From an uncultured Bacteroidota bacterium (GTDB lineage Bacteria > Bacteroidota > Bacteroidia > Flavobacteriales > Flavobacteriaceae): a DNA stretch of 64,000 nucleotides. Positions 1 to 64,000 of this stretch are shown here, piece after piece (within the stretch, counting starts at the first letter, position 1; the number at the start of each line of letters is the position of its first letter). Below the pieces are notes generated by a model. The model did no database searches. It was not told where the DNA came from and saw only the letters and a program-made list of their open reading frames with translations. The DNA lies in NCBI GenBank assembly GCA_902594745.1, contig CACJNF010000003.1, positions 1 through 64,000 of the forward strand, written 5' to 3'. The translations under genes and the position numbers were made by a program.

Positions 1-782
1 TAATTAAAGATAAAATTAGTGACAAGACTAAAGCTATTATTCCAGTTCACCTATTTGGACAAACATGTAATATGGAAGAAATACTTGAAATAGCTAATAA
101 ACATAATTTATTTGTTATTGAGGATAATGCTCAAGCTCTAGGTTCAAAGTATAAATTTTCAAGCTCTGAAAAACAGATGGCTGGTACTATTGGAGATATT
201 TCTACTACATCATTTTTTCCTTCAAAGAATTTAGGTTGTTACGGTGATGGAGGTGCCATAATGACAAACTCAGATAATCTAGCATACAAGATAAGAGGAT
301 TGGTTAATCATGGTATGTATGAAAGATATTATCATGATGAGATTGGTGTAAACTCTAGACTTGATTCTATTCAAGCTGCAATTTTAAATGTAAAGCTGAA
401 GTATCTTAACAAATACAATAATAGCAGACAGGAATCTGCTAAATTATATAACGAAAAGTTTGAAAAGGTTGAGCTTCTTGAGACTCCATTTGTTGAATCT
501 GACTTTGACACTCATGTATATCATCAATACACTTTAAAGGTTAAAAATGGAATGAGAGATAAACTCGCCGAACATCTTTCAAAAAATAATATTCCATATG
601 GTATATACTATCCCCTTGGATTCCATGAGCAAAAGGCATATAAACAAGAATTTATGTCTGACAATGACTTTCCAGTTACTAATCAGGTAAAAAATGAGGT
701 GATTTCATTACCTATGCATACAGAGCTTTCAAAGAGACAGATAACTTATATAACAGATACTGTTTCTAGTTTTTTTGAATAA
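1..782 (+). CDS. DegT/DnrJ/EryC1/StrS sugar aminotransferase, 3' part
   Basis: C-terminal part of a PLP-dependent nucleotide-sugar aminotransferase. The reading frame is open from the left edge (codons from position 3), so the true start lies outside the window and about 260 residues are visible. The family hallmarks are present: an IPVHLFGQ strand, the VIEDNAQALG segment that binds PLP, and SFFPSKNLG, whose lysine forms the Schiff base, followed by GCYGDGGAI. The C-terminal half carries RLDSIQAAIL and the usual small-domain fold. Such enzymes make amino sugars for lipopolysaccharide or surface glycans. The sugar substrate cannot be told from this fragment. It ends 35 bp before the amidohydrolase on the same strand. 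Confidence 0.9.
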   Translation, partial: IKDKISDKTKAIIPVHLFGQTCNMEEILEIANKHNLFVIEDNAQALGSKYKFSSSEKQMAGTIGDISTTSFFPSKNLGCYGDGGAIMTNSDNLAYKIRGLVNHGMYERYYHDEIGVNSRLDSIQAAILNVKLKYLNKYNNSRQESAKLYNEKFEKVELLETPFVESDFDTHVYHQYTLKVKNGMRDKLAEHLSKNNIPYGIYYPLGFHEQKAYKQEFMSDNDFPVTNQVKNEVISLPMHTELSKRQITYITDTVSSFFE

Positions 783-817
783 TTATCCATTTCTTTTACT
801 TTAGTAAAAAACTAAAT

Positions 818-2089
818 ATGAGAATAATACTTCTACTTCTATCTGTATTGACAGTTTCAGCGCAAGACATATATATACATGCTGGAAAAATTTATGATAC
901 TGACTCTGGAAAATTAAGTTCAGAAAAAACTATTATAATTTCAGATAATAAAATCAAATCAATAGAAAATGGATATAAAGAGGCAAGTGAAGATGACATA
1001 AAGATTTACAACTTAAAATCTAAAGTTGTATTGCCAGGGTTGATTGATTTCCATGTTCATATGGAGAGTCAATCAGGTGGTCAAGATAGGTATGTAAGAA
1101 GATTTCAAGATAATAAGGCAGATGTAGCTTTCAGATCTTCTGTAATTGCAAAGAAGACTCTTATGTCAGGCTTTACAACAGTCCGAGATGTTGGAGGATC
1201 TGGTGTAAATATCTCATTAAGAAATGCGATTAATAATGGTGTTATTCCAGGCCCTAGAATTTTTACTTCAGGGAAAACAATTGCTACTACTGGTGGTCAT
1301 GGCGATAGTACAAATGGTTTTAGAGATGATCTTGTTGATGATCCAGGTCCTGAGCAGGGAGTTGTAAACTCTATTGCTGATGCTAGAAAAGCAGTGAGAT
1401 ATAGATATAAGAATGGGGCGGATTTAATTAAAATTACTGCAACAGGGGGAGTAATGAGTTTAGCTAAAAATGGTCAAAACCCTCAATTTACTGAAGAAGT
1501 AATAAGAGAAATTGTTAAAACTGCAAATGACTATGGTATGCATGTCGCAGCTCATGCTCATGGAGACGAAGGTATGTTTAGAGCTGTAAATGCAGGTGTT
1601 ACTACTATTGAACATGGATCAATTATGGCAGATAGAACAATGAAACTTATGAAAGAAAAACAAACTTACTTAGTACCTACTATAAGTGCTGGTGAACATG
1701 TAGCTAAAATGGCTAAAATTCCAGGTTATTATCCGGAAATAATAATACCAAAGGCTCTTGAAGTTGGAGTTCAGAATAAAGCTACCACAAAAAAAGCATA
1801 TAAAATGGGTGTTCCAATTGCGTTTGGAACTGATGCGGGTGTTTTTCCTCATGGAGATAATGCTGGAGAATTTGTTTATATGAAAGAAGTTGGAATTCCT
1901 GCTGAATATTCCTTAAACTCTGCAACAATAACAAATGCCAAGCTTTTGAATATGGAAAACCTTTTAGGTCAATTAAAGGAGGGATTTTATGCTGATATTA
2001 TTGCAGTTGATGAAAGTCCGCTAGAAAATATTGCTACTTTAGAAAATGTAATTTTTGTTATGAAAGACGGTAAAGTGTATAAAAACTAA
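818..2089 (+). CDS. secreted amidohydrolase (Xaa-Pro dipeptidase-like)
   Basis: Metal-dependent amidohydrolase of 423 residues. Residues 1-15 form a hydrophobic signal peptide ending VSA-Q, so export to the periplasm is likely. The TIM-barrel metal site is seen as HVH at residues 79-81, a lysine in DLIKITATGG (the position of the carboxylated lysine), histidines in AAHAHGDEG and IEHGS, and the aspartate of FGTDAG. This set matches the subgroup related to imidazolonepropionase and Xaa-Pro dipeptidase. Substrate is unknown; a dipeptide or N-acyl amino acid is plausible from family members. Its stop codon overlaps that of the convergent fabD by 4 bp. Confidence 0.85.
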   Translation: MRIILLLLSVLTVSAQDIYIHAGKIYDTDSGKLSSEKTIIISDNKIKSIENGYKEASEDDIKIYNLKSKVVLPGLIDFHVHMESQSGGQDRYVRRFQDNKADVAFRSSVIAKKTLMSGFTTVRDVGGSGVNISLRNAINNGVIPGPRIFTSGKTIATTGGHGDSTNGFRDDLVDDPGPEQGVVNSIADARKAVRYRYKNGADLIKITATGGVMSLAKNGQNPQFTEEVIREIVKTANDYGMHVAAHAHGDEGMFRAVNAGVTTIEHGSIMADRTMKLMKEKQTYLVPTISAGEHVAKMAKIPGYYPEIIIPKALEVGVQNKATTKKAYKMGVPIAFGTDAGVFPHGDNAGEFVYMKEVGIPAEYSLNSATITNAKLLNMENLLGQLKEGFYADIIAVDESPLENIATLENVIFVMKDGKVYKN

Positions 2090-2958
2090 ATCTTTGAGAC
2101 TAATACTTCAGGATTGATTTTTCTTATTAAACCCTGAAGAGTATTACCCGGCCCAACCTCAACAAATTCATTAATTCCGTCATTTACCATTTCATTTACA
2201 CTCTGACTCCAGAGTACTGCTCCTGTTAATTGACTTAATAGATTAATTTTAATTATTTCAGGGTCTGTTACTGGCTTAGCACTAAAGTTTTGATAGATTC
2301 TGCAGATTGGCTTTCTAAATTCAGTCTTATCAATTCCGTCTTTGAGCTCTTTCTTGGCTGATTCCATAAGATCTGAATGAAAAGCACCACTAACTGGAAG
2401 TATTAAAGCTCTTTTTGCACCTCTCTCTTTTAGAATTTGGCAAGCTTTTTCAACTGCATTATATTCTCCCGAAATTACCAGCTGACCTGGACAATTGTAA
2501 TTAGCAGGTTTCACATTTTGATCTATTTCATTACAAACATCTTCAACAATTTTATTTTCTAGACCTAAAATTGCTGCCATTGTTCCGTTAGTTTTTTGAC
2601 AAGCTTCTTGCATAGCATTTGCTCTAATTGAGACTAACTTTAATCCATCCTCAAAACTTAATGCCTCAGATGATACTAATGCAGAGAATTCACCAAGTGA
2701 ATGTCCTGCACAAGCTTGAGGCATAAACTCCTTTGAAGTTAAAGCAGATATAACAGAATGAATGAAAATTGCTGGTTGAGTAACTTTTGTTTGTAAAAGA
2801 TCCTCAGGTGTTCCCTCAAACATTAAGTTGGTTATGTTAAATCCTAAAATATCATTTGATTTGTTAAATAAATTTCTAGACTCAGATATATTATCATAAA
2901 TTTCTTTACCCATTCCAGGTTTCTGTGATCCTTGACCAGGAAAAACAAATGCTTTCAT
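2086..2958 (-). CDS. fabD: malonyl-CoA:ACP transacylase
   Basis: Transfers malonyl from CoA to acyl carrier protein for fatty acid synthesis. The 290-residue length is normal. The N-terminal FPGQGSQ motif, the nucleophile elbow GHSLGE with Ser87, and GAFHSDLM with catalytic His194 are all visible. It is the last gene of a leftward run DUF151 nuclease-thyA-folA-fabD, with one base between it and folA, so co-transcription is likely. Its 3' end overlaps the convergent amidohydrolase stop. Confidence 0.96.
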   Translation of the reverse strand: MKAFVFPGQGSQKPGMGKEIYDNISESRNLFNKSNDILGFNITNLMFEGTPEDLLQTKVTQPAIFIHSVISALTSKEFMPQACAGHSLGEFSALVSSEALSFEDGLKLVSIRANAMQEACQKTNGTMAAILGLENKIVEDVCNEIDQNVKPANYNCPGQLVISGEYNAVEKACQILKERGAKRALILPVSGAFHSDLMESAKKELKDGIDKTEFRKPICRIYQNFSAKPVTDPEIIKINLLSQLTGAVLWSQSVNEMVNDGINEFVEVGPGNTLQGLIRKINPEVLVSKI

Positions 2959-2959
2959 A

Positions 2960-3454
2960 TTATTTCTTTATATATGTTAAAAAAGAATATTTTGTATTAC
3001 TATCATCATCTAAATAATTAACTAACTCGCTAGCAAGCTCAAACTTATCGAGAGGAATGTTAGGGAAAAAAGCATCCCCTTGATAATCTTTATAAACCCT
3101 TGTTAATTCTATTTTATCAACAAGATTAATAGTCTGAGAGTATATCTCCCCTCCACCAATTATAAATGGTTGTTGATCATCTTTACAAACATCTATAGCA
3201 TCTTCAATACTAATAAATACCTCAATACCTTCTGGAGAATAATCTTTATTCCTTGTAACAACAATATTTCTTCTGTTTGGTAATGGACTAGGTAAAGACT
3301 CAAAGGTCTTTCTACCCATAATAACAGAATGACCTTGAGTCAACTCTTTAAATCTTTTTAAATCCTTTGGAATATTCCAAATCAACTTATTGTCGAACCC
3401 AATAACATTGTTTGCTGAAGCTGCCGCGATAATTGTAAGTTCACTTTTAATCAT
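2960..3454 (-). CDS. folA: dihydrofolate reductase
   Basis: Reduces dihydrofolate to tetrahydrofolate with NADPH. At 164 residues it has the family length. Recognised motifs are the opening IIAAASANNVIGFDNKLIW, the acidic residue in WNIPKDLKRFK that protonates substrate, VIMGRKTFESLP, and the NADPH-binding IIGGGEIY. It sits 2 bp from thyA, which produces its dihydrofolate substrate, an arrangement that couples dTMP synthesis to folate recycling. Confidence 0.96.
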   Translation of the reverse strand: MIKSELTIIAAASANNVIGFDNKLIWNIPKDLKRFKELTQGHSVIMGRKTFESLPSPLPNRRNIVVTRNKDYSPEGIEVFISIEDAIDVCKDDQQPFIIGGGEIYSQTINLVDKIELTRVYKDYQGDAFFPNIPLDKFELASELVNYLDDDSNTKYSFLTYIKK

Positions 3455-3456
3455 AA

Positions 3457-4281
3457 TTAAACAGAAATCTTACCCTTTATTGATGAATGTGAATTATAAT
3501 CTAAGATCTCTATATCCTCATATTTAAAATCTTCAATTTTTTTTACAAGAGGGTTAAGTTTAAGTTTAGGTAATTTCATTGGTTCTCTTGTTAACTGAAG
3601 ATCAACTTGCTCTAGATGATTTAAATAAATGTGAGTGTCACCGAATGAATGTATAAAATCTCCAACATCATATTCACATACTTGAGCTATCATATGAGTT
3701 AAAAGAGCATATGAAGCTATATTAAAGGGAACACCTAGAAATACATCTGCACTTCTCTGATACATTTGACAAGATAGTTTATTATCAGAAACATAAAACT
3801 GGAAAAATGCATGACATGGAGGTAAAGCTGCCTTACCATCTTTAACATTATCACTGAATGATTTTGAACTATCAGGAATAATATTTGGATTCCATGCTGT
3901 TACTATCATTCTCCTACTTGATGGATTATTTTTAAGTGAATAAATTACATCTTGGAGTTGGTCTATACCATCTGAATTCCAATTTCTCCATTGGTGTCCA
4001 TAAATTGGACCAAGATTTCCGTTACTATCAGCCCATTCATCCCATATCGTTACACCATTTTCTTTGAGATACTTTATGTTTGTTTCACCATTTATAAACC
4101 ATATAAGTTCATGTATTATTGATCTTAAATGCAGTTTCTTGGTAGTAACAAGAGGAAAACCCTCTTGAAGATTAAACCTCATTTGATATCCAAAAACACT
4201 AATTGTGCCAGTACCAGTCCTGTCCTCTTTTTTTACTCCTTTTTCTTTTATATGTTGAAGTAAATCTAAATATTGTTTCAT
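3457..4281 (-). CDS. thyA: thymidylate synthase
   Basis: Methylates dUMP to dTMP using methylene-tetrahydrofolate. The 274-residue protein shows the ThyA signature throughout: DRTGTGT near the N-terminus, [12 protein letters not shown] (phosphate-binding arginines), the nucleophile Cys156 in [32 protein letters not shown], and HIYLNHLEQ. The start codon overlaps the upstream DUF151 gene stop by one base. Together with folA this is the classical ThyA route, not the flavin-dependent ThyX route. Confidence 0.97.
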
Positions 4282-4904
4282 TATACCTTTTTTCTAAAAT
4301 CTAATTCATCTCTTAATCTAGCAGCTAATTCATAATCTTCATTTTGAATACTTTTTTCTAGCATCTTTTTAATATTTCTGGTAGAGATTTTTTTAATATC
4401 CTTTTTATTTTCAGTTTTAGAATCAGTTGAACCAGATAAGTTATCTTTAAAAAAGTTTTCATCTGTAAGATTAATACCATCTGAGTATCTTTTATCATCT
4501 TCAAACCCAGCTTCATCTAAAATTTCTTTAGTGACAAAAATAGGAGCATTAAATCTAATTGATAAAGCAATAGCATCAGATGTTCTTGAATCAATTTTTA
4601 CAACTTCACTATCTTTTTCACATACCATATTTGAATAGAAAACACCCTCGCTTAATTTATGAATTATCACATGATTTAAACTAATATCAAACTTGTCAGC
4701 AAAACCCTTAAATAGTTCATGAGTAAGAGGCCTAGAAGTTTTAATTTTTTTTTCAAGTGCAATTGCTATCGATTGAGCTTCAAATCCTCCTATTACAATA
4801 GGTAATTTTTTATTGCCGTTAACTTCATCTAAAATTAACGCAAAGGCTCCAGAAGTATTATCACTATATGAAATTCCATGAATTTTTAACTCTACCAATT
4901 CCAT
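4281..4904 (-). CDS. bifunctional nuclease family protein (DUF151 + UVR motif)
   Basis: 207 residues. Residues 1 to about 135 match the bifunctional nuclease (DUF151) domain, with [18 protein letters not shown] and [18 protein letters not shown]. Residues about 170-205 form a UVR motif ([14 protein letters not shown]), the short helical hairpin also found in UvrB and UvrC. The two are joined by a charged linker. This combination is usual in Bacteroidetes; the role is not established, and RNase/DNase activity is known only for some relatives. First gene of the leftward thyA-folA-fabD run. Confidence 0.88.
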
Positions 4905-4933
4905 GTAAAATTATAATGACACAAATTAATTAA

Positions 4934-5007
4934 ATAAAATTTAAATCTCATTAATGGACTATAGGAAATATTTTTTTTATGATTAAATTCGCATAAAATT
5001 TAAATCT
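4934..5007 (+). repeat. 15-bp direct repeat in the pdhB upstream region
   Basis: The 15-mer ataaaatttaaatct occurs at 4934-4948 and again at 4993-5007, where it ends directly at the pdhB start codon. The spacing is 59 bp. The stretch is AT-rich, so chance is possible. I saw no clear promoter pair in this 103-bp divergent gap; the nearest is a weak TAAATTCG at 4984-4991. Confidence 0.5.
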
Positions 5008-5985
5008 ATGAAGACAGTTCAATTTAGAGAAGCTATATGTGAAGCAATGTCAGAGGAAATGAGAAGAGATGAGAGTGTCTATCTTATGGGTGAGGAAGTT
5101 GCTGAATATAACGGTGCTTATAAGGCATCAAAGGGAATGCTAGATGAATTTGGTGAATTGAGAGTAATTGATACACCTATTTCTGAAGCTGGTTTCTCTG
5201 GAGTTGGGGTTGGTTCTACAATGGTTGGAGCTAGACCAATTATTGAATTTATGACATTTAATTTTTCACTGGTTGGAATTGATCAAATAATAAATAATGC
5301 TGCAAAAATAAGGCAGATGTCTGGTGGTCAATTTCCATGTCCAATTGTTTTTAGAGGTCCAACAGCTTCTGCCGGTCAACTTGGTGCAACTCACTCTCAA
5401 GCATTTGAAAGTTGGTTTGCTAATTGTCCTGGTCTTAAGGTAATTGTGCCTTCTAATCCATATGATGCAAAAGGACTTTTAAAGTCTGCAATCAGAGATG
5501 ATGATCCAGTTATTTTTATGGAATCTGAACAGATGTATGGTGATAAGGGTGAAATTCCTGAAGGTGAATACACTTTACCAATTGGTGTAGCTGATATTAA
5601 GAGAAAGGGAAAAGATGTAACACTAGTTTCATTTGGAAAGATTATAAAAGAAGCATATATAGCTGCTGATATTCTTGAAAAAGAGGGTATTGAATGTGAA
5701 ATTATTGATTTACGAACACTTAGGCCTATTGATTATAATACCGTACTAGAATCAGTTAAAAAAACAAATAGATTAGTAATACTTGAAGAAGCGTGGCCTT
5801 TTGGAAATATATCTACAGATATTTCGCACAAAGTTCAGAATGAACTTTTTGATTATTTAGATGCACCTGTAGAAAAGGTTAATAATGCAGATACTCCTAC
5901 ACCATATTCTCCTGTATTATTGGAAGAATGGCTTCCTAACAGTGAGGATGTAGTAAAAGCAGTTAAAAAAGTACTTTATCTTTAA
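5008..5985 (+). CDS. pdhB: pyruvate dehydrogenase E1 beta subunit
   Basis: Beta half of the thiamine-diphosphate E1 component, which decarboxylates pyruvate and hands acetyl to lipoyl-E2. 325 residues, the normal length. The N-terminus [16 protein letters not shown], the [16 protein letters not shown] region, the conserved glutamate region in [11 protein letters not shown] and the C-terminal [13 protein letters not shown] are typical. The alpha subunit is encoded about 58 kb away at the right edge of the window, so E1 genes are split, as in many flavobacteria. The 3' end overlaps convergent hppA by 4 bp. Confidence 0.94.
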
Positions 5986-8099
5986 AGTAAAGGTGCAATA
6001 ACAAGAGCTACTACGGCAATTAATTTAAGAAGTATATTTAATGAAGGTCCAGATGTGTCTTTAAATGGATCACCAACAGTATCTCCAACAACTGCAGCTT
6101 TATGAGCCTCAGTTCCTTTTCTCCCATCTTCTTCAATCATTTTCTTAGCATTGTCCCATGCCCCACCTGAATTAGACTGAAAAATAGCCATCAATACACC
6201 GCAAGAAGTAACACCAGCTAACAATCCTCCAAGCATTTCAGCTCCACCTGCAAAACCAATAATCACAGGAACTGATATAGCCATTAAACCTGGAACAACC
6301 ATTTCTCTTAATGCAGCTTGAGTAGATATTTCAACACATTTACTATACTCAGCAACTCCATCAGCATCATTAAAAATCTTAAGATCAGCTTTTGATGCCT
6401 TAGATAAATCTGAATCATATTTTCTCATTACTTCAAGAGCAGCTTTTAATTTAGGTAGATCTTTAAACTGTCTTCTAACTTCTTCAATCATACTCATAGC
6501 AGCTTTACCAACAGCTTTCATAGAAAGTGCAGAAAATACAAAAGGTAACATAGCTCCAATTAAAAGTCCAGACATTACTATTGGTTTTGAAATATCAATA
6601 GCAGTTATTTCAGCTGTTTGCATAAATGCTGCAAATAATGCCAAAGCTGTAAGAGCAGCAGATGCTATTGCAAATCCTTTTCCAATTGCAGCTGTAGTAT
6701 TTCCAACGGCATCTAATTTATCAGTTCTTTCTCTAACTTTTGGGTCTAATTCTGCCATCTCAGCAATACCTCCAGCATTATCAGAAATTGGACCATAAGC
6801 ATCAACTGCTAGTTGAATACCAGTATTGGCAAGCATACCAACTGCTGCAATAGCAATACCGTATAGACCAGCATAATTATATGAAACTAAAATAGCTGCA
6901 CAAATAAAAATAATTGGCAGTGCAGTAGAAATCATTCCAACACCAAGTCCTGATATAATTGTAGTTGCAGGACCAGTTTCTGACTGTTCAACAATTGAAA
7001 GCACAGGCTTTTTTCCAGTTGCTGTATAATATTCAGTAACCTTTCCTACTAGTAGTCCAGCAATTAATCCACTAATAGTAGCATAAAATACACCAATAGA
7101 GGTAAACTCTGCTCCATTAAAAACCCATGTCTCAGGTAATAAATTTTTAATTAATAAAAAAGTAACAGCAATCATTAAACCTGCAGATAAAAACTCTCCA
7201 GTATTTAATGCTTTATGTGGATCACCACCTTCTTTAACCTTTACGAAAAATGTACCAATAATTGACATTATAATACCAGATGCAGCTATATAAAGTGGTA
7301 ATAAAACAGCATTTATTTCAATTCCTGAAAACTCAGATAAACCAACAAAAGCAGCACCTAATACCATAGCTCCAATTATTGAGCCTACAAATGATTCAAA
7401 TAAATCTGCTCCCATTCCAGCTACATCTCCAACGTTATCACCAACATTATCTGCGATAGTTGCAGGATTTAAAGGGTGATCCTCTGGAATACCGGCTTCA
7501 ACTTTACCAACTAAATCTGCACCAACATCAGCTGCTTTAGTATAAATACCACCTCCAACTCTTGCAAAAAGAGCAATAGAAGATGCTCCTAGTGAAAATC
7601 CTGAAATTACTTGAATAACTGTATTGATATCCGTGAACATTGGTTCATAAATGATAAATAAAGATCCAACACCAAGTACACCTAAACCAACAACACCCAT
7701 TCCCATTACTGAACCACCAGAAAATGCAATTTCTAATGCTTTACCAAGTGAATCTTGGGCAGCATTTGTAGTCCTTACGTTTGCTTTAGTTGCAACCCTC
7801 ATTCCAATGAATCCTGCAAGTCCAGAACATAAAGCACCTACCACAAAAGATACTGCAACCAACCAACTACTTCCTTCATTGATTCCTTTAAATGCTAATA
7901 GAACAGCAGTTATAATAACAAAAATTGATAAAATTTTATATTCAGCCTTTAAAAATGCCATTGCACCATCTGCAATATTTTTAGCAATTTTTTCCATTTT
8001 TGCACTTCCAACTTCTTTTTTAGAAACCCATGAGTTTTTAAGGAATACAAAGATTAAAGCAATAATTCCGGCTGCCGGTATAAGATTTATATAGTCCAT
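5982..8099 (-). CDS. hppA: K+-dependent membrane pyrophosphatase (ion-pumping)
   Basis: Integral membrane PPase that couples pyrophosphate hydrolysis to ion export. 705 residues with about 16 hydrophobic segments. The substrate loop with [11 protein letters not shown] and the DNVGDNVGD and [17 protein letters not shown] metal/PPi motifs are intact. GNTTAA, with Ala where K+-independent enzymes have Lys, marks the K+-dependent class. The gating glutamate lies in DLFESFVGS, the position seen in Na+-pumping enzymes such as that of Thermotoga, not the DLFGSYAEA pattern of plant H+ pumps. Na+ or mixed Na+/H+ transport is therefore plausible but inferred. A good promoter precedes it. Confidence 0.95.
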
Positions 8100-8114
8100 G
8101 TTTTAAATTTTTGT

Positions 8115-8148
8115 CAAATATAATACAATGATAAAAATGGGAAGCAAA
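8115..8148 (-). promoter_or_regulatory. promoter for hppA (-33/-7, Bacteroidetes type)
   Basis: On the minus strand, TTTG (8148-8145), a 22-nt spacer and TATATTTG (8122-8115) match the Bacteroidetes sigma-ABfr consensus TTTG / TANNTTTG. The predicted transcript would start near 8110, giving about 11 nt of leader before the hppA ATG at 8099. Confidence 0.65.
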
Positions 8149-8167
8149 AATATTAAGAAAGATATGA

Positions 8168-8770
8168 TTAAAGTTCTTTTTTAATCATTGATAATATTGA
8201 TTCGTAATCTGATTTATTCTCGACAAAATCCATATCATCAACATTTATTTTTAAAAGCTTACCGTTGTCATAATTTGTTATCCAAGCCTCATATCTCTCA
8301 TTTAATCTACTTAGATATTCAATACTAATAGTTTTTTCATACTCTCTACCCCTTTTATGAATTTTATTAACTAGGTTAGGGATACTACTTTGAAGGTAAA
8401 CTAAAAGATCTGGGGGTTTGACAAGATTAAGCATTGTATCAAAAAGTGATAAATAATTTTCATAATCTCTTTGAGGCATTAAGCCCATTGCATTTAAGTT
8501 GGGAGCAAAAATAAATGCATCCTCATAAATTGTTCTATCTTGAATAACGTCTTCATTGCTTTTTTCAATATCTAGTAGTTGTTTGAATCTACTATTTAAA
8601 AAATAAATTTGAAGATTAAATGACCATCTTTCCATATGACTGTAGAAGTCGTCTAGATATGGATTTGCAATTACATCTTCATAATATGGTTTATATTTTA
8701 AGCTTTTCGATAGCTGCTTAGTTAAACTTGTTTTACCAGCTCCAATATTTCCTGCAATTGCTATTCTCAT
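8168..8770 (-). CDS. deoxynucleoside kinase
   Basis: Phosphorylates deoxynucleosides for salvage. The start is placed at the ATG at 8770 (200 residues); a TTG 12 nt upstream could add four residues, but family members begin close to the P-loop. The P-loop GNIGAGKTS lies at residues 7-15, followed by the substrate-site ERWSFNLQIYFLNSRF region, the DRTIYED motif and a lid RGREYEK. This is the dNK/dGK-dCK fold, not the thymidine kinase TK1 fold. Nucleoside preference cannot be read from sequence. It is divergent from metK across a 187-bp region. Confidence 0.9.
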   Translation of the reverse strand: MRIAIAGNIGAGKTSLTKQLSKSLKYKPYYEDVIANPYLDDFYSHMERWSFNLQIYFLNSRFKQLLDIEKSNEDVIQDRTIYEDAFIFAPNLNAMGLMPQRDYENYLSLFDTMLNLVKPPDLLVYLQSSIPNLVNKIHKRGREYEKTISIEYLSRLNERYEAWITNYDNGKLLKINVDDMDFVENKSDYESILSMIKKEL

Positions 8771-8818
8771 AATTTTTGCCAAAATAGTAGGTTTTTTTTA
8801 AAGAAAAAAGAAGAATAA

Positions 8819-8848
8819 TTTGAAATAATTTTTTTTTGATTAATTTTG
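8819..8848 (+). promoter_or_regulatory. promoter of the metK operon
   Basis: TTTG at 8819-8822, an 18-nt spacer and TAATTTTG at 8841-8848 fit the Bacteroidetes promoter consensus exactly in the -7 box. The expected transcript start, near 8853, falls immediately before the riboswitch aptamer, which supports both calls. Confidence 0.7.
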
Positions 8849-8855
8849 TTGGAAA

Positions 8856-8907
8856 CAGAGGAAGGATTTGACTGATTGCAACCTCTCAAAAAAATTGCTA
8901 AAGCAGT
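8856..8907 (+). promoter_or_regulatory. SAM-II-type riboswitch upstream of metK
   Basis: The conserved SAM-II core is visible in order. P1 is agagg (8857-8861) with cctct (8882-8886). The loop GATTTGA (8865-8871) is followed by TTGCA (8876-8880), and a 3' tail GCTAAA (8897-8902) completes the core. The pseudoknot is present as ACTG (8871-8874) pairing with CAGT (8904-8907). Three extra bases (AAG) between P1 and GATTTGA differ slightly from the usual spacing. SAM-V shares this core and is the main alternative. SAM binding would be expected to lower expression of the metK-metY-metX-osmC transcript. Confidence 0.8.
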
Positions 8908-8957
8908 AATTCTTTTACAAGCAATCACGTCTTATTTTTTCTCACAAACTTAAAACT

Positions 8958-10211
8958 ATGTCGTATTTATTTACGTCTGAATCCGTGAGTGAAGGTCATC
9001 CTGACAAGGTCTCTGACCAGATTAGTGACGGGATCTTAGATAATTTTTTAGCTTTTGATCCAAATTCAAAAGTTGCCTGTGAAACATTAGTTACAACTGG
9101 ACAAGTAGTTTTATCTGGAGAGGTTACTAGCTCTACATATATTGATGTGCAAAATGTTGCTAGAGAAATAATTAAGGACATAGGGTATAAAAATGATTTG
9201 TACAAGTTTTCAGGAGAGTCTTGTGCAGTTATGTCATTGATTCATGAGCAGTCAGAAGACATCTTAAGAGGAGTAGAAAGAGATACAAAGGAGGATCAAG
9301 GTGCAGGAGATCAAGGAATTATGTTTGGTTATGCTTGCAATGAAACTCAAGAAAGTATTCCTCTTACCCTAGATATTGCTAATAAATTACTTTTCAAACT
9401 CTCAAGTCTGAGAAGATCAAAAACAATTCCATATTTAAGACCTGATTCAAAGTCTCAAGTTACTATTGAATATGATGAAAATGACAATCCGTTAAGAATA
9501 GATACAATTGTAATCTCAACTCAACATGATGATTTTGATAGCGATGATAAAAAAATGTTGGATAAAATAAGACAAGATATAATTGAGATATTAATTCCAA
9601 TAGTAAAGGAAAGTTATCCTGAAAGTATTCAAAAATTATTTAATGATAGTATTAAATACCATGTTAATCCGACCGGAAAATTTGTTATTGGTGGACCACA
9701 TGGAGATACAGGTTTAACGGGACGAAAAATAATTATTGACACCTATGGAGGAAGAGGAGCACATGGTGGAGGAGCCTTTAGTGGAAAAGATCCAAGTAAA
9801 GTTGATAGAAGTGCAGCATATGCGGCAAGACATATATCCAAGAATTTAGTTAAAGCAGGTGTGTCTGATGAGATTTTAATTCAAGTAGGATATGCTATTG
9901 GAGTTGCTGAGCCAGTATCACTTAATGTAAATACATGCGGTAAATCAAAATTAAATATTTCAGATTCAAAACTATCTAACATTGTCAAAGAGATATTTGA
10001 CTTAAAACCTCACTCGATAGAATCAAGATTTAAGTTGAGAGATCCAATATATCTTGAAACTGCATCATATGGGCATATGGGTAGAAAATCTGAAAAAAAA
10101 ACCAAAACATTTAACTCAAAATATTCTGGAGTTAAAAAAATCGAGGTTGAGCTTTTCCCTTGGGAGAAGCTAGAATATGTTGAACAAATAATTAAATCAC
10201 TAAAACTATGA
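8958..10211 (+). CDS. metK: S-adenosylmethionine synthetase
   Basis: Makes SAM from methionine and ATP. 417 residues, near the family length. The methionine/ATP site GHPDK at 13-17, the GAGDQGIMFGYA hexapeptide region, IGGPHGDTGLTGRKIIIDTYGG and the P-loop-like GGGAFSGKDPSKVDRS are all intact. It is the first gene behind a SAM-II-type riboswitch, so its product would repress its own operon. The downstream metY start overlaps its stop by 4 bp, indicating translational coupling. Confidence 0.97.
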   Translation: MSYLFTSESVSEGHPDKVSDQISDGILDNFLAFDPNSKVACETLVTTGQVVLSGEVTSSTYIDVQNVAREIIKDIGYKNDLYKFSGESCAVMSLIHEQSEDILRGVERDTKEDQGAGDQGIMFGYACNETQESIPLTLDIANKLLFKLSSLRRSKTIPYLRPDSKSQVTIEYDENDNPLRIDTIVISTQHDDFDSDDKKMLDKIRQDIIEILIPIVKESYPESIQKLFNDSIKYHVNPTGKFVIGGPHGDTGLTGRKIIIDTYGGRGAHGGGAFSGKDPSKVDRSAAYAARHISKNLVKAGVSDEILIQVGYAIGVAEPVSLNVNTCGKSKLNISDSKLSNIVKEIFDLKPHSIESRFKLRDPIYLETASYGHMGRKSEKKTKTFNSKYSGVKKIEVELFPWEKLEYVEQIIKSLKL

Positions 10212-11479
10212 ATCAAAATGATCAAACACTTGCACTACATGCAGGTCACAACACAACAAAAACAGAGGGGACTAGAGCTGTTCCAATCTATCAAACTACA
10301 TCTTATGTATTTGATGACACTGACCATGCTGCTAATTTATTTTCACTAGCAGAACCTGGATATATATATACAAGACTTAATAACCCAACAGCTGATATTC
10401 TTGAACAAAGACTAGCTTCGTTGGAGGGAGGAATTGCTGCAGTTGCTACATCATCAGGATCTGCTGCTCTAGCTACAACCCTTTTAACATTATTGAAAAC
10501 TGGAGATCACATTGTAGCTTCAAACAGTCTATATGGAGGAACTTATAATTTATTAAACGTTACACTTCCAAGGTATGGGATAACTACAACATTTGTAGAC
10601 CCTGATGATCCAGATAATTTTTCTCAAGCAATAAATGATAAAACTAGGGCTGTGTATATTGAAAGTATTGGTAATCCTAAACTGGATATATTAGATGTTG
10701 AATCCATATCCAAAATTGCCAAAAAAGCAAAACTCCCACTAATAGTTGACAATACTGTAGCTACTCCATATTTATTAAAACCAATTGATTATGGTGCAGA
10801 TATTGTAATTCACTCTACTACAAAGTACATAACGGGAAATGGAACTTCAATAGGAGGTATTATAATTGATGCTGGTAAATTTGACTGGAGTAGTGGACTA
10901 TTTAATGAATTCACTGAACCATCTGCAGGATATCATGGTCTTGTATATCATGATGCACTTGGACCTGCAGCATTTATTGCAAAAGTTAGAATTGAGGGAC
11001 TAAGAGATCTTGGTAGTGCTCCAAGCCCGTTTAATTGTTTTCAAACAATTCAAGGATTAGAAACCCTATCTGTAAGAATTAAGAAACACTCTGAGAATGC
11101 ATTGAAAGTTGCAGAGTGGCTTGAAACTCAAGATGAGGTAGCATGGGTAAATTATCCAGGTCTTAAATCATCTAAATATTATGATCTTTCAAAGAAATAT
11201 TTAAAGGGAGGTCAAAGTGGAATTGTTACTTTTGGATTAAAAGGAGGGTTTGAGTCTGCAAAAAAATTGACAGATAGTACCAAAATATTTTCTTTGCTTG
11301 CAAACTTTGGTGACTCTAAATCTCTAATAATTCATCCTTCAAGTACAACTCATCAACAATTAAATGAGGATCAGCAAAAATCCACAGGGGTTACATCAGA
11401 TTTAGTAAGACTAAGTATAGGACTTGAAGACCCTAATGATCTAATTAATGATCTAAAAGAGGCAATTAAGTCTATATAA
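10208..11479 (+). CDS. metY: O-acetylhomoserine sulfhydrylase/aminocarboxypropyltransferase
   Basis: PLP enzyme of the Cys/Met metabolism family that makes homocysteine from O-acetylhomoserine and sulfide. 423 residues, the length of MetY, longer than MetB or MetC. Visible are the YTRLNNPT motif, the phosphate-binding SSGSAALA, VDNTVATPYLLKP, and the Schiff-base Lys206 in HSTTKYITGNGTSIGG. The position between metK and metX in a SAM-regulated operon supports direct sulfhydrylation as the methionine route. Confidence 0.94.
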   Translation: MNQNDQTLALHAGHNTTKTEGTRAVPIYQTTSYVFDDTDHAANLFSLAEPGYIYTRLNNPTADILEQRLASLEGGIAAVATSSGSAALATTLLTLLKTGDHIVASNSLYGGTYNLLNVTLPRYGITTTFVDPDDPDNFSQAINDKTRAVYIESIGNPKLDILDVESISKIAKKAKLPLIVDNTVATPYLLKPIDYGADIVIHSTTKYITGNGTSIGGIIIDAGKFDWSSGLFNEFTEPSAGYHGLVYHDALGPAAFIAKVRIEGLRDLGSAPSPFNCFQTIQGLETLSVRIKKHSENALKVAEWLETQDEVAWVNYPGLKSSKYYDLSKKYLKGGQSGIVTFGLKGGFESAKKLTDSTKIFSLLANFGDSKSLIIHPSSTTHQQLNEDQQKSTGVTSDLVRLSIGLEDPNDLINDLKEAIKSI

Positions 11480-11480
11480 T

Positions 11481-12446
11481 TTGGAAGATGAATTAAAACA
11501 TATTTTAATCGAAGATTTTGAAATTCAATCAGGATTCAAAATCAAAAAGATTGAAGTTACATATCAAATCTTTGGTATGCCTATTGGGAGTTCTCCAATT
11601 ATTCTTGTTAATCATGCTTTAACTGGAAACTCACTTGTTTCAGGTAAGAATGGATGGTGGAGAGATATTGTAGGTGATAATAGACCTATAGACACTAAAA
11701 AATTCACTGTAATATGTTTTAATATACCCGGTAACGGATTTAATGAAAATGGTTTTGATTATTCTCTAAATATTAATTTGGGTGATGTTGCCTTATTATT
11801 TATTAAGGCATTAGAAAAATTAAAAATTTCTAAATTATTTGCAATAACTGGAGGTTCAATTGGAGGGTGTCTTACCTGGGAAATGTTAGCTATAAAAAAT
11901 GATATTGCTGATAAGATAATTCCTATTGCTGCAGACTGGAAGGCTAATGATTGGTTAATTGCAAATACCTATCTCCAAGATAGAATCCTTGAAAATTCTA
12001 GAGATCCAGTAGCAGATGCTAGAATCCATGCAATGACTTTCTACAGAACACCAAAGTCTTTAAATCAAAGATTTAAAAGAACAACAAATAATGAGAAAGG
12101 TATATTTAATGTAGAATCATGGCTTGATCACCACGGAGTAAAGTTACATCAAAGATTTAGTCTTGATTCGTATAAATTTTTAAATAAATTATTAAGATCA
12201 TCGGATATAACTAGAGATGGTATTAGTTTTGAGAGGAAAATTCAAAATGTAAAATCAAAAATAGATATAATATCAGTTGATACTGATATATTCTTTCTTC
12301 CTGATGAAGATTACGAAACTACATCTATTCTAAAGTCTAATAAAATTCCCGTTAATAATCATATTATTAAATCAATTCATGGACATGATGCTTTTTTAAT
12401 TGAAACCAATCAAATTTCAGATATCTTTACAAAAATTTTAAAATAA
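11481..12446 (+). CDS. metX: homoserine O-acetyltransferase (alpha/beta hydrolase)
   Basis: Activates homoserine with acetyl-CoA for methionine synthesis. The only sensible start is a TTG at 11481, one base after the metY stop; no in-frame ATG lies nearby. 321 residues. The oxyanion-side NHALTGNS motif, the nucleophile elbow GGSIGG with Ser126, an aspartate in VDTDIFF and the catalytic His302 in HGHDAFLIE make a complete triad. Serine acetyltransferase-like relatives share this fold, but the gene neighbourhood favours MetX. Confidence 0.9.
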   Translation: MEDELKHILIEDFEIQSGFKIKKIEVTYQIFGMPIGSSPIILVNHALTGNSLVSGKNGWWRDIVGDNRPIDTKKFTVICFNIPGNGFNENGFDYSLNINLGDVALLFIKALEKLKISKLFAITGGSIGGCLTWEMLAIKNDIADKIIPIAADWKANDWLIANTYLQDRILENSRDPVADARIHAMTFYRTPKSLNQRFKRTTNNEKGIFNVESWLDHHGVKLHQRFSLDSYKFLNKLLRSSDITRDGISFERKIQNVKSKIDIISVDTDIFFLPDEDYETTSILKSNKIPVNNHIIKSIHGHDAFLIETNQISDIFTKILK

Positions 12447-12874
12447 TGGCAATTTACTTAGATAGAGTTAACGACAAATACCTATTTGAATTATCAAATG
12501 AAAATGGACATAAAGTTCACTTAGATAGAAAATACTCACCAGACTATCAAGTTCAAGGAGCTAGCCCTATGGAGCTTCTTCTTATGGGAGTTGCAGGCTG
12601 CAGTAGCATAGATATCATTTCTATTTTAGAAAAACAAAAGTTAGATCCTAAATCATACAAAATGGAAGTCGAGGGTGAAAGAGAATCTGAACCAGGTAGA
12701 CCATATAAGAGGATTCATGTAAAACTATTGATTGAAGGAGAAATTCCAGGTGATAAAATAATTCGTGCAGCATCACTAAGTTTTGACAAATATTGTTCCG
12801 TTTCAAAAAATCTTGAAAAGTCAACTTTGATAGAGCACTCAATTTATCTTAATGGAGAGCTAATTAAAAAATAG
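12446..12874 (+). CDS. OsmC family peroxiredoxin-like protein
   Basis: 142 residues of the OsmC/Ohr fold. The two redox cysteines are present: Cys52 in GVAGCSSIDII and Cys117 in FDKYCSVSKNLEKS. Family members reduce organic hydroperoxides with thiols. It starts on the metX stop codon, so it is probably the last gene of the metK operon. The link to methionine metabolism is not obvious; protection of sulfur intermediates is a guess. Confidence 0.88.
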   Translation: MAIYLDRVNDKYLFELSNENGHKVHLDRKYSPDYQVQGASPMELLLMGVAGCSSIDIISILEKQKLDPKSYKMEVEGERESEPGRPYKRIHVKLLIEGEIPGDKIIRAASLSFDKYCSVSKNLEKSTLIEHSIYLNGELIKK

Positions 12875-12883
12875 TCTAAAAAG

Positions 12884-12914
12884 TTTGATATTTTAAATAC
12901 CTATTATACTTTTG
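12884..12914 (+). promoter_or_regulatory. promoter of the aromatic amino acid operon
   Basis: TTTG at 12884-12887, a 19-nt spacer and TACTTTTG at 12907-12914 form a consensus Bacteroidetes promoter. Transcription should begin at about 12918-12920, only 2-5 nt before the leader-peptide ATG at 12922, so the leader would be almost leaderless. Confidence 0.75.
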
Positions 12915-12921
12915 TTAGGTT

Positions 12922-12981
12922 ATGAAACAAAATTTTAATTTTTATTATACATATTACTTCTCTCATCAGAAGGCAGGATAA
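12922..12981 (+). CDS. Phe/Tyr-rich leader peptide of the pheA operon
   Basis: A 19-codon ORF encoding MKQNFNFYYTYYFSHQKAG and ending TAA. Seven of 19 residues are aromatic (3 Phe, 4 Tyr), clustered at codons 5-13. It sits between a consensus promoter and a terminator hairpin in front of pheA-tyrA-aroG-aminotransferase, whose products make Phe and Tyr. This is the classical layout of a ribosome-mediated attenuator leader: stalling on scarce Phe- or Tyr-tRNA would expose the antiterminator half overlapping the stop codon. Too short for routine gene finders. Confidence 0.85.
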   Translation: MKQNFNFYYTYYFSHQKAG

Positions 12982-13017
12982 TTATGTATAATTCAATTAA
13001 AATATAATAGTCCTGTC
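12972..13017 (+). promoter_or_regulatory. antiterminator helix of the pheA attenuator
   Basis: GGCAGGAT (12972-12979, at the leader stop codon) can pair with GTCCTGTC (13010-13017) as 8 bp including two G-U pairs. The second strand is also the 5' arm of the terminator, so the two structures exclude each other. A ribosome at the stop codon would cover the first strand and let the terminator form; one stalled at the aromatic codons would leave it free. Confidence 0.7.
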
Positions 13018-13036
13018 AAATCAGGACTTTTTTTTT
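13009..13036 (+). terminator. intrinsic terminator (attenuator) before pheA
   Basis: AGTCCTG (13009-13015), a 6-nt loop and CAGGACT (13022-13028) give a perfect 7-bp stem followed by an uninterrupted T run to 13036. It ends 2 nt before the pheA ATG, an unusual place for a constitutive terminator. With the leader peptide and the competing helix it is best read as an attenuator. Confidence 0.9.
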
Positions 13037-13038
13037 AT

Positions 13039-13848
13039 ATGAAAGTGTCAATACAGGGAATTAAAGGTTCTTTTCACCATATGGTGGCAAATGAGTATTT
13101 TGAATCTTTTGAATTACTAGAATGTTCAACCTTTGAAAATCTAGTTAAATCAATTGATAAAGAAGAATCTGACTTTGGTGTCATGGCAATTGAAAATTCA
13201 ATTGCTGGATCAATACTTCCAAATTATGCACTAATTGATGAGTATAATCTTTATATAACAGGAGAACATTATTTAAATATAAATCATAATTTAATGTGTC
13301 TGGCTGGGCAAAAAATTGATGAAATATATGAAGTGCAATCACATCCAATGGCTTTACTTCAATGTTCCAAATTTTTTAATAATTATCCTCATATTAAACT
13401 AATTGAGAGCGAGGATACAGCTTTATTTGCAAAAAAAATCAAAGATGAAGAAATGCTAGGTGTTGGTGCCATTGCAAGTAAAGATGCTTCAAAAATATAT
13501 AATTTAGAAATTCTTAACGAATCAATACAAACTATTAAAAATAACAAGACAAGATTTGTGATTCTTGAAAAAAAGAAAACTAATGATGAATTCAATAAAG
13601 CTGCACTAAAGTTTATTCTTGATCATAAAAGAGGAAGTTTAGCTTCAGTTTTAAATATGATGAGTGATTGTAGTCTAAATCTTACTAAGATTCAATCTTT
13701 ACCAGTGATACAAACACCAGGTAAATACGCTTTTTTTGTTGATATTACTTTTAACTCAGTAGTTAACTACAATAAAGCAAAAAAAATTATTGAGATTATG
13801 GCTCAAGAATTTAAAGTTTTAGGTGAATATAAAATTAAAGAATTATGA
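13039..13848 (+). CDS. pheA: prephenate dehydratase
   Basis: Converts prephenate to phenylpyruvate, the Phe branch. 269 residues. The catalytic dehydratase domain (about 1-180) has QGIKGSFHH, the AIENSIAGSI segment, SHPMALLQC and the signature TRF at 171-173. An ACT domain (about 188-265) includes RGSLASVL and KIQSLPV, expected to bind Phe for feedback inhibition. No chorismate mutase domain is attached; that activity is fused to the DAHP synthase in the same operon. The start codon lies immediately after the attenuator T run. Confidence 0.95.
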   Translation: MKVSIQGIKGSFHHMVANEYFESFELLECSTFENLVKSIDKEESDFGVMAIENSIAGSILPNYALIDEYNLYITGEHYLNINHNLMCLAGQKIDEIYEVQSHPMALLQCSKFFNNYPHIKLIESEDTALFAKKIKDEEMLGVGAIASKDASKIYNLEILNESIQTIKNNKTRFVILEKKKTNDEFNKAALKFILDHKRGSLASVLNMMSDCSLNLTKIQSLPVIQTPGKYAFFVDITFNSVVNYNKAKKIIEIMAQEFKVLGEYKIKEL

Positions 13849-14693
13849 ATGTAGGAGTAATTGGCTTGGGATTAATTGGAGGGTCTATAGCTCTAAAGAT
13901 TAAGGAAATTGATAAAAATACAGTTATCTATGGACTTGATAAAGATTTGGATTCAATGAGTTATTCTTTAAGCAAAGGTATAATAGATAAAAAACTAGAT
14001 ATCAACTCAATTAATAACTTAAAATATATTTTTATTGCAATACCTGTAGATGCTATCAAAAGTGAAATAGAGTCAATTTTGAATAAAATCTCAAATAATA
14101 CTTTGGTTGTTGACTTGGGTTCAACAAAGTATGAGATATGTAAAAAAGTACAAGATCATTCTAATAGAAAAAATTTCCTTGCAGCCCATCCAATTGCTGG
14201 TACTGAGTTTTCGGGTCCTTCAGCTGCAATAAATAATCTTTTTGATAATAAGGTTTTAATTCTATGTGAAACAGAAAAAACTGATCAAGATTTATTATCA
14301 GATGCTTTAAAAATTTTTGATTTAATGAATATGAATATTATTAATATGGACTCTATTGAACATGATAAGCATATAGCATATGTGTCACATCTGTCTCATA
14401 TTTCGTCTTTTATGTTAGGGAAGACAGTAATGAACAAAGAAAAAGATCAAGATACAATTTATGATATGGCTGGAAGTGGATTTGAGTCTACTGTAAGGTT
14501 AGCAAAAAGCTCTCCTGAAACATGGGCATCAATTTTTGTAGAGAACAAAAAAAATATTTTAGAATCACTTAATGAGTATATCTCTAATATCAATAATTTT
14601 AAAACTTTAATTGAAAATGGTGATAAAGAAAAATTAAGTGCTGAAATGAAAAAAATAAATGGTATTAAAGAAATACTTAACGGAATTAAATAA
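13845..14693 (+). CDS. tyrA: prephenate dehydrogenase
   Basis: Oxidatively decarboxylates prephenate to 4-hydroxyphenylpyruvate, the Tyr branch. 282 residues. The Rossmann motif GLGLIGGS at residues 6-13 binds the dinucleotide, and HPIAGTEFSGPSAA and YVSHLSHISSF carry the substrate-site histidines. No ACT or chorismate mutase domain is appended. Its start overlaps the pheA stop by 4 bp. The Tyr codons in the leader peptide fit control of this gene as well as pheA. Confidence 0.95.
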   Translation: MNVGVIGLGLIGGSIALKIKEIDKNTVIYGLDKDLDSMSYSLSKGIIDKKLDINSINNLKYIFIAIPVDAIKSEIESILNKISNNTLVVDLGSTKYEICKKVQDHSNRKNFLAAHPIAGTEFSGPSAAINNLFDNKVLILCETEKTDQDLLSDALKIFDLMNMNIINMDSIEHDKHIAYVSHLSHISSFMLGKTVMNKEKDQDTIYDMAGSGFESTVRLAKSSPETWASIFVENKKNILESLNEYISNINNFKTLIENGDKEKLSAEMKKINGIKEILNGIK

Positions 14694-14699
14694 ATAATT

Positions 14700-15782
14700 A
14701 TGGAAAATAAAAAAGAGTTTAGAAGCTGGTTAGACAAAATGAATCTAGGGCACCCATTGGTTATAGCTGGACCTTGTAGTGCTGAAACTGAAGAGCAAGT
14801 TTTAAAAATTGCTCATGACCTTAAAGACTCAGATGTATCAGCATATAGGGCAGGTATATGGAAACCTAGAACTAGACCTGGAATGTTTGAAGGTGTTGGT
14901 GCAATTGGATTAAACTGGTTAGAAAAAGTTAAAAAGGAAACAGGACTTATGATTGCAACAGAAGTTGCAAATTCAGTTCATGTAGATCTTGCACTTAAAC
15001 ATGATGTTGATATATTATGGATTGGGGCTAGGTCTACAGTATCTCCATTTATTGTTCAGGAAATTGCAGATGCACTAAAAGGAACTGACAAAATTGTTTT
15101 AGTTAAGAATCCAGTTAATCCTGATTTAGCTCTTTGGTTAGGAGGTATTGAAAGAATTTACTCTTCAGATATAAACAAAATTGGAGTTATACATAGAGGA
15201 TTCTCATCCTATGATAAATCTAAATACAGGAATAATCCAGAATGGCAAATTGCAGTTGAGCTTCAAAATAATTTTCCTGACCTACCTCTAATATGTGATC
15301 CATCTCATATTGCTGGAAGAAGAGACTTAATTTTTGATTTAAGTCAATCTGCATTAGATTTAAATTTTGATGGTTTAATGATTGAGACACACTGTGACCC
15401 AGATAATGCCTGGAGTGATGCTGCTCAACAAGTAACCCCAAAAAGATTAATTGAAATAATGAAAGATTTAACAATTAGAGAAAAGACTTCAGAAGGTGAA
15501 GATTATATAAACAAACTTAATACTCTTAGATCTCAAATTGATGTTGCAGACCAGAATTTATTGTCAACATTCGGAAAAAGGATGGAAGTTGCAAAAGAGA
15601 TTGGTCAACTAAAGTCTGATAATAATGTAGCAATTTTACAAAATAAAAGATGGAACGAAATTCTTGGAAAGATGATTTTAGATGGAGAGGAACATGGGTT
15701 AAGTGAAGAATTTATTTTAAGAGTATTTAAAGCAATTCATCAAGAATCAATTAATAATCAAAAAAAAATATTAAATAAATAA
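14700..15782 (+). CDS. aroG: bifunctional DAHP synthase / chorismate mutase
   Basis: 360-residue fusion. Residues about 1-255 are a type I-beta DAHP synthase (AGPCSAETEEQ at 23-33, YRAGIWKPRTRPG, CDPSHIAGRRDL, MIETHCDPDNAWSDAAQQ), which starts the shikimate pathway. Residues about 260-355 form an AroQ-type chorismate mutase (INKLNTLRSQIDVADQNLL, KRMEVAKEIGQLK). The fusion lets one protein control entry and the Phe/Tyr branch point, as described for Bacteroidetes and Bacillus relatives, though here the mutase is C-terminal. The gene symbol follows common annotation; aroF or aroA(G) are also used. Confidence 0.93.
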   Translation: MENKKEFRSWLDKMNLGHPLVIAGPCSAETEEQVLKIAHDLKDSDVSAYRAGIWKPRTRPGMFEGVGAIGLNWLEKVKKETGLMIATEVANSVHVDLALKHDVDILWIGARSTVSPFIVQEIADALKGTDKIVLVKNPVNPDLALWLGGIERIYSSDINKIGVIHRGFSSYDKSKYRNNPEWQIAVELQNNFPDLPLICDPSHIAGRRDLIFDLSQSALDLNFDGLMIETHCDPDNAWSDAAQQVTPKRLIEIMKDLTIREKTSEGEDYINKLNTLRSQIDVADQNLLSTFGKRMEVAKEIGQLKSDNNVAILQNKRWNEILGKMILDGEEHGLSEEFILRVFKAIHQESINNQKKILNK

Positions 15783-15790
15783 TCTATAAA

Positions 15791-16972
15791 ATGTTATCAG
15801 AAAAAATAAAGTCTTTACCGATATCTCAGACGGTTGCAATGACAGCTAAAGCACATGATTTGAAAAACCAAGGAATAGATGTAATAACTCTAAGTGCAGG
15901 TGAGCCTGACTTTAATATTCCAGATTACATAAAAGAAGCAGCAGTTGAGGCTATTAATGATAATTATCATAAATATTCTCCGGTTGATGGTTATCTTGAT
16001 TTGAAAAAATCAATTTGTAAAAAATTTAAAAGAGATAATAACTTAGATTATGATGTAGACCAAATAGTTGTTTCAACAGGAGCGAAACAATCAATTGCCA
16101 ATGTGTGTATGTCACTTATAAATAAAGGAGATGAAGTCTTAATTCCTACTCCATATTGGGTAAGTTACAGTGCCATGGTAGCATTAGCTGAAGGAGTTCC
16201 TGTATTTATAAATCCAGATGAGGACTCAAATTATAAAATTACTGCTCAACAACTTGAATCTGCGATTACAGATAAAACAAAAATGTTAATGCTTAACTCA
16301 CCTAATAATCCAAGTGGATCAGTTTTTACTGAACAAGAATATCTTGAATTTTCAAAAGTTCTATCGAAGTATCCTAATATAATTATTGTATCAGATGAAA
16401 TTTATGAACACATAAATTATGGAGTAAAATCTGTAAGTTTTGCAAGCTTACCTGGAATGTATGATAGAACAGTTACTGTAAATGGAATTTCAAAAGCTTA
16501 TGCAATGACTGGATGGAGAATAGGTTATTTGGGAGCACCAAAAGTAATAGCTAAAGCTTGTAATAAAATGCAAGGTCAAATAACTAGTGGTGCAAATTGC
16601 ATTGCTCAAAGAGCTACAATTAAAGCATTAGAAGAGTCACCTGAAAAAATTCAATATATGGTTGATGAATTTAAAATTAGAAGAGATTTTATAATCGATC
16701 TTGTAACACAAATCAATGGTTTTATTATAAAAGAACCACCTATGGGGGCATTTTATATTTTCCCAGATATCTCAGAATTATTCGGTAAAACATTTAAGGG
16801 TGTATCTATCAAAGATGCAAATGATTTATCAATGCTCATTCTTGAAAAAGCTCATGTTGCAACTGTTCCTGGGGATGCTTTTGGTTATCCTAACTGTATT
16901 AGAATTTCTTATTCAGCTTCAAGAGAACAAATTGAAGAAGCAATTAAAAGAATAAAAGACTTATTATCTTGA
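15791..16972 (+). CDS. aspartate/aromatic aminotransferase, class I
   Basis: 393-residue fold type I PLP aminotransferase of the AspC subgroup I-gamma. It shows LSAGEPDFNIP, STGAKQSI, NSPNNPSG, the PLP-binding SDEIYEH, Lys235 in SKAYAMTGWRIGY and the carboxylate-binding arginine of CIRISYS. As the last member of the aromatic operon it probably transaminates phenylpyruvate and hydroxyphenylpyruvate to Phe and Tyr, or acts on prephenate or aspartate; the sequence alone cannot separate these. The rsmG start overlaps its stop. Confidence 0.9.
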   Translation: MLSEKIKSLPISQTVAMTAKAHDLKNQGIDVITLSAGEPDFNIPDYIKEAAVEAINDNYHKYSPVDGYLDLKKSICKKFKRDNNLDYDVDQIVVSTGAKQSIANVCMSLINKGDEVLIPTPYWVSYSAMVALAEGVPVFINPDEDSNYKITAQQLESAITDKTKMLMLNSPNNPSGSVFTEQEYLEFSKVLSKYPNIIIVSDEIYEHINYGVKSVSFASLPGMYDRTVTVNGISKAYAMTGWRIGYLGAPKVIAKACNKMQGQITSGANCIAQRATIKALEESPEKIQYMVDEFKIRRDFIIDLVTQINGFIIKEPPMGAFYIFPDISELFGKTFKGVSIKDANDLSMLILEKAHVATVPGDAFGYPNCIRISYSASREQIEEAIKRIKDLLS

Positions 16973-17592
16973 CTGAAATAGATAAATATTTCCCAAACTT
17001 AACTCAAGAACAAAAAGAAAAGTACTCTAAACTAGTTCAATTATATAAATACTGGAATTCAAAAGTAAATTTAATTTCTAGGAAGGATATAGATAATCTA
17101 GAAATTAATCATATCCTTCATTCATTGTCAATTGTAAAAATTATAAGCTTTAAAGATTCAACATCAGTACTTGATGTTGGAACAGGTGGAGGCCTGCCGG
17201 GTATACCTTTAGCAATTTTTTTTCCAAAAGTAAATTTTACACTTATAGATAGTATTGGGAAAAAAATAAAAGTTGTAAAATCAATATGTAGCGAGTTATC
17301 AATAAACAACGTAGATGCTATAAATGATAGAGTAGAAAATCATCTAGATCATTATGACTTTATATTATCAAGGGCTGTTACTAGAATGGATAAATTTTAT
17401 AAACTAGTTAATAAAAATTTTAGATATGATTCATCAAATAAAATGAAAAATGGAATAATTTCATTGAAAGGTGGTGATCTAGATGAAGAGTTAAAAGATT
17501 TCAACAAAAAAAATATTTATGATATCGATGAATATTTTAATTATGAATTCTTTCAAACAAAAAAGATTATATATATCCCTTTTCAAAAATAA
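16969..17592 (+). CDS. rsmG: 16S rRNA (guanine-527-N7) methyltransferase
   Basis: Methylates G527 of 16S rRNA with SAM. 207 residues, starting at a TTG that overlaps the stop of the aminotransferase (TTGA), so translation is probably coupled. The SAM-binding glycine-rich loop LDVGTGGGLPGIPLAI spans about residues 68-83, preceded by the substrate-side NLISRKDIDNLEINHILHS and followed by DFILSRAVTRM. It appears to travel with the aromatic operon only by position. Confidence 0.92.
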   Translation: MTEIDKYFPNLTQEQKEKYSKLVQLYKYWNSKVNLISRKDIDNLEINHILHSLSIVKIISFKDSTSVLDVGTGGGLPGIPLAIFFPKVNFTLIDSIGKKIKVVKSICSELSINNVDAINDRVENHLDHYDFILSRAVTRMDKFYKLVNKNFRYDSSNKMKNGIISLKGGDLDEELKDFNKKNIYDIDEYFNYEFFQTKKIIYIPFQK

Positions 17593-17595
17593 ATT

Positions 17596-18300
17596 ATGTT
17601 TCAAAAAATAATTTTTACATTTTTAAGCCTTCTGGCCCTTTATAGTTGTAAAAGAGTCGATGATAAACCAATAACTAAAATTGAACCTTCAGAAGAATTA
17701 AAAGTTGAAATAATAAAAGAAGAAATAATTGAAGATCCTAAAAATGATTTAAAGCTTACTGATGAAAATATTATTGAATTTTTATATGAGTTTGAAAAAA
17801 ATAATAAAGAGAATAAAGTTAGAATTTATACTGACTTTGGACAAATTGAAATATTACTATATAATAATACGCCCTACCATAGATCGAACTTCATTTTCTT
17901 GGCTAAGAAAAAGTATTTTGAAGGAACTCAATTTTATAGAGTTATAAATAATTTTGTTATTCAAGCGGGAAATAGTGATAATATTTCTGTTTCCAATAAG
18001 AGAAAAAATATTGGAAAATATCTACTTCCAAATGATTTCAATAAAGGACACTTTCACAAAAGAGGAGCTATAAGTATGCCAAGTAGCTCATTAGACAATC
18101 CATATAAAATGGCGTCACCTTTTGAATTTTTTATTGTCCAAAAAAAAGATGGAGCAAATCATTTAGACGGGAACTATACTGTTTTTGGAGAAGTTATAAA
18201 AGGAATGGATACAGTTGATAGAATAGCATCTATTCCAACAGATGAAATTGATTGGCCAATAAACAATGTTTACATTAATAAAGTTGAAATAATTGATTAA
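17596..18300 (+). CDS. cyclophilin-type peptidyl-prolyl isomerase lipoprotein
   Basis: 234 residues. A lipoprotein signal ends LALYSC with Cys18 as the lipidated residue. After an acidic linker, residues about 75-230 are a cyclophilin domain (DFGQIEILLYNNTPYHRSNFI, FYRVINNFVIQAG, HKRGAISMP, YTVFGEVIKGMDTVDRIA). It would assist folding of exported proteins in the periplasm or at the outer membrane. The linker between FIVQAG and KRGAISM is long, as in other Bacteroidetes lipoproteins. It is convergent with pruA, 3 bp away. Confidence 0.9.
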   Translation: MFQKIIFTFLSLLALYSCKRVDDKPITKIEPSEELKVEIIKEEIIEDPKNDLKLTDENIIEFLYEFEKNNKENKVRIYTDFGQIEILLYNNTPYHRSNFIFLAKKKYFEGTQFYRVINNFVIQAGNSDNISVSNKRKNIGKYLLPNDFNKGHFHKRGAISMPSSSLDNPYKMASPFEFFIVQKKDGANHLDGNYTVFGEVIKGMDTVDRIASIPTDEIDWPINNVYINKVEIID

Positions 18301-18303
18301 AAA

Positions 18304-19929
18304 TTATCCCATAAATGGGTATTTGAAATCTTTTGGTGGAACAAAAACTTCTTTAATTAGTCTGGGTGAAACCCATCTCAGTAAATTTAAATAGGAGCCA
18401 GCCTTATCATTTGTTCCAGATCCCCTAGCTCCTCCAAATGGTTGTTGACCAACCACAGCTCCAGTACATTTATCATTAATGTAAAAGTTACCTGCACAAT
18501 TTTTAAGTTTGTCAACAGCTTCACTAAGTATATATCTATCATCACAAAAAATTGCTCCAGTTAAAGCATATTCTGATGTCTCGTCAACTAAGTTTAATGT
18601 TTTGTTCCAATCTTTATCATAATACTCATAGATTGTTACTAAAGGTCCAAAGAGTTCAGTTTCCATTGAGTAATATTTTGCATTAGAAGTTTTGATAACA
18701 GTTGGTTCAATAAAGTATCCTTTTGACTTATCATACCCACCTCCAATTAAAATTTCAGCATCCTTATCTGATTTTACTTTTTCTATAACTCCTGCAAGCT
18801 TGTCAAATGAATTTTCATGAATCACAGCAGTCATGAAATTTTTAAAATCTTCTGGACTTCCCATTTTGATTTTTGAAATTTCAGTTTTTAATTTTTCATA
18901 AAAAACTTTAGATATAGATTTTGGCACATAAATTCTTGAAGCAGCAGAACATTTTTGTCCTTGAAACTCAAATGCACCTCGTATTACTGCAGTCACAAAT
19001 TCATCAACATTAGCTGAGTTGTGAGCTATTATAAAATCTTTACCTCCTGTTTCCCCAACAATTCTTGGATATGAATTATAGTTTTCAATATTTGCTCCAA
19101 TCTTTTTCCATAAACCTTTAAAAACTGATGTTGAGCCAGTGAAATGAATTCCAGCAAAGTGTTTAGATTTGAGAATGGTATTTGTTATCATTTCAGGATC
19201 GCCATAAACAGCATTTATAACACCATCTGGTAAACCAGCTTCTTTAAAAATATCAATTACAACTTTAGCAGAATAAATTTGATGATCACTAGGTTTCCAA
19301 ACAACTGTATTACCCATCATTGCTGCACTACCTGGAAGATTACCTGATATCGCAGTAAAATTAAATGGAGTAACAGCATAAACAAACCCTTCAAGAGGTC
19401 TATAACCAAGCTGATTCCATACACCCGGATCAGATTTTGGCTGCTGACTGTAAATATGCTGCATACTATATACATTAAACTTTAAAAAATCTATAAGTTC
19501 ACATGCTGCATCAATTTCTGCTTGAAAGATTGTTTTGGATTGAGCTAACATTGTAGCTGCATTAATTTTATCTCTATATGGTCCAGCAACTAATTCGGCA
19601 GCCTTTAAAAAAATAGACGCTCTTTCTTCCCACCTCATATTAGACCAATTTTCTTTAGCATCTAGGGCAGATTTTATTGCCAATTCTACATGTTTTTTTT
19701 CTGCTAGATAGTATTTTCCTAGAATATGTTTATGTTCATGTGGAGGAGACATAGAAGCAGTCTTTGAACTCTCAATAAATTTTCCACCAATCCACATTTT
19801 GACATCAGTTTTGGAGTTTCTGAGTTTTTTATATTCTTTTAAAACAGACTCCTTCTCAGGACTATTATTTCTGTATTCTTTTATTGGTTCGTTGATTGGA
19901 ATTGGAACATTTACTATTGAGTTATTCAT
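18304..19929 (-). CDS. pruA: L-glutamate gamma-semialdehyde dehydrogenase
   Basis: Second step of proline catabolism, oxidising pyrroline-5-carboxylate/glutamate semialdehyde to glutamate with NAD. 541 residues, typical for the stand-alone enzyme of this type. The aldehyde dehydrogenase catalytic residues are Glu293 in VGETGGKDF and Cys327 in FQGQKCSAASR; the N-terminal PFNFTAISGNLPG and the C-terminal GGARGSGTNDKAG and RLIKEVFVP motifs are typical of P5C dehydrogenase. No proline dehydrogenase is adjacent. Confidence 0.94.
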   Translation of the reverse strand: MNNSIVNVPIPINEPIKEYRNNSPEKESVLKEYKKLRNSKTDVKMWIGGKFIESSKTASMSPPHEHKHILGKYYLAEKKHVELAIKSALDAKENWSNMRWEERASIFLKAAELVAGPYRDKINAATMLAQSKTIFQAEIDAACELIDFLKFNVYSMQHIYSQQPKSDPGVWNQLGYRPLEGFVYAVTPFNFTAISGNLPGSAAMMGNTVVWKPSDHQIYSAKVVIDIFKEAGLPDGVINAVYGDPEMITNTILKSKHFAGIHFTGSTSVFKGLWKKIGANIENYNSYPRIVGETGGKDFIIAHNSANVDEFVTAVIRGAFEFQGQKCSAASRIYVPKSISKVFYEKLKTEISKIKMGSPEDFKNFMTAVIHENSFDKLAGVIEKVKSDKDAEILIGGGYDKSKGYFIEPTVIKTSNAKYYSMETELFGPLVTIYEYYDKDWNKTLNLVDETSEYALTGAIFCDDRYILSEAVDKLKNCAGNFYINDKCTGAVVGQQPFGGARGSGTNDKAGSYLNLLRWVSPRLIKEVFVPPKDFKYPFMG

Positions 19930-20010
19930 AACATAATTTTTGATTATTAAAATTAGTTTAATTTGATAATAATTTAATAAAAATACTTTTTTTTCTTGGC
20001 CTGTTTATAG

Positions 20011-20018
20011 TAAATTTG
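20011..20018 (+). promoter_or_regulatory. -7 element of the nqr operon promoter
   Basis: TAAATTTG matches TANNTTTG. The -33 box is not clear (a T-rich run at the expected place). Start of transcription would be about 20023, leaving a leader of about 18 nt before nqrA. Confidence 0.45.
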
Positions 20019-20040
20019 CTCACGTAAATTATAAAAATTT

Positions 20041-21390
20041 ATGTCAAAAGACATAAGCATCCAAAATGGTGCTAATTTAAATTTAAAAGGACTTGCTTCA
20101 AAAGAATTTGAAGTTGCAAATAAAAGCTTAACCTACGCTCTAAATCCTGACGACTTCTTTTCTTTAGTTCCGCGTATGCTTGTTAAAGAGGGTGATTTAG
20201 TTAAGAAGGGTGATCCTGTATTTTTTGATAAAAATGATGAAAATATTAAAATTGTTTCTCCAGTAAGTGGAAAAATTAAACAAATTGTAAGAGGAGAAAA
20301 AAGAAAAATTTTAAATGTAATAATTGATAGGATTGGAGACGATTTTAGAAGTTTTAATATTCCTGATTTAAAAAGTATTTCTGTTGAAAGTATTATTGAA
20401 TTACTAACAAAATCAGGTACGTTAGCATACATTAGACAAAGGCCATATAATATTATTGCTAGACCTAACAGGCTACCTAAATCCATCTTTGTCTCTTCAT
20501 ACAATACAGCTCCATATGCAGCAGATTATGAATTTTTAATGAGTGATAGGCTAAATGACCTGCAAGTTGGAATTAATGTTTTAGGAAAAATTATTAACAA
20601 GCCAATTAACTTCTCTGTCTCAACAGTTAAAGAAAGTATTTTCAATCAACTTAAAAATGTTGACTTGTATAATATTAAAGGAAATCATCCAGCTGGAAAT
20701 GAAAGCTTTCAAATTAATAGAATTGATCCTATTAATTCAGGTGAAGTAGTCTGGGTAGTAAAACCTGAAGATCTAGCTAATATTGGATCTTTTTTCAAAA
20801 CTGGTCAATATTGTTCTGATAGAACTATAGCAGTTTCTGGGGATTCTATTAATTCATCAAAATATTTCAAAACTACTATTGGCTCTGAGATTTCTTCATT
20901 ATTCAACAAAAAGGATAATTTATCAACTTTAAACTGTAGAGTTATAAACGGAGATCCACTTAGCGGATCCAAGGTTGATTGTTCAGGATTTATTGGATAT
21001 TATAACAACACAATATCTGTAATTGAAGAAGGAAATAATTACAGAATGTTAGGATGGCTTCCATTTATGTATAATTCAGTTCCTAGTTTTTCTAAAACTT
21101 CATTGTCATGGTTATTAGGAGGTGAAAAAAAAGTTAATACAAACCTAAACGGTGAAGAAAGAGCAATAGTTGTAACTGGAGAAATGGAAAAATATTTTCC
21201 TATGGATATCTTTCCAATGCAATTAATTAAAGCGTGTATGAGGGGTGATATTGAAAAAATGGAATCTCTGGGTATCTACGAAGTTGTACCTGAAGATTTT
21301 GGTCTAGTTGATTTTTCATGTACTTCAAAAATTGAGGCACAAGAAATTATAAAAAACGGAATTGAAATAATGTTAAAAGAAGTAGGCTAA
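20041..21390 (+). CDS. nqrA: Na+-translocating NADH:quinone reductase subunit A
   Basis: First gene of the six-gene Nqr operon encoding the respiratory sodium pump. 449 residues, soluble, matching NqrA along its length: the biotinyl/lipoyl-like N-terminal domain with ALNPDDFFSLVPRMLVKEGD and SPVSGKIKQIVRGEKR, the middle PGDP-like quinone-side region, and the C-terminal EMEKYFPMDIFPMQLIKA. The subunit contributes to the quinone site. nqrB begins on its stop codon. Confidence 0.96.
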   Translation: MSKDISIQNGANLNLKGLASKEFEVANKSLTYALNPDDFFSLVPRMLVKEGDLVKKGDPVFFDKNDENIKIVSPVSGKIKQIVRGEKRKILNVIIDRIGDDFRSFNIPDLKSISVESIIELLTKSGTLAYIRQRPYNIIARPNRLPKSIFVSSYNTAPYAADYEFLMSDRLNDLQVGINVLGKIINKPINFSVSTVKESIFNQLKNVDLYNIKGNHPAGNESFQINRIDPINSGEVVWVVKPEDLANIGSFFKTGQYCSDRTIAVSGDSINSSKYFKTTIGSEISSLFNKKDNLSTLNCRVINGDPLSGSKVDCSGFIGYYNNTISVIEEGNNYRMLGWLPFMYNSVPSFSKTSLSWLLGGEKKVNTNLNGEERAIVVTGEMEKYFPMDIFPMQLIKACMRGDIEKMESLGIYEVVPEDFGLVDFSCTSKIEAQEIIKNGIEIMLKEVG

Positions 21391-22547
21391 TGGATTTTAT
21401 TAGAAAACAAGTTGATATGCTAAAAAAACCTTTCGATAAGGGAGGCAAATTAGAAAAGTTATATCCTGCATTTAATGCATTTGAGACAATGCTCTTTGTT
21501 CCTAACCACACTACATCTAAAGGTTCTCATATTAGAGATGGTGTTGATTTAAAAAGAACAATGATAACAGTAATAATAGCTCTTGTCCCTGCATTGTTTT
21601 ATGGTATGTATAATACGGGTTATCAATATTATATTCAAACTGATATTCAGTTTACTTTTATTGATGCAGTTCTTCATGGTGCTTATAAAATTTTCCCAAT
21701 GATTGCTGTTTCTTACGCTGTTGGTTTAGCTATAGAATTTGCATTTGCAGTTTACAGAAATCATCCAGTTAATGAAGGGTATTTAGTAACGGGACTTCTT
21801 ATTCCAATGATAATGCCAATTGATATGCCATTATGGATGCTTGCAATATCAGTTGTTTTCGCAGTATTAATTGCAAAAGAAGCTTTTGGTGGAACAGGAA
21901 TGAATATCTTGAATCCAGCTTTAACTGCTCGTGCATTTGCTTTTTTTGCATATCCTACATTTATGTCAGGTGATAAGGTGTGGGTTTCAGAAGCATCTAA
22001 TGTAGATGGAATTTCTGGAGAGACCATACTAGGATCATTAGCTGCAAATTCAGAAGTTTCTTATTCTTCTTTTAGTATGTTTATGGGATCAATTCCTGGC
22101 TCAGTTGCTGAGACTTCAGTATTTTTCGTTTTGATTGGTGCATTACTTCTTATAATTACTGGGGTTGGAAGCTGGAGAATTATGTTAAGTGGTGTAATTG
22201 GAGCATCTGTAGTTGGAATTTTATTTAATCTTTGGGGTGCAAATTCGCTCATGAGTTTTGAATGGTATAATCATCTTTTAGTTGGAGGTTTCGCTTTTGG
22301 TATTGTATTTATGGCCACTGATCCTGTCTCTGCAGCTCAAACAACAAAAGGAAAATGGATATATGGATTCCTGGTTGGTGTATTCTGTATACTTATTAGA
22401 GTATTTAATCCTGCTTATCCAGAAGGAGTGATGCTTGCGATTTTATTGATGAATGTTTTTGCACCATTAATAGACCACTATGTTATAGAATCTAATGTAA
22501 GCATGAGAAGAAAAAGATGGCAAAGTATTAAATTAAAAGCTACATAA
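21390..22547 (+). CDS. nqrB: Na+-translocating NADH:quinone reductase subunit B
   Basis: Integral membrane subunit of Nqr, 385 residues with about 10 membrane segments, carrying covalent FMN and forming part of the Na+ channel. The family segments GAYKIFPMIAVSYAVGLAIEF, GTGMNILNPALTARAFAFFAYP and MATDPVSAAQT are present. The flavinylation site reads DGISGET with Thr212; the usual motif is S-G-A-T, so alanine is replaced by Glu211. ApbE, which would attach the FMN, is encoded at the end of the operon. Confidence 0.96.
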   Translation: MDFIRKQVDMLKKPFDKGGKLEKLYPAFNAFETMLFVPNHTTSKGSHIRDGVDLKRTMITVIIALVPALFYGMYNTGYQYYIQTDIQFTFIDAVLHGAYKIFPMIAVSYAVGLAIEFAFAVYRNHPVNEGYLVTGLLIPMIMPIDMPLWMLAISVVFAVLIAKEAFGGTGMNILNPALTARAFAFFAYPTFMSGDKVWVSEASNVDGISGETILGSLAANSEVSYSSFSMFMGSIPGSVAETSVFFVLIGALLLIITGVGSWRIMLSGVIGASVVGILFNLWGANSLMSFEWYNHLLVGGFAFGIVFMATDPVSAAQTTKGKWIYGFLVGVFCILIRVFNPAYPEGVMLAILLMNVFAPLIDHYVIESNVSMRRKRWQSIKLKAT

Positions 22548-23263
22548 TGAATAGGGAGTCAAATAAACATACATACATTTTTGCTACTATAATGGTTGTA
22601 TCTGTTGCTTCAGTTTTGTCGTTTACATCTGAGTCTTTGAAGGATCTTCAGAATGCAAACATTAAAAAAGAAAAGATGCAAAATATACTCTCTTCAGTTG
22701 GAATAAATGTAAGTAGAGATGAATCAGAGTCTCTATATGGTGATTATGTAAAAGAAGAGCTTTCATTAAAATCTGATGGATCTGTTGACGCAGAAGTAAA
22801 TGCCTTTAATATTAATCTTGCACTAGAAGTTAAAAAAGATAAAGATGTTCAAAGATTTCCATTATATATAGCTAATGTTGATGGTGATAAATTTTATGTA
22901 ATACCATTAAGAGGAGCAGGTTTATGGGCAGAGATATGGGGTTATATAGCTCTTAAGGATGATATTAACACTATAAAAGGAGTCTCATTTGACCATAAGT
23001 CTGAAACTGCTGGACTTGGTGCTGAAATAACTGAAGATTGGTTTATCGATAGTTTTAATGATGAAAAAATTAAAGATACAGAAGGAAACTTTGTTGGAGT
23101 GTATCTTACAAAAACAAATAATGATCCTGGGAATTCTGACAAAATGGATAATGAAATTGATGCAATATCAGGAGCAACAATTACTGGTGATGGAGTATCA
23201 GATATGATTATTGAGAGAATTGAAAACTATTTACCATATTTTAATAGCTTAAATAATGAGTAA
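22547..23263 (+). CDS. nqrC: Na+-translocating NADH:quinone reductase subunit C
   Basis: Membrane-anchored periplasmic subunit of Nqr, 238 residues. One N-terminal transmembrane helix (about 10-28) is followed by an FMN-binding domain with GAGLWAEIWGYIAL, HKSETAGLGAEI and the canonical flavinylation motif DAISGAT, in which Thr211 would be linked to FMN by ApbE. The start overlaps the nqrB stop and its end overlaps nqrD. Confidence 0.96.
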   Translation: MNRESNKHTYIFATIMVVSVASVLSFTSESLKDLQNANIKKEKMQNILSSVGINVSRDESESLYGDYVKEELSLKSDGSVDAEVNAFNINLALEVKKDKDVQRFPLYIANVDGDKFYVIPLRGAGLWAEIWGYIALKDDINTIKGVSFDHKSETAGLGAEITEDWFIDSFNDEKIKDTEGNFVGVYLTKTNNDPGNSDKMDNEIDAISGATITGDGVSDMIIERIENYLPYFNSLNNE

Positions 23264-23903
23264 AGAAAGAGAACCTTTATTTTCAAAAAAGAATAGAGCA
23301 TTATTAACTGATCCATTGGATGATGACAATCCAATTACAGTTCAGGTTCTAGGTATTTGCTCTGCTTTAGCGATTACTGTTAAACTTGAACCTGCTGTTG
23401 TTATGACACTTTCAGTAATTTTTGTAATGGCAGCTGGAAATGTTATTGTTTCTATTTTAAGAAATATTATACCAACAAGAATTAGAATTATTGTACAACT
23501 ACTAGTTGTAGCAACACTTGTTGCACTTGTAGATCAATTTTTAAAAGCTTATGCGTATGACGTGAGTAAACAACTAGCTATTTTTATTGGACTAATAATC
23601 ACTAATTGTATAATAATGGGAAGATTTGAAGCTTTTGCACTTGGTAATGGTGTCTGGAAATCTTTTCTGGATGGAATAGGGAATGCTGCAGGTTATGGAT
23701 GGATTTTAATTGTTGTTGCTTTTGTTAGGGAGCTATTTGGTTCAGGTGAGTTGTGGGGTGTCCCAGTTATACCTCAGTTTGTATATGATCTGGGTTATCA
23801 AGATAACGGGCTTATGTTGCTTTCACCCATGGCATTAATTGTTGTTGGTGTCTACATATGGATTCAGAGATATTATAATAGAAAACTAATAGAAAAAGAT
23901 TAA
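23256..23903 (+). CDS. nqrD: Na+-translocating NADH:quinone reductase subunit D
   Basis: Integral membrane subunit of Nqr, 215 residues, six hydrophobic segments. The NqrD signature LGICSALAITVKLEPAVVM includes the conserved cysteine (CSALA) that with NqrE ligates the intramembrane [2Fe-2S] centre; a second cysteine is in TNCIIMGRFEAFA. LDGIGNAAGYGWILI and FVRELFGSGELWG follow. Overlaps nqrC by 8 bp. Confidence 0.96.
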   Translation: MSKEREPLFSKKNRALLTDPLDDDNPITVQVLGICSALAITVKLEPAVVMTLSVIFVMAAGNVIVSILRNIIPTRIRIIVQLLVVATLVALVDQFLKAYAYDVSKQLAIFIGLIITNCIIMGRFEAFALGNGVWKSFLDGIGNAAGYGWILIVVAFVRELFGSGELWGVPVIPQFVYDLGYQDNGLMLLSPMALIVVGVYIWIQRYYNRKLIEKD

Positions 23904-24521
23904 ATGGAAGATTTAGTTAATTTATTTGTCAAGAGTATATTCATTGAAAATATGGTATTTGCATATTTCCTCGGGATGTGTTCATATCTTGCAGTCTCAA
24001 AAACAGTAAAAACAGCTGATGGGCTTGGTAAAGCAGTAATCTTTGTTTTAACAATTTCTGTTCCTATCAATTATTTAATTGATCAATATTTATTAGCTCC
24101 AGGAGCCCTAACATGGATAGGACCTCAATTTCAAGATGTAAATTTATCCTTTTTAACATTCATAATGTTTATAGCTGTTATTGCATCAATGGTCCAACTA
24201 GTCGAAATGATTGTTGAAAAACTTTCTCCTACTTTATATGGAAGTTTAGGAATTTTTCTTCCACTTATTGCGGTAAACTGTGCAATACTTGGAGGCTCAC
24301 TATTTATGCAACAAAAAGATTTTATAAATACTTTTGAATCTGCTGTTTATGGCTTTGGTTCAGGAATTGGTTGGTATTTAGCAATAGTTGCAATTGCTGC
24401 AATTAGAGAAAAAATAACATATTCTAATATTCCAGATCCATTAAAAGGTTTAGGAATAACTTTTATTATCACTGGTTTAATGGCTCTAGGTTTCATGAGT
24501 TTTATGGGAATTAAAATTTAA
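23904..24521 (+). CDS. nqrE: Na+-translocating NADH:quinone reductase subunit E
   Basis: Integral membrane partner of NqrD with an inverted topology, 205 residues. [18 protein letters not shown] and [15 protein letters not shown] hold the two cysteines of the membrane iron centre. No gap separates it from nqrD. Together NqrD and NqrE connect electron transfer to sodium movement. Confidence 0.96.
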
Positions 24522-24524
24522 ATA

Positions 24525-25820
24525 ATGGATATAAATGTAATAATAGCTAGTACCATCGGTCTTTTTGTAATAACTCTTCTTTTAGTTACAATGCTTCTTG
24601 TTGCAAAAGAGAGACTTTTACCATCTGGTCCTGTAAAACTTGTAATAAATGGTGAAAAAGATGTAGAAGTAAGCTCTGGTGATACTTTGCTAACTACACT
24701 TGGAAATAATAAAATTTTTCTTCCGTCTGCATGTGGAGGAGGAGGAACGTGTGTGCAATGTAAATGTCAAGTATTAGAAGGAGGGGGTGAAATACTTCCA
24801 ACTGAAGAACCTCATTTTACAAGAAAAGAAATATCTGAGGGTTGGAGGCTTGGATGTCAAGTTAAAGTTAAACAGGACATGAAGATTGAAGTACCTGAGG
24901 AAGTCTTTGGTATAAAAAAATGGGAGGCTAAAGTTAAAAGTAATTTCAATGTTGCATCATTCATTAAGGAGTTTGTTATAGAGATACCTGAAGAAATGGA
25001 TTATAAAGCAGGAGGTTATATTCAGATTGAGATTCCGGAATGTGATATTGATTATAGTGATATTGATATAACATCTCATCCTAAAGAACATCCTGATGAT
25101 CCTCAAAAATTTAAATTAGAATGGGATAATTTCAACTTATGGCCACTTAAGATGAAAAATTCAGAGACAGTTGAGAGAGCATATTCAATGGCATCATATC
25201 CAGCTGAGGGTAAGGAAATAATGCTTAATGTTAGAATTGCAACTCCTCCATGGGATGGTAAAAAAAATCAATGGATGTCAGTTAATCCGGGAATAGCATC
25301 TTCATATATTTTCTCAAAAAAGCCTGGAGATACAGTTACAATATCTGGTCCGTATGGTGAATTCTTTATCAATGAATCAGAAGCAGAGATGCTATATGTT
25401 GGTGGTGGTGCTGGAATGGCACCTATGAGATCACACTTATATGAGCTTTTTAGAACTATTAAAACAGGTAGAAAAGTAACCTTCTGGTATGGAGGTAGAT
25501 CAAAAAGAGAGCTTTTTTATGTTGATCACTTCAGAGCTTTAGAAAAAGATTATCCAAACTTCAAGTTTTATATTGCTCTTTCAGAACCATTAGAAGAAGA
25601 TAACTGGAAGGTTAAAGATTCTCTAGATGGACAAGGTGATGGTTTTGTCGGATTTATTCATCAAGTTGTTATTGACAATTATCTTTCTAAACATGATTCA
25701 CCGGAAGATATTGAAGTCTATTTCTGTGGTCCTCCATTAATGAATCAAGCAGTTGAAAAGATGGCTGAAGATTTTGGAGTTCCTCCTGAGAATGTAAGGT
25801 TTGATGACTTTGGTGGTTGA
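24525..25820 (+). CDS. nqrF: Na+-translocating NADH:quinone reductase subunit F
   Basis: Electron-input subunit, 431 residues. An N-terminal membrane helix (about 5-27) precedes a ferredoxin domain with the [2Fe-2S] ligands Cys70, Cys76, Cys79 and Cys111, then an FAD domain ([10 protein letters not shown]) and an NADH domain ([32 protein letters not shown], ending FDDFGG). It accepts hydride from NADH and passes electrons inward. The apbE ATG overlaps its stop codon (TGATG). Confidence 0.97.
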
Positions 25821-26815
25821 TGAAATCAAAAATACATCTTTTACTCACACTATCTCTATTAAATAGTTGCAATACAAATACTAATTTATATAAAAGTATA
25901 AGAGGAAATGCTCTTGGAACAACTTATAGCGTTATAGTTGAGACTAAATCTAAAGAAGGTTTAATTGAAGATCAAATTGACTCTATTTTTAATCAAGTTA
26001 ACTTATCAATGTCTACATACATTGATAGCTCAATAATTACAAGAGTTAATAAATCATCAAAACCTGTTGAAGTTGACACTAATTTTATTAATGTATTTAA
26101 TAAATCAAAAGAGATTTGGATAAACTCAAATGGTTTCTTTGACCCAACTGCAGGTTCTTTTGTTAATTTTTATGGATTAGGACCAGAAACTAGTAGCCAA
26201 CAGATTAATGATTATAAAATTGATAGTTTAAAAAATATTGTGGGGTTTGGTAAAGTGACCCTTAACAATAAAAATGAAATTGTTAAATCAAATAAGGACA
26301 TATTCTTGGACTTTAATGCAATTGCAAAAGGATACTCAGTTGATTTAATTAATGATTTATTCATTAAAAGTGGCTATGAAAACTTTTTGATTGAGGTTGG
26401 GGGAGAAATTATAGCAAAAGGTGTTTCCGATAAGGGAAATAGATGGAAAGTTGCTATTCAGAACCCTTTAGAGATGAATAAATTCTACTCTGAAATATAT
26501 CTTGATAATAAGTCTCTCGCAACTTCAGGTAATTATAGAAAGTTCAGAATCGACCCTATCACTGGAGATAGATACACACATATAATAAATCCTATAACCG
26601 GTAAGTCAACTTCTAATAGTATTCTGAGTGCATCTGTAATATCTGACCTATGTATTACTGCTGATGGATGGGCAACTGCATTAATGTTAATGGATCCATA
26701 TCAAAGTACAGAAATTATAAATAATATAGATAATATAGAGTCACTGTTACTTGTTTCAAAAGATGGAAAAATTATTCCTGTAAAATCTAATGGATGGGAT
26801 TTAATTACTAGATGA
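25820..26815 (+). CDS. apbE: FAD:protein FMN transferase (lipoprotein)
   Basis: Attaches FMN to threonine in NqrB and NqrC. The ATG at 25820 is preferred over a TTG one codon upstream; 331 residues. A lipoprotein signal ends LLNSC with Cys17. The ApbE fold shows GNALGTTYSVIV, the MSTYIDSS segment, DFNAIAKGYSVD, VEVGGEI-type strand (IEVGGEIIAKG), YTHIINPITG and a metal-site aspartate in CITADGWATAL. The location at the end of nqrABCDEF is the usual one. It ends 15 bp inside the convergent methyltransferase gene. Confidence 0.95.
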   Translation: MKSKIHLLLTLSLLNSCNTNTNLYKSIRGNALGTTYSVIVETKSKEGLIEDQIDSIFNQVNLSMSTYIDSSIITRVNKSSKPVEVDTNFINVFNKSKEIWINSNGFFDPTAGSFVNFYGLGPETSSQQINDYKIDSLKNIVGFGKVTLNNKNEIVKSNKDIFLDFNAIAKGYSVDLINDLFIKSGYENFLIEVGGEIIAKGVSDKGNRWKVAIQNPLEMNKFYSEIYLDNKSLATSGNYRKFRIDPITGDRYTHIINPITGKSTSNSILSASVISDLCITADGWATALMLMDPYQSTEIINNIDNIESLLLVSKDGKIIPVKSNGWDLITR

Positions 26816-27565
26816 TTTCCTGGCAATAGGAATTACATCATTTATCTGCAATCCATATTTTAATTTAATTTCTTCAGAAAAATTTTCAGTATAGTACACC
26901 ATTTCTACCTCAAATCCAACTTTTTCTACTCTCTCTTTAAAGTCCAAACCATATTCTCTTACATGATCATACTGCCCAAAATATTTCTCTCTATCTTTCT
27001 TAGAAATTATTGATTGATCCTCAAAAGTTTCATTTCTTTTAAAGTTAATAGGTACCTGAAGTATTGCAACTCCACCAGACTTTAAAACTCTAAAAATTTC
27101 ATTTAAAGCTTTTATATCATCATCAATATGCTCAAGAACATGATTACATATTATTAAATCAAAAGATTTATTCTCAAAATTCATTGATTTGAGATCTCCT
27201 TTTATATCTGCTAACGGTGATTTTAAATCAAAAGTTAAGTAGTTCCAGTTTTGGTTTTTTTTAAATTTTTTATAGAAAATTTGTTCTGGTGCAACGTGCA
27301 AAACTTTTAGTTTTGAGTCAAGAAAATTTGTTTCGTTAACAAGGTATAACCAAAGAAGCCTATGTCTTTCCAAAGATAGTGTTCCAGGGGATAATGCATT
27401 TCTTCTTATTTTTTTATAACCATATGATAAAAATTTTGAGTATCCATTTCCATCAATTGGATCATAAAATCTTTTTCCTTTGAATATGATTTTTAAAATT
27501 GGTATAAAGTAGAAGCTATATTTTATTAGTAACTCTCTTGGTAAGAATTTTAATATATATTTCAT
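26801..27565 (-). CDS. class I SAM-dependent methyltransferase
   Basis: 254 residues. A Rossmann-type methyltransferase core occupies about residues 80-210: VLHVAPEQIFYKKF, the acidic YLTFDL strand end, DLIICNHVLEHIDDD (motif of methyltransferase type 11) and LKSGGVAILQVPI. The N-terminal 75 residues are basic and have a hydrophobic patch (YSFYFIPILKIIF) that may bind membrane. Substrate unknown. Last gene of a leftward run gpmI-lipoprotein-map; its start overlaps the map stop by 4 bp. Confidence 0.82.
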   Translation of the reverse strand: MKYILKFLPRELLIKYSFYFIPILKIIFKGKRFYDPIDGNGYSKFLSYGYKKIRRNALSPGTLSLERHRLLWLYLVNETNFLDSKLKVLHVAPEQIFYKKFKKNQNWNYLTFDLKSPLADIKGDLKSMNFENKSFDLIICNHVLEHIDDDIKALNEIFRVLKSGGVAILQVPINFKRNETFEDQSIISKKDREKYFGQYDHVREYGLDFKERVEKVGFEVEMVYYTENFSEEIKLKYGLQINDVIPIARKSSSN

Positions 27566-28374
27566 CTATTAAAAAAATTATTGAATTTATCTTCTTCGTT
27601 AGATTCAATGCCAAGAGCTTGGTAAATATATTTGAATGTTGATAATAACTCTGGCTTACTATCAATAACTGCAATATTATGTTCAAAATGTGCACTCTGA
27701 AGTCCGTCGAGAGTCACAAAGGTCCAACCATCATCATTTATTTTAATTTTTTCAGTTCCAAGATTAATCATCGGTTCTATTGCCAATACTAAACCATTTT
27801 TGATAAGTTTTCCGGTTCCTTTTTTTCCATAGTTTGGAACTTCTGGTAATTCATGAAGACTTTGACCTAATCCATGTCCCACAAGCTCTCTTACAATTCC
27901 ATAACCATGAATTTTAATATAGCTTTCTATTGCATCACCTATATCACCAATTCTATTACTCTCTTTCATTGATTCAATTCCTTTATAAAGTGATTTTTTT
28001 GTTACATCTAATAATTCTTGAACTTCTTTGGATACATCACCTACAGAAAAAGTATATGCATGATCACCATAGAACCCATCTTTTAGAACTCCACAATCTA
28101 TTGAAATTATATCTCCATTTTTTAACGGTGTATCACATGGAATACCATGTACAACTTCATTATTTATACTTACACATAATGTGTTTGGAAAATTATCATA
28201 TCCCTTAAAACCTGGCTTAGCTTTATTATCAAGTATAAATTCTTCTGCAATCTTGTCAAGATATAAAGAAGTTATTCCAGGTTTAATTTCTTCTGCCAAT
28301 AAACCTAAGGTCTTTGAGACTAATTGGGCACTTTCCCTAATTTTTTTTATTTCATTTATATCTTTTAGTATCAT
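27562..28374 (-). CDS. map: methionine aminopeptidase, type I
   Basis: Removes N-terminal methionine from new proteins. 270 residues. The five metal ligands are visible: two aspartates in SIDCGVLKDGFYGDHAYTF, His in GHGLGQSLHELPEVPNYG, Glu in VLAIEPM and Glu in QSAHFEHNIAV. The substrate-binding NTLCVSINNEVVHGIP segment is typical. In many bacteria map lies with ribosomal protein genes; here it is in a run with gpmI. Confidence 0.96.
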   Translation of the reverse strand: MILKDINEIKKIRESAQLVSKTLGLLAEEIKPGITSLYLDKIAEEFILDNKAKPGFKGYDNFPNTLCVSINNEVVHGIPCDTPLKNGDIISIDCGVLKDGFYGDHAYTFSVGDVSKEVQELLDVTKKSLYKGIESMKESNRIGDIGDAIESYIKIHGYGIVRELVGHGLGQSLHELPEVPNYGKKGTGKLIKNGLVLAIEPMINLGTEKIKINDDGWTFVTLDGLQSAHFEHNIAVIDSKPELLSTFKYIYQALGIESNEEDKFNNFFNR

Positions 28375-28874
28375 TCTATAAAATATACATGTTTATAGTC
28401 TTCATCATTTAAAATTTTGAGAATATCACTCTCTAGACTCTCCTTTGGAGATTCGACTATTCTATTAACCTCAATGTTATCTAAATTAAAAATAATCGTT
28501 GGTGTATTGGTTATATTTTTGTTTACCTCATAACCCATTTCAGACTTTTTATTTGGATTAAGTAAAATAATTTTTAATTTATTTTCAGGAAAATCAAGCT
28601 CCTTTAGAATTTTAATTAATCTAGGTATTTCTCGCTGAGAGTCATGGCATAATGTATTCATGAATATTTCAATATCATAATTATATAACTCAGAGAAATT
28701 ATCTCTATTTATTTTTTCAATTGTATAGTTTTCAAAATTTTCATTAAACCAATATGTTTTAGGTGAGTTTTTTAAATAATCTATATCTACTATTCCTTCT
28801 TCTAAAAGATAATTTTGATTCTGAGAGCAGCTTGTAAATAAAATAGCTATAAATAATAAATAGATCTTTTTCAT
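28371..28874 (-). CDS. lipoprotein with degenerate thioredoxin fold
   Basis: 167 residues, not recognised as a named family. A lipoprotein signal ends LFTSC with Cys16. The pattern IEIFMNTLCHDSQREIP, then NKLKIILLNPN and NTPTIIF (a cis-proline-like TP) resembles a thioredoxin domain in which the CxxC motif is reduced to a single cysteine. It may be a thiol-independent chaperone-like or transnitrosation-type fold, but function is not known. It overlaps map and gpmI by 4 bp at each end, so it is translated with them. Confidence 0.7.
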   Translation of the reverse strand: MKKIYLLFIAILFTSCSQNQNYLLEEGIVDIDYLKNSPKTYWFNENFENYTIEKINRDNFSELYNYDIEIFMNTLCHDSQREIPRLIKILKELDFPENKLKIILLNPNKKSEMGYEVNKNITNTPTIIFNLDNIEVNRIVESPKESLESDILKILNDEDYKHVYFIE

Positions 28875-30415
28875 ATTAGTAATGATTCCCCTTCCATTTC
28901 TATTGGAGTTTCTATACCTAGAATATCAAGTATAGTTGGAGCAATATCTGCGAGCACTCCATTATTAATTTCTTTGTTTTCAGAATTAACTAGAATTATA
29001 GGTACTGGATTGATGGTATGGGATGTGTTCACTGAGCCATCATCATTAATCATTCTCTCACAATTACCGTGATCAGCTATAACAATTGATGTATAGTCTT
29101 CTTTAGTTGCTTCATCTATAATATTTCCAAGATGATTGTCTACTGCTTCACAAGCTTTAACTGCAGCAGTAAAATTTCCTGTATGTCCCACCATATCAGG
29201 ATTAGCAAAGTTCAAGCATATAAACTCAAATTTGCCTTTTTTGATTTCTCTTATTACATTTTTAGTTACTTCATCAGAGCTCATTTCAGGTTTAAGATCA
29301 TAGGTAGCTACTTTTGGTGATGGACATAAAATTCTTTCCTCATTTTTGAATTTTTCCTCGTTCCCACCATTGAAAAAGAATGTAACGTGTGGATATTTTT
29401 CAGTTTCAGAAATTCTTAGTTGATTAAAATTATTTTTAGAAATTACCTCTCCAAGAGTATTTTTAATAACCTTATTCTCAAAAATTGGTTTTGCAATTTT
29501 AAAATTTTCATCATAATTAGTAAGTGTGTATAAATTACTCACAGATTTAGTCATTTCATGATCTAGATAATCCTTTTCACATAAGGCGGATGTTAGCTGT
29601 CTCCCTCTATCAGTCCTATAATTAAAAAATACTACCGTATCATCAGAATTTAGTTCATGAATTGGATTGCCATCTGAATCTACCTTCAGAAGTGGCTCTA
29701 TAAATTCATCTGTTACTCCTCTAGAGTATGATTTATTTATATCATGTGTCAAATCAGTTGACTTGGTTCCAAGAGAATTTGAAATTAGATCATACGCTTT
29801 CTTGACTCTCTCCCATCTATTGTCCCTATCCATTGAATAGTATCTACCAATTATAGTTGCAAGTCTGCCTCCATTTTTTTTACTAAAAGTTTCAATAGAT
29901 TTTATAAAATCAATTCCAGATTTTGGATCAACGTCTCTACCATCAGTAAATGCATGTATATAGATTTTATCTTTAATCTCGGACAACGATAGAATAATCT
30001 CTTTTAAATGGTCTATATGAGAGTGAACACCTCCGTCTGAAACTAGACCCATTAAATGGACATTTGAAGAATTTTTTTTAGTATAGTTAATTATATCATT
30101 AAAATGACTTTTATTTCTAAACTCACCTTCTTTAATACTGTTATTAATTTTAAGAAGATCTTGCAGAACTATCCTTCCCGAACCAATGTTCATATGACCA
30201 ACTTCACTGTTTCCCATTTGACCTTTTGGTAAACCAACTTTTTCACCGTGAGTTATTAAAAAATTATTTGGGTAATTCTCAATTAACGAATTAAAATTTG
30301 GAGTATTTGCCTTATCAGGTGCAGACGCATCTTTGTTATCTGCAATTCCCCATCCATCAAGAATTAATAGTAAGACTTTCTTGTTCAATTTTTTGTTTAA
30401 AGATACAAATATCAT
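28871..30415 (-). CDS. gpmI: phosphoglycerate mutase, 2,3-BPG-independent
   Basis: Interconverts 3- and 2-phosphoglycerate using two Mn2+ ions. 514 residues, the family length. The N-terminal LILDGWG with Asp20, GNSEVGHMNIGSG with nucleophile Ser70, HAFTDGRDVDP, DRDNRWERV, NFANPDMVGHTG and VIADHGNCE are all intact. First gene of the leftward lipoprotein-map-methyltransferase run and divergent from rsgA. Confidence 0.97.
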   Translation of the reverse strand: MIFVSLNKKLNKKVLLLILDGWGIADNKDASAPDKANTPNFNSLIENYPNNFLITHGEKVGLPKGQMGNSEVGHMNIGSGRIVLQDLLKINNSIKEGEFRNKSHFNDIINYTKKNSSNVHLMGLVSDGGVHSHIDHLKEIILSLSEIKDKIYIHAFTDGRDVDPKSGIDFIKSIETFSKKNGGRLATIIGRYYSMDRDNRWERVKKAYDLISNSLGTKSTDLTHDINKSYSRGVTDEFIEPLLKVDSDGNPIHELNSDDTVVFFNYRTDRGRQLTSALCEKDYLDHEMTKSVSNLYTLTNYDENFKIAKPIFENKVIKNTLGEVISKNNFNQLRISETEKYPHVTFFFNGGNEEKFKNEERILCPSPKVATYDLKPEMSSDEVTKNVIREIKKGKFEFICLNFANPDMVGHTGNFTAAVKACEAVDNHLGNIIDEATKEDYTSIVIADHGNCERMINDDGSVNTSHTINPVPIILVNSENKEINNGVLADIAPTILDILGIETPIEMEGESLLI

Positions 30416-30427
30416 TAAGTAGATTTG
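30392..30427 (+). promoter_or_regulatory. candidate promoter for rsgA-dtd
   Basis: TTTG at 30392-30395 and TAGATTTG at 30420-30427, 24 nt apart, slightly longer than the usual spacing. Transcription would start near 30432, upstream of both possible rsgA start codons. The -33 box lies in the gpmI coding start. Confidence 0.45.
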
Positions 30428-30463
30428 TTAATATGATTAGGAAAAAATATATTGTTATATAAT

Positions 30464-31411
30464 ATGTTAGAGGGTAAAGTATATAAATCAACAGGAAGTT
30501 GGTACCTAGTAAAATCAAAAAATAAATTTTTTGAATGTAGAATAAAGGGAAAAATTAGACTTAAGGATATCTCTACTACAAATCCAATATCAGTTGGTGA
30601 TGATGTAATATTTGAAATAGAAGATCAAAATACCGGTATTATTTCAGATATTTTACCTAGATCAAATTATATAATTAGAAAATCAGTAAAACTTTCCAAA
30701 CAGTATCATATAATCGCCTCTAATATCGATTTATCAATACTAGTTGTCACCCTCAACAATCCTGTAACAACAAATAATTTTATTGATAGATTTTTAGTTA
30801 CCTGTAAGGCTTATGACATTCCTGTTATTTTGGCCTTTAACAAAATTGATACCTTCCAAGAAAATGAAGATGATCAAATTAAAGAAATGATTCACATGTA
30901 TAATCATATAGGATATAATTGTGATTTAATCTCAGCCAAATATGGGGACGGGGTAGATAACCTAATTACAAAAATGAAAAACAAAACCTGTATGATATCT
31001 GGTCATAGTGGAGTGGGTAAATCAACTTTAATCAACTACATATCACCAGGTTTAAGCCTGAAGACAAAAGAAATATCATCCTCGCATAATCAAGGTCAAC
31101 ATACAACAACTCATGCAGAAATGTTTGATCTAGATTCAAATATAAGGGTAATAGATACTCCTGGTATAAGAGGATTTGGTCTTGTAGATATTTCAAAAAA
31201 TGAACTTGGGGACTTTTTCCCAGAATTTTTTAAAGCAAAAGGCAAATGTAAATTTAAAGATTGTCTTCATCTAGATGAACCAAATTGTAATATTAAAAGT
31301 GAAATAACAAATGGTGAAATATTTGAATCAAGATATAATACTTATTTAGATATGTTGAAAGACCATAATATTTATAGAAAATCCGATGAAAGTAGTAATT
31401 CAGAGAGTTAA
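30464..31411 (+). CDS. rsgA: ribosome small subunit-dependent GTPase A
   Basis: Assists late 30S ribosome assembly. The ATG at 30464 is chosen over a TTG at 30452 because family members start close to LEGKVYKSTGSWY; 315 residues. An N-terminal OB fold is followed by a circularly permuted GTPase: NKID at about 126-129, the P-loop GHSGVGKST at about 180-188, then DTPGIRGFGL. The C-terminal zinc site is C-x-x-x-x-C-x-H-x-x-x-x-x-C in GKCKFKDCLHLDEPNC. The dtd gene overlaps its 3' end by 26 bp. Confidence 0.95.
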   Translation: MLEGKVYKSTGSWYLVKSKNKFFECRIKGKIRLKDISTTNPISVGDDVIFEIEDQNTGIISDILPRSNYIIRKSVKLSKQYHIIASNIDLSILVVTLNNPVTTNNFIDRFLVTCKAYDIPVILAFNKIDTFQENEDDQIKEMIHMYNHIGYNCDLISAKYGDGVDNLITKMKNKTCMISGHSGVGKSTLINYISPGLSLKTKEISSSHNQGQHTTTHAEMFDLDSNIRVIDTPGIRGFGLVDISKNELGDFFPEFFKAKGKCKFKDCLHLDEPNCNIKSEITNGEIFESRYNTYLDMLKDHNIYRKSDESSNSES

Positions 31412-31838
31412 TAAGTCTTCAGTTGAGATAGATAATAAGATTAAGTCTGAAATTCAAAAAGGATTACTTGTATTAATAGGAATTGGTTTAGATGATAATA
31501 AACAAGATGTAGAATGGTTAGCAAATAAAGTTTTAAACTTAAGAGTATTTAATGACTCAGAAGGAGTTATGAATAAATCTGTATTGGATATAAATGGTGA
31601 ATTACTTCTAATTTCTCAATTTACTCTGCTAGCATTAACCAAGAAAGGAAATAGGCCATCCTATATAAAGTCTGCTAATCATCAAATTGCAATCCCTCTC
31701 TATGAGTATTTTATTAAGACTTGTAAAGATCAGATTGATGATAAGGTAAAAACTGGAACTTTTGGTGCTGACATGAAAGTTTCACTTATTAATGATGGAC
31801 CAGTAACAATAATAATTGATTCAAAAAATAAAGAGTAA
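31386..31838 (+). CDS. dtd: D-aminoacyl-tRNA deacylase
   Basis: Hydrolyses D-amino acids from tRNA (chiral proofreading). 150 residues. The two family motifs are present: SQFTLL with the catalytic region and the Gly-cisPro motif in NDGPVTIIID. The start ATG lies 26 bp inside the end of rsgA, a conserved neighbour in this group. Convergent with murB, 2 bp apart. Confidence 0.95.
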   Translation: MKVVIQRVNKSSVEIDNKIKSEIQKGLLVLIGIGLDDNKQDVEWLANKVLNLRVFNDSEGVMNKSVLDINGELLLISQFTLLALTKKGNRPSYIKSANHQIAIPLYEYFIKTCKDQIDDKVKTGTFGADMKVSLINDGPVTIIIDSKNKE

Positions 31839-31840
31839 TA

Positions 31841-32845
31841 TTACATTACAATTACTTCTTCTTCAAGTTCAATATCAAATTCATTAAATACTGAGTCCTT
31901 AATTCTTTTAGCAAAATTTATAATTTCATTGCCTGATGCATTACCTAGATTAATTATTACTAAAGGCTGGTTCTTATAAACACCTACATTTTCATCATTA
32001 ATTTTTTTAAACCCACATTTATCAATTAACCATGCAGCTGGAACTTTAAAATAATTTGAATCAATTTTAAAGAAAGGAATTTCAGTAAATTTTTCTTTAA
32101 GTTTTTGAAATTTAGAAAAACCTATAATAGGGTTCTTAAAAAAACTTCCACAATTACCATATTGTTTTGGATCTGGAAGTTTTGAGTTCCTAATTTTAAT
32201 TACCTCATTTGAAATCTTTTTTAAATCTAGGCCAGATTCTGAAAGATTATTCAAATCTGGATAATCAATATTATATAAATGATTTGATTTTGTTAGATTA
32301 AATCTGACAGAAGTTATTATAAATTTATTCTTAAGTTTTTTTTTAAAAATGGATGATCTGTAAGTAAATTCACAATCTGACTTACTTAAGTTAACTTTAT
32401 CAAGAGATTCAATCATTATACCTGAGCAACTATCGAACACATCTTCTAACTCTACACCATAAGCTCCTATGTTTTGAATTGGAGAAGCACCAACATTACC
32501 AGGAATTAATGATAAATTTTCAATACCACCAAAATCTTTATCCACTGCCCACTCAACAAATCTATGCCAGTTCATTCCAGCAGATACTTCAACTTGAACT
32601 TTGTCAGGACCTTCGTCTAAGATCTTTATACTTTCTTCTTTAAGATTAATAATAGTTCCTTGATAATGCTTTGTAAATAATATATTACTTCCGCCTCCAA
32701 GAATAAATAGATTGTTATTTAACTCTTTGTTGTTTAATACCTCTAAGAGATCATTAGTGTTACTTGACTCAACTAACACATCACAACTAGCATCTACATT
32801 AAATGTGTTGAGATTTTTTAATGAAGCATTTTTATTTACAATCAT
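31841..32845 (-). CDS. murB: UDP-N-acetylenolpyruvoylglucosamine reductase
   Basis: FAD enzyme that completes UDP-MurNAc for peptidoglycan. 334 residues, type I architecture. The FAD-binding LFILGGGSNILF, GNVGASPIQNIGAYG, the active-site serine in GNCGSFFKNPI, and the third domain with PAAWLIDKCGFK are visible; the last domain closes over the substrate. It is followed on the minus strand by nothing and preceded by an aminotransferase 3 bp away. Confidence 0.95.
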   Translation of the reverse strand: MIVNKNASLKNLNTFNVDASCDVLVESSNTNDLLEVLNNKELNNNLFILGGGSNILFTKHYQGTIINLKEESIKILDEGPDKVQVEVSAGMNWHRFVEWAVDKDFGGIENLSLIPGNVGASPIQNIGAYGVELEDVFDSCSGIMIESLDKVNLSKSDCEFTYRSSIFKKKLKNKFIITSVRFNLTKSNHLYNIDYPDLNNLSESGLDLKKISNEVIKIRNSKLPDPKQYGNCGSFFKNPIIGFSKFQKLKEKFTEIPFFKIDSNYFKVPAAWLIDKCGFKKINDENVGVYKNQPLVIINLGNASGNEIINFAKRIKDSVFNEFDIELEEEVIVM

Positions 32846-32848
32846 AAG

Positions 32849-34039
32849 CTATCCAATAAACTCTTTAAGACCTAGTTTAATTATCTTTATTGCATTTTTT
32901 AATTTTTCTGAATTTAGAACAAATGCAATTCTTACCTCATCTTTTCCGTAATTTTCAGAACTATAAAAACCTGAAGCTGGAGATAGCATTACACTTTGAT
33001 TTTTATATGAAAAATCTGTCAAAAGAAACTTTGCAAAATCTTCTGCATTTTCAATTGGTAACTTTATAATAGAATAAAATGCACCCATTGGATTAGAAAA
33101 CTTAATATTATCAATTTGACTTAATTCATTAATAACAACTTCTCTTCTTTTATAGTATTCCTTTATTACATTTTCTATATAGTCTTCACTTGAATTTAGA
33201 GCATGATTCGCAGCAATTAATGCTAAAGTAGGAGGAGATAATCTAGTAAGAGCAAACTTTAAACAAGTCTGTATGAATTCAGAGTTTTTAGATACAATAA
33301 ATCCAACTCTAGCACCACATAGACTGTATCTTTTAGAAGTTGAATCAATTAAAATAGCATTCTCGAAAAATTTTTCATCTTCAAGAATTGAAAAATGCTT
33401 AGTATCTGTATAAATAAACTCTCTATAAACCTCATCAACAACTATGAATAAATCATTTTTTTTAGCAAGATTGGCAATGTTTATTATTTCCTCTTGAGAG
33501 TAGACATATCCAGTAGGATTACAAGGATTACATAATAAAATTGCTTTTGTTTTACTATTAATCTTCTTTTCAAATTCATGAATTGATGGTAAAGCAAAAT
33601 TATCATCAATTTTTGATGTAATTGGAATAACATTAACATCAGAAGCCAATGCGAAACCATTATAATTTGCATAAAAAGGTTCAGGGATAATTACCTCATC
33701 ACCTGGATCACAAATAGAATTCATTGTAAATGAAAGGGCTTCGCTAGCACCAACAGTAGTTATAATATCATCAGGAGAAACATATATACTATGTTTTTTG
33801 TAATAATTGCAAACATTGTTTCTAAATTCAAGTGATCCTTGAGAATATTCATATTTTAATAAATCTAAATCGGTTTCCTTAACTGCATTAAGAGATTCAA
33901 CTGGAGATTTTATATCAGGCTGACCAATATTTAAATGAAGAATTTCAATTCCTCTTTTTTTTGCATCATCAGCATATGGTACAAGTTTTCTAATTGGTGA
34001 AGGAGGAATCTTATTACCTTTTTTTGATATTGATGGCAT
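32849..34039 (-). CDS. PLP-dependent aminotransferase, class I/II
   Basis: 396 residues of fold type I. Recognised are LHLNIGQPDIKSP, TTVGASEALSF, NPCNPTGYVYS, the PLP-contact VVDEVYREF, the Schiff-base lysine in DSTSKRYSLCGARVGF, and VRIAFVLN with the substrate carboxylate arginine. It is distinct from the aromatic-operon aminotransferase at 15.8 kb. Aspartate or a branched/aromatic amino acid is possible; substrate is not decided by sequence. It shares a 73-bp divergent gap with valS and runs into murB. Confidence 0.88.
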   Translation of the reverse strand: MPSISKKGNKIPPSPIRKLVPYADDAKKRGIEILHLNIGQPDIKSPVESLNAVKETDLDLLKYEYSQGSLEFRNNVCNYYKKHSIYVSPDDIITTVGASEALSFTMNSICDPGDEVIIPEPFYANYNGFALASDVNVIPITSKIDDNFALPSIHEFEKKINSKTKAILLCNPCNPTGYVYSQEEIINIANLAKKNDLFIVVDEVYREFIYTDTKHFSILEDEKFFENAILIDSTSKRYSLCGARVGFIVSKNSEFIQTCLKFALTRLSPPTLALIAANHALNSSEDYIENVIKEYYKRREVVINELSQIDNIKFSNPMGAFYSIIKLPIENAEDFAKFLLTDFSYKNQSVMLSPASGFYSSENYGKDEVRIAFVLNSEKLKNAIKIIKLGLKEFIG

Positions 34040-34053
34040 TTATTTAACTTAAT

Positions 34054-34086
34054 TTTGTAAATATACTTCAAGGTATGTTATTTTTG
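34054..34086 (+). promoter_or_regulatory. promoter of valS
   Basis: TTTG at 34054-34057, a 21-nt spacer and TATTTTTG at 34079-34086 match the Bacteroidetes promoter consensus. Predicted start is near 34091, a leader of about 22 nt, too short for a T-box or other large leader. Confidence 0.68.
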
Positions 34087-34112
34087 TTTTACTTTAAAAT
34101 ATTTATCATCTG

Positions 34113-36737
34113 ATGCCAATTCCTTCTAAATATGAACATATTGAAATTGAAAAGAAATGGTATTCATATTGGATGGAAAACAATCTTTTTAAATCTATTC
34201 CAAATGATAAAGAACCATTTACAATTGTAATACCTCCTCCAAATGTTACTGGACTTCTTCATATGGGTCACATGCTTAACAATACTATCCAGGATATATT
34301 AGTTAGGAGGGCTAGGATGTTAGGTAAAAATGCATGTTGGGTTCCCGGTACTGATCATGCATCTATTGCAACTGAAGCAAAAGTTGTTGAGAATTTAAAG
34401 GAAAAAGGAATAGATAAGTTAGATATTTCAAGGGATGAATTTTTAAAATACGCATGGGATTGGACGGAAAAATATGGTGGTGGAATACTTGAACAATTAA
34501 AAATGTTGGGATGTTCATGTGATTGGGACAGAACTAAGTTTACATTGGATGATGAGATGTATGAATCTGTTCTAATTGCATTTAAAATTCTTCATGATAA
34601 AGGATTAATTTATAGGGGATACAGAATGATTAACTGGGATCCAGAGGCTAAAACTACTGTTTCTGATGAGGAAGTAAATTATGTTGAAGAACAATCAAAT
34701 TTATACTATCTAAAATATAAAATTGTTGACTCAGATCAAGAGATGATTATTGCAACGACAAGACCTGAAACTATATTTGGTGATACTGCAGTATGTGTTA
34801 ATCCTAAAGATAAAAGATATAAATCCATGATTGGTAAACAAGCTATTGTTCCAATTTGTGACAGAAAAGTACCAGTAATTGCTGATCCTTATGTTGATGT
34901 TGAGTTTGGAACAGGATGCCTTAAGGTAACCCCTGCTCATGATTTAAATGATTATAACCTAGGAAAAAAACATAGCCTTGATACTATAGATATTTTTGAC
35001 ACAAATGCTAATCTTAACAAACATGGTCTTCATTATGAAGGCAAAAATAGATTTGTTGTCAGAAATGAGATGGAAGATGAGCTTATTAAAAATAAATTAT
35101 TAATAAAAAAGGAAAATTATATCCATAATGTTGGTAGATCAGAAAGAACAAATTCTGTCATTGAGCCCAAAGTTTCAAAACAATGGTTTTTAAAGATGGA
35201 TGATATAACTAAGCCAGCTATTATAAATGTATTAGAAAATGAAAACATAAAATTTTTTCCTAATAAATTTAAATCAACGTATAAGTATTGGCTTGAAAAT
35301 ATAAAAGACTGGAACATTTCACGACAACTATCTTGGGGTCATCAAATTCCTGTATTTTATTATGGTAACAATGATGAATATATAGTTGCTACTACAAAAG
35401 AAGAAGCCCTAAAAATAGCAAATGAAGACTTGAAATTAAACTTAAAAGATTCAGATCTGATTCAGGATCAAGATGTACTTGATACTTGGTTCTCTTCTTG
35501 GTTATGGCCAATCTCTGTATTTGATGGAATTAGAAATCCTGATAATGATGAAATCAAATATTATTATCCTACACAAGATTTAGTTACGGGTCCTGATATA
35601 ATCTTTTTTTGGGTTGCAAGAATGATAATTTCAGGTTATGAATTTAGAGACGAAAAACCATTTTCTAATGTATACTTTACTGGAATTGTTAGAGATAAAC
35701 TTAGAAGAAAAATGTCTAAACAACTTGGCAACTCACCTGATGCTATTAAATTGATTGAAGAATATGGTGCAGATTCTGTAAGAGTAGGATTAATGCTAAG
35801 CTCAGCTGCTGGTAATGATCTCTTGTTTGATGAATCATTGTGTCAGCAAGGTAAAAATTTTACAAATAAACTCTGGAATGCATTGAGACTTGTTGATGGT
35901 TGGGATACTGACTTAAAAATTAAACAGCCTAAAGTCAATGAACTAGCAATAAATTGGTATAGAAATAAATTCAACAATACTTTAGAGTCTATAGATAGTA
36001 ACTTTGAAAGTTATAGGATTTCAGATGTTTTAATGTCTTCATATAAATTGATATGGGATGACTTTTGTTCATGGTTATTAGAAATATTAAAACCTGAATA
36101 TGGTAAGAAAATTGACCAGAAGTCAAAGTCTGATTTAATTGAATTATTTATTAAAAATTTGAAAATTATCCATCCATTCATGCCTTTTCTTTCAGAAGAA
36201 ATATATCATAATCTTGAGGGCAAAGTCTCTAAACCAATAACAATAAGTTCATGGCCAAATAAGGAAGAATATGATATACAGCTGATTAATAATTTTGAAA
36301 TTACAAAAGAAATTATTTCACAAATAAGAAATTATAGAAAGGAAAAAAATATTCCTTTTAAAACATCAATTAAATTATACTGCATTCCATCTAATAAACC
36401 AATTGGTAATATTGATGTTATTAAAAAAATTGGATTTGTTGAGGATATAATTGAATCTGAAAAAGCTGACTTTGCTTTAGTTAAATCTTTTATAATAAAA
36501 AATTATGAGTTTTTTATTCCGCTGGATGAAGGTTTTGATAAAGATTCTGAAATCAAGAAATTAAATAAAGAACTTGAATATAATATTGGTTTTCTTAAGT
36601 CTGTAGATAGTAAATTAAAAAACAAAAATTTTATAAGTAATGCACCTAAAGAAATTATAGATAAGGAAAAACAAAAAATTATCGATACAGAACAAAAGAT
36701 AAAATCTATAAAAAAGTCAATTTCAGAACTTTCCTAA
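34113..36737 (+). CDS. valS: valyl-tRNA synthetase
   Basis: Charges tRNA-Val. 874 residues, normal length. The class I signature HMGH is at 50-53 and KMSKQ at 533-537 (in place of KMSKS, common in this phylum). The CP1 editing domain shows IATTRPETIFGDTAV, and DTWFSSWLWP, TGPDIIFFWVARM and the C-terminal coiled coil (about 800-874) are typical. A tRNA-Val gene is present at 49.9 kb. The end overlaps the convergent psd by 15 bp. Confidence 0.97.
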   Translation: MPIPSKYEHIEIEKKWYSYWMENNLFKSIPNDKEPFTIVIPPPNVTGLLHMGHMLNNTIQDILVRRARMLGKNACWVPGTDHASIATEAKVVENLKEKGIDKLDISRDEFLKYAWDWTEKYGGGILEQLKMLGCSCDWDRTKFTLDDEMYESVLIAFKILHDKGLIYRGYRMINWDPEAKTTVSDEEVNYVEEQSNLYYLKYKIVDSDQEMIIATTRPETIFGDTAVCVNPKDKRYKSMIGKQAIVPICDRKVPVIADPYVDVEFGTGCLKVTPAHDLNDYNLGKKHSLDTIDIFDTNANLNKHGLHYEGKNRFVVRNEMEDELIKNKLLIKKENYIHNVGRSERTNSVIEPKVSKQWFLKMDDITKPAIINVLENENIKFFPNKFKSTYKYWLENIKDWNISRQLSWGHQIPVFYYGNNDEYIVATTKEEALKIANEDLKLNLKDSDLIQDQDVLDTWFSSWLWPISVFDGIRNPDNDEIKYYYPTQDLVTGPDIIFFWVARMIISGYEFRDEKPFSNVYFTGIVRDKLRRKMSKQLGNSPDAIKLIEEYGADSVRVGLMLSSAAGNDLLFDESLCQQGKNFTNKLWNALRLVDGWDTDLKIKQPKVNELAINWYRNKFNNTLESIDSNFESYRISDVLMSSYKLIWDDFCSWLLEILKPEYGKKIDQKSKSDLIELFIKNLKIIHPFMPFLSEEIYHNLEGKVSKPITISSWPNKEEYDIQLINNFEITKEIISQIRNYRKEKNIPFKTSIKLYCIPSNKPIGNIDVIKKIGFVEDIIESEKADFALVKSFIIKNYEFFIPLDEGFDKDSEIKKLNKELEYNIGFLKSVDSKLKNKNFISNAPKEIIDKEKQKIIDTEQKIKSIKKSISELS

Positions 36738-37385
36738 CTTGGCTATTTCCGAAATTCCTCCAATAACTCTATCTCCTTCCTTAACAAGAAGTTGAGAATT
36801 CAATGGAAGAAATAGGTCAACTCTTGATCCAAACTTTATAAAGCCTGAGTCCTCACCTTGAGCTACCATTAAGCCTTCATTTGCATAATTAACTATTCTC
36901 CTTGCAACCATTCCAGCAATCTGTCTATACATAATATTTCCAAAATTTTTATTTTTAATTACTATAGTTGTTCTTTCATTTTTATAAGAAGATTTTGGAT
37001 GCCAAGCTACTAAATATTTACCATGATGATGTTTTGAGTATAATACTTCGCCAGATACTGGATATCTGTTGACATGAACATCAAATGGGGATAGAAAAAT
37101 AGATATTTGTAATTTATTTTCTTTAAAATACTCATTTTCATATGTCTGCTGAATATTGACTACCCTACCATCAGCAGGACTTATGATATGATCAGTCTTT
37201 TTATTTAAGTCTCTTTTTGGGTTTCTGAAAAACCATAATATTAATAGTAAAATAATTAGTGCACTAGTTTGAAGAAGACTCTTTATAGTTGATGGTTCTT
37301 CAAAAAGAACTTCTAAAATAATAACGTCCATAGACACAACTATGAAAAAAAGAATTATAATATTAAAGCCTTCCTTATGAAACAT
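36723..37385 (-). CDS. psd: phosphatidylserine decarboxylase family protein
   Basis: Forms phosphatidylethanolamine from phosphatidylserine. 220 residues, the short (archaetidylserine decarboxylase-like) form. Two N-terminal membrane helices precede SPADGRVVNI, FLSPFDVHVNRYPVSG with the catalytic Asp/His, and GFIKFGSRVD, where self-cleavage before the serine would make the pyruvoyl group. It follows cdsA directly (1 bp overlap); cdsA makes the CDP-diacylglycerol from which phosphatidylserine is formed. Confidence 0.93.
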   Translation of the reverse strand: MFHKEGFNIIILFFIVVSMDVIILEVLFEEPSTIKSLLQTSALIILLLILWFFRNPKRDLNKKTDHIISPADGRVVNIQQTYENEYFKENKLQISIFLSPFDVHVNRYPVSGEVLYSKHHHGKYLVAWHPKSSYKNERTTIVIKNKNFGNIMYRQIAGMVARRIVNYANEGLMVAQGEDSGFIKFGSRVDLFLPLNSQLLVKEGDRVIGGISEIAKLGKF

Positions 37386-38038
37386 TATAAAATTGTTAAT
37401 ATTAGAACAATAAAAGAATTACCAATTGCACTATCTAATCTATCAAATAAGCCTCCGTGTCCAGGTATTATATTTCCGCTATCTTTTACACCAGCTTTTC
37501 TCTTAATTTTGGATTGAACAATATCTCCAAAAAGTCCAAAAATTGGTATGATGAATCCAAGCACTATAGTTTTCCAGAAAGGGAATATTTCTTGTATAAA
37601 ATTAAATGAAATATAACTGAATAAAATTGAACAAAATAATCCACCAATAAAACCCTCCCACGTTTTATTTGGTGAAGCTTCAATTTTTAGATTATTTCTA
37701 CCAAATAATGATCCAAAAAAATAAGACATAGTATCACTTATCCATATTAAAATAAAAATAAACAAGATTAGATATGGGTTGTATATAGCATTACCACTAA
37801 ATGGAATATAAATCAGAGCTATCATTGATACTGAAACATATATTGGGGGGATAAAAGGATGATTATACTTATATCCCTTAGATTTAATTTTTTGATAAAG
37901 TGAATTAGCTTCATATGTTGATATTAATGTAAAAATTAAAAAAACAGTTATGAATGTCTCCATACTAATAACTATTGATGCAAAAATTATTACTATATAG
38001 AGAATTCCACTAATTAATCTAGGAAGAAAATTAATCAT
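37385..38038 (-). CDS. cdsA: phosphatidate cytidylyltransferase
   Basis: Makes CDP-diacylglycerol from phosphatidate and CTP at the inner membrane. Start taken as ATG at 38038, with a GTG one codon upstream; 217 residues, shorter than the E. coli enzyme but normal for this group. About six membrane segments. The family signature near the C-terminus is seen as KRKAGVKDSGNIIPGHGGLFDRLDS, split here into PNKTWEGFIGGL and VKDSGNIIPGHGG. Overlaps the LUD gene by 8 bp and psd by 1. Confidence 0.92.
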   Translation of the reverse strand: MINFLPRLISGILYIVIIFASIVISMETFITVFLIFTLISTYEANSLYQKIKSKGYKYNHPFIPPIYVSVSMIALIYIPFSGNAIYNPYLILFIFILIWISDTMSYFFGSLFGRNNLKIEASPNKTWEGFIGGLFCSILFSYISFNFIQEIFPFWKTIVLGFIIPIFGLFGDIVQSKIKRKAGVKDSGNIIPGHGGLFDRLDSAIGNSFIVLILTIL

Positions 38039-38612
38039 CACTTAAAATAAGGTAGATATCTTTGGCACTATTACCATAAGTTAAAAAGTTATCTTCATTA
38101 AGCTTATTTTTTACTACAATAGTTGTAATATTTGAAGGAAACTTTGTTTTATATTTATATTTAAGCTTAGTCATTCCTTCACTTAGGTCAGATACAAATT
38201 GATCCATACGAGCTAAAATTATTACTACTGGAGGAAGATTTTCAATTTTGTTATTCTTAATCTGTTTGTTACAAATTAATATTCTTCCTGAATTTGAGAG
38301 TAAATATTCACAATCAGTGACAAGTGCTTTTACTTTTTCGTTATCAATATTTCTAATCAATCTTATATCAAGATTTTTAGATATATCTGAATCAAGTGAA
38401 CAAACATTGTCTATCTCCCAATTATTTTCTCCAATAATTTTTTCAAAGACATCTTTTGTAGAAGTTTCATGATCTAGATAGATGAATCTACCGCCTGATT
38501 CTGTAAAATTTTTGGCAAAAATTAAATCCAGAGATGATTCATCAGATACAGAGGTATCATCAGGCTCCTGGTTATCTTTCTTCTTATTTTTAAAAAAGTT
38601 CCAAAAGCTCAA
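38031..38612 (-). CDS. LUD domain protein between ftsH and cdsA
   Basis: 193 residues. It starts at a TTG five bases after the ftsH stop; no in-frame ATG is near. The N-terminus is basic (FFKNKKK), then the body resembles the LUD/LutC (YkgG) domain with GGRFIYLDHE, LLSNSGRILICNKQ, LPPVVIILARMDQFVSDLSEGM and the closing YGNSAKDIYLILSDD. LUD proteins elsewhere serve lactate oxidation, but the iron-sulfur partners are absent here. Bacteroidetes keep this gene between ftsH and cdsA, so a role linked to the membrane is possible; it is unknown. Confidence 0.8.
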   Translation of the reverse strand: MSFWNFFKNKKKDNQEPDDTSVSDESSLDLIFAKNFTESGGRFIYLDHETSTKDVFEKIIGENNWEIDNVCSLDSDISKNLDIRLIRNIDNEKVKALVTDCEYLLSNSGRILICNKQIKNNKIENLPPVVIILARMDQFVSDLSEGMTKLKYKYKTKFPSNITTIVVKNKLNEDNFLTYGNSAKDIYLILSDD

Positions 38613-38617
38613 AATAA

Positions 38618-40552
38618 TTATTTTTTATTTTCATCTTTTTCATCTTTTTTAAATGGTCTTTCACCAAGAATTTTAACAAGATCTTCTTTAAAGATTACCT
38701 CTTTCTCTATTAGTCTTTTAGCGAGTTGTGATAGTTTACTTTTGTTTTTCTTTAGAATATCACAAGCTCTTTTATATTGTTTTTCAATAATAAGTGATAT
38801 TTCTTCATCTATTTTTTTTGCAGTTTCTTCAGAGTATGGCTTAGTGAAATTATAATCAGTTTGCCCACTTGAGTCATAATATGTAATGTTACCGATTTTA
38901 TCATTTAAACCATATACAGAGACTATTGCTCTTGCTTGTTTAGTTACCTTTTCCAGATCGCTTAAAGCTCCTGTTGAGATTTTATTGAACATTATCTTTT
39001 CTGCTGCTCTTCCACCTAGTGTAGCACACATTTCGTCGAGCATTTGTTCGGTCCTTACAATCAATCTTTCCTCTGGTAAATACCAGGCAGCTCCTAGAGA
39101 CTGACCTCTTGGTACAATTGTTACTTTTACAAGAGGAGCTGCGTGTTCAAGAAGCCAACTTACAATTGCATGACCTGCCTCGTGAAAAGCTATTGTATTC
39201 TTCTCTTCTTTAGTGATTATCTTATTCTTTTTCTCTAAACCACCTACAATCCTATCCACTGCATCAAGGAAATCTTGTTTACCAACAGATTTCTTATTGT
39301 TTCTGGCAGCTATTAATGCGGCTTCATTACAAACATTTGCAATATCAGCACCAGAGAAACCAGGTGTTTGTTTTGCTAAAAAGTCAATATCTAAGGTCCT
39401 ACTCTTTTTTAATGGCTTTAAATGAACCTGAAATATTTCTCTTCTTTCGTTCAAGTCAGGTAGGTCTACAAATATCTGTCTATCAAATCTACCAGCCCTC
39501 ATTAATGCTTTATCAAGGACATCAGCTCTGTTTGTTGCAGCAATAACTATAACGTTTGTATCTGTACCAAAACCATCCATTTCAGTTAAAAGTTGATTAA
39601 GAGTATTTTCTCTTTCATCATTAGATCCAGTAATATTATTTCTTCCCCTAGCTCTTCCTATGGCATCTATCTCATCAATAAAAATTATTGATGGAGATTT
39701 ATCCTTTGCCTGCTTAAACAAATCTCTAACTCTTGAAGCACCTACTCCAACAAACATTTCAACGAAATCAGAACCAGAGAGAGAAAAGAAAGGAACTTTA
39801 GCTTCACCAGCTACTGCTTTTGCAAGAAGAGTTTTTCCAGTTCCTGGTGCACCAACTAAAAGAGCACCTTTTGGAATTTTTCCACCTAATACAGTATATT
39901 TTTTTGGATTCTTTAAAAAATCAACTATTTCTTGGACTTCTTCCTTAGCACCCTCAAGTCCTGCTACATCCTTAAATGTAACTTTTACTAAAGTGTTCTG
40001 ATCAAATAATTTTGCTTTTGATTTACCAATATTAAAAATTTGCCCACCTGCACCTCCAGCACCACCAGACATTCTTCTCATTAAGAAAATCCATACTCCA
40101 ATTATTATAATAATTGGGAGGAATCCTAAAAGAACATCGAGCCATCTATTCTCCATAGTCATAAATTCGATTGAGAAATCTAAGTCTTGAGTTTGTTTAA
40201 TTTGCTGAAGATTAGTTTCAAATAATTCTGGAGTACCAATTTCAAATTGGTAGTGAGGCCCAGCTAGGTTATCTTGACCTAAAAAGTTTTTTGATTTAGC
40301 TCTTTTATGTATGTCTTTTTCAAGAGCATTTTCATTTAATGTTACTCGGGCATATCTCTGGTTGATTATTGTGACTCTCTCTACATCTCCATTTTTTAAA
40401 TAGTTTTCAAAAGATGAGATATCAGTTGGTTGAGTATTTTGAATACCATTATCTCCACCAAGTAGTCCAATACTGATTATAAAAAATACGATTGATGCAT
40501 AGAACCAGTATATGTTAATTTTTGATTTATTATTTTTTTTCTTTTTTGCCAT
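38618..40552 (-). CDS. ftsH: ATP-dependent zinc metalloprotease FtsH
   Basis: Membrane-bound AAA+ protease for quality control of membrane and cytosolic proteins. 644 residues. Two membrane helices (about 13-33 and 139-158) flank a periplasmic domain. Walker A GAPGTGKT is at 234-241, Walker B FIDEID at 291-296, the second region of homology at about 340-360, and the zinc site HEAGH at 457-461. Lies between rsfS (upstream, 2 bp) and the LUD gene in a conserved operon order. Confidence 0.97.
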
Positions 40553-40554
40553 TT

Positions 40555-40926
40555 TTAAGCATTTAATTCAACATTTGTAATTTTTGCATCACCCCATAGG
40601 TTCTCAATATCATAATATTCTCTAATTTCTCTTTGGAAAACATGAACAACTACATCAATATAATCAATAAGTACCCATTCCTGATTTTCATTTCCTTCAA
40701 TACTAAATGGTTTTTCCTTTAATCCCTTACTCACATGTTTTCTAATCGAGCTTACAATTGCGCTAACATGAGTATTTGATGTGCCTGTACAAACTATAAA
40801 ATATCCACAAACAGTGTTTGTAATGTTTGTAAGGTCCATTATATTAACATCTACACCCTTAACATCTTCAATACCGAATATAATTTTGCTAATTAATTCA
40901 GATTCTGCTGATTTGGGTTTAACCAT
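40555..40926 (-). CDS. rsfS: ribosomal silencing factor
   Basis: 123 residues. Binds uL14 on the 50S subunit and blocks subunit joining when nutrients are short. The DUF143/Iojap signature is clear: KGVDVNIMDLTNITNTVCGYFIVCTG, NTHVSAIVSSIRKHV, ENQEWVLIDYIDVVVHVF and YDIENLWGDAK. First gene of rsfS-ftsH-LUD-cdsA-psd and divergent from birA with 38 bp between starts. Confidence 0.95.
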   Translation of the reverse strand: MVKPKSAESELISKIIFGIEDVKGVDVNIMDLTNITNTVCGYFIVCTGTSNTHVSAIVSSIRKHVSKGLKEKPFSIEGNENQEWVLIDYIDVVVHVFQREIREYYDIENLWGDAKITNVELNA

Positions 40927-40942
40927 TAATCTTTTCTTTTTT

Positions 40943-40950
40943 CAAATTTA
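40943..40950 (-). promoter_or_regulatory. -7 element for rsfS-ftsH operon
   Basis: On the minus strand TAAATTTG (40950-40943) matches TANNTTTG; transcription would start near 40938, about 12 nt before rsfS. No good -33 TTG is found at the expected distance. Confidence 0.4.
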
Positions 40951-40964
40951 TTACTTTTAATAAT

Positions 40965-41693
40965 ATGACTGCATATAACATCATCAAAGTTAATGCCACT
41001 AAGTCAACAAATGACAAAGTGAAGATGTTAATTAAATCAAAAAAAATTAATAATAAAGATCTTATATCTGCAAAATATCAGTACAAGGGTAAAGGACAAT
41101 TAGCTAGAAGGTGGTTCTCTAGTTATGGAAATAACCTTTTATGCTCGCTATATCTAGAATTTACTAGAGATTTTAACTCGCCTATATATGCATTAAATTT
41201 TGCAACATCACTTTCAGTTCTTAAAACTGTAAATTTTTTTAGTAAAGAAAAATGCTTTATTAAGTGGCCAAACGACATTTTGTCAGAAAAAAGAAAGATA
41301 TCAGGAATATTAATTGAAAATAATTTTAAGAGTAGTGACTTAACTTATTCAATAATAGGCACTGGGATAAATGTAAATCAAACAAGATTCAATAATCTTA
41401 AACATGCAACATCTTTAAAACTAATAAGTGGAAAAAACATTGATCTAGATGAAGTTTTAGATCAATTACTAAAAAATTATGCAACTTATTTTAAAAGAAT
41501 TCATGATATTAAGTATTTATCTAAAGAATTCAATCAAAATTTATATGGAAAGAATCAATGCAAATTTCTAATAAAAGAAAAAATATTTAATGGAAAAGTT
41601 GAAAGAGTCTTACATAATGGAAATTTAGTTGCCCAAATAGAAAATATTGGATCAAAAGAGTTTAAATCTTCAGAGATAAAAATAATTTATTAA
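40965..41693 (+). CDS. birA: biotin-[acetyl-CoA-carboxylase] ligase, monofunctional
   Basis: Attaches biotin to the acetyl-CoA carboxylase carrier protein. 242 residues. The biotinyl-AMP loop is in YKGKGQLARRWFSSYGNNL, and KWPNDIL, KISGILIENN and IGTGINVN form the catalytic core. It lacks the N-terminal helix-turn-helix of E. coli BirA, so it cannot repress biotin genes. Convergent with pyrE; the two TAA stops share TTAA. Confidence 0.93.
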   Translation: MTAYNIIKVNATKSTNDKVKMLIKSKKINNKDLISAKYQYKGKGQLARRWFSSYGNNLLCSLYLEFTRDFNSPIYALNFATSLSVLKTVNFFSKEKCFIKWPNDILSEKRKISGILIENNFKSSDLTYSIIGTGINVNQTRFNNLKHATSLKLISGKNIDLDEVLDQLLKNYATYFKRIHDIKYLSKEFNQNLYGKNQCKFLIKEKIFNGKVERVLHNGNLVAQIENIGSKEFKSSEIKIIY

Positions 41694-42328
41694 ACCCAGT
41701 TTTCAGGATCATTTCTCCAGTCCATAAGTCTGGCTGCCTGATCTTCAGATATAGATCCTTCAGATAAAATCATTTCAACTAAAGTGTTAAAATCTGCTAA
41801 TGAGTTAATTTGAATGTTTTCATTTTGAAACCTTTGATTAGCAAAATCAAAGTTATATGAGAATATAGAAAGCATTCCACTTACATTAAAACTTTCATCT
41901 CTTAAAGCGTTTATAGCATTTAGACTACTTTTCCCTGTACTTATCAAATCTTCAATCACAATAACTTCGGATCCTTTATCAATAAATCCCTCAATCTGAT
42001 TTTTTAATCCATGATTTTTAGGTTCTGGTCTGACATAAGAATATGGAAGATTTAACCTTTCTGCAATCAATGCTCCAATTGCTATAGCACCAGTAGCAAC
42101 TCCAGTAATTGATATATTTTCTCCATATTTATTTTTAATAATTTCAGACATTTTTTCTGCAATAAATTTTCTAATCTCAGGATATGAGAGCAGCAATCTA
42201 TTGTCACAGTAAATTGGAGATTTTATACCACTTGTCCATGTGAATGGATTTTTGGTATTTAATTTAATTGCATTAATTTGTGTGAGATAATTTATAGTTT
42301 GCTCAGCAACTTTTTTATCTAGAACCAT
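41690..42328 (-). CDS. pyrE: orotate phosphoribosyltransferase
   Basis: Adds phosphoribosyl to orotate in UMP synthesis. 212 residues. The PRPP-binding motif is VIVIEDLISTGKSS, with the substrate-side NPFTWTSGIKSPIYCDNR near residues 24-41 and YVRPEPKNHGLKNQIEG in the flexible loop. Its start codon is eight bases from the ATG of the divergent Nudix gene, and its promoter lies inside that gene, which suggests a leaderless or nearly leaderless transcript. Confidence 0.95.
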   Translation of the reverse strand: MVLDKKVAEQTINYLTQINAIKLNTKNPFTWTSGIKSPIYCDNRLLLSYPEIRKFIAEKMSEIIKNKYGENISITGVATGAIAIGALIAERLNLPYSYVRPEPKNHGLKNQIEGFIDKGSEVIVIEDLISTGKSSLNAINALRDESFNVSGMLSIFSYNFDFANQRFQNENIQINSLADFNTLVEMILSEGSISEDQAARLMDWRNDPENWV

Positions 42329-42333
42329 TGTTA

Positions 42334-42361
42334 CAAATGTATAAAGTTTTTTTCAACCAAA
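42334..42361 (-). promoter_or_regulatory. promoter of pyrE, overlapping the Nudix start codon
   Basis: On the minus strand TTTG (42361-42358), a 16-nt spacer and TACATTTG (42341-42334) match the Bacteroidetes consensus, spacing slightly short. The -7 box covers the ATG (42337-42339) of the divergent Nudix gene. The expected start, near 42329, is adjacent to the pyrE ATG at 42328. Confidence 0.55.
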
Positions 42362-42957
42362 AGCCCCTTGTTTTAACTGATAAAATACTTGAGACATCTG
42401 ATTCATCTCCATTAATTTTTATAAAATATACTTCTGCATCATTAATTATTAAAGCATTAAAGTCCAAGAATAATAAAAAGGTTTATTTATATCATAAAAA
42501 TATGGATAAGCTATGGGAAATATTTTTAAAAAAATTTCCTGTAATTCAGGCAGCTGGGGGATTAGTTGAAAGAACTGACGGAAAATTACTTTTCATATTT
42601 AGAAATGATAAATGGGATCTTCCAAAGGGTGGAGTTGAAAAAAAAGAACTAATAATTGAAGCTGCTAAAAGGGAAGTAACAGAAGAGACAGGTGTTGCAG
42701 ATATTATTATTAATAATCAGTTATCTGAGACTTACCATATCTTTAAAAAGGGTAAAAATTATAGATTAAAAAAAACATATTGGTTTAAAATGTCAACCTC
42801 CTATATGGGCCCTCTAGTCCCTCAAGTTGAGGAGGGTATAATGAAGACAGAATGGATATCATATGATGATATTAATAATCTTTTAAAAAATGCATTTGAA
42901 AATATAAGGTTAATAGTACTAGAAGTTCTAAATAGTAATTCCTTTAGGAATAAATAA
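42337..42957 (+). CDS. Nudix hydrolase
   Basis: 206 residues from the ATG at 42337; a TTG at 42328 is possible but would begin inside the pyrE start codon. The Nudix box G-x5-E-x7-REVTEETG is intact (GGVEKKELIIEAAKREVTEETGV, split here). The N-terminal ~75 residues form an extra domain seen in flavobacterial relatives, and the C-terminus has a helix. It cleaves some nucleoside diphosphate derivative; substrate unknown. The 3' end overlaps coaD by 30 bp, the largest convergent overlap in the window. Confidence 0.9.
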   Translation: MYKVFFNQKPLVLTDKILETSDSSPLIFIKYTSASLIIKALKSKNNKKVYLYHKNMDKLWEIFLKKFPVIQAAGGLVERTDGKLLFIFRNDKWDLPKGGVEKKELIIEAAKREVTEETGVADIIINNQLSETYHIFKKGKNYRLKKTYWFKMSTSYMGPLVPQVEEGIMKTEWISYDDINNLLKNAFENIRLIVLEVLNSNSFRNK

Positions 42958-43380
42958 TTGGTAGTTACCATTATTCCTTATTAGCTCTCTTACAATACTA
43001 CTACTTATATATGAGTTTTCTACAGAAGTTAAAAAGAACACAGTCTCAATATCTGAAATCTTTCTATTTGTAAGTGCAATGCTTTTTTCAAACTCAAAGT
43101 CTGAGGGGTTTCTTAGGCCCCTTATTAAAAAGTTTGAATTATTTTTTTTACAAAAATCAACTGTTAATCCAGAATAAGTTTTTACAGTTACGTTATTATT
43201 TTTTTTAAAAACAGTTTCTACATATTTGGCTCTTTTATCAGATGAAAACATGTATTTTTTATCAGTGTTTTCTCCTATTCCAATGATTATTTCATCAAAA
43301 ACTTTTAAACCCCTATTTACTATATCAAGGTGTCCAATTGTAATTGGGTCGAAGGATCCAGGAAAAACAGCTCTTTTCAT
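42928..43380 (-). CDS. coaD: phosphopantetheine adenylyltransferase
   Basis: Adenylates 4'-phosphopantetheine in CoA synthesis. 150 residues. The nucleotidyltransferase HxGH motif is in FPGSFDPITIGHLDIV, with the second site LIRGLRNPSDFEFE and the closing YISSSIVREL. It follows ddl on the minus strand 20 bp away and may share its promoter. Confidence 0.96.
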   Translation of the reverse strand: MKRAVFPGSFDPITIGHLDIVNRGLKVFDEIIIGIGENTDKKYMFSSDKRAKYVETVFKKNNNVTVKTYSGLTVDFCKKNNSNFLIRGLRNPSDFEFEKSIALTNRKISDIETVFFLTSVENSYISSSIVRELIRNNGNYQLFIPKGITI

Positions 43381-43400
43381 AAGATAAATTTAATTATTAT

Positions 43401-44369
43401 TTAAAGAATAGATCTTACAAGATCATTTATTACATCTTTAACATTTAATTTTTGAGCCTCAATTTGTTGGGGAACAATACTCTGCTCAGTAAATCCAGGA
43501 ATAGTATTAGTTTCTAAAATATATGGTATATCATCAACTATTATAAATTCTGATCTTGTAATTCCATTTAAGTTTATATTATCATAGATATTATTCAAAT
43601 ATTCATGAATCAATTTTTTTGATTTTTCAGAAACATTTCCTGGGGTAATCTCTTGAGATTCACCTAGATATTTTGCACTGTAGTCAAAAAGTTCATTGTT
43701 GCTAATGATTTCAGTAATTGGAAGTATTATTCTATCATTTTTATTTTGAATGACTCCCACTGATACCTCTTGACCATCAAGAAAACTCTCAATTAACACT
43801 TCATCATCTTCTCTAAAAGCAATTTGAACCTTTTCATTTAGTTCATTTGATTTGTAAACTTTTGACACACCAATACTGCTTCCACCATTATTTGGTTTAA
43901 CAATACATGGGAATGTGATTGAGCTTGATAGTGAAGATATATTATCAATATCACCCCTTGTAATCAATACTTGTTTTGATGAAGGAATACCAAGAGAATT
44001 AACAAATTCTATATATTTTTTCTTATTAGATGTGAGCTTAGACACATAAACATCACATGCAGTCTGAGGAATTTTATTTCTCTCTAGGATCTCTGCAAGA
44101 TCTCCATTTTCCCCAGGATCACCATGTATTATATTAAATACAGCGTCGGGTTTTAATACCTTTTCATTGACACTAAATGAAAAACTTTCATAGTCAAAGT
44201 CATAAACTTTCTCGTTATACCTAACAAAGTTTTTATCACTTGAAATACAAACTTCGAATACATTCCAATCCGAGTTGTCTTTTAAATTTTCATAGATAAA
44301 TTTTCCACTTTTAACTGATACCTCATACTCAGAGGAATAGCCACCAAAAACAACAGCAATATTTACCAT
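43401..44369 (-). CDS. ddl: D-alanine-D-alanine ligase
   Basis: Makes the D-Ala-D-Ala dipeptide for peptidoglycan. 322 residues. ATP-grasp motifs are visible: VFGGYSSEYEVSVKSG, the central FPCIVKPNNGGSSIGVSKV, VLIESFLDGQEVSVGV and the C-terminal ILETNTIPGFTEQS with the Mg-binding glutamate and asparagine. It is divergent from the PASTA gene with 70 bp between. Confidence 0.96.
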   Translation of the reverse strand: MVNIAVVFGGYSSEYEVSVKSGKFIYENLKDNSDWNVFEVCISSDKNFVRYNEKVYDFDYESFSFSVNEKVLKPDAVFNIIHGDPGENGDLAEILERNKIPQTACDVYVSKLTSNKKKYIEFVNSLGIPSSKQVLITRGDIDNISSLSSSITFPCIVKPNNGGSSIGVSKVYKSNELNEKVQIAFREDDEVLIESFLDGQEVSVGVIQNKNDRIILPITEIISNNELFDYSAKYLGESQEITPGNVSEKSKKLIHEYLNNIYDNINLNGITRSEFIIVDDIPYILETNTIPGFTEQSIVPQQIEAQKLNVKDVINDLVRSIL

Positions 44370-44377
44370 AATATTTT

Positions 44378-44407
44378 CAAATGTAAGTCAATATAATAAA
44401 AGACAAT
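44378..44407 (-). promoter_or_regulatory. promoter of ddl-coaD
   Basis: On the minus strand ATTG (44407-44404), an 18-nt spacer and TACATTTG (44385-44378) match the Bacteroidetes promoter form. Transcription would start near 44373, only about 4 nt before the ddl ATG at 44369. Confidence 0.6.
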
Positions 44408-44439
44408 TATGTCTTAGTATATTTACACAAATTATAGAA

Positions 44440-44991
44440 ATGAAAATTTGGAATCAGTTTAAAAGTAAATCACTTACTAAGCAAATATTTCTTATGGTAT
44501 CTGTTGTTTTTATTGTGTTCTTTCTTGTTTATAATTCATTAATGATTTACACAAAACACAATAGATATATAGAGGTTCCTAATTTATCAGGATTAAATCT
44601 TGATGATGCTATTGATGTACTTAAAAAGAATAGGCTTAAATATGAAGTTCTTGATTCATCAAAATTTTTTGTAGAGATTCCAAATTATTCAATTATTTCT
44701 CAAATACCCTTAGAGAAAGAACTTGTAAAAAAAAATAGAAAAATCTATCTAAATGTAAATCCAAGAAATTTTCAAAAAGTCTCTTTACCTAATGTAATTC
44801 AAATTACTAAAAGAAATGCAGAATCTATCCTCACTGCTCTTGGTTTCCAAGTCTTGGAGTATAATTATGTTGATGATATTGGAAAAGATATGGTGTTAGA
44901 TGTTCTGTATGAGGGTGAAAAAATTCTTCCTGGACAAAAAATTCCAATGAACTCAGGCTTAAGTCTAATTTTGGGTAATGGAAAAAGATAA
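44440..44991 (+). CDS. PASTA domain membrane protein
   Basis: 183 residues. A single membrane helix (about 17-36) anchors a periplasmic region with two PASTA-like repeats: IEVPNLSGLNLDDAIDVLKKN (split) from about 46 and LPNVIQITKRNAESILTALGF from about 115. PASTA domains bind peptidoglycan fragments; there is no kinase domain here. The location between ddl and rluD is common in flavobacteria. Function is inferred only from the domains. Overlaps rluD by 14 bp. Confidence 0.85.
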   Translation: MKIWNQFKSKSLTKQIFLMVSVVFIVFFLVYNSLMIYTKHNRYIEVPNLSGLNLDDAIDVLKKNRLKYEVLDSSKFFVEIPNYSIISQIPLEKELVKKNRKIYLNVNPRNFQKVSLPNVIQITKRNAESILTALGFQVLEYNYVDDIGKDMVLDVLYEGEKILPGQKIPMNSGLSLILGNGKR

Positions 44992-46006
44992 TTCTAAAGA
45001 AATTTTTGAACAAGACCTTCATGAGCATTTTGCTTTTGATATAGATGTTGGTCAGGAACCGCTTAGAATTGATAAATTTTTAATGAATAGGATTGAAAAT
45101 GCAACTAGAAATAAAATTCAAAAAGCAGCGAAAGAAGGTTCAATTAGGGTTAATGGTATAATTGTAAAATCCAGTTATAAAGTAAAAAAAGGAGATAAAA
45201 TAAGAATACTATTTACTCATCCTCCATATGAGAATCTTCTTACTCCTGAAAATATTGATTTAGAAATAAAATATGAAGACGATTCAATAATAGTAATAAA
45301 CAAAAAAAGTGGAATGGTGGTTCATCCAGGCCATGGTAATTATTCAGGCACATTAATAAATGGTCTCTTATATCATTTTGATAATCTTCCTAACAATTCA
45401 TCGAATAGACCTGGACTAGTTCATAGAATTGACAAGGATACATCTGGTCTTTTAGTAATTGCTAAAACAGAAAAATCTATGACTATTCTTGCTAAGCAAT
45501 TTTTTAAGAAATCAGTTGAAAGAGAATATTTAGCTTTAGTTTGGGGCGACGTAAAAAATGACGAGGGTGAGATTAATGCTCCAATTGGCAGAAATCCAAA
45601 AAATAGACTTCAAATGATTGTTTATGAAGATCTTGAGGGCGGAAAAGATGCAATTACTAATTATAAAGTTATTGAAAGGTTTGGTTATGTAACGCTTGTT
45701 AGCTGTAAATTGAAAACAGGAAGAACTCATCAAATTAGAGTCCATATGAAATACTTAGGGCATACACTTTTTAATGATGAAAGATATGGTGGAAATAAAA
45801 TATTAAAGGGAACTGTTTATTCAAAATATAAACAATTCGTAGAAAATTGTTTTGATATGTTGCCAAGACAAGCTCTTCATGCTAAAACACTTGGCTTTAT
45901 TCACCCTAAAACCAAAGAAAATATTCTATTTGACAGTGATATTCCGGTAGACATGAATTCTGTTATTGAAAAATGGAGAGGTTATTCAAAACATAAAAAT
46001 TTATAA
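44978..46006 (+). CDS. rluD: 23S rRNA pseudouridine synthase, RluA/RluD family
   Basis: Converts uridines of 23S rRNA to pseudouridine. 342 residues. An S4 RNA-binding domain at about 25-85 (PLRIDKFLMNRIENATRNKIQ, RVNGIIVKSSYKVKKGD) precedes the catalytic domain with GLVHRIDKDTSGLLVIAKT, whose aspartate is the nucleophile, and KTGRTHQIRVHMKYLGH. RluD is the closest name; other RluA-family targets cannot be ruled out. Confidence 0.9.
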   Translation: MEKDNSKEIFEQDLHEHFAFDIDVGQEPLRIDKFLMNRIENATRNKIQKAAKEGSIRVNGIIVKSSYKVKKGDKIRILFTHPPYENLLTPENIDLEIKYEDDSIIVINKKSGMVVHPGHGNYSGTLINGLLYHFDNLPNNSSNRPGLVHRIDKDTSGLLVIAKTEKSMTILAKQFFKKSVEREYLALVWGDVKNDEGEINAPIGRNPKNRLQMIVYEDLEGGKDAITNYKVIERFGYVTLVSCKLKTGRTHQIRVHMKYLGHTLFNDERYGGNKILKGTVYSKYKQFVENCFDMLPRQALHAKTLGFIHPKTKENILFDSDIPVDMNSVIEKWRGYSKHKNL

Positions 46007-46021
46007 ATTTGAAATAAAAAG

Positions 46022-46777
46022 ATGAAAATACTTATTTCCCCTGCAAAATCTCTTGATTTTGAAAACGAAGTGGAGACAAGTCATAGCTCCAACCCTTTAT
46101 TTGGCAAAAAAGCCAAACAGATTAATGATATAATTAAAGATTTATCTGCTCCTGATCTTGGTAAACTTATGAGTATATCTCCTAAGTTAAGTGATTTGAA
46201 CTGGAAGAGAAATCAAGAATTCCAGAACTCAGATTCATCTGAGAAGCAGGCTATCTATGCATTTAACGGTGATGTATATGATGGCATTGATATATTATCA
46301 ATACCTACTGATAAGCATGAAAAAATTCAAGAAAGTATTAGAATATTATCTGGTCTTTACGGTATTCTTAAACCTTTTGATATTATTAAACCTTATAGAC
46401 TTGAGATGGGAACAAAGCTTTCAGTAAATGGCTCAAAAAATCTTTATGATTTTTGGAGTGAATCTGTAACTAATTCTATTACTGATGAAGTTTCTGATCA
46501 CGAGCTTATTATAAACCTTGCGAGTAACGAATACTTTTCAGTTATAAATTCTAAATTGTTGAATAACAAAATTATTTCTCCTCAGTTTAAGGACTTTAAA
46601 AATGGTAAGCTTAAAATAATTTCTTTTTACGCAAAAAAAGCTAGAGGATTAATGACAAGATATTTAATCGAAAATGAAATTAAATCTGAAAATGATATTT
46701 TAGGATTTGACTACTCAGGTTATTCGTTTAGCTCCGAAGAATCTAAGGATTTATTAAACCCAGTATTTGTTAGGTAA
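46022..46777 (+). CDS. yaaA: peroxide stress protein YaaA (UPF0246)
   Basis: 251 residues matching the YaaA/DUF328 family end to end: ILISPAKSLDFE at the N-terminus, FNGDVYDGID, LRILSGLYG-type segment (IRILSGLYGILKPFD), YRLEMGTKL, NLASNEYFSV and FYAKKARGLMTRYL. E. coli YaaA limits iron-driven DNA damage during peroxide stress; the fold binds DNA. It is 15 bp behind rluD and may be co-transcribed. Confidence 0.92.
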   Translation: MKILISPAKSLDFENEVETSHSSNPLFGKKAKQINDIIKDLSAPDLGKLMSISPKLSDLNWKRNQEFQNSDSSEKQAIYAFNGDVYDGIDILSIPTDKHEKIQESIRILSGLYGILKPFDIIKPYRLEMGTKLSVNGSKNLYDFWSESVTNSITDEVSDHELIINLASNEYFSVINSKLLNNKIISPQFKDFKNGKLKIISFYAKKARGLMTRYLIENEIKSENDILGFDYSGYSFSSEESKDLLNPVFVR

Positions 46778-46844
46778 TTTATAGAAAGATTAAATTTTGA
46801 CCTCTTTATTTTATGAATGAATTATTTGTAAATTAGATAGAGAT

Positions 46845-47570
46845 ATGTTCAAAAAAATTCTTTTTTTAATCTTTATTTTTCAATTTGGTTTTTCCCAAGA
46901 ACGACAATTAATTAAAGGAAAAGTCATATATAGAAATATAGATGTTCCTGCTGCTAATGTTGTTAATAATACTTCTCAAAATACAACTATTACTAATGAA
47001 AATGGTGAATTTGAAATTTTAGCAAGAGTTAACGATGAAATTATTTTTTCTTCTGTTCAATATATAATTAGAACTGTTCGAGTTAGCGAAGAGATAATGA
47101 AAAATAAAAGATTGATAGTTCAAATTAACCAAAGAGTAAGAGAGTTAGATGAGGTTGTTATTACTCCTGATGATACTGAAAAGTTCTTAGATCTCAAGGA
47201 GGAACAATTTAAAGGTTTTGACTATATAGCTGATAAGTCAACAAGAATCCAAAACGTTCTAACTGATGACAGACAGGTAGTTAATGGATTAAATTTTGTA
47301 AATATATTTAAACTATTATCGACTTTAGTTGATTCTAAATCTGAAGAAGAAAAACTTAACATATCTCCTAGTGAGGTCCTTCCATATATTTTAGATGATA
47401 ACTTTTTTTCAGATATTCTCAACCTTGAACCCTTTGAAACTTCCGATTTCCTTTATAAACTGGACTCAGATCAAAAGCTTAAAAACCTTATTTTAGAAAA
47501 AAATCAATTTTTAGTAATTGATTATTTATTAAAAGAAGTAGAGGTATATAAAGCTCTACAAGTAGAATGA
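46845..47570 (+). CDS. secreted carboxypeptidase-regulatory-like domain protein, copy 1
   Basis: 241 residues. A signal peptide ends FGFSQ near residue 17. Residues about 20-105 resemble the CarboxypepD_reg-like (beta-sandwich) domain of TonB-dependent receptors: LIKGKVIYRNIDVPAANVVN and GEFEILARVNDEIIFSSVQY, ending RELDEVVIT. The remaining ~130 residues have no recognised motif and no beta-barrel follows. It is followed by a diverged paralogue that overlaps it by 4 bp, so the pair is translated together. Function unknown. Confidence 0.75.
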   Translation: MFKKILFLIFIFQFGFSQERQLIKGKVIYRNIDVPAANVVNNTSQNTTITNENGEFEILARVNDEIIFSSVQYIIRTVRVSEEIMKNKRLIVQINQRVRELDEVVITPDDTEKFLDLKEEQFKGFDYIADKSTRIQNVLTDDRQVVNGLNFVNIFKLLSTLVDSKSEEEKLNISPSEVLPYILDDNFFSDILNLEPFETSDFLYKLDSDQKLKNLILEKNQFLVIDYLLKEVEVYKALQVE

Positions 47571-48343
47571 GAAATACCTTATTTGTTTTACTCTTTTTTC
47601 CAATAATTTGTTTATCGCAAAGTAATGGTCAAAAGTTAATTGAAGGTACAGTTTATAACGATGAATCATATTCAATAGAAGGTGTCCATGTATTAAATAT
47701 TACTTCAAACTATAATACAATTACAGACACTAAAGGAAATTTTAAAATATATGCTAATCTAGATGATGAAATTATATTTTCTGCGATTCAATTTAAACGA
47801 AAGAAAGTTGTTATAAATGATGATTTGCTAAATTCTATTTCAATTAAAGTTTTTTTGGAGGAGTTTGTAAATGAATTAGATGAGGTAATAGTTAACTCAA
47901 GTGGACTATCAGGTAACTTATCAACTGATCTACTGAACTCTGGTGTTATTGACCCAATCAATTTTGATGATCTTGGGATTCCTGGTTTTACTGGCATTAG
48001 AATGGAAAAAATCCCCACTAATGCTCAGCTGGCTTCTGAGTTACTTTTAGCACCGCTAACAGGTGGTTTTGATATTGAGAGAATGTATAAATGGTTTTCA
48101 GGATATTATAAAAACTTAAAAAAAGTAAGGGAATACAGTAATGATTATGACCTTATTGATCAGATAATAAAATTTTATGGTCAAAGTTTTTTTATTCAGG
48201 AGTTTGATCTAAGAATAGACAATATCCATAATTTTGTAACCTCAACATATCTGAATTATCCTGTAGAAGAAAATTTTAAAATGGGTAACTACACACTAGT
48301 TATAGAATATTTTAAAAAAAATTTTGAGAGCTTTAATAATTGA
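47567..48343 (+). CDS. secreted carboxypeptidase-regulatory-like domain protein, copy 2
   Basis: 258 residues, tandem paralogue of the preceding gene. Signal peptide residues 1-18 end ICLSQ. The N-terminal domain reads LIEGTVYNDESYSIEGVHVLN and GNFKIYANLDDEIIFSAIQF, with the same NELDEVIV close. The C-terminal half differs more (GIPGFTGIRMEKIPTNAQLASELLLAPLTGG), a segment found in flavobacterial relatives. Both C-termini end in a stretch about an ...L/VIEYF-like helix. No partner receptor is nearby. Confidence 0.75.
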   Translation: MRNTLFVLLFFPIICLSQSNGQKLIEGTVYNDESYSIEGVHVLNITSNYNTITDTKGNFKIYANLDDEIIFSAIQFKRKKVVINDDLLNSISIKVFLEEFVNELDEVIVNSSGLSGNLSTDLLNSGVIDPINFDDLGIPGFTGIRMEKIPTNAQLASELLLAPLTGGFDIERMYKWFSGYYKNLKKVREYSNDYDLIDQIIKFYGQSFFIQEFDLRIDNIHNFVTSTYLNYPVEENFKMGNYTLVIEYFKKNFESFNN

Positions 48344-48356
48344 TTAGTTTTATATT

Positions 48357-48632
48357 ATGATTCTCTTTATTAGTGGAGCGGAACTTGTTTTTGTTTTTTT
48401 TATTGTCTTACTTGTTTTTGGTGCTGATAAAATTCCATCAATTGCAAAAGGGCTTGCAAAAGGTATGACTCAGATTAGGCATGCAACTAACGAGATAAAA
48501 ACTGAGATTTCAAAAAATACTGAAGTTAAGAATCCGACTAAGTCAATCACTAAGGACTTAAATGATAGTGTAAGTGATATAAAAAAAGATTTTGATGATC
48601 TAAAAGACTCAATCAAAAGAGATCTAAACTAA
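48357..48632 (+). CDS. tatA: twin-arginine translocase subunit TatA/TatE
   Basis: 91 residues. A short N-terminal membrane helix (LFISGAELVFVFFIVLLVFG) is followed by FGADKIPSIAKGLAKGMTQIRHATNEIK, the amphipathic helix, and a charged tail. It forms the protein-conducting pore for folded Tat substrates; tatC is not in the window. The gene is 13 bp after the paralogue pair and overlaps the convergent methyltransferase by 9 bp. Confidence 0.92.
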   Translation: MILFISGAELVFVFFIVLLVFGADKIPSIAKGLAKGMTQIRHATNEIKTEISKNTEVKNPTKSITKDLNDSVSDIKKDFDDLKDSIKRDLN

Positions 48633-49262
48633 TCTTGAAATTGAAATCCCATCTCTAATTGGTAAAATAATACTTGTAAACCTTTTATCTTCATTAATTA
48701 TTTTATTGAACTTAACAAGAGTAGAAGTTTCTTCATCCTTTTGCTTGGAATCTAAAACCTTACCAGACCAAAGAACGTTATCTGAAATTATAATTCCATT
48801 TTTGTTAAGTTTATTTGATACTTGATTGAAATAGTTAACATAGTTTTCTTTATCAGCATCAATAAAAATAATATCATATTTTTCATTTAAGTTTTTTAAT
48901 ATATCAAGAGCATTCCCGGTATGTTGAATAATTTTATTTCTATATCCACTCTCCTCAAAATACTTATTCTGTATGTTAATCAACTCCTCATTTTTATCTA
49001 TTGTGTCAATTTTCCCATTTTTTGATAATCCTTCAGCAAGACAAATAGAGCTGTACCCAGTATATGTTCCGATCTCCAAAATTTTGTCAGGAGATTTAAT
49101 TTTAGATATAAAACTTAAAAATCTTCCTTGAATATGTCCACTTAACATTCTAGGTTGTAAAATCTTTTGATGAGTTTCTCTGCTTAGCCTAGATAAAATT
49201 TCTGGCTCTTTTTCAGAATTTTTATTTAAATAATCAGCTAATTTATCAGATATAAAATCCAT
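48624..49262 (-). CDS. O-methyltransferase (class I, family 3)
   Basis: 212 residues. The catechol/caffeoyl-CoA O-methyltransferase-like core is seen as ILEIGTYTGYSSICLAEGL (SAM loop), the acidic residue in IDTIDKNEE, IIFIDADKENYVNYF (metal-ligand aspartates) and IISDNVLWSGKV. Substrate unknown; enzymes of this type in Bacteroidetes are not assigned. It follows the flavin reductase gene with no gap on the minus strand. Confidence 0.88.
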   Translation of the reverse strand: MDFISDKLADYLNKNSEKEPEILSRLSRETHQKILQPRMLSGHIQGRFLSFISKIKSPDKILEIGTYTGYSSICLAEGLSKNGKIDTIDKNEELINIQNKYFEESGYRNKIIQHTGNALDILKNLNEKYDIIFIDADKENYVNYFNQVSNKLNKNGIIISDNVLWSGKVLDSKQKDEETSTLVKFNKIINEDKRFTSIILPIRDGISISRLV

Positions 49263-49880
49263 CTATTTTTTTGGTCTTTGGTAATCAAATCTATTAAGAA
49301 GAGTTGGCAATGCATATCCATCACACCCGTTAATTGTAACTACATTACCTTTATCAAGACTTAAAAATCCTGTGTCACTAACTAAATCTTCGTCAAAATA
49401 TAATTGTTCAATACTTGCTACAACTAAAATAGTTCCATTTTCTTCAATATTATATTCATTAAGATACTTACAGACTAGTTGTACTGGAGATCCTTTTACA
49501 AATGGAGCTTTGCATCCTTCCTTATATTCCTGTTCAAGTTCAGTCATATCAAACTCAGATATTTCTTCAGGATATTTAGCACTTGTATGGTGAGCTTCAC
49601 TTATAATATCACTGACAATATGATTTACAGTAAAAAAACCTGTCTCTTTTATATTCTTGTAGGTATTTCTTGGAACAGTTGTAGGTCTTAGTATATAGCC
49701 TAACATTGCAGGATTACTCCCTAAGTGAGTAATTGAGCTAAATACTGCAACATTTTCAACTCCATCTTTTGAAATTGATCCAATTAAATTAGCTGATTTG
49801 TATCCTGTACAAGAATTAATAAGATTAATCCTATAAAATTTTTGCAAATCGTCAAAGTCTTCTTTAGATAAATTTTTCAT
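49263..49880 (-). CDS. flavin reductase family protein
   Basis: 205 residues of the FMN-binding split-barrel (flavin reductase-like) fold: SCTGYKSANLIGSISKDGVENVAVFSS, LGYILRPTTVPRNTYKNIKETG and FTVNHI. Relatives bind FMN and reduce flavin or act as partner of a monooxygenase. The exact function is unknown. It shares a probable transcript with the O-methyltransferase. Confidence 0.85.
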   Translation of the reverse strand: MKNLSKEDFDDLQKFYRINLINSCTGYKSANLIGSISKDGVENVAVFSSITHLGSNPAMLGYILRPTTVPRNTYKNIKETGFFTVNHIVSDIISEAHHTSAKYPEEISEFDMTELEQEYKEGCKAPFVKGSPVQLVCKYLNEYNIEENGTILVVASIEQLYFDEDLVSDTGFLSLDKGNVVTINGCDGYALPTLLNRFDYQRPKK

Positions 49881-49905
49881 TTTCTAAAAGTATAAAGAAA
49901 TCTTT

Positions 49906-49913
49906 TAAATTTG
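49906..49913 (+). promoter_or_regulatory. -7 element before tRNA-Val
   Basis: TAAATTTG matches TANNTTTG and lies 8 nt before the mature tRNA 5' end, placing transcription start within a few bases of the tRNA. The -33 region (TTTTC near 49880) is not a good match. Confidence 0.5.
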
Positions 49914-49921
49914 CAAAGTAT

Positions 49922-49996
49922 GGGTGATTAGCTCAGTTGGTTTAGAGCACTACCTTGACAGGGTAGGGGTCACTGGTTCGAATCCAGTATTACCCA
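49922..49996 (+). tRNA. tRNA-Val (GAC)
   Basis: Full cloverleaf of 75 nt. The acceptor is GGGTGAT pairing with ATTACCC (one G-U), with discriminator A at 49996. The D arm has GCTCAGTTGG-type sequence, the anticodon stem CTACC/GGTAG holds loop TTGACAG with anticodon GAC (49957-49959), and the T arm is ACTGG-TTCGAAT-CCAGT. The CCA end is not encoded (CAAA follows). It reads GTC/GTT valine codons. Confidence 0.97.
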
Positions 49997-50010
49997 CAAA
50001 TTTATTAAAT

Positions 50011-50406
50011 ATGAAAGTAGTCCTAAATAATTCGGATACAATTGGAATTTTCACAAGTTTGATTTGTTCTATTCATTGTTTTGCAACACCTATTTTATTT
50101 GTTGCTCAATCTGGTTTTGCTTCTGCTGACATACAACCAATATGGTGGGAATCTATTAATTATTTATTCATTGTTTTCTCATTCATAGCTGTTTATTATT
50201 CAGTAAGAAACACTTCAAAGAAAATTATGAAACCAATACTGTGGATTTGCTGGCTATTTTTTACTACGATAATTCTAAATGAAATTATTGGTATAGTTGA
50301 AATTTCAGAATTATTTTCATATGTATCTGCATTTTCTCTTGCCTTCGCCCATACTTATAATTTGAGATATTGTCAATGTGAAGATGGAGAGTGCTGTAAT
50401 GATTAA
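50011..50406 (+). CDS. MerC domain membrane protein
   Basis: 131 residues beginning at the ATG 14 nt after the tRNA. An upstream in-frame extension would only translate the tRNA and is rejected. The MerC signature LICSIHCFATPIL (cysteines C-x3-C type) is at about 18-30, followed by three to four membrane segments and a C-terminal cysteine-rich tail CQCEDGECCND. MerC-like proteins in Bacteroidetes are not part of a mer operon; metal transport or binding is inferred. It is probably co-transcribed with tRNA-Val. Confidence 0.85.
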   Translation: MKVVLNNSDTIGIFTSLICSIHCFATPILFVAQSGFASADIQPIWWESINYLFIVFSFIAVYYSVRNTSKKIMKPILWICWLFFTTIILNEIIGIVEISELFSYVSAFSLAFAHTYNLRYCQCEDGECCND

Positions 50407-50414
50407 TTTAAAAA

Positions 50415-51950
50415 TTATTCACAAAATTCATAATTAGTCTGAACTAATATTCCATTTTCATTTTTCCAAAAAAACCCTTTTTCATATCCAACTCTAGACT
50501 CTTCACTTTCATAGTTAGAATGATGCATTATATTACATCCGTTATTATGAAAATACCTGGTGAAAAGGTCAATATCACCATCGTTATCATAATCCTTTGA
50601 AGTAAAAACCATTGATGCCCATCCGTGATACCAGTTCTCTAGATAAAAGCCTGAATCTGAATCTTGAACATATTTCTGTCCATTATATCGATACATTACT
50701 GCACTTTTATGCCTATTACATCCATTATAACCAATTGACGTAAAAATTTCTTTAATCCCATCTCCATCAATATCTACAACATGTATATCCTCACTTAAAG
50801 AATCATTATAATTGTTTGGTGTAGTACCAACTCCAGTGCCTAAACAATTATCATCTATTGATGGCCAATTTGATTCAACTAATTCATAGTTAAATACTTC
50901 AGGATCATTAGTCCCATAATTTATCTCAAGTGTATTGTGACCCCCAATAAAGTCTTTAAAACCATCATTATTTATATCATCATAAACCATATCAGCCCAA
51001 TTTGGTAGATTTTTTTTTATGCTTTCCACTGGTTGAGCTTGTAAAAGACCTCCTTGACCATCGTTTAGGTATACATTAATATCGGAGTCATAATATAGAT
51101 AACTTGGTAATAAATCTAAGACATCTTTATAACCATCGTTATTCAAGTCAATTCCATAAAGACTACTAAATTTTTGAGATGGAATTGAATCAAATTCAAT
51201 TACCGAACCATCTTCATATATTATATACATTGGTCCCCAAAAAAAACCATTTGGAATGCCATCACTATTCCAATCACCATTATTAAAATTTGGAGCATTA
51301 TACCACTCACCTTGAAGATTTGTGACTACTTCATCTACATTATCATTATTTAAATCAATTAATATTGAATCAGATCCATTAAGTGAATCACTAGATGATA
51401 CATTTATATAATCAAAAATATTTAAAGTTTTAAACTCACTAAAAGTTTTAGCCTGATTAAATTCATTAGGAACACTTGTTAAAAATCTAATAATTCCCTG
51501 ATTATTTCCATCTAGTGCTACAAAATCAGGAAGCCCATTATCATTATAATCATAAAATTCACCTTCCCATTCTAATGGTTTGTTTGATGTAAGTCTACCA
51601 AATTCTTGAAAATTAATTCTTAAGGGATAATCATAAGCTTCAAAATTAGCAACCAGTGAAATATCAGAATTTAATATAACGGTAATATTTGACTCAGAAT
51701 TACCGTTTGACCATCCGGTAAAAATATATCCAGGACTCGCAGAAGCTGAAATTGAAACTTTACTTCCTTGATCATATGTTCCTCCAAGAGAGCTAACACT
51801 ACCGCCAGAGGTTGAACTAATATTTAAGGTATAGCTAGTTGCTTTATCCTCTAATTTTTTTTGAACACTTGTGGTTTCCTCTTTAACACTGCTATCTTTT
51901 GAACAGAAAACCAATAAAAACATAAAAATGATGGATAAAGATTTTCTCAT
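50415..51950 (-). CDS. FG-GAP/VCBS repeat lipoprotein with InlB B-repeat-like domain
   Basis: Start taken as the ATG at 51950 (511 residues), with a TTG 9 nt upstream. The lipobox LLVFC places lipidation at Cys16. Residues about 41-104 resemble a bacterial InlB B-repeat-like domain (GGSVSSLGGTYDQGSKVSI, GYIFTGWSNG). The rest contains multiple D-x-[DN]-x-[DN]-G calcium-binding loops (DYNDNGLPDF, DLNNDGYKD, DINNDGFKD, DIDGDGIKE, DYDNDGDIDLF) of FG-GAP/VCBS propeller repeats. It is a surface protein, possibly binding other proteins or glycans. Unknown function. Confidence 0.85.
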   Translation of the reverse strand: MRKSLSIIFMFLLVFCSKDSSVKEETTSVQKKLEDKATSYTLNISSTSGGSVSSLGGTYDQGSKVSISASASPGYIFTGWSNGNSESNITVILNSDISLVANFEAYDYPLRINFQEFGRLTSNKPLEWEGEFYDYNDNGLPDFVALDGNNQGIIRFLTSVPNEFNQAKTFSEFKTLNIFDYINVSSSDSLNGSDSILIDLNNDNVDEVVTNLQGEWYNAPNFNNGDWNSDGIPNGFFWGPMYIIYEDGSVIEFDSIPSQKFSSLYGIDLNNDGYKDVLDLLPSYLYYDSDINVYLNDGQGGLLQAQPVESIKKNLPNWADMVYDDINNDGFKDFIGGHNTLEINYGTNDPEVFNYELVESNWPSIDDNCLGTGVGTTPNNYNDSLSEDIHVVDIDGDGIKEIFTSIGYNGCNRHKSAVMYRYNGQKYVQDSDSGFYLENWYHGWASMVFTSKDYDNDGDIDLFTRYFHNNGCNIMHHSNYESEESRVGYEKGFFWKNENGILVQTNYEFCE

Positions 51951-51977
51951 TTTAAACAATTATCTTAAATTAAAAAT

Positions 51978-52409
51978 ATGAATAAATTGTTTAAAACCCC
52001 TTTATTGATTATTGGATTCATATTCATAATAATGGGCTTAAGGTGGATCTTTGTTGATGAGCCATGGATGCTTGATAGGGTTGCCAATGAAGAAAGACTC
52101 AATATGACATTTCAAAAATTATTTTCTAATGAAATTAATGATACTCTTCCAGGATATTTAAAACAGATCTACCGTTTTTTTGGTCTTTGGGTTTCAATGA
52201 TCGGTCTATTTATTATATCATTCCTCAAAGAAAAGTTTATTAAAGACTCAGATATAAGAAAATCTCTATTAATATGTACTGGAATTACAGTTTATTCAGC
52301 TTTAATCTTTGCATATATTTGGATTCCTAGCTCACCATTTATTTATCTTGGTCTTGGAAGTGTAATTCTTCACGCAATTTCTATTATTGGAAATAAAAAG
52401 ATTTCATAA
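51978..52409 (+). CDS. four-helix membrane protein of unknown function
   Basis: 143 residues, not assigned to a family. Four hydrophobic segments are seen (about 8-25, 63-82, 94-113 and 118-137), with a soluble loop DEPWMLDRVANEERLNM between the first two. The organisation is reminiscent of DUF4345-type small membrane proteins but I do not claim it. It is divergent from the FG-GAP lipoprotein by 27 bp, and no promoter was evident for either. Confidence 0.6.
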   Translation: MNKLFKTPLLIIGFIFIIMGLRWIFVDEPWMLDRVANEERLNMTFQKLFSNEINDTLPGYLKQIYRFFGLWVSMIGLFIISFLKEKFIKDSDIRKSLLICTGITVYSALIFAYIWIPSSPFIYLGLGSVILHAISIIGNKKIS

Positions 52410-52412
52410 ATA

Positions 52413-53348
52413 TTAAAATGGTAGTTTTTTAAAATCTACATTACCTCCTGTAATTATTATGCCAATTTTTTTCCCTAAGAACTGTTCTCTACTTTTTATA
52501 ACTCCAGCAAGGGGAAGAGAACAAGAAGGTTCACATATTATCTTTAAATGTTGCCAAATTAATTTCATTGATTCAATTATTTCATCTTCTGTAATTCTTA
52601 TAATTGACTTTACTTCCTCCTTTATTATAGGAAAATTTTTATCTCCAAGTTGAGTTTTTAATCCATCTGCAACAGTATTAGTAGTTGTATTTGATTCAAT
52701 TTTACCACTAATTAATGATCTATAAGCATCATCGACTTCAAGAGGCTCTGTTCCGATAACCGAGCATTTATCTCCAAAATATTTTGCTGCTAAGGCTGTT
52801 CCTGCAACTAATCCTCCCCCTCCAATTGGCACAAGTATGTTATCAAAAGAACCACATTCTTCAATGAGTTCTTTACATGAGGTGCCTTGTCCAATTATCA
52901 CATCTATATTGTTAGAAGGATGAATAAAAGTAGCACCCTTTGAATTCACAATTTTATCAGCAGCAGTTTCCCTTGCAACTAGATTTGGTTCACATTCTAT
53001 TAACTGCCCTCCATAACTTTTAACTGCTATTTTTTTTATTTCAGGAGCATTAGATGGCATTACTATATAAGCCTTTATTCCTATTTTTTTTGCAGCTAGT
53101 GATATAGCCTGTGCATGGTTACCAGATGAGTGCGTAACAACACCGTTATTTTTTTGTTCATCGGAAAGTTTAAGAATTGCATTTGCTGCTCCTCTCATTT
53201 TAAACGCGCCCATTTTTTGGAAATTTTCGCACTTAAAGTATATATCAGCACCAGTTATATCATTTATAAGTCTAGAAGTTAGTACAGGCGTATTATGAAT
53301 AAATGGTTTAATCCTATCATGACAATCAATTAAATCATTCTTTGTCAT
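52413..53348 (-). CDS. threonine dehydratase/serine racemase-like PLP enzyme
   Basis: 311 residues of fold type II. The PLP lysine is Lys50 in MGAFKMRGA, with SSGNHAQAIS and the glycine loop GGGGLVAGTALA. There is no C-terminal ACT-like regulatory domain, so it is not the biosynthetic IlvA. It may be a catabolic threonine deaminase, a serine racemase or a serine dehydratase. The gene lies 1 bp from the thioredoxin gene on the same strand. Confidence 0.85.
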   Translation of the reverse strand: MTKNDLIDCHDRIKPFIHNTPVLTSRLINDITGADIYFKCENFQKMGAFKMRGAANAILKLSDEQKNNGVVTHSSGNHAQAISLAAKKIGIKAYIVMPSNAPEIKKIAVKSYGGQLIECEPNLVARETAADKIVNSKGATFIHPSNNIDVIIGQGTSCKELIEECGSFDNILVPIGGGGLVAGTALAAKYFGDKCSVIGTEPLEVDDAYRSLISGKIESNTTTNTVADGLKTQLGDKNFPIIKEEVKSIIRITEDEIIESMKLIWQHLKIICEPSCSLPLAGVIKSREQFLGKKIGIIITGGNVDFKKLPF

Positions 53349-53349
53349 T

Positions 53350-53904
53350 TTATTTCCACTTTATATTACAACCTATACTAGGCTTCTGAAGTTTTCTGTT
53401 TTCCTCTCCAGAAACAAGGCATTCAATTGCATTTTCTATGTCAGCTCCATCAGATAAAGTATCATTACCTGGTCTTGAATCGTCCAATTGACCTCTATAT
53501 ACTAACTTTAAACTTGAATCATAGACATAGAAATCAGGAGTACATGCAGCATCATATGCTTTGGCAACATCTTGGGACTCATCATACAGATATGGAAAAA
53601 TAAAATCATTCTCAATAGCATTTATTTTCATTTTCTCAGGACTATCATCAGGATAATTTACAACATCATTACTTGAGATAGCTACAAACTTAATATCCTC
53701 TCCATGATATTTTTTAGATATTTTTGTTATTGTTGGGTTAACGTGTTTGACATAAGGACAATGGTTGCAAATAAACATTATAACTGTACCGATTTTTCCT
53801 TTATATTCTTTTAATGAAACATTAGTTTCTGAATTAACATCTGGAAGATTAAAATTAGGAGCTTCAGATCCTAGTGAAATCATATTTGATGGAGTTCTAG
53901 CCAT
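53350..53904 (-). CDS. thioredoxin family protein (AhpC/TSA-like)
   Basis: 184 residues. A thioredoxin fold with CNHC (Cys46, Cys49) in MFICNHCPYVKHV, after LGSEAPNFNLPDVNSE and SLKEYKGK, and a cis-proline region in CTPDFYVYD. The family is annotated as redoxin/thioredoxin-like; there is no signal peptide, so it acts in the cytosol. It is probably read with the downstream threonine dehydratase-like gene. Confidence 0.88.
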   Translation of the reverse strand: MARTPSNMISLGSEAPNFNLPDVNSETNVSLKEYKGKIGTVIMFICNHCPYVKHVNPTITKISKKYHGEDIKFVAISSNDVVNYPDDSPEKMKINAIENDFIFPYLYDESQDVAKAYDAACTPDFYVYDSSLKLVYRGQLDDSRPGNDTLSDGADIENAIECLVSGEENRKLQKPSIGCNIKWK

Positions 53905-53951
53905 AAAAAATCTATTATTTATTAAAAGTAAAAAAAACCATCAAATATTAA

Positions 53952-53959
53952 TAACTTTG
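53952..53959 (+). promoter_or_regulatory. -7 element before ppc
   Basis: TAACTTTG matches TANNTTTG, with an expected start near 53964 and a leader of about 15 nt. No -33 box was found at the expected distance. Confidence 0.35.
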
Positions 53960-53978
53960 TTGTTAACCTAACCAATTA

Positions 53979-56552
53979 ATGAGGAAACTAAATAAAAAGG
54001 AAAGATTTCAAGAAAATGTTCTTTCCAAATTCCACGTATATAATAGTATTTTTGCGACTCTCCCTTATGAAAGTATATCTGAAACTGGAAATTTGCTTCC
54101 AATATTTAGTGAATTTTGTAGGTCAGGATATTCAAAAAAACTAGACCCTAGGACTATAGTTGAGGATTTTTTTCTAAAATATTGTGATGGTTATTCTGAA
54201 GATGAAAAAATAACCTTAATGTTTAGGTTTATTCAGTATGTGGAAAGGCAAGTTGTTCTTTTTGATGCAATTGAAGATGCGTCCTTTACAAAAATTAATA
54301 ACATGGATGGAGTAGGAACTTTGAGAAATCTTAAAGAACAGGTTGAATCTTCAAATACGAAAAATGAATTAAAAAAATATTTAAAATCATTTAAAATAAA
54401 ACCTGTTTTAACAGCTCATCCAACTCAGTTTTACCCTGGTTCTGTTTTAGGTATAATTACAGATCTTGCAAATTCTATTGAGAAAAATAATTTAAGTGAG
54501 ATTAAGGACTTGTTGTCTCAACTAGGTAAAACACCATTTTTTAAAGAAAAAAAACCATCACCATATGATGAAGCTGTTAGTCTATCATGGTATTTAGAAA
54601 ATGTATTTTACTATTCCGCTAGTAATATTTTTAAATATATTAAGTCAAACATTTTTGATAATAAATATGATCATTACGATCTAATTTCCATAGGGTTTTG
54701 GCCCGGCGGTGATAGAGATGGTAATCCATACGTTACATCTGCTATAACACTAAAAACTGCCCAAAAATTAAGAAGTGATATAATCAAAAATTACTACAGG
54801 GATATCAGAGTTTTAAGAAGAAAATTGACTTTTAAAAAAATTGAAGATGTAATAGTAGGAATAGAAGATGCTCTTTGGATTAGTATTTTTCAGACTACCA
54901 AAGAACCCAAAATTAAGTTAGAAGACCTTAAGGATAAATTAAACTTTATTAAAGAAACCCTTATAAGTGAACATAAGTCGTTATTTATCGATGACCTTGA
55001 TGATTTAATTGATAAAGTAAATATTTTTGGTTATCATTTTGCAACTCTTGATATTAGACAAGATTCAAGAATACACTCAGGTGTGTTCAGTGAGGTTCTA
55101 GAAAAATTTTACAAAAAAGATTTAGCATTAATCTATAACAGCTTAAGTGATGCTAAAAAAGAAATTCAGCTTTCATCTATGTCTAAGATTCTAGAATCAA
55201 AAAAAATGAAGGAATCTTTTGCAAAATCAACATTAGAATCAATAGAATTAATTGGTCAAATTCAAAAATCAAATGGAGAGAAGGGATGTCATAGATACAT
55301 AATAAGTAATAACAAATCAGCTATAAACATTTTTGAAATGTATACAATGATTAGGCTTGTGTTAGGTAATGAGTCAAAAGTTGATGTTGTCCCATTATTT
55401 GAATCTGTCTCAGATCTTGAGAATTCTTCTGAGGTTATGGACAAGGTATATTCAAATAAATTATATAGAGACCATTTGAAAAATAGAGGTGATATTCAAA
55501 CAATAATGTTGGGTTTCTCAGATGGAACAAAGGATGGTGGATATTTAACAGCAAATTGGAGTATTTTAAAAGCTAAAGAATCATTAACTAGGGTTTCTAG
55601 AAAGTTTGGTATAAAAGTATTATTCTTTGATGGAAGAGGAGGCCCACCTGCCAGAGGGGGAGGAAACACTCATCAATTCTATAGCTCCTTGGGAGACTTC
55701 ATAGAATCTGACCAAATACAACTTACTGTTCAAGGTCAGACTATTAGTTCAAATTTTGGCACAATTGAATCATCTCAATATAACATGGAACAGTTAATTA
55801 GTTCAGGTATTAAAAATAGAATATTGTCAAATAAAGAGATTTTCAATAAAAAAAATAGAAGAACAATTGAGAAGCTCTCATCACTTAGTTATAATAATTA
55901 CAATAATTTTAAAAATCATCCTAAGTTTATTCCATACTTAGAAAAAATGAGTACGATTAAATATTATTCGAAAACTAATATTGGAAGCAGGCCATCCAAA
56001 AGGTCCAGTAAAGACGATAAATTTGATTTTGAAAAGTTAAGAGCAATTCCTTTTGTTGGAGGGTGGAACCAGCTAAAACAAAATGTTCCTGGATTCTTTG
56101 GTTTGGGATCTTCAATAAATTATTTCTATAAAAAAAATAAAATTAAAGATGTTAAAGATCTATATAATGAAGTGCCATTTTTTAGAGCTCTGGTTTCAAA
56201 CAGTATGATGAGTTTAACAAAATCATTCTTTGAATTAACATCTTATATGAGCAAGCATGAGGAATTTGGTGAATTCTGGAAAATAATTCATGATGAATAC
56301 TTACTTACAAAAAAAATGCTTTTAAAAATCTCAAACTTTAAGGAATTAATGGAAAATGAACCTGCAAATAAATTATCTATTGAAACAAGAGAATCTATAG
56401 TTATGCCTTTAATAACAATCCAGCAGTATGCTTTACAAAATGTAAATGAGATTGAATCAAATAAACTAAATGATAAGAAAAAATCAATTTTTGATAAAAT
56501 GATTACAAGATCCCTCTATGGAAATATTAATGCAAGTAGAAACTCTGCTTAA
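53979..56552 (+). CDS. ppc: phosphoenolpyruvate carboxylase
   Basis: Carboxylates PEP to oxaloacetate, refilling the citric acid cycle. 857 residues. Catalytic segments are present: His147 in LTAHPTQ, GFWPGGDRDGNP, FATLDIRQDSR, VPLFESVSDL, GFSDGTKDGGYLTANW and the glycine-rich FDGRGGPPARGGG. The sequence ends with a shorter tail than E. coli Ppc. The enzyme is reported to support CO2 fixation in marine flavobacteria; a link to light cannot be seen here. Confidence 0.96.
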   Translation: MRKLNKKERFQENVLSKFHVYNSIFATLPYESISETGNLLPIFSEFCRSGYSKKLDPRTIVEDFFLKYCDGYSEDEKITLMFRFIQYVERQVVLFDAIEDASFTKINNMDGVGTLRNLKEQVESSNTKNELKKYLKSFKIKPVLTAHPTQFYPGSVLGIITDLANSIEKNNLSEIKDLLSQLGKTPFFKEKKPSPYDEAVSLSWYLENVFYYSASNIFKYIKSNIFDNKYDHYDLISIGFWPGGDRDGNPYVTSAITLKTAQKLRSDIIKNYYRDIRVLRRKLTFKKIEDVIVGIEDALWISIFQTTKEPKIKLEDLKDKLNFIKETLISEHKSLFIDDLDDLIDKVNIFGYHFATLDIRQDSRIHSGVFSEVLEKFYKKDLALIYNSLSDAKKEIQLSSMSKILESKKMKESFAKSTLESIELIGQIQKSNGEKGCHRYIISNNKSAINIFEMYTMIRLVLGNESKVDVVPLFESVSDLENSSEVMDKVYSNKLYRDHLKNRGDIQTIMLGFSDGTKDGGYLTANWSILKAKESLTRVSRKFGIKVLFFDGRGGPPARGGGNTHQFYSSLGDFIESDQIQLTVQGQTISSNFGTIESSQYNMEQLISSGIKNRILSNKEIFNKKNRRTIEKLSSLSYNNYNNFKNHPKFIPYLEKMSTIKYYSKTNIGSRPSKRSSKDDKFDFEKLRAIPFVGGWNQLKQNVPGFFGLGSSINYFYKKNKIKDVKDLYNEVPFFRALVSNSMMSLTKSFFELTSYMSKHEEFGEFWKIIHDEYLLTKKMLLKISNFKELMENEPANKLSIETRESIVMPLITIQQYALQNVNEIESNKLNDKKKSIFDKMITRSLYGNINASRNSA

Positions 56553-56594
56553 CTTTTTCTATATTTAGCTAAATAACTATTAACAAAATTTAAA

Positions 56595-57086
56595 ATGAAA
56601 AAATATATATTATTATTTGCAATCTTATTAACATCATGCGATGCTCCGACGGAAGAACCAAAAGGTTTTGGTTTTTGGGGTGGTGATGAAAATGAAACAT
56701 ATGTTGCTGGACCATCAGAAACAACTGAATTATACAATCAATTTATTGATGCTCACAACAACCAAGATATTGAAGCTATTGATGCACTTCTATCAGATGA
56801 TCTTGTTATCTACCATTCTGATGGTAGGACTGTTGACGACAAGGCTACTCATTTAGAAGGTCTTAAATCATGGTTTGAAGAAACTAACCCATCATTTAAT
56901 CCTTATTGGGGAATGCCTTATGTTGGAGTTATAAAAGGTGAGACTTGGATAATTGCTGCACATCAAACAATAACAACAGTTGATGGTGTTGAAACTTCAA
57001 CAGGAACAATGTTGGATATTCAATTTACTGACGGTTTAGCAAGTATGATAATTGTATACGATAGACAAACTCAGCCTTCAGAATAA
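56595..57086 (+). CDS. SnoaL-like/NTF2-fold lipoprotein
   Basis: 163 residues. A lipoprotein signal ends LLTSC with Cys15. The region from about 40 has the cone-shaped NTF2/SnoaL pattern (ELYNQFIDAHNNQDIEAIDALLSDDLVIYHSDGR and the later DIQFTDGLASMIIVYDRQT, split here). Such proteins have varied functions; no substrate is implied. It lies 42 bp behind ppc and is followed by a DUF456 membrane gene 4 bp later. Confidence 0.75.
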   Translation: MKKYILLFAILLTSCDAPTEEPKGFGFWGGDENETYVAGPSETTELYNQFIDAHNNQDIEAIDALLSDDLVIYHSDGRTVDDKATHLEGLKSWFEETNPSFNPYWGMPYVGVIKGETWIIAAHQTITTVDGVETSTGTMLDIQFTDGLASMIIVYDRQTQPSE

Positions 57087-57090
57087 TAAA

Positions 57091-57588
57091 TTGGATTTAT
57101 TCTTATTAATATTAGGCTTTCTATTTTGTCTAATTGGCATAGTTGGAAGCTTTATACCAATAATACCTGGCCCGGTTACTGCTTGGCTGGGTATTTTACT
57201 TTTAAATTTAACCTCTGTAGTTGAATTTAACTTAAATTTTATATTAATTACCTTAACAGTTGCTGTATCTGTTGGAATTCTTGATTATTTGATACCAATT
57301 CTAGGAGTCAAAAAGCTAGGAGGTACTAGATCTGGTCAGATAGGAACAACAGTTGGACTAATTTTAGCATTGGTAATTCTTGGACCAATTGGTATTATTA
57401 TTGGTCCCTTTTTAGGTGCTCTGCTTGGAGAGATGAGTAACAATAAATCTTTTAATGATTCATTGAAACCTGCATTTGGTTCTTTTATTGGAGTTATAGC
57501 TGGAAGCGTAATTAAATTTTTAATTAGTCTTAGCTTCTTATTTTTCTATTTTGATATTTTTTGGGGATACAAAGAAAGTTTTTTTTAA
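57091..57588 (+). CDS. DUF456 membrane protein
   Basis: 165 residues starting at TTG 57091, four bases after the upstream stop; a TTG at 57052 lies inside the previous gene and is unlikely. Several membrane segments with glycine-rich turns (GSFIPIIPGPVTAWLGILLL, LGVKKLGGTRSGQIGTTVGL, IGIIIGPFLGALLGEM) match DUF456. Function unknown. The relatives are often annotated as small membrane proteins of glycine-zipper type. Confidence 0.8.
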   Translation: MDLFLLILGFLFCLIGIVGSFIPIIPGPVTAWLGILLLNLTSVVEFNLNFILITLTVAVSVGILDYLIPILGVKKLGGTRSGQIGTTVGLILALVILGPIGIIIGPFLGALLGEMSNNKSFNDSLKPAFGSFIGVIAGSVIKFLISLSFLFFYFDIFWGYKESFF

Positions 57589-57620
57589 ATTTCCTAAATT
57601 GAATCTGCCAATTAATAAAT

Positions 57621-58103
57621 TTGAAAAAATTTGTAAGAAAATATTTCGCCTCATGGACAGATCTTGATCCTAACTGGCATGTTGCTAATCATGCATACAT
57701 AAAATATGCAGCTGATACTCGTGTATCTTTTTTCTCCGAGTTAAAACTAGATAAGGATAAATTTAATAATCTCAATATAGGTCCTGTATTATTTTATGAG
57801 CATATGCATTATTATAAAGAAATAATGATGGGTGTTGAGTTTTCAATTAATGTAGAGATAGATGGATACAGTGATGATGGTCGATTTTTTACTCTTTTTC
57901 AAAATTTTTATGATATGAAAGGAAACCATTTAGCTCATCTAGATTTAGCTTTTGGAATTATGGATACAAAAAAGAGGAAACTCATCTCAATGCCAAATGA
58001 TTCATTTGAAATTTTTAAAGAAGGTCCAAAGTCCGAGACATTTAGAATAATTACAAAGGAGGATTTGAGAAAATATGGAAAGTTTCCAAAAAACAAATAT
58101 TAA
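57621..58103 (+). CDS. acyl-CoA thioesterase (4HBT family)
   Basis: 160 residues, starting with TTG (no in-frame ATG precedes; a stop lies just upstream). The 4HBT hot-dog pattern SWTDLDPNWHVANHAYIKYAADTR carries the catalytic aspartate and HVAN segment, with a long helix following. It should hydrolyse an acyl-CoA; related flavobacterial proteins are annotated as thioesterases. The gene sits upstream of an acetate uptake and activation set, but a link is only positional. Confidence 0.85.
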   Translation: MKKFVRKYFASWTDLDPNWHVANHAYIKYAADTRVSFFSELKLDKDKFNNLNIGPVLFYEHMHYYKEIMMGVEFSINVEIDGYSDDGRFFTLFQNFYDMKGNHLAHLDLAFGIMDTKKRKLISMPNDSFEIFKEGPKSETFRIITKEDLRKYGKFPKNKY

Positions 58104-58164
58104 GCAGTAATTATGCAGTGAGATACTTATTTAATTATTATTTAATTTCAAATAAATAAACAAA

Positions 58165-58407
58165 ATGAAAGAAAAATATTGGAGAAAAAACATATTATAC
58201 CTCAGAATACTCCTAACAATATGGTTTATTTGCTCTTTTGGTTTTGGTATTCTTCTTGCTGAAAACTTAAATGAATTTTACCTAGGTGGGTTCCCATTAG
58301 GCTTTTGGTTTGCTCAACAAGGATCAATCTACATATTCGTTATACTAATCTTCATTTATGTTTATTTAATGAATAAGCTTGACAAAAAACATAATCTCAA
58401 GGAATAG
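58165..58407 (+). CDS. DUF4212 small subunit of sodium/solute symporter
   Basis: 80 residues with two membrane helices (about 10-30 and 45-70) and the DUF4212 signature WRKNILYLRILLTIWF and LGFWFAQQGSIYIFVILIF. These small proteins sit upstream of VC_2705-type SSS transporters and are thought to be a required partner. It precedes the symporter by 2 bp. Confidence 0.9.
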   Translation: MKEKYWRKNILYLRILLTIWFICSFGFGILLAENLNEFYLGGFPLGFWFAQQGSIYIFVILIFIYVYLMNKLDKKHNLKE

Positions 58408-58409
58408 TT

Positions 58410-60077
58410 ATGGATGCGCAATTTTGGACATACTTGTTAGTTGGAGTAACATTTTCACTTTATATAGGTATAGCTATATGGTCAAGAGCTCAAAGTACTA
58501 AAGAATTCTATATTGCTAGTGGTGGAATTCATCCAGTACTAAATGGAATGGCAACTGCAGCTGATTGGATGTCTGCCGCCTCATTTATTTCTATGGCAGG
58601 TATTATCTCATTTCTAGGCTATGGTGGATCACAATATTTAATGGGATGGACTGGAGGTTATGTCTTATTAGCACTCTGCCTCGCACCTTACTTAAGAAAA
58701 TTTGGAAAATTTACGGTGCCAGATTTTATAGGAGAAAGATATTATTCAAAAAATGCTAGAACAATTGCATTAATATGTGCAATTTTTGTTTCATTTACTT
58801 ATGTGGTTGGACAGATGAAGGGTGTTGGAGTTGCATTTTCAAGATTTCTTGAGATACCATATGATCTAGGGGTAATTATTGGTATTGGAATAGTATTCTT
58901 CTATGCTGTTCTTGGTGGTATGAAAGGTATAACATATACTCAAGTAGCTCAATACTGTGTTCTAATTTTTGCTTTTACAGTCCCAGCAATTTTTATATCA
59001 CTTCAAGCAACAGGAAACCCAATTCCTCAAATTGGATTTGGTAGCAAGACCACTGATGGAGTTTATCTTTTAGAGAAATTGAATCAATTATCTGTTGATT
59101 TAGGTTTTGAAAAGTATACTGATATTAATCAGACCACATTAATTAATGTATTTTTTATAACTGCTGCATTAATGTTTGGAACTGCTGGACTTCCACATGT
59201 GATTGTAAGATTCTTCACTGTTCCTAAAGTACGAGATGCAAGAATATCAGCAGGATGGGCATTATTATTTATCTCTTTTTTATATACTACTGCTCCAGCT
59301 GTTGCTGCATTTGCAAAAGTTAATTTAATTAATACGGTATCAAATGCTCAATATTCAGAAGTGCCTCAATGGTTCAAAAATTGGGAGAACACAGGTTTAC
59401 TTCAATTCGATGATAAAAATTCAGATGGTGTAATCCAGTATGTAGCTGATGAACAAGTCAACGAGTTGACAATTGACAGAGATATTATGGTTCTAGCAAA
59501 TCCTGAGATTGCAAACCTACCTCCATGGGTAATTGGACTTATTGTAGCTGGTGGTTTAGCTGCTGCTCTTTCAACTGCAGCAGGTTTGCTTCTTGTTATT
59601 TCAACTTCAATTTCCCATGATCTTTTAAAGAAGAATATAAATCCTAATATTTCTGAGAAAGGTGAATTGTGGGCAGCTAGAATTTCTATAGCAGTAGCGG
59701 TTGTTGCAGCTGGACTGGCTGGATTAAATCCACCTGGATTTGTCGCTGAAGTTGTTGCATTAGCTTTTGGTCTTGCTGCATCCTCTTTTTTCCCTGCTAT
59801 AATTCTTGGTATTTTTGACAAAAGAATGAACAAGGAAGGAGCATTATCTGGAATGATAGTAGGTGTAGTATTTACAACTATATATATTTTTTATTTTAAA
59901 CCACAACTTGGCGGCCCTGGGTTACCTCAAGATTATTTGTTTGGAATATCACCTGAGGGAATTGGTACTATTGGTATGATAATTAACTTTATTGTATCTT
60001 TAATTGTATCAAGATTAACAAAACCAACACCTGAAAATATCAAGGAATTAGTTGAAAGCATAAGATATCCTAAATAG
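58410..60077 (+). CDS. sodium:solute symporter (VC_2705 subfamily)
   Basis: 555 residues with about 13 membrane segments, matching the ActP/VC_2705 branch: TKEFYIASGGIHPVLNGMA, ATAADWMSAASFISMAGIIS, FGTAGLPHVIVRFFTVP and AGGLAAALSTAAGLLLVIST. The sodium-site residues of SSS transporters lie in these glycine/serine segments. The insertion between about residues 300-370 is larger than in ActP. Adjacency to acs suggests acetate or another short acid as the substrate; this is inference. Confidence 0.88.
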   Translation: MDAQFWTYLLVGVTFSLYIGIAIWSRAQSTKEFYIASGGIHPVLNGMATAADWMSAASFISMAGIISFLGYGGSQYLMGWTGGYVLLALCLAPYLRKFGKFTVPDFIGERYYSKNARTIALICAIFVSFTYVVGQMKGVGVAFSRFLEIPYDLGVIIGIGIVFFYAVLGGMKGITYTQVAQYCVLIFAFTVPAIFISLQATGNPIPQIGFGSKTTDGVYLLEKLNQLSVDLGFEKYTDINQTTLINVFFITAALMFGTAGLPHVIVRFFTVPKVRDARISAGWALLFISFLYTTAPAVAAFAKVNLINTVSNAQYSEVPQWFKNWENTGLLQFDDKNSDGVIQYVADEQVNELTIDRDIMVLANPEIANLPPWVIGLIVAGGLAAALSTAAGLLLVISTSISHDLLKKNINPNISEKGELWAARISIAVAVVAAGLAGLNPPGFVAEVVALAFGLAASSFFPAIILGIFDKRMNKEGALSGMIVGVVFTTIYIFYFKPQLGGPGLPQDYLFGISPEGIGTIGMIINFIVSLIVSRLTKPTPENIKELVESIRYPK

Positions 60078-60079
60078 AA

Positions 60080-61972
60080 ATGCAAAGAATAAAAACCTTA
60101 TCTGAATATTTCAAAAAATACGAATTAAGCGAAAAAGATCCTGAAAAATTTTGGTCTCAAATTGCTGAGTCATTCTTATGGAAAAAAAAGTGGGACAATG
60201 TCCTTGAGTCGGATTTTGAAAATGCAGATTTTAAGTGGTTTAAAAATGCTCAATTAAATATTACTGAAAATATTTTTGAGAGAAACCTTTCTGAAAGAGG
60301 TGACAAGACTGCAATTATCTGGGAGCCAAATGATCCTAAAGAGTCACCGATATATTTATCATACAAAGAACTTTACGAGCAAACATGTACTTTTTCTAAT
60401 GCTCTTAGAAGTAAAGGAATTAAAAAAGGAGACAGAATAATTATCTACATGCCAATGGTTCCAGAGGCAGCTATTGCCATGCTTGCTTGTGCAAGAGTGG
60501 GTGCAGTTCACTCTGTTGTTTTTGCAGGCTTTTCTGCTGCATCTTTAGCTGATCGAATAAATGACTGTGAAGCAAAAATGGTATTAACATCTGATGGAAA
60601 CTTTAGAGGTAATAAGACAATTCCTGTTAAAGATGTAGTTGATGAAGCTCTTAAAAAATGTTCATCAATAGAAAGTGTTATTGTTTTAGAAAGGACAAAA
60701 CAAAATATTAATATGGAGGACGGAAGAGACTTTTGGTGGCACGAATGTGTTAAGGATGAGCCTAACACGTGTGATTCTGAAGTTATGGATTCAGAGGACT
60801 TATTATTTATTTTATATACATCAGGTTCAACAGGTAAGCCAAAAGGTGTTGTTCATTCTTCAGCTGGATACATGATATACTCTTCGTATACATTCTTAAA
60901 CGTATTCCAATACGATGAAAACGACATTTATTGGTGTACTGCTGATGTAGGATGGATTACAGGACATTCTTATATTGTATATGGGCCTTTACTATGTGGT
61001 GCCACTACAGTAATGTTTGAAGGTGTTCCAACATATCCAAATGTTAGTCGTTTTTGGGATATAGTGGATAAGTATAAAGTAAACCAATTTTATACAGCAC
61101 CAACTGCAATTCGAGCTCTTCAAGCTCATGGTCTTGAGCCACTTGAAAATAATTCACTAGATTCATTGAAAGTTATTGGATCTGTAGGAGAGCCAATAAA
61201 TGAAGAAGCATGGCATTGGTACCATGATAATGTTGGTAAAGGAAAGTGTCCTTTAGTAGATACATGGTGGCAAACTGAAACGGGTGGTATAATGATCTCA
61301 GCACTTGCAGGAATTACTCCTAACAAGCCAGCTCATGCCTCACTACCATTACCAGGTATAATACCTGTAATTGTTGATGCAGAAGGTAATGAATTAAATG
61401 GAAATAATGTTCAAGGTAATTTATGTATTAAATCTCCTTGGCCATCTATCATCAGGACTACATTCGGAGATCATGAAAGGTGCATTAGTACTTATTTCTC
61501 ACACTACAAAGGTATGTACTTTACAGGTGATGGAGTTAAAAGAGACCATGATGGATATTTAAGAATACTTGGTAGAGTTGATGATGTAATTAATGTATCT
61601 GGTCATAGAATGGGAACAGCCGAAGTTGAAAATGCTATTAATGAGCACGAAGATGTAATTGAGTCAGCTGTGGTTGGATATCCACACGATATTAAAGGTG
61701 AGGGCATATATGCATATGTTATTGTAAGTACAGAATTAAATGATGATGAAATTAAGGATCAGATAATAAACGTTGTAAGAAAAGTTATAGGGCCAATTGC
61801 AAAACCAGACAAAATTCAAATTGTTAGCGGTTTACCCAAGACTAGATCAGGTAAGATAATGAGAAGAATCCTAAGAAAGGTTGCAAGTAATGATTTCCAA
61901 AACCTTGGAGATACATCTACCCTTCTAAATCCTGATGTTGTTAAAGAAATTATAGATGGAGCTATTATTTAA
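60080..61972 (+). CDS. acs: acetyl-CoA synthetase (AMP-forming)
   Basis: Activates acetate with ATP and CoA. 630 residues. The adenylate-forming motif YTSGSTGKPKGVVHS occurs at about 246-260, followed by DVGWITGHSYIVYGPL, WWQTETGG, GDGVKRDHDGYLRILGRVDDVINVSGHR, and the C-terminal lysine of PKTRSGKIMRR that is a target of acetylation control in this family. It starts 2 bp after the symporter and is likely on the same transcript. The 3' end overlaps murF by 8 bp. Confidence 0.96.
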   Translation: MQRIKTLSEYFKKYELSEKDPEKFWSQIAESFLWKKKWDNVLESDFENADFKWFKNAQLNITENIFERNLSERGDKTAIIWEPNDPKESPIYLSYKELYEQTCTFSNALRSKGIKKGDRIIIYMPMVPEAAIAMLACARVGAVHSVVFAGFSAASLADRINDCEAKMVLTSDGNFRGNKTIPVKDVVDEALKKCSSIESVIVLERTKQNINMEDGRDFWWHECVKDEPNTCDSEVMDSEDLLFILYTSGSTGKPKGVVHSSAGYMIYSSYTFLNVFQYDENDIYWCTADVGWITGHSYIVYGPLLCGATTVMFEGVPTYPNVSRFWDIVDKYKVNQFYTAPTAIRALQAHGLEPLENNSLDSLKVIGSVGEPINEEAWHWYHDNVGKGKCPLVDTWWQTETGGIMISALAGITPNKPAHASLPLPGIIPVIVDAEGNELNGNNVQGNLCIKSPWPSIIRTTFGDHERCISTYFSHYKGMYFTGDGVKRDHDGYLRILGRVDDVINVSGHRMGTAEVENAINEHEDVIESAVVGYPHDIKGEGIYAYVIVSTELNDDEIKDQIINVVRKVIGPIAKPDKIQIVSGLPKTRSGKIMRRILRKVASNDFQNLGDTSTLLNPDVVKEIIDGAII

Positions 61973-63242
61973 ATAATGTTTCTAACTTAATTCCCCTTGA
62001 CCCTTTAACCAAAATATTCATATTTTTTAAATTCTTAAATGAATCAGATTGTGCTAACTCATTGGTGTTTAAAAATTTAAAAAAATATTCTCCATCAGTA
62101 TTACACTTTGAAAAATTATCACCTACTAAATAGACTTTGCTGTAATCTTTGTTTGTAACAAAATCAACTATTTTTTGATGTTCTTGATCTGAGTAAATTC
62201 CAAGTTCAAACATGTCTCCCAATATTAATACTCTGTTATTTATATTTATATTTTCAAAATTTGAAATAGCTGCTAACATGCTTGTAGGATTAGCGTTATA
62301 TGCATCTAAATAAATCTTATTACTATCAAAAATTAAAATTTCAGACCTATTGGAGTCATTAAAAAATTTATTAAGTCCTTCTTGAATTTCTTTATTTGAT
62401 AAGTCAAGGAACTTTCCAATTGTAATACTTGAGGCCAAATTTGAAAAGTTATATTCACCGAAGAGATTTGAATTAAACTCGTATCCATCAATTTTAAGTT
62501 TCAAAGATGAATTATCTTTTTTGTAATCAAATATAAACTCTGAATCTTTGCTGCTTCCAAAAGTTACTGCAAGATCTCCTTTACAATTTTCTACTTGTAA
62601 TTTATCATCATTATTTAGAATTATGTGACCATAGTTTTCTGTTAAATATTCATACATCTCAGTCTTACCTTTTATAACACCTTCAAAACTTCCAAAACCC
62701 TCAAGATGAGCATATCCATAATTAGTAATTAATCCTATATCTGGCATAGCGATTTCACATAATCTTTTTATTTCTCCAACATGGTTAGCACCCATTTCTA
62801 TAATAGCAACATCAATATCATCTTTTATATTAAGAAGTGAGAGTGGAACTCCTATATGATTATTTAAATTCCCTTTTGTCTTGATTACATTATACTTTTG
62901 AGAAAGGATTGAATAGATCAGATTCTTAGTGGTAGTTTTACCATTACTACCAGTAATTCCAATAACTTTTGTATCAAATAGAGATCTATGATGATTACTT
63001 AAATCTTGAAGAGCTTTTAGACTGTTCTCTACATAAACAATATTATCATGAATGTCTTTTTGCTCAACATCGTCAACAATTGAAAACTTTGCACCCTTTT
63101 CAATTGCTTCCATTGCAAAAACATTACCATTAAAATTATCTCCTTTTAATGAAAAATACATTTCATCTTTATTAATTTTCCTTGTATCAATAGACACACC
63201 TGAGCAGGAATTGAAAAGAGAATATAATTTTTGAGTGTCCAA
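61965..63242 (-). CDS. murF: UDP-MurNAc-tripeptide:D-alanyl-D-alanine ligase
   Basis: Adds D-Ala-D-Ala to the muropeptide precursor. It starts with TTG at 63242; no in-frame ATG fits the conserved N-terminus LYSLFNSCSGVSIDTRKI. 425 residues, near the family length. The ATP-binding GITGSNGKTTTK is at about 95-106, with EMGANHVGEIKRLCEIA and LDAYNANPTSMLAAI in the substrate and third domains. Ddl, which supplies its substrate, is encoded at 43.4 kb. Confidence 0.94.
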   Translation of the reverse strand: MDTQKLYSLFNSCSGVSIDTRKINKDEMYFSLKGDNFNGNVFAMEAIEKGAKFSIVDDVEQKDIHDNIVYVENSLKALQDLSNHHRSLFDTKVIGITGSNGKTTTKNLIYSILSQKYNVIKTKGNLNNHIGVPLSLLNIKDDIDVAIIEMGANHVGEIKRLCEIAMPDIGLITNYGYAHLEGFGSFEGVIKGKTEMYEYLTENYGHIILNNDDKLQVENCKGDLAVTFGSSKDSEFIFDYKKDNSSLKLKIDGYEFNSNLFGEYNFSNLASSITIGKFLDLSNKEIQEGLNKFFNDSNRSEILIFDSNKIYLDAYNANPTSMLAAISNFENININNRVLILGDMFELGIYSDQEHQKIVDFVTNKDYSKVYLVGDNFSKCNTDGEYFFKFLNTNELAQSDSFKNLKNMNILVKGSRGIKLETLFK

Positions 63243-63251
63243 CCTAATTTT

Positions 63252-63283
63252 ATTGCAATATACTAAAGAAATGAGTATTTTTG
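63252..63283 (+). promoter_or_regulatory. promoter of pdhA
   Basis: ATTG at 63252-63255, a 20-nt spacer and TATTTTTG at 63276-63283 match the Bacteroidetes consensus. Start of transcription near 63288 gives a leader of about 30 nt to the ATG at 63319 and excludes the in-frame ATG at 63271. Confidence 0.62.
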
Positions 63284-63318
63284 CTGCGTCTTTTGATTAC
63301 AGACTTCAACTATATAAT

Positions 63319-64000
63319 ATGAAAAAAATTACTGGAAAGACTTATTTAGATTGGTATGAAAATATGCTTTTATGGAGAAAGTTTGAAGATAAACTTGCTG
63401 CTAAATATATTCAACAAAAGATAAGAGGTTTTTTACATCTTTATAATGGTCAAGAGGCAGTTCTTGCTGGATGTCTTCATTCCATAGATCCTAAAAAGGA
63501 CAGAATGATTAGTTCATATAGAAGTCATGTTCATGCAATAGGTTTAGGAGAAGATCCAAAATTTGTAATGGCAGAATTATTCGGTAAAGCAACTGGTACA
63601 TCTGGAGGCTTGGGTGGCTCAATGCATATTTTTTCAAAAAAATATAATTTTTTTGGAGGTCATGGAATTGTTGGAGGTCAGATTCCGTTAGGCACTGGAA
63701 TTGCTTTTGGTGATAAATATTTTAAAAGAGATAGTGTTACTTTATGTTTTTTAGGTGATGGTGCTATTAGACAAGGAGCATTTCATGAGTCAATTAATCT
63801 TGCTGCTTTATGGAAACTACCTGTTATATATATAGTTGAAAATAATGGTTACGCCATGGGAACATCAGTAGCAAGAACAACAAGTCAGGAAGATCTTTGG
63901 AAATTAGGTGAGCCCTACGAAATGCCTTCAATGCCAGTAGATGGTATGGACCCAGTTAAAGTTGCTAAGGTAATTGATGAATGTGTAAAACATGCCAGAG
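63319..64000 (+). CDS. pdhA: pyruvate dehydrogenase E1 alpha subunit, 5' part
   Basis: Truncated by the right edge (227 codons visible). The ATG at 63319 is preferred, since MKKITGKTYLDWYENMLLWR matches known PdhA N-termini; an ATG at 63271 is in frame but lies within the promoter. The E1 alpha hallmarks are FLHLYNGQEAVLAG, ISSYRSHVHAIGLGE, GGLGGSMHIF and the thiamine-diphosphate motif GDGAIRQGAFHESINLAALWKLP with NNGYAMGTS. The E1 beta gene is at 5.0 kb; E2 is probably next outside the window. Confidence 0.95.
   Translation, partial: MKKITGKTYLDWYENMLLWRKFEDKLAAKYIQQKIRGFLHLYNGQEAVLAGCLHSIDPKKDRMISSYRSHVHAIGLGEDPKFVMAELFGKATGTSGGLGGSMHIFSKKYNFFGGHGIVGGQIPLGTGIAFGDKYFKRDSVTLCFLGDGAIRQGAFHESINLAALWKLPVIYIVENNGYAMGTSVARTTSQEDLWKLGEPYEMPSMPVDGMDPVKVAKVIDECVKHAR

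Follow-up and report, generated by a model that had tools for sequence, protein, structure and literature searches.

The operon for PheA, TyrA, a DAHP synthase fused to chorismate mutase and an aminotransferase in a flavobacterial DNA stretch of 64,000 nucleotides (the window) is very probably controlled by a ribosome-mediated transcription attenuator, in which the translation of a short leader peptide would report on the supply of charged Phe- and Tyr-tRNA. This reading had been proposed in a preliminary description of the DNA, and it is now supported by the conservation of the leader among relatives, by the coevolution of its paired segments, by the spacing between the control codons and the antiterminator segment B, and by the folds predicted for different positions of the ribosome.

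Elements of the leader region

The features of the locus are collected in Table 1. The Bacteroidetes-type promoter, the 19-codon leader frame with its three Phe and four Tyr codons, the 8-bp helix between the leader stop region and the strand 13010-13017, and the perfect 7-bp terminator with its T run, which shares the strand 13010-13015, were all found as the preliminary description had reported them. The -7 box of the promoter, which has the form TAnnTTTG, is present in all 21 genus loci scanned; a sigma-70 scan was uninformative (52 matches against 59.2 expected by chance). When the offset between box and start is taken from F. psychrophilum, transcription is predicted to begin at about 12919. 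Seven of the 19 leader codons are aromatic, and the presence of seven aromatics in the 18 codons that follow Met has a binomial probability of 2.5e-4 given a background of 7.7% in the four operon enzymes. The window locus has a joint score of 64, which combines the aromatic ORF, the terminator and the pairing of the stop region; when the 345-nt stretch was shuffled 2000 times with its dinucleotide content kept, no shuffle scored as high.

Table 1. Features of the pheA leader and operon in the window
Feature	Position	Strand	Description
Bacteroidetes-type promoter	12884..12914	+	TTTG (-33) 12884-12887, 19-nt spacer, -7 box TACTTTTG 12907-12914
Leader peptide ORF	12922..12981	+	reads MKQNFNFYYTYYFSHQKAG, then stop 12979-12981
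Control codons (predicted)	12943-12960	+	mainly Tyr8-Phe13
Segment A (1)	12944..12953	+	Tyr-codon stretch; pairs with C, 10 bp, perfect
Hairpin P1	12957..12972	+	small; 12957-12961 with 12968-12972, between last Phe codon and B
Segment B (2a)	12972..12979	+	leader stop region; GGCAGGAT with GTCCTGTC of D (13010-13017), antiterminator pairing, 8 pairs including two G-U
Segment C (2b)	12981..12992	+	12983-12992 with A, or 12981-12987 with 13002-13008 (extended antiterminator)
Segment 3	13002..13017	+	C' 13002-13008 and D 13010-13017; 3' half of antiterminator
Intrinsic terminator (predicted)	13009..13036	+	AGTCCTG 13009-13015 with CAGGACT 13022-13028, then T's to 13036
pheA, prephenate dehydratase	13039..13848	+	NCBIfam NF008865, 7.7e-57, 192.6 bits, below cut-off of 219
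tyrA, prephenate dehydrogenase	13845..14693	+	NCBIfam NF006307, 351.4 bits, above cut-off of 295
DAHP synthase fused to chorismate mutase	14700..15782	+	NCBIfam matches to both domains, below curated cut-offs
Aspartate/aromatic-type aminotransferase	15791..16972	+	NCBIfam NF041091, 392.2 bits, below cut-off of 550

The paired segments follow the classical 1-2-3-4 order, because C is able to pair either with A or with C', and D, which can pair either with B or with E, the 3' arm of the terminator, shares bases with the terminator's 5' arm. Four of these components go beyond the preliminary description: the 10-bp A:C helix (12944-12953 with 12983-12992), the extension of the antiterminator to 19 bp (12972-13017), the hairpin P1 (12957-12972) and the near-leaderless start. 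P1, which has base 12972 in common with B, also appears in the alignment fold. The RNA from 12915 to 13045 has a fold energy of -25.9 kcal/mol (z = -3.8), which was equalled by none of 200 shuffles, and the two terminator-like matches found between 8500 and 18400 both correspond to the hairpin at 13009-13036, one on each strand.

The four genes downstream carry the identities assigned to them earlier, in that each was recovered through its best NCBIfam match, with the match to tyrA above its cut-off and the other three below theirs; by these assignments, the operon makes the amino acids that are specified by the control codons. The genes upstream of the leader are metK, an O-acetylhomoserine sulfhydrylase gene, a metX homologue and an OsmC-family gene. 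A SAM-II (long loop) riboswitch at 8852-8911 (78.9 bits) precedes metK and two Met-synthesis genes, so that two adjacent groups of amino-acid genes carry different RNA switches.

Conservation and coevolution of the leader

The comparison with relatives was based on pheA genes located in 45 of 60 relatives, 87 of 146 genomes of the order and 41 of 149 genomes of the class, from which 129 upstream regions were taken and 121 loci retained after the removal of 8 duplicates; the sample tracks PheA similarity and is therefore non-random. A call was obtained for 90 of the 121 loci and a joint score of at least 60 for 85; the same threshold was reached by 2 of 2420 shuffles and by 2 of 2172 control pieces of real sequence taken from elsewhere in these loci. 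All 23 pheA loci of the window's genus have an aromatic leader, 21 of them with scores of at least 60 and the other two just below (L002, 58; L006, 59), and the aromatic codons of these leaders are held in every locus while the flanking residues vary. A looser scan combined with inspection by eye identified 11 more loci with an aromatic leader (L002, L006, L040, L041, L090, L102, L107, L108, L109, L123 and L125), which brings the combined total to 96 of the 121 non-duplicate loci; the upstream regions of L085-L090 were inspected in part, or judged through the scoring and the looser scan. The expectation that the leader ORF and the alternative helices would be found in relatives was thus borne out. 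The five nearest named records are the uncultured Bacteroidetes AG-912-I19, AG-426-I09 and AG-916-L03, together with two Flavobacteriaceae metagenome genomes; the AG- isolates we take to be marine single cells.

The leader is not universal. A clear leader is missing or doubtful in 25 of the 121 pheA loci (L093 and L118 are examples of doubtful cases), and six loci of one family (f5: L044, L045 and L118-L121) are among those without a clear one. Six 600-kb genomes of a single family (L110-L115) have kept pheA, but no aromatic leader attenuator was seen in the 330 nt that precede it, L110 giving a low-scoring call of 41. In the other classes of the phylum, a leader and terminator were recognized by eye within 260 nt of pheA in 4 of 20 genomes (L147, L163, L175 and L176, in which PheA is 41-48% identical to the query L096), and none was recognized within that distance in the other 16. 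Downstream gene order differs between genera, being pheA-aminotransferase-tyrA(-DAHPS) in many of them (L023, L024, L051-L054 and others) and pheA-tyrA-DAHPS in the window's genus, and the leader is retained despite this difference. Leaders with Trp codons are found in 13 of the 24 sequence clusters described below, whereas the window's own cluster has none among its 21 scored leaders. This pattern suggests that in other genera the element may respond to Trp as well, DAHP synthase feeding the synthesis of this third end product too.

The coevolution of the segments was evaluated by grouping the 85 loci into 24 clusters at 70% identity and permuting the partner segments among clusters. Native partners paired better than permuted ones both for D:E (z 18.8) and for B:D (z 9.7), and in each case none of 500 permutations was as good, which bears out the proposal that both helices should covary; the z value for D:E is biased and partly circular, because the terminators were themselves found by pairing. 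The A:C helix gave a z value of 8.6 with position limits and 7.0 without them, again with none of 500 permutations as good, and the wider figure of 7.0 is the safer one because the limits were set after an earlier A:C result. That earlier analysis had given a mean z of 0.90 with a C segment that was too short, and a value of 1.28 per cluster was obtained when C was taken from the end of B. Class-wide support for P1 is weak (z 2.8, with 2 of 500 permutations as good).

Permutation among the 24 clusters is the main test, because covariation inside the genus alone is limited by the fact that D:E does not vary there and B:D varies on one side. Across the 23 genus sequences, all 7 pairs of D:E are invariant, which makes this helix uninformative at that level. 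The B:D helix is 95.7% paired, with changes that are one-sided in every case and no two-sided change; at least one pair is lost in 6 of the 23 sequences (three at one pair, two at two pairs and one at another). For A:C, 55.7% of cells are paired under the alignment used, compared with 28.7-45.4% when the alignment is slid by 1-3 columns, in a count whose reference structure was derived from one of the 23 sequences counted; the helix is imperfect in the genus, yet its pairing exceeds that of all 500 column shuffles. P1 is paired in 93.9% of cells over the 23 sequences, against 40.0-73.0% in the slides. When genus sequences are taken singly, the strongest pairing of the ORF with the segment that follows the stop scores 19.4 on average, compared with 15.6 in shuffles, and several sequences, including L009, L012, L013, L021 and L022, do not rise above their shuffles.

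Predicted switching and the position of the ribosome

From these elements we infer how transcription start, leader translation, stalling, termination and read-through would be connected in the cell. Transcription would start at about 12919, and the ribosome would begin the leader almost at the 5' end of the RNA. If charged Phe-tRNA and Tyr-tRNA were both available, the ribosome would reach the stop codon at 12979-12981 and cover B and C, which would leave D free to pair with E, and the RNA polymerase would terminate at about 13029-13036, just upstream of pheA. If charged Phe- or Tyr-tRNA were scarce, the ribosome would stall at Tyr8-Phe13, where it would mask A and leave B and C free to pair with C' and D in the 19-bp antiterminator, and transcription would proceed into the operon. 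In untranslated RNA, the A:C pairing would favour termination.

The folds predicted for the window locus follow this scheme. With the ribosome stalled at Tyr12 or Phe13, the downstream RNA folds into the 19-bp hairpin (12972-13017, -15.4), and with a stall at Tyr8 it folds into an 18-bp antiterminator beside P1 (-16.4), both of which use up D; with the ribosome at the stop codon, the downstream RNA gives the terminator alone (-10.4). When the stall is placed at Phe5, part of A stays unmasked, and the predicted structure is the antiterminator as long as arm E has not been made but the terminator at full length, so that Tyr8-Phe13 should be the main sensors. The geometry of the leader is in agreement with this assignment. 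A ribosome covers about 10 nt of RNA beyond the codon that occupies its A site, and the run of aromatic codons ends a median of 10 nt before B (interquartile range 8-11, measurable in 84 of the 85 loci) and 11 nt before it in the window, so that stalling at any of the control codons would leave B just exposed.

In the relatives, the switch is found when folding is considered before arm E has been made. In this test, D is at least half bound upstream after a stall, and not after the stop, in 77 of the 85 loci, including all 21 genus loci scored, and in 18 of the 24 clusters; among shuffled controls the figure is 320 of 960. With the ribosome at the stop, none of the 85 loci has half or more of D bound upstream, compared with 272 of 960 controls. 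D is also bound in 60 of the 85 loci when the RNA before E is untranslated, so that A:C does not clearly force termination. A full-length equilibrium switch occurs in only 19 of the 85 loci (4 of 24 clusters), yet this is more than the 4 of 850 seen in controls, and most relatives must therefore rely on kinetics. The loci in both tests were selected partly for B:D pairing, with L002 and L006 left out, and the pre-E test was adopted after equilibrium folding had failed as a switching test for most relatives.

The fact that most relatives prefer the terminator in every state at full length, including after a stall, also agrees with a different explanation, namely that the terminator is constitutive or is controlled by a protein or metabolite in the manner of a riboswitch, and that the small ORF is translated by chance or as an aid to reinitiation; short leader genes near structural genes, whose distances peak at 11-14 bp in Bacteroidetes, have been proposed to act as such aids in the account given in PMC4833913. 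This explanation is nevertheless very unlikely, since neither a plain nor a riboswitch-like terminator accounts for the retention of the aromatic codons throughout the genus while their flanks change, for the number of loci that pass the joint score, or for a codon-to-B spacing that stays near 10 nt. An Rfam family as the explanation of the locus was considered and rejected, which counts further against a riboswitch: apart from the SAM-II element before metK and a tRNA, no family reached its gathering threshold in the window, and none matched the locus L001 at E values up to 1.

The position of the hairpin raises a second alternative to attenuation of transcription. The terminator arm ends exactly 10 nt upstream of the pheA ATG in all 21 scored genus loci, the window included, and at most 20 nt upstream of the gene in 39 of 64 others, as would suit a leader which is mainly translational, with a hairpin that hides the pheA start and does not terminate transcription. 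In every one of the 23 genus sequences, however, the hairpin finishes with nine consecutive T's, the first of which still belongs to the stem. Such a tract is the mark of an intrinsic terminator and renders a mainly translational role extremely improbable; T-rich tails follow the hairpin in the relatives too, though the caller required such tails there.

A hairpin that ends 10 nt from pheA would also sit in the pheA initiation region, where it could block translation in addition to terminating transcription. The start of the leader has an equally close geometry. According to the main text of PMC9723704, the -7 box in F. psychrophilum spans positions -12 to -5, and leaderless transcripts make up 5.5% of the mRNAs examined there. 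With this offset, the leader in the window has a predicted 5' UTR of about 3 nt, and the predictions for all 21 scored genus loci fall in the range 2-5 nt; 49 of the 64 other loci have a good promoter match, with a median predicted 5' UTR of 14 nt, and in 5 of these 49 the value is 5 nt or less, one of the five being a spurious negative value. It can be tentatively suggested, as a possibility that is on present evidence doubtful, that this genus of small-genome, probably marine flavobacteria has a two-level variant of the attenuator, in which a leader with almost no UTR is translated independently of Shine-Dalgarno (SD) sequences and the hairpin also blocks the translation of pheA in transcripts that escape termination.

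Relation to known attenuators and biological meaning

The pheA leader of gamma-proteobacteria and the trp and his attenuators have leader ORFs rich in the amino acid that is the end product of the operon, together with mutually exclusive antiterminator and terminator structures. The gamma-proteobacterial pheA leader (RF01859, Phe_leader) resembles the present element in its target gene, its aromatic leader ORF and its mutually exclusive structures; it differs in that the element described here uses Tyr as well as Phe codons, with Trp codons in some relatives, precedes the operon pheA-tyrA-DAHPS/CM-aminotransferase, and is not expected to use an SD sequence, Bacteroidia ribosomes being reported in PMC9976891 to fail to recognise it. 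RF01859 has no match at gathering in the window and none in L001 at E values up to 1; in L024 (1320-1436) it gives a full-length but weak match of 31.8 bits, against a gathering threshold of 55 (E 0.11).

Within the phylum, attenuation before aromatic operons has already been signalled, and the earlier statement that no experimental description was known in this group was in this respect partly wrong. The main text of PMC9723704 reports transcriptomic clues of leader-peptide attenuation before amino-acid operons in F. psychrophilum, and a structured element before pheA which is present in other Flavobacteriaceae genera; this element precedes the same gene in the same family as the leader described here and likewise has no Rfam match. 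The sections cited here set out neither the sequence of a pheA leader nor its helices and codons, which the supplement (Table S7, SI Appendix D9) may describe. A putative attenuator is also listed in Table 7 of PMC1173090 before the equivalent Bacteroides thetaiotaomicron operon, pheA > hisHb > aroAIb-aroQ > tyrA, as a tabulated database prediction, in passages that name no leader peptide. The Bacteroid-trp RNA (RF01692), presented in PMC2864571 as a cis-regulatory motif of Bacteroidetes and in PMC6414381 as similar to the Trp leader and preceding the F. psychrophilum trp operon, differs from the pheA leader in operon and codons; it has no match at gathering in the window, and none at E values up to 1 in eight loci that include L001 and three trpE loci of the genus. 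The Sinorhizobium meliloti trpL is leaderless, with the start codon of the leader peptide at the 5' end of the RNA according to PMC7298713, and belongs to another phylum and another amino acid; here, the 5' end is predicted to lie about 3 nt upstream of the ATG.

The genus has a separate leader before trpE, in which two or three Trp codons follow one another in all 15 loci examined (L131-L145, of which L143 is from the window's own genome and has the leader MIKINTYWWWTHER, followed by a stop codon). The ATG of the trpE leader abuts or overlaps the stop of the preceding gene in most of these loci, as in TAATG, and the T run of the terminator ends about 3 nt upstream of trpE. The hisG gene (PF01634) was found in 1 of 25 genus genomes, one with 4% contamination, which suggests that histidine synthesis may have been lost, though most genomes of the set are incomplete.

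The kind of regulation described here is classic, and is not new in kind for this group. In the open literature, supplements aside and some sources being covered in part, no account was found of the leader sequence, the four segments, the class-wide range or the near-leaderless start; the third helix, the predicted 5' UTR of 2-5 nt and the terminator arm 10 nt before pheA are new here. The analysis sets out in explicit, testable form the parts with which many Bacteroidia may sense Phe and Tyr, by means of a leader element that occurs before pheA through much of a class whose ribosomes are reportedly SD-independent, and that holds its place as the order of the downstream genes varies. The predicted 5' UTR of the genus offers a natural case for how a near-leaderless start supports attenuation and, if the two-level variant is true, a single reading by the ribosome would set both transcription and translation.
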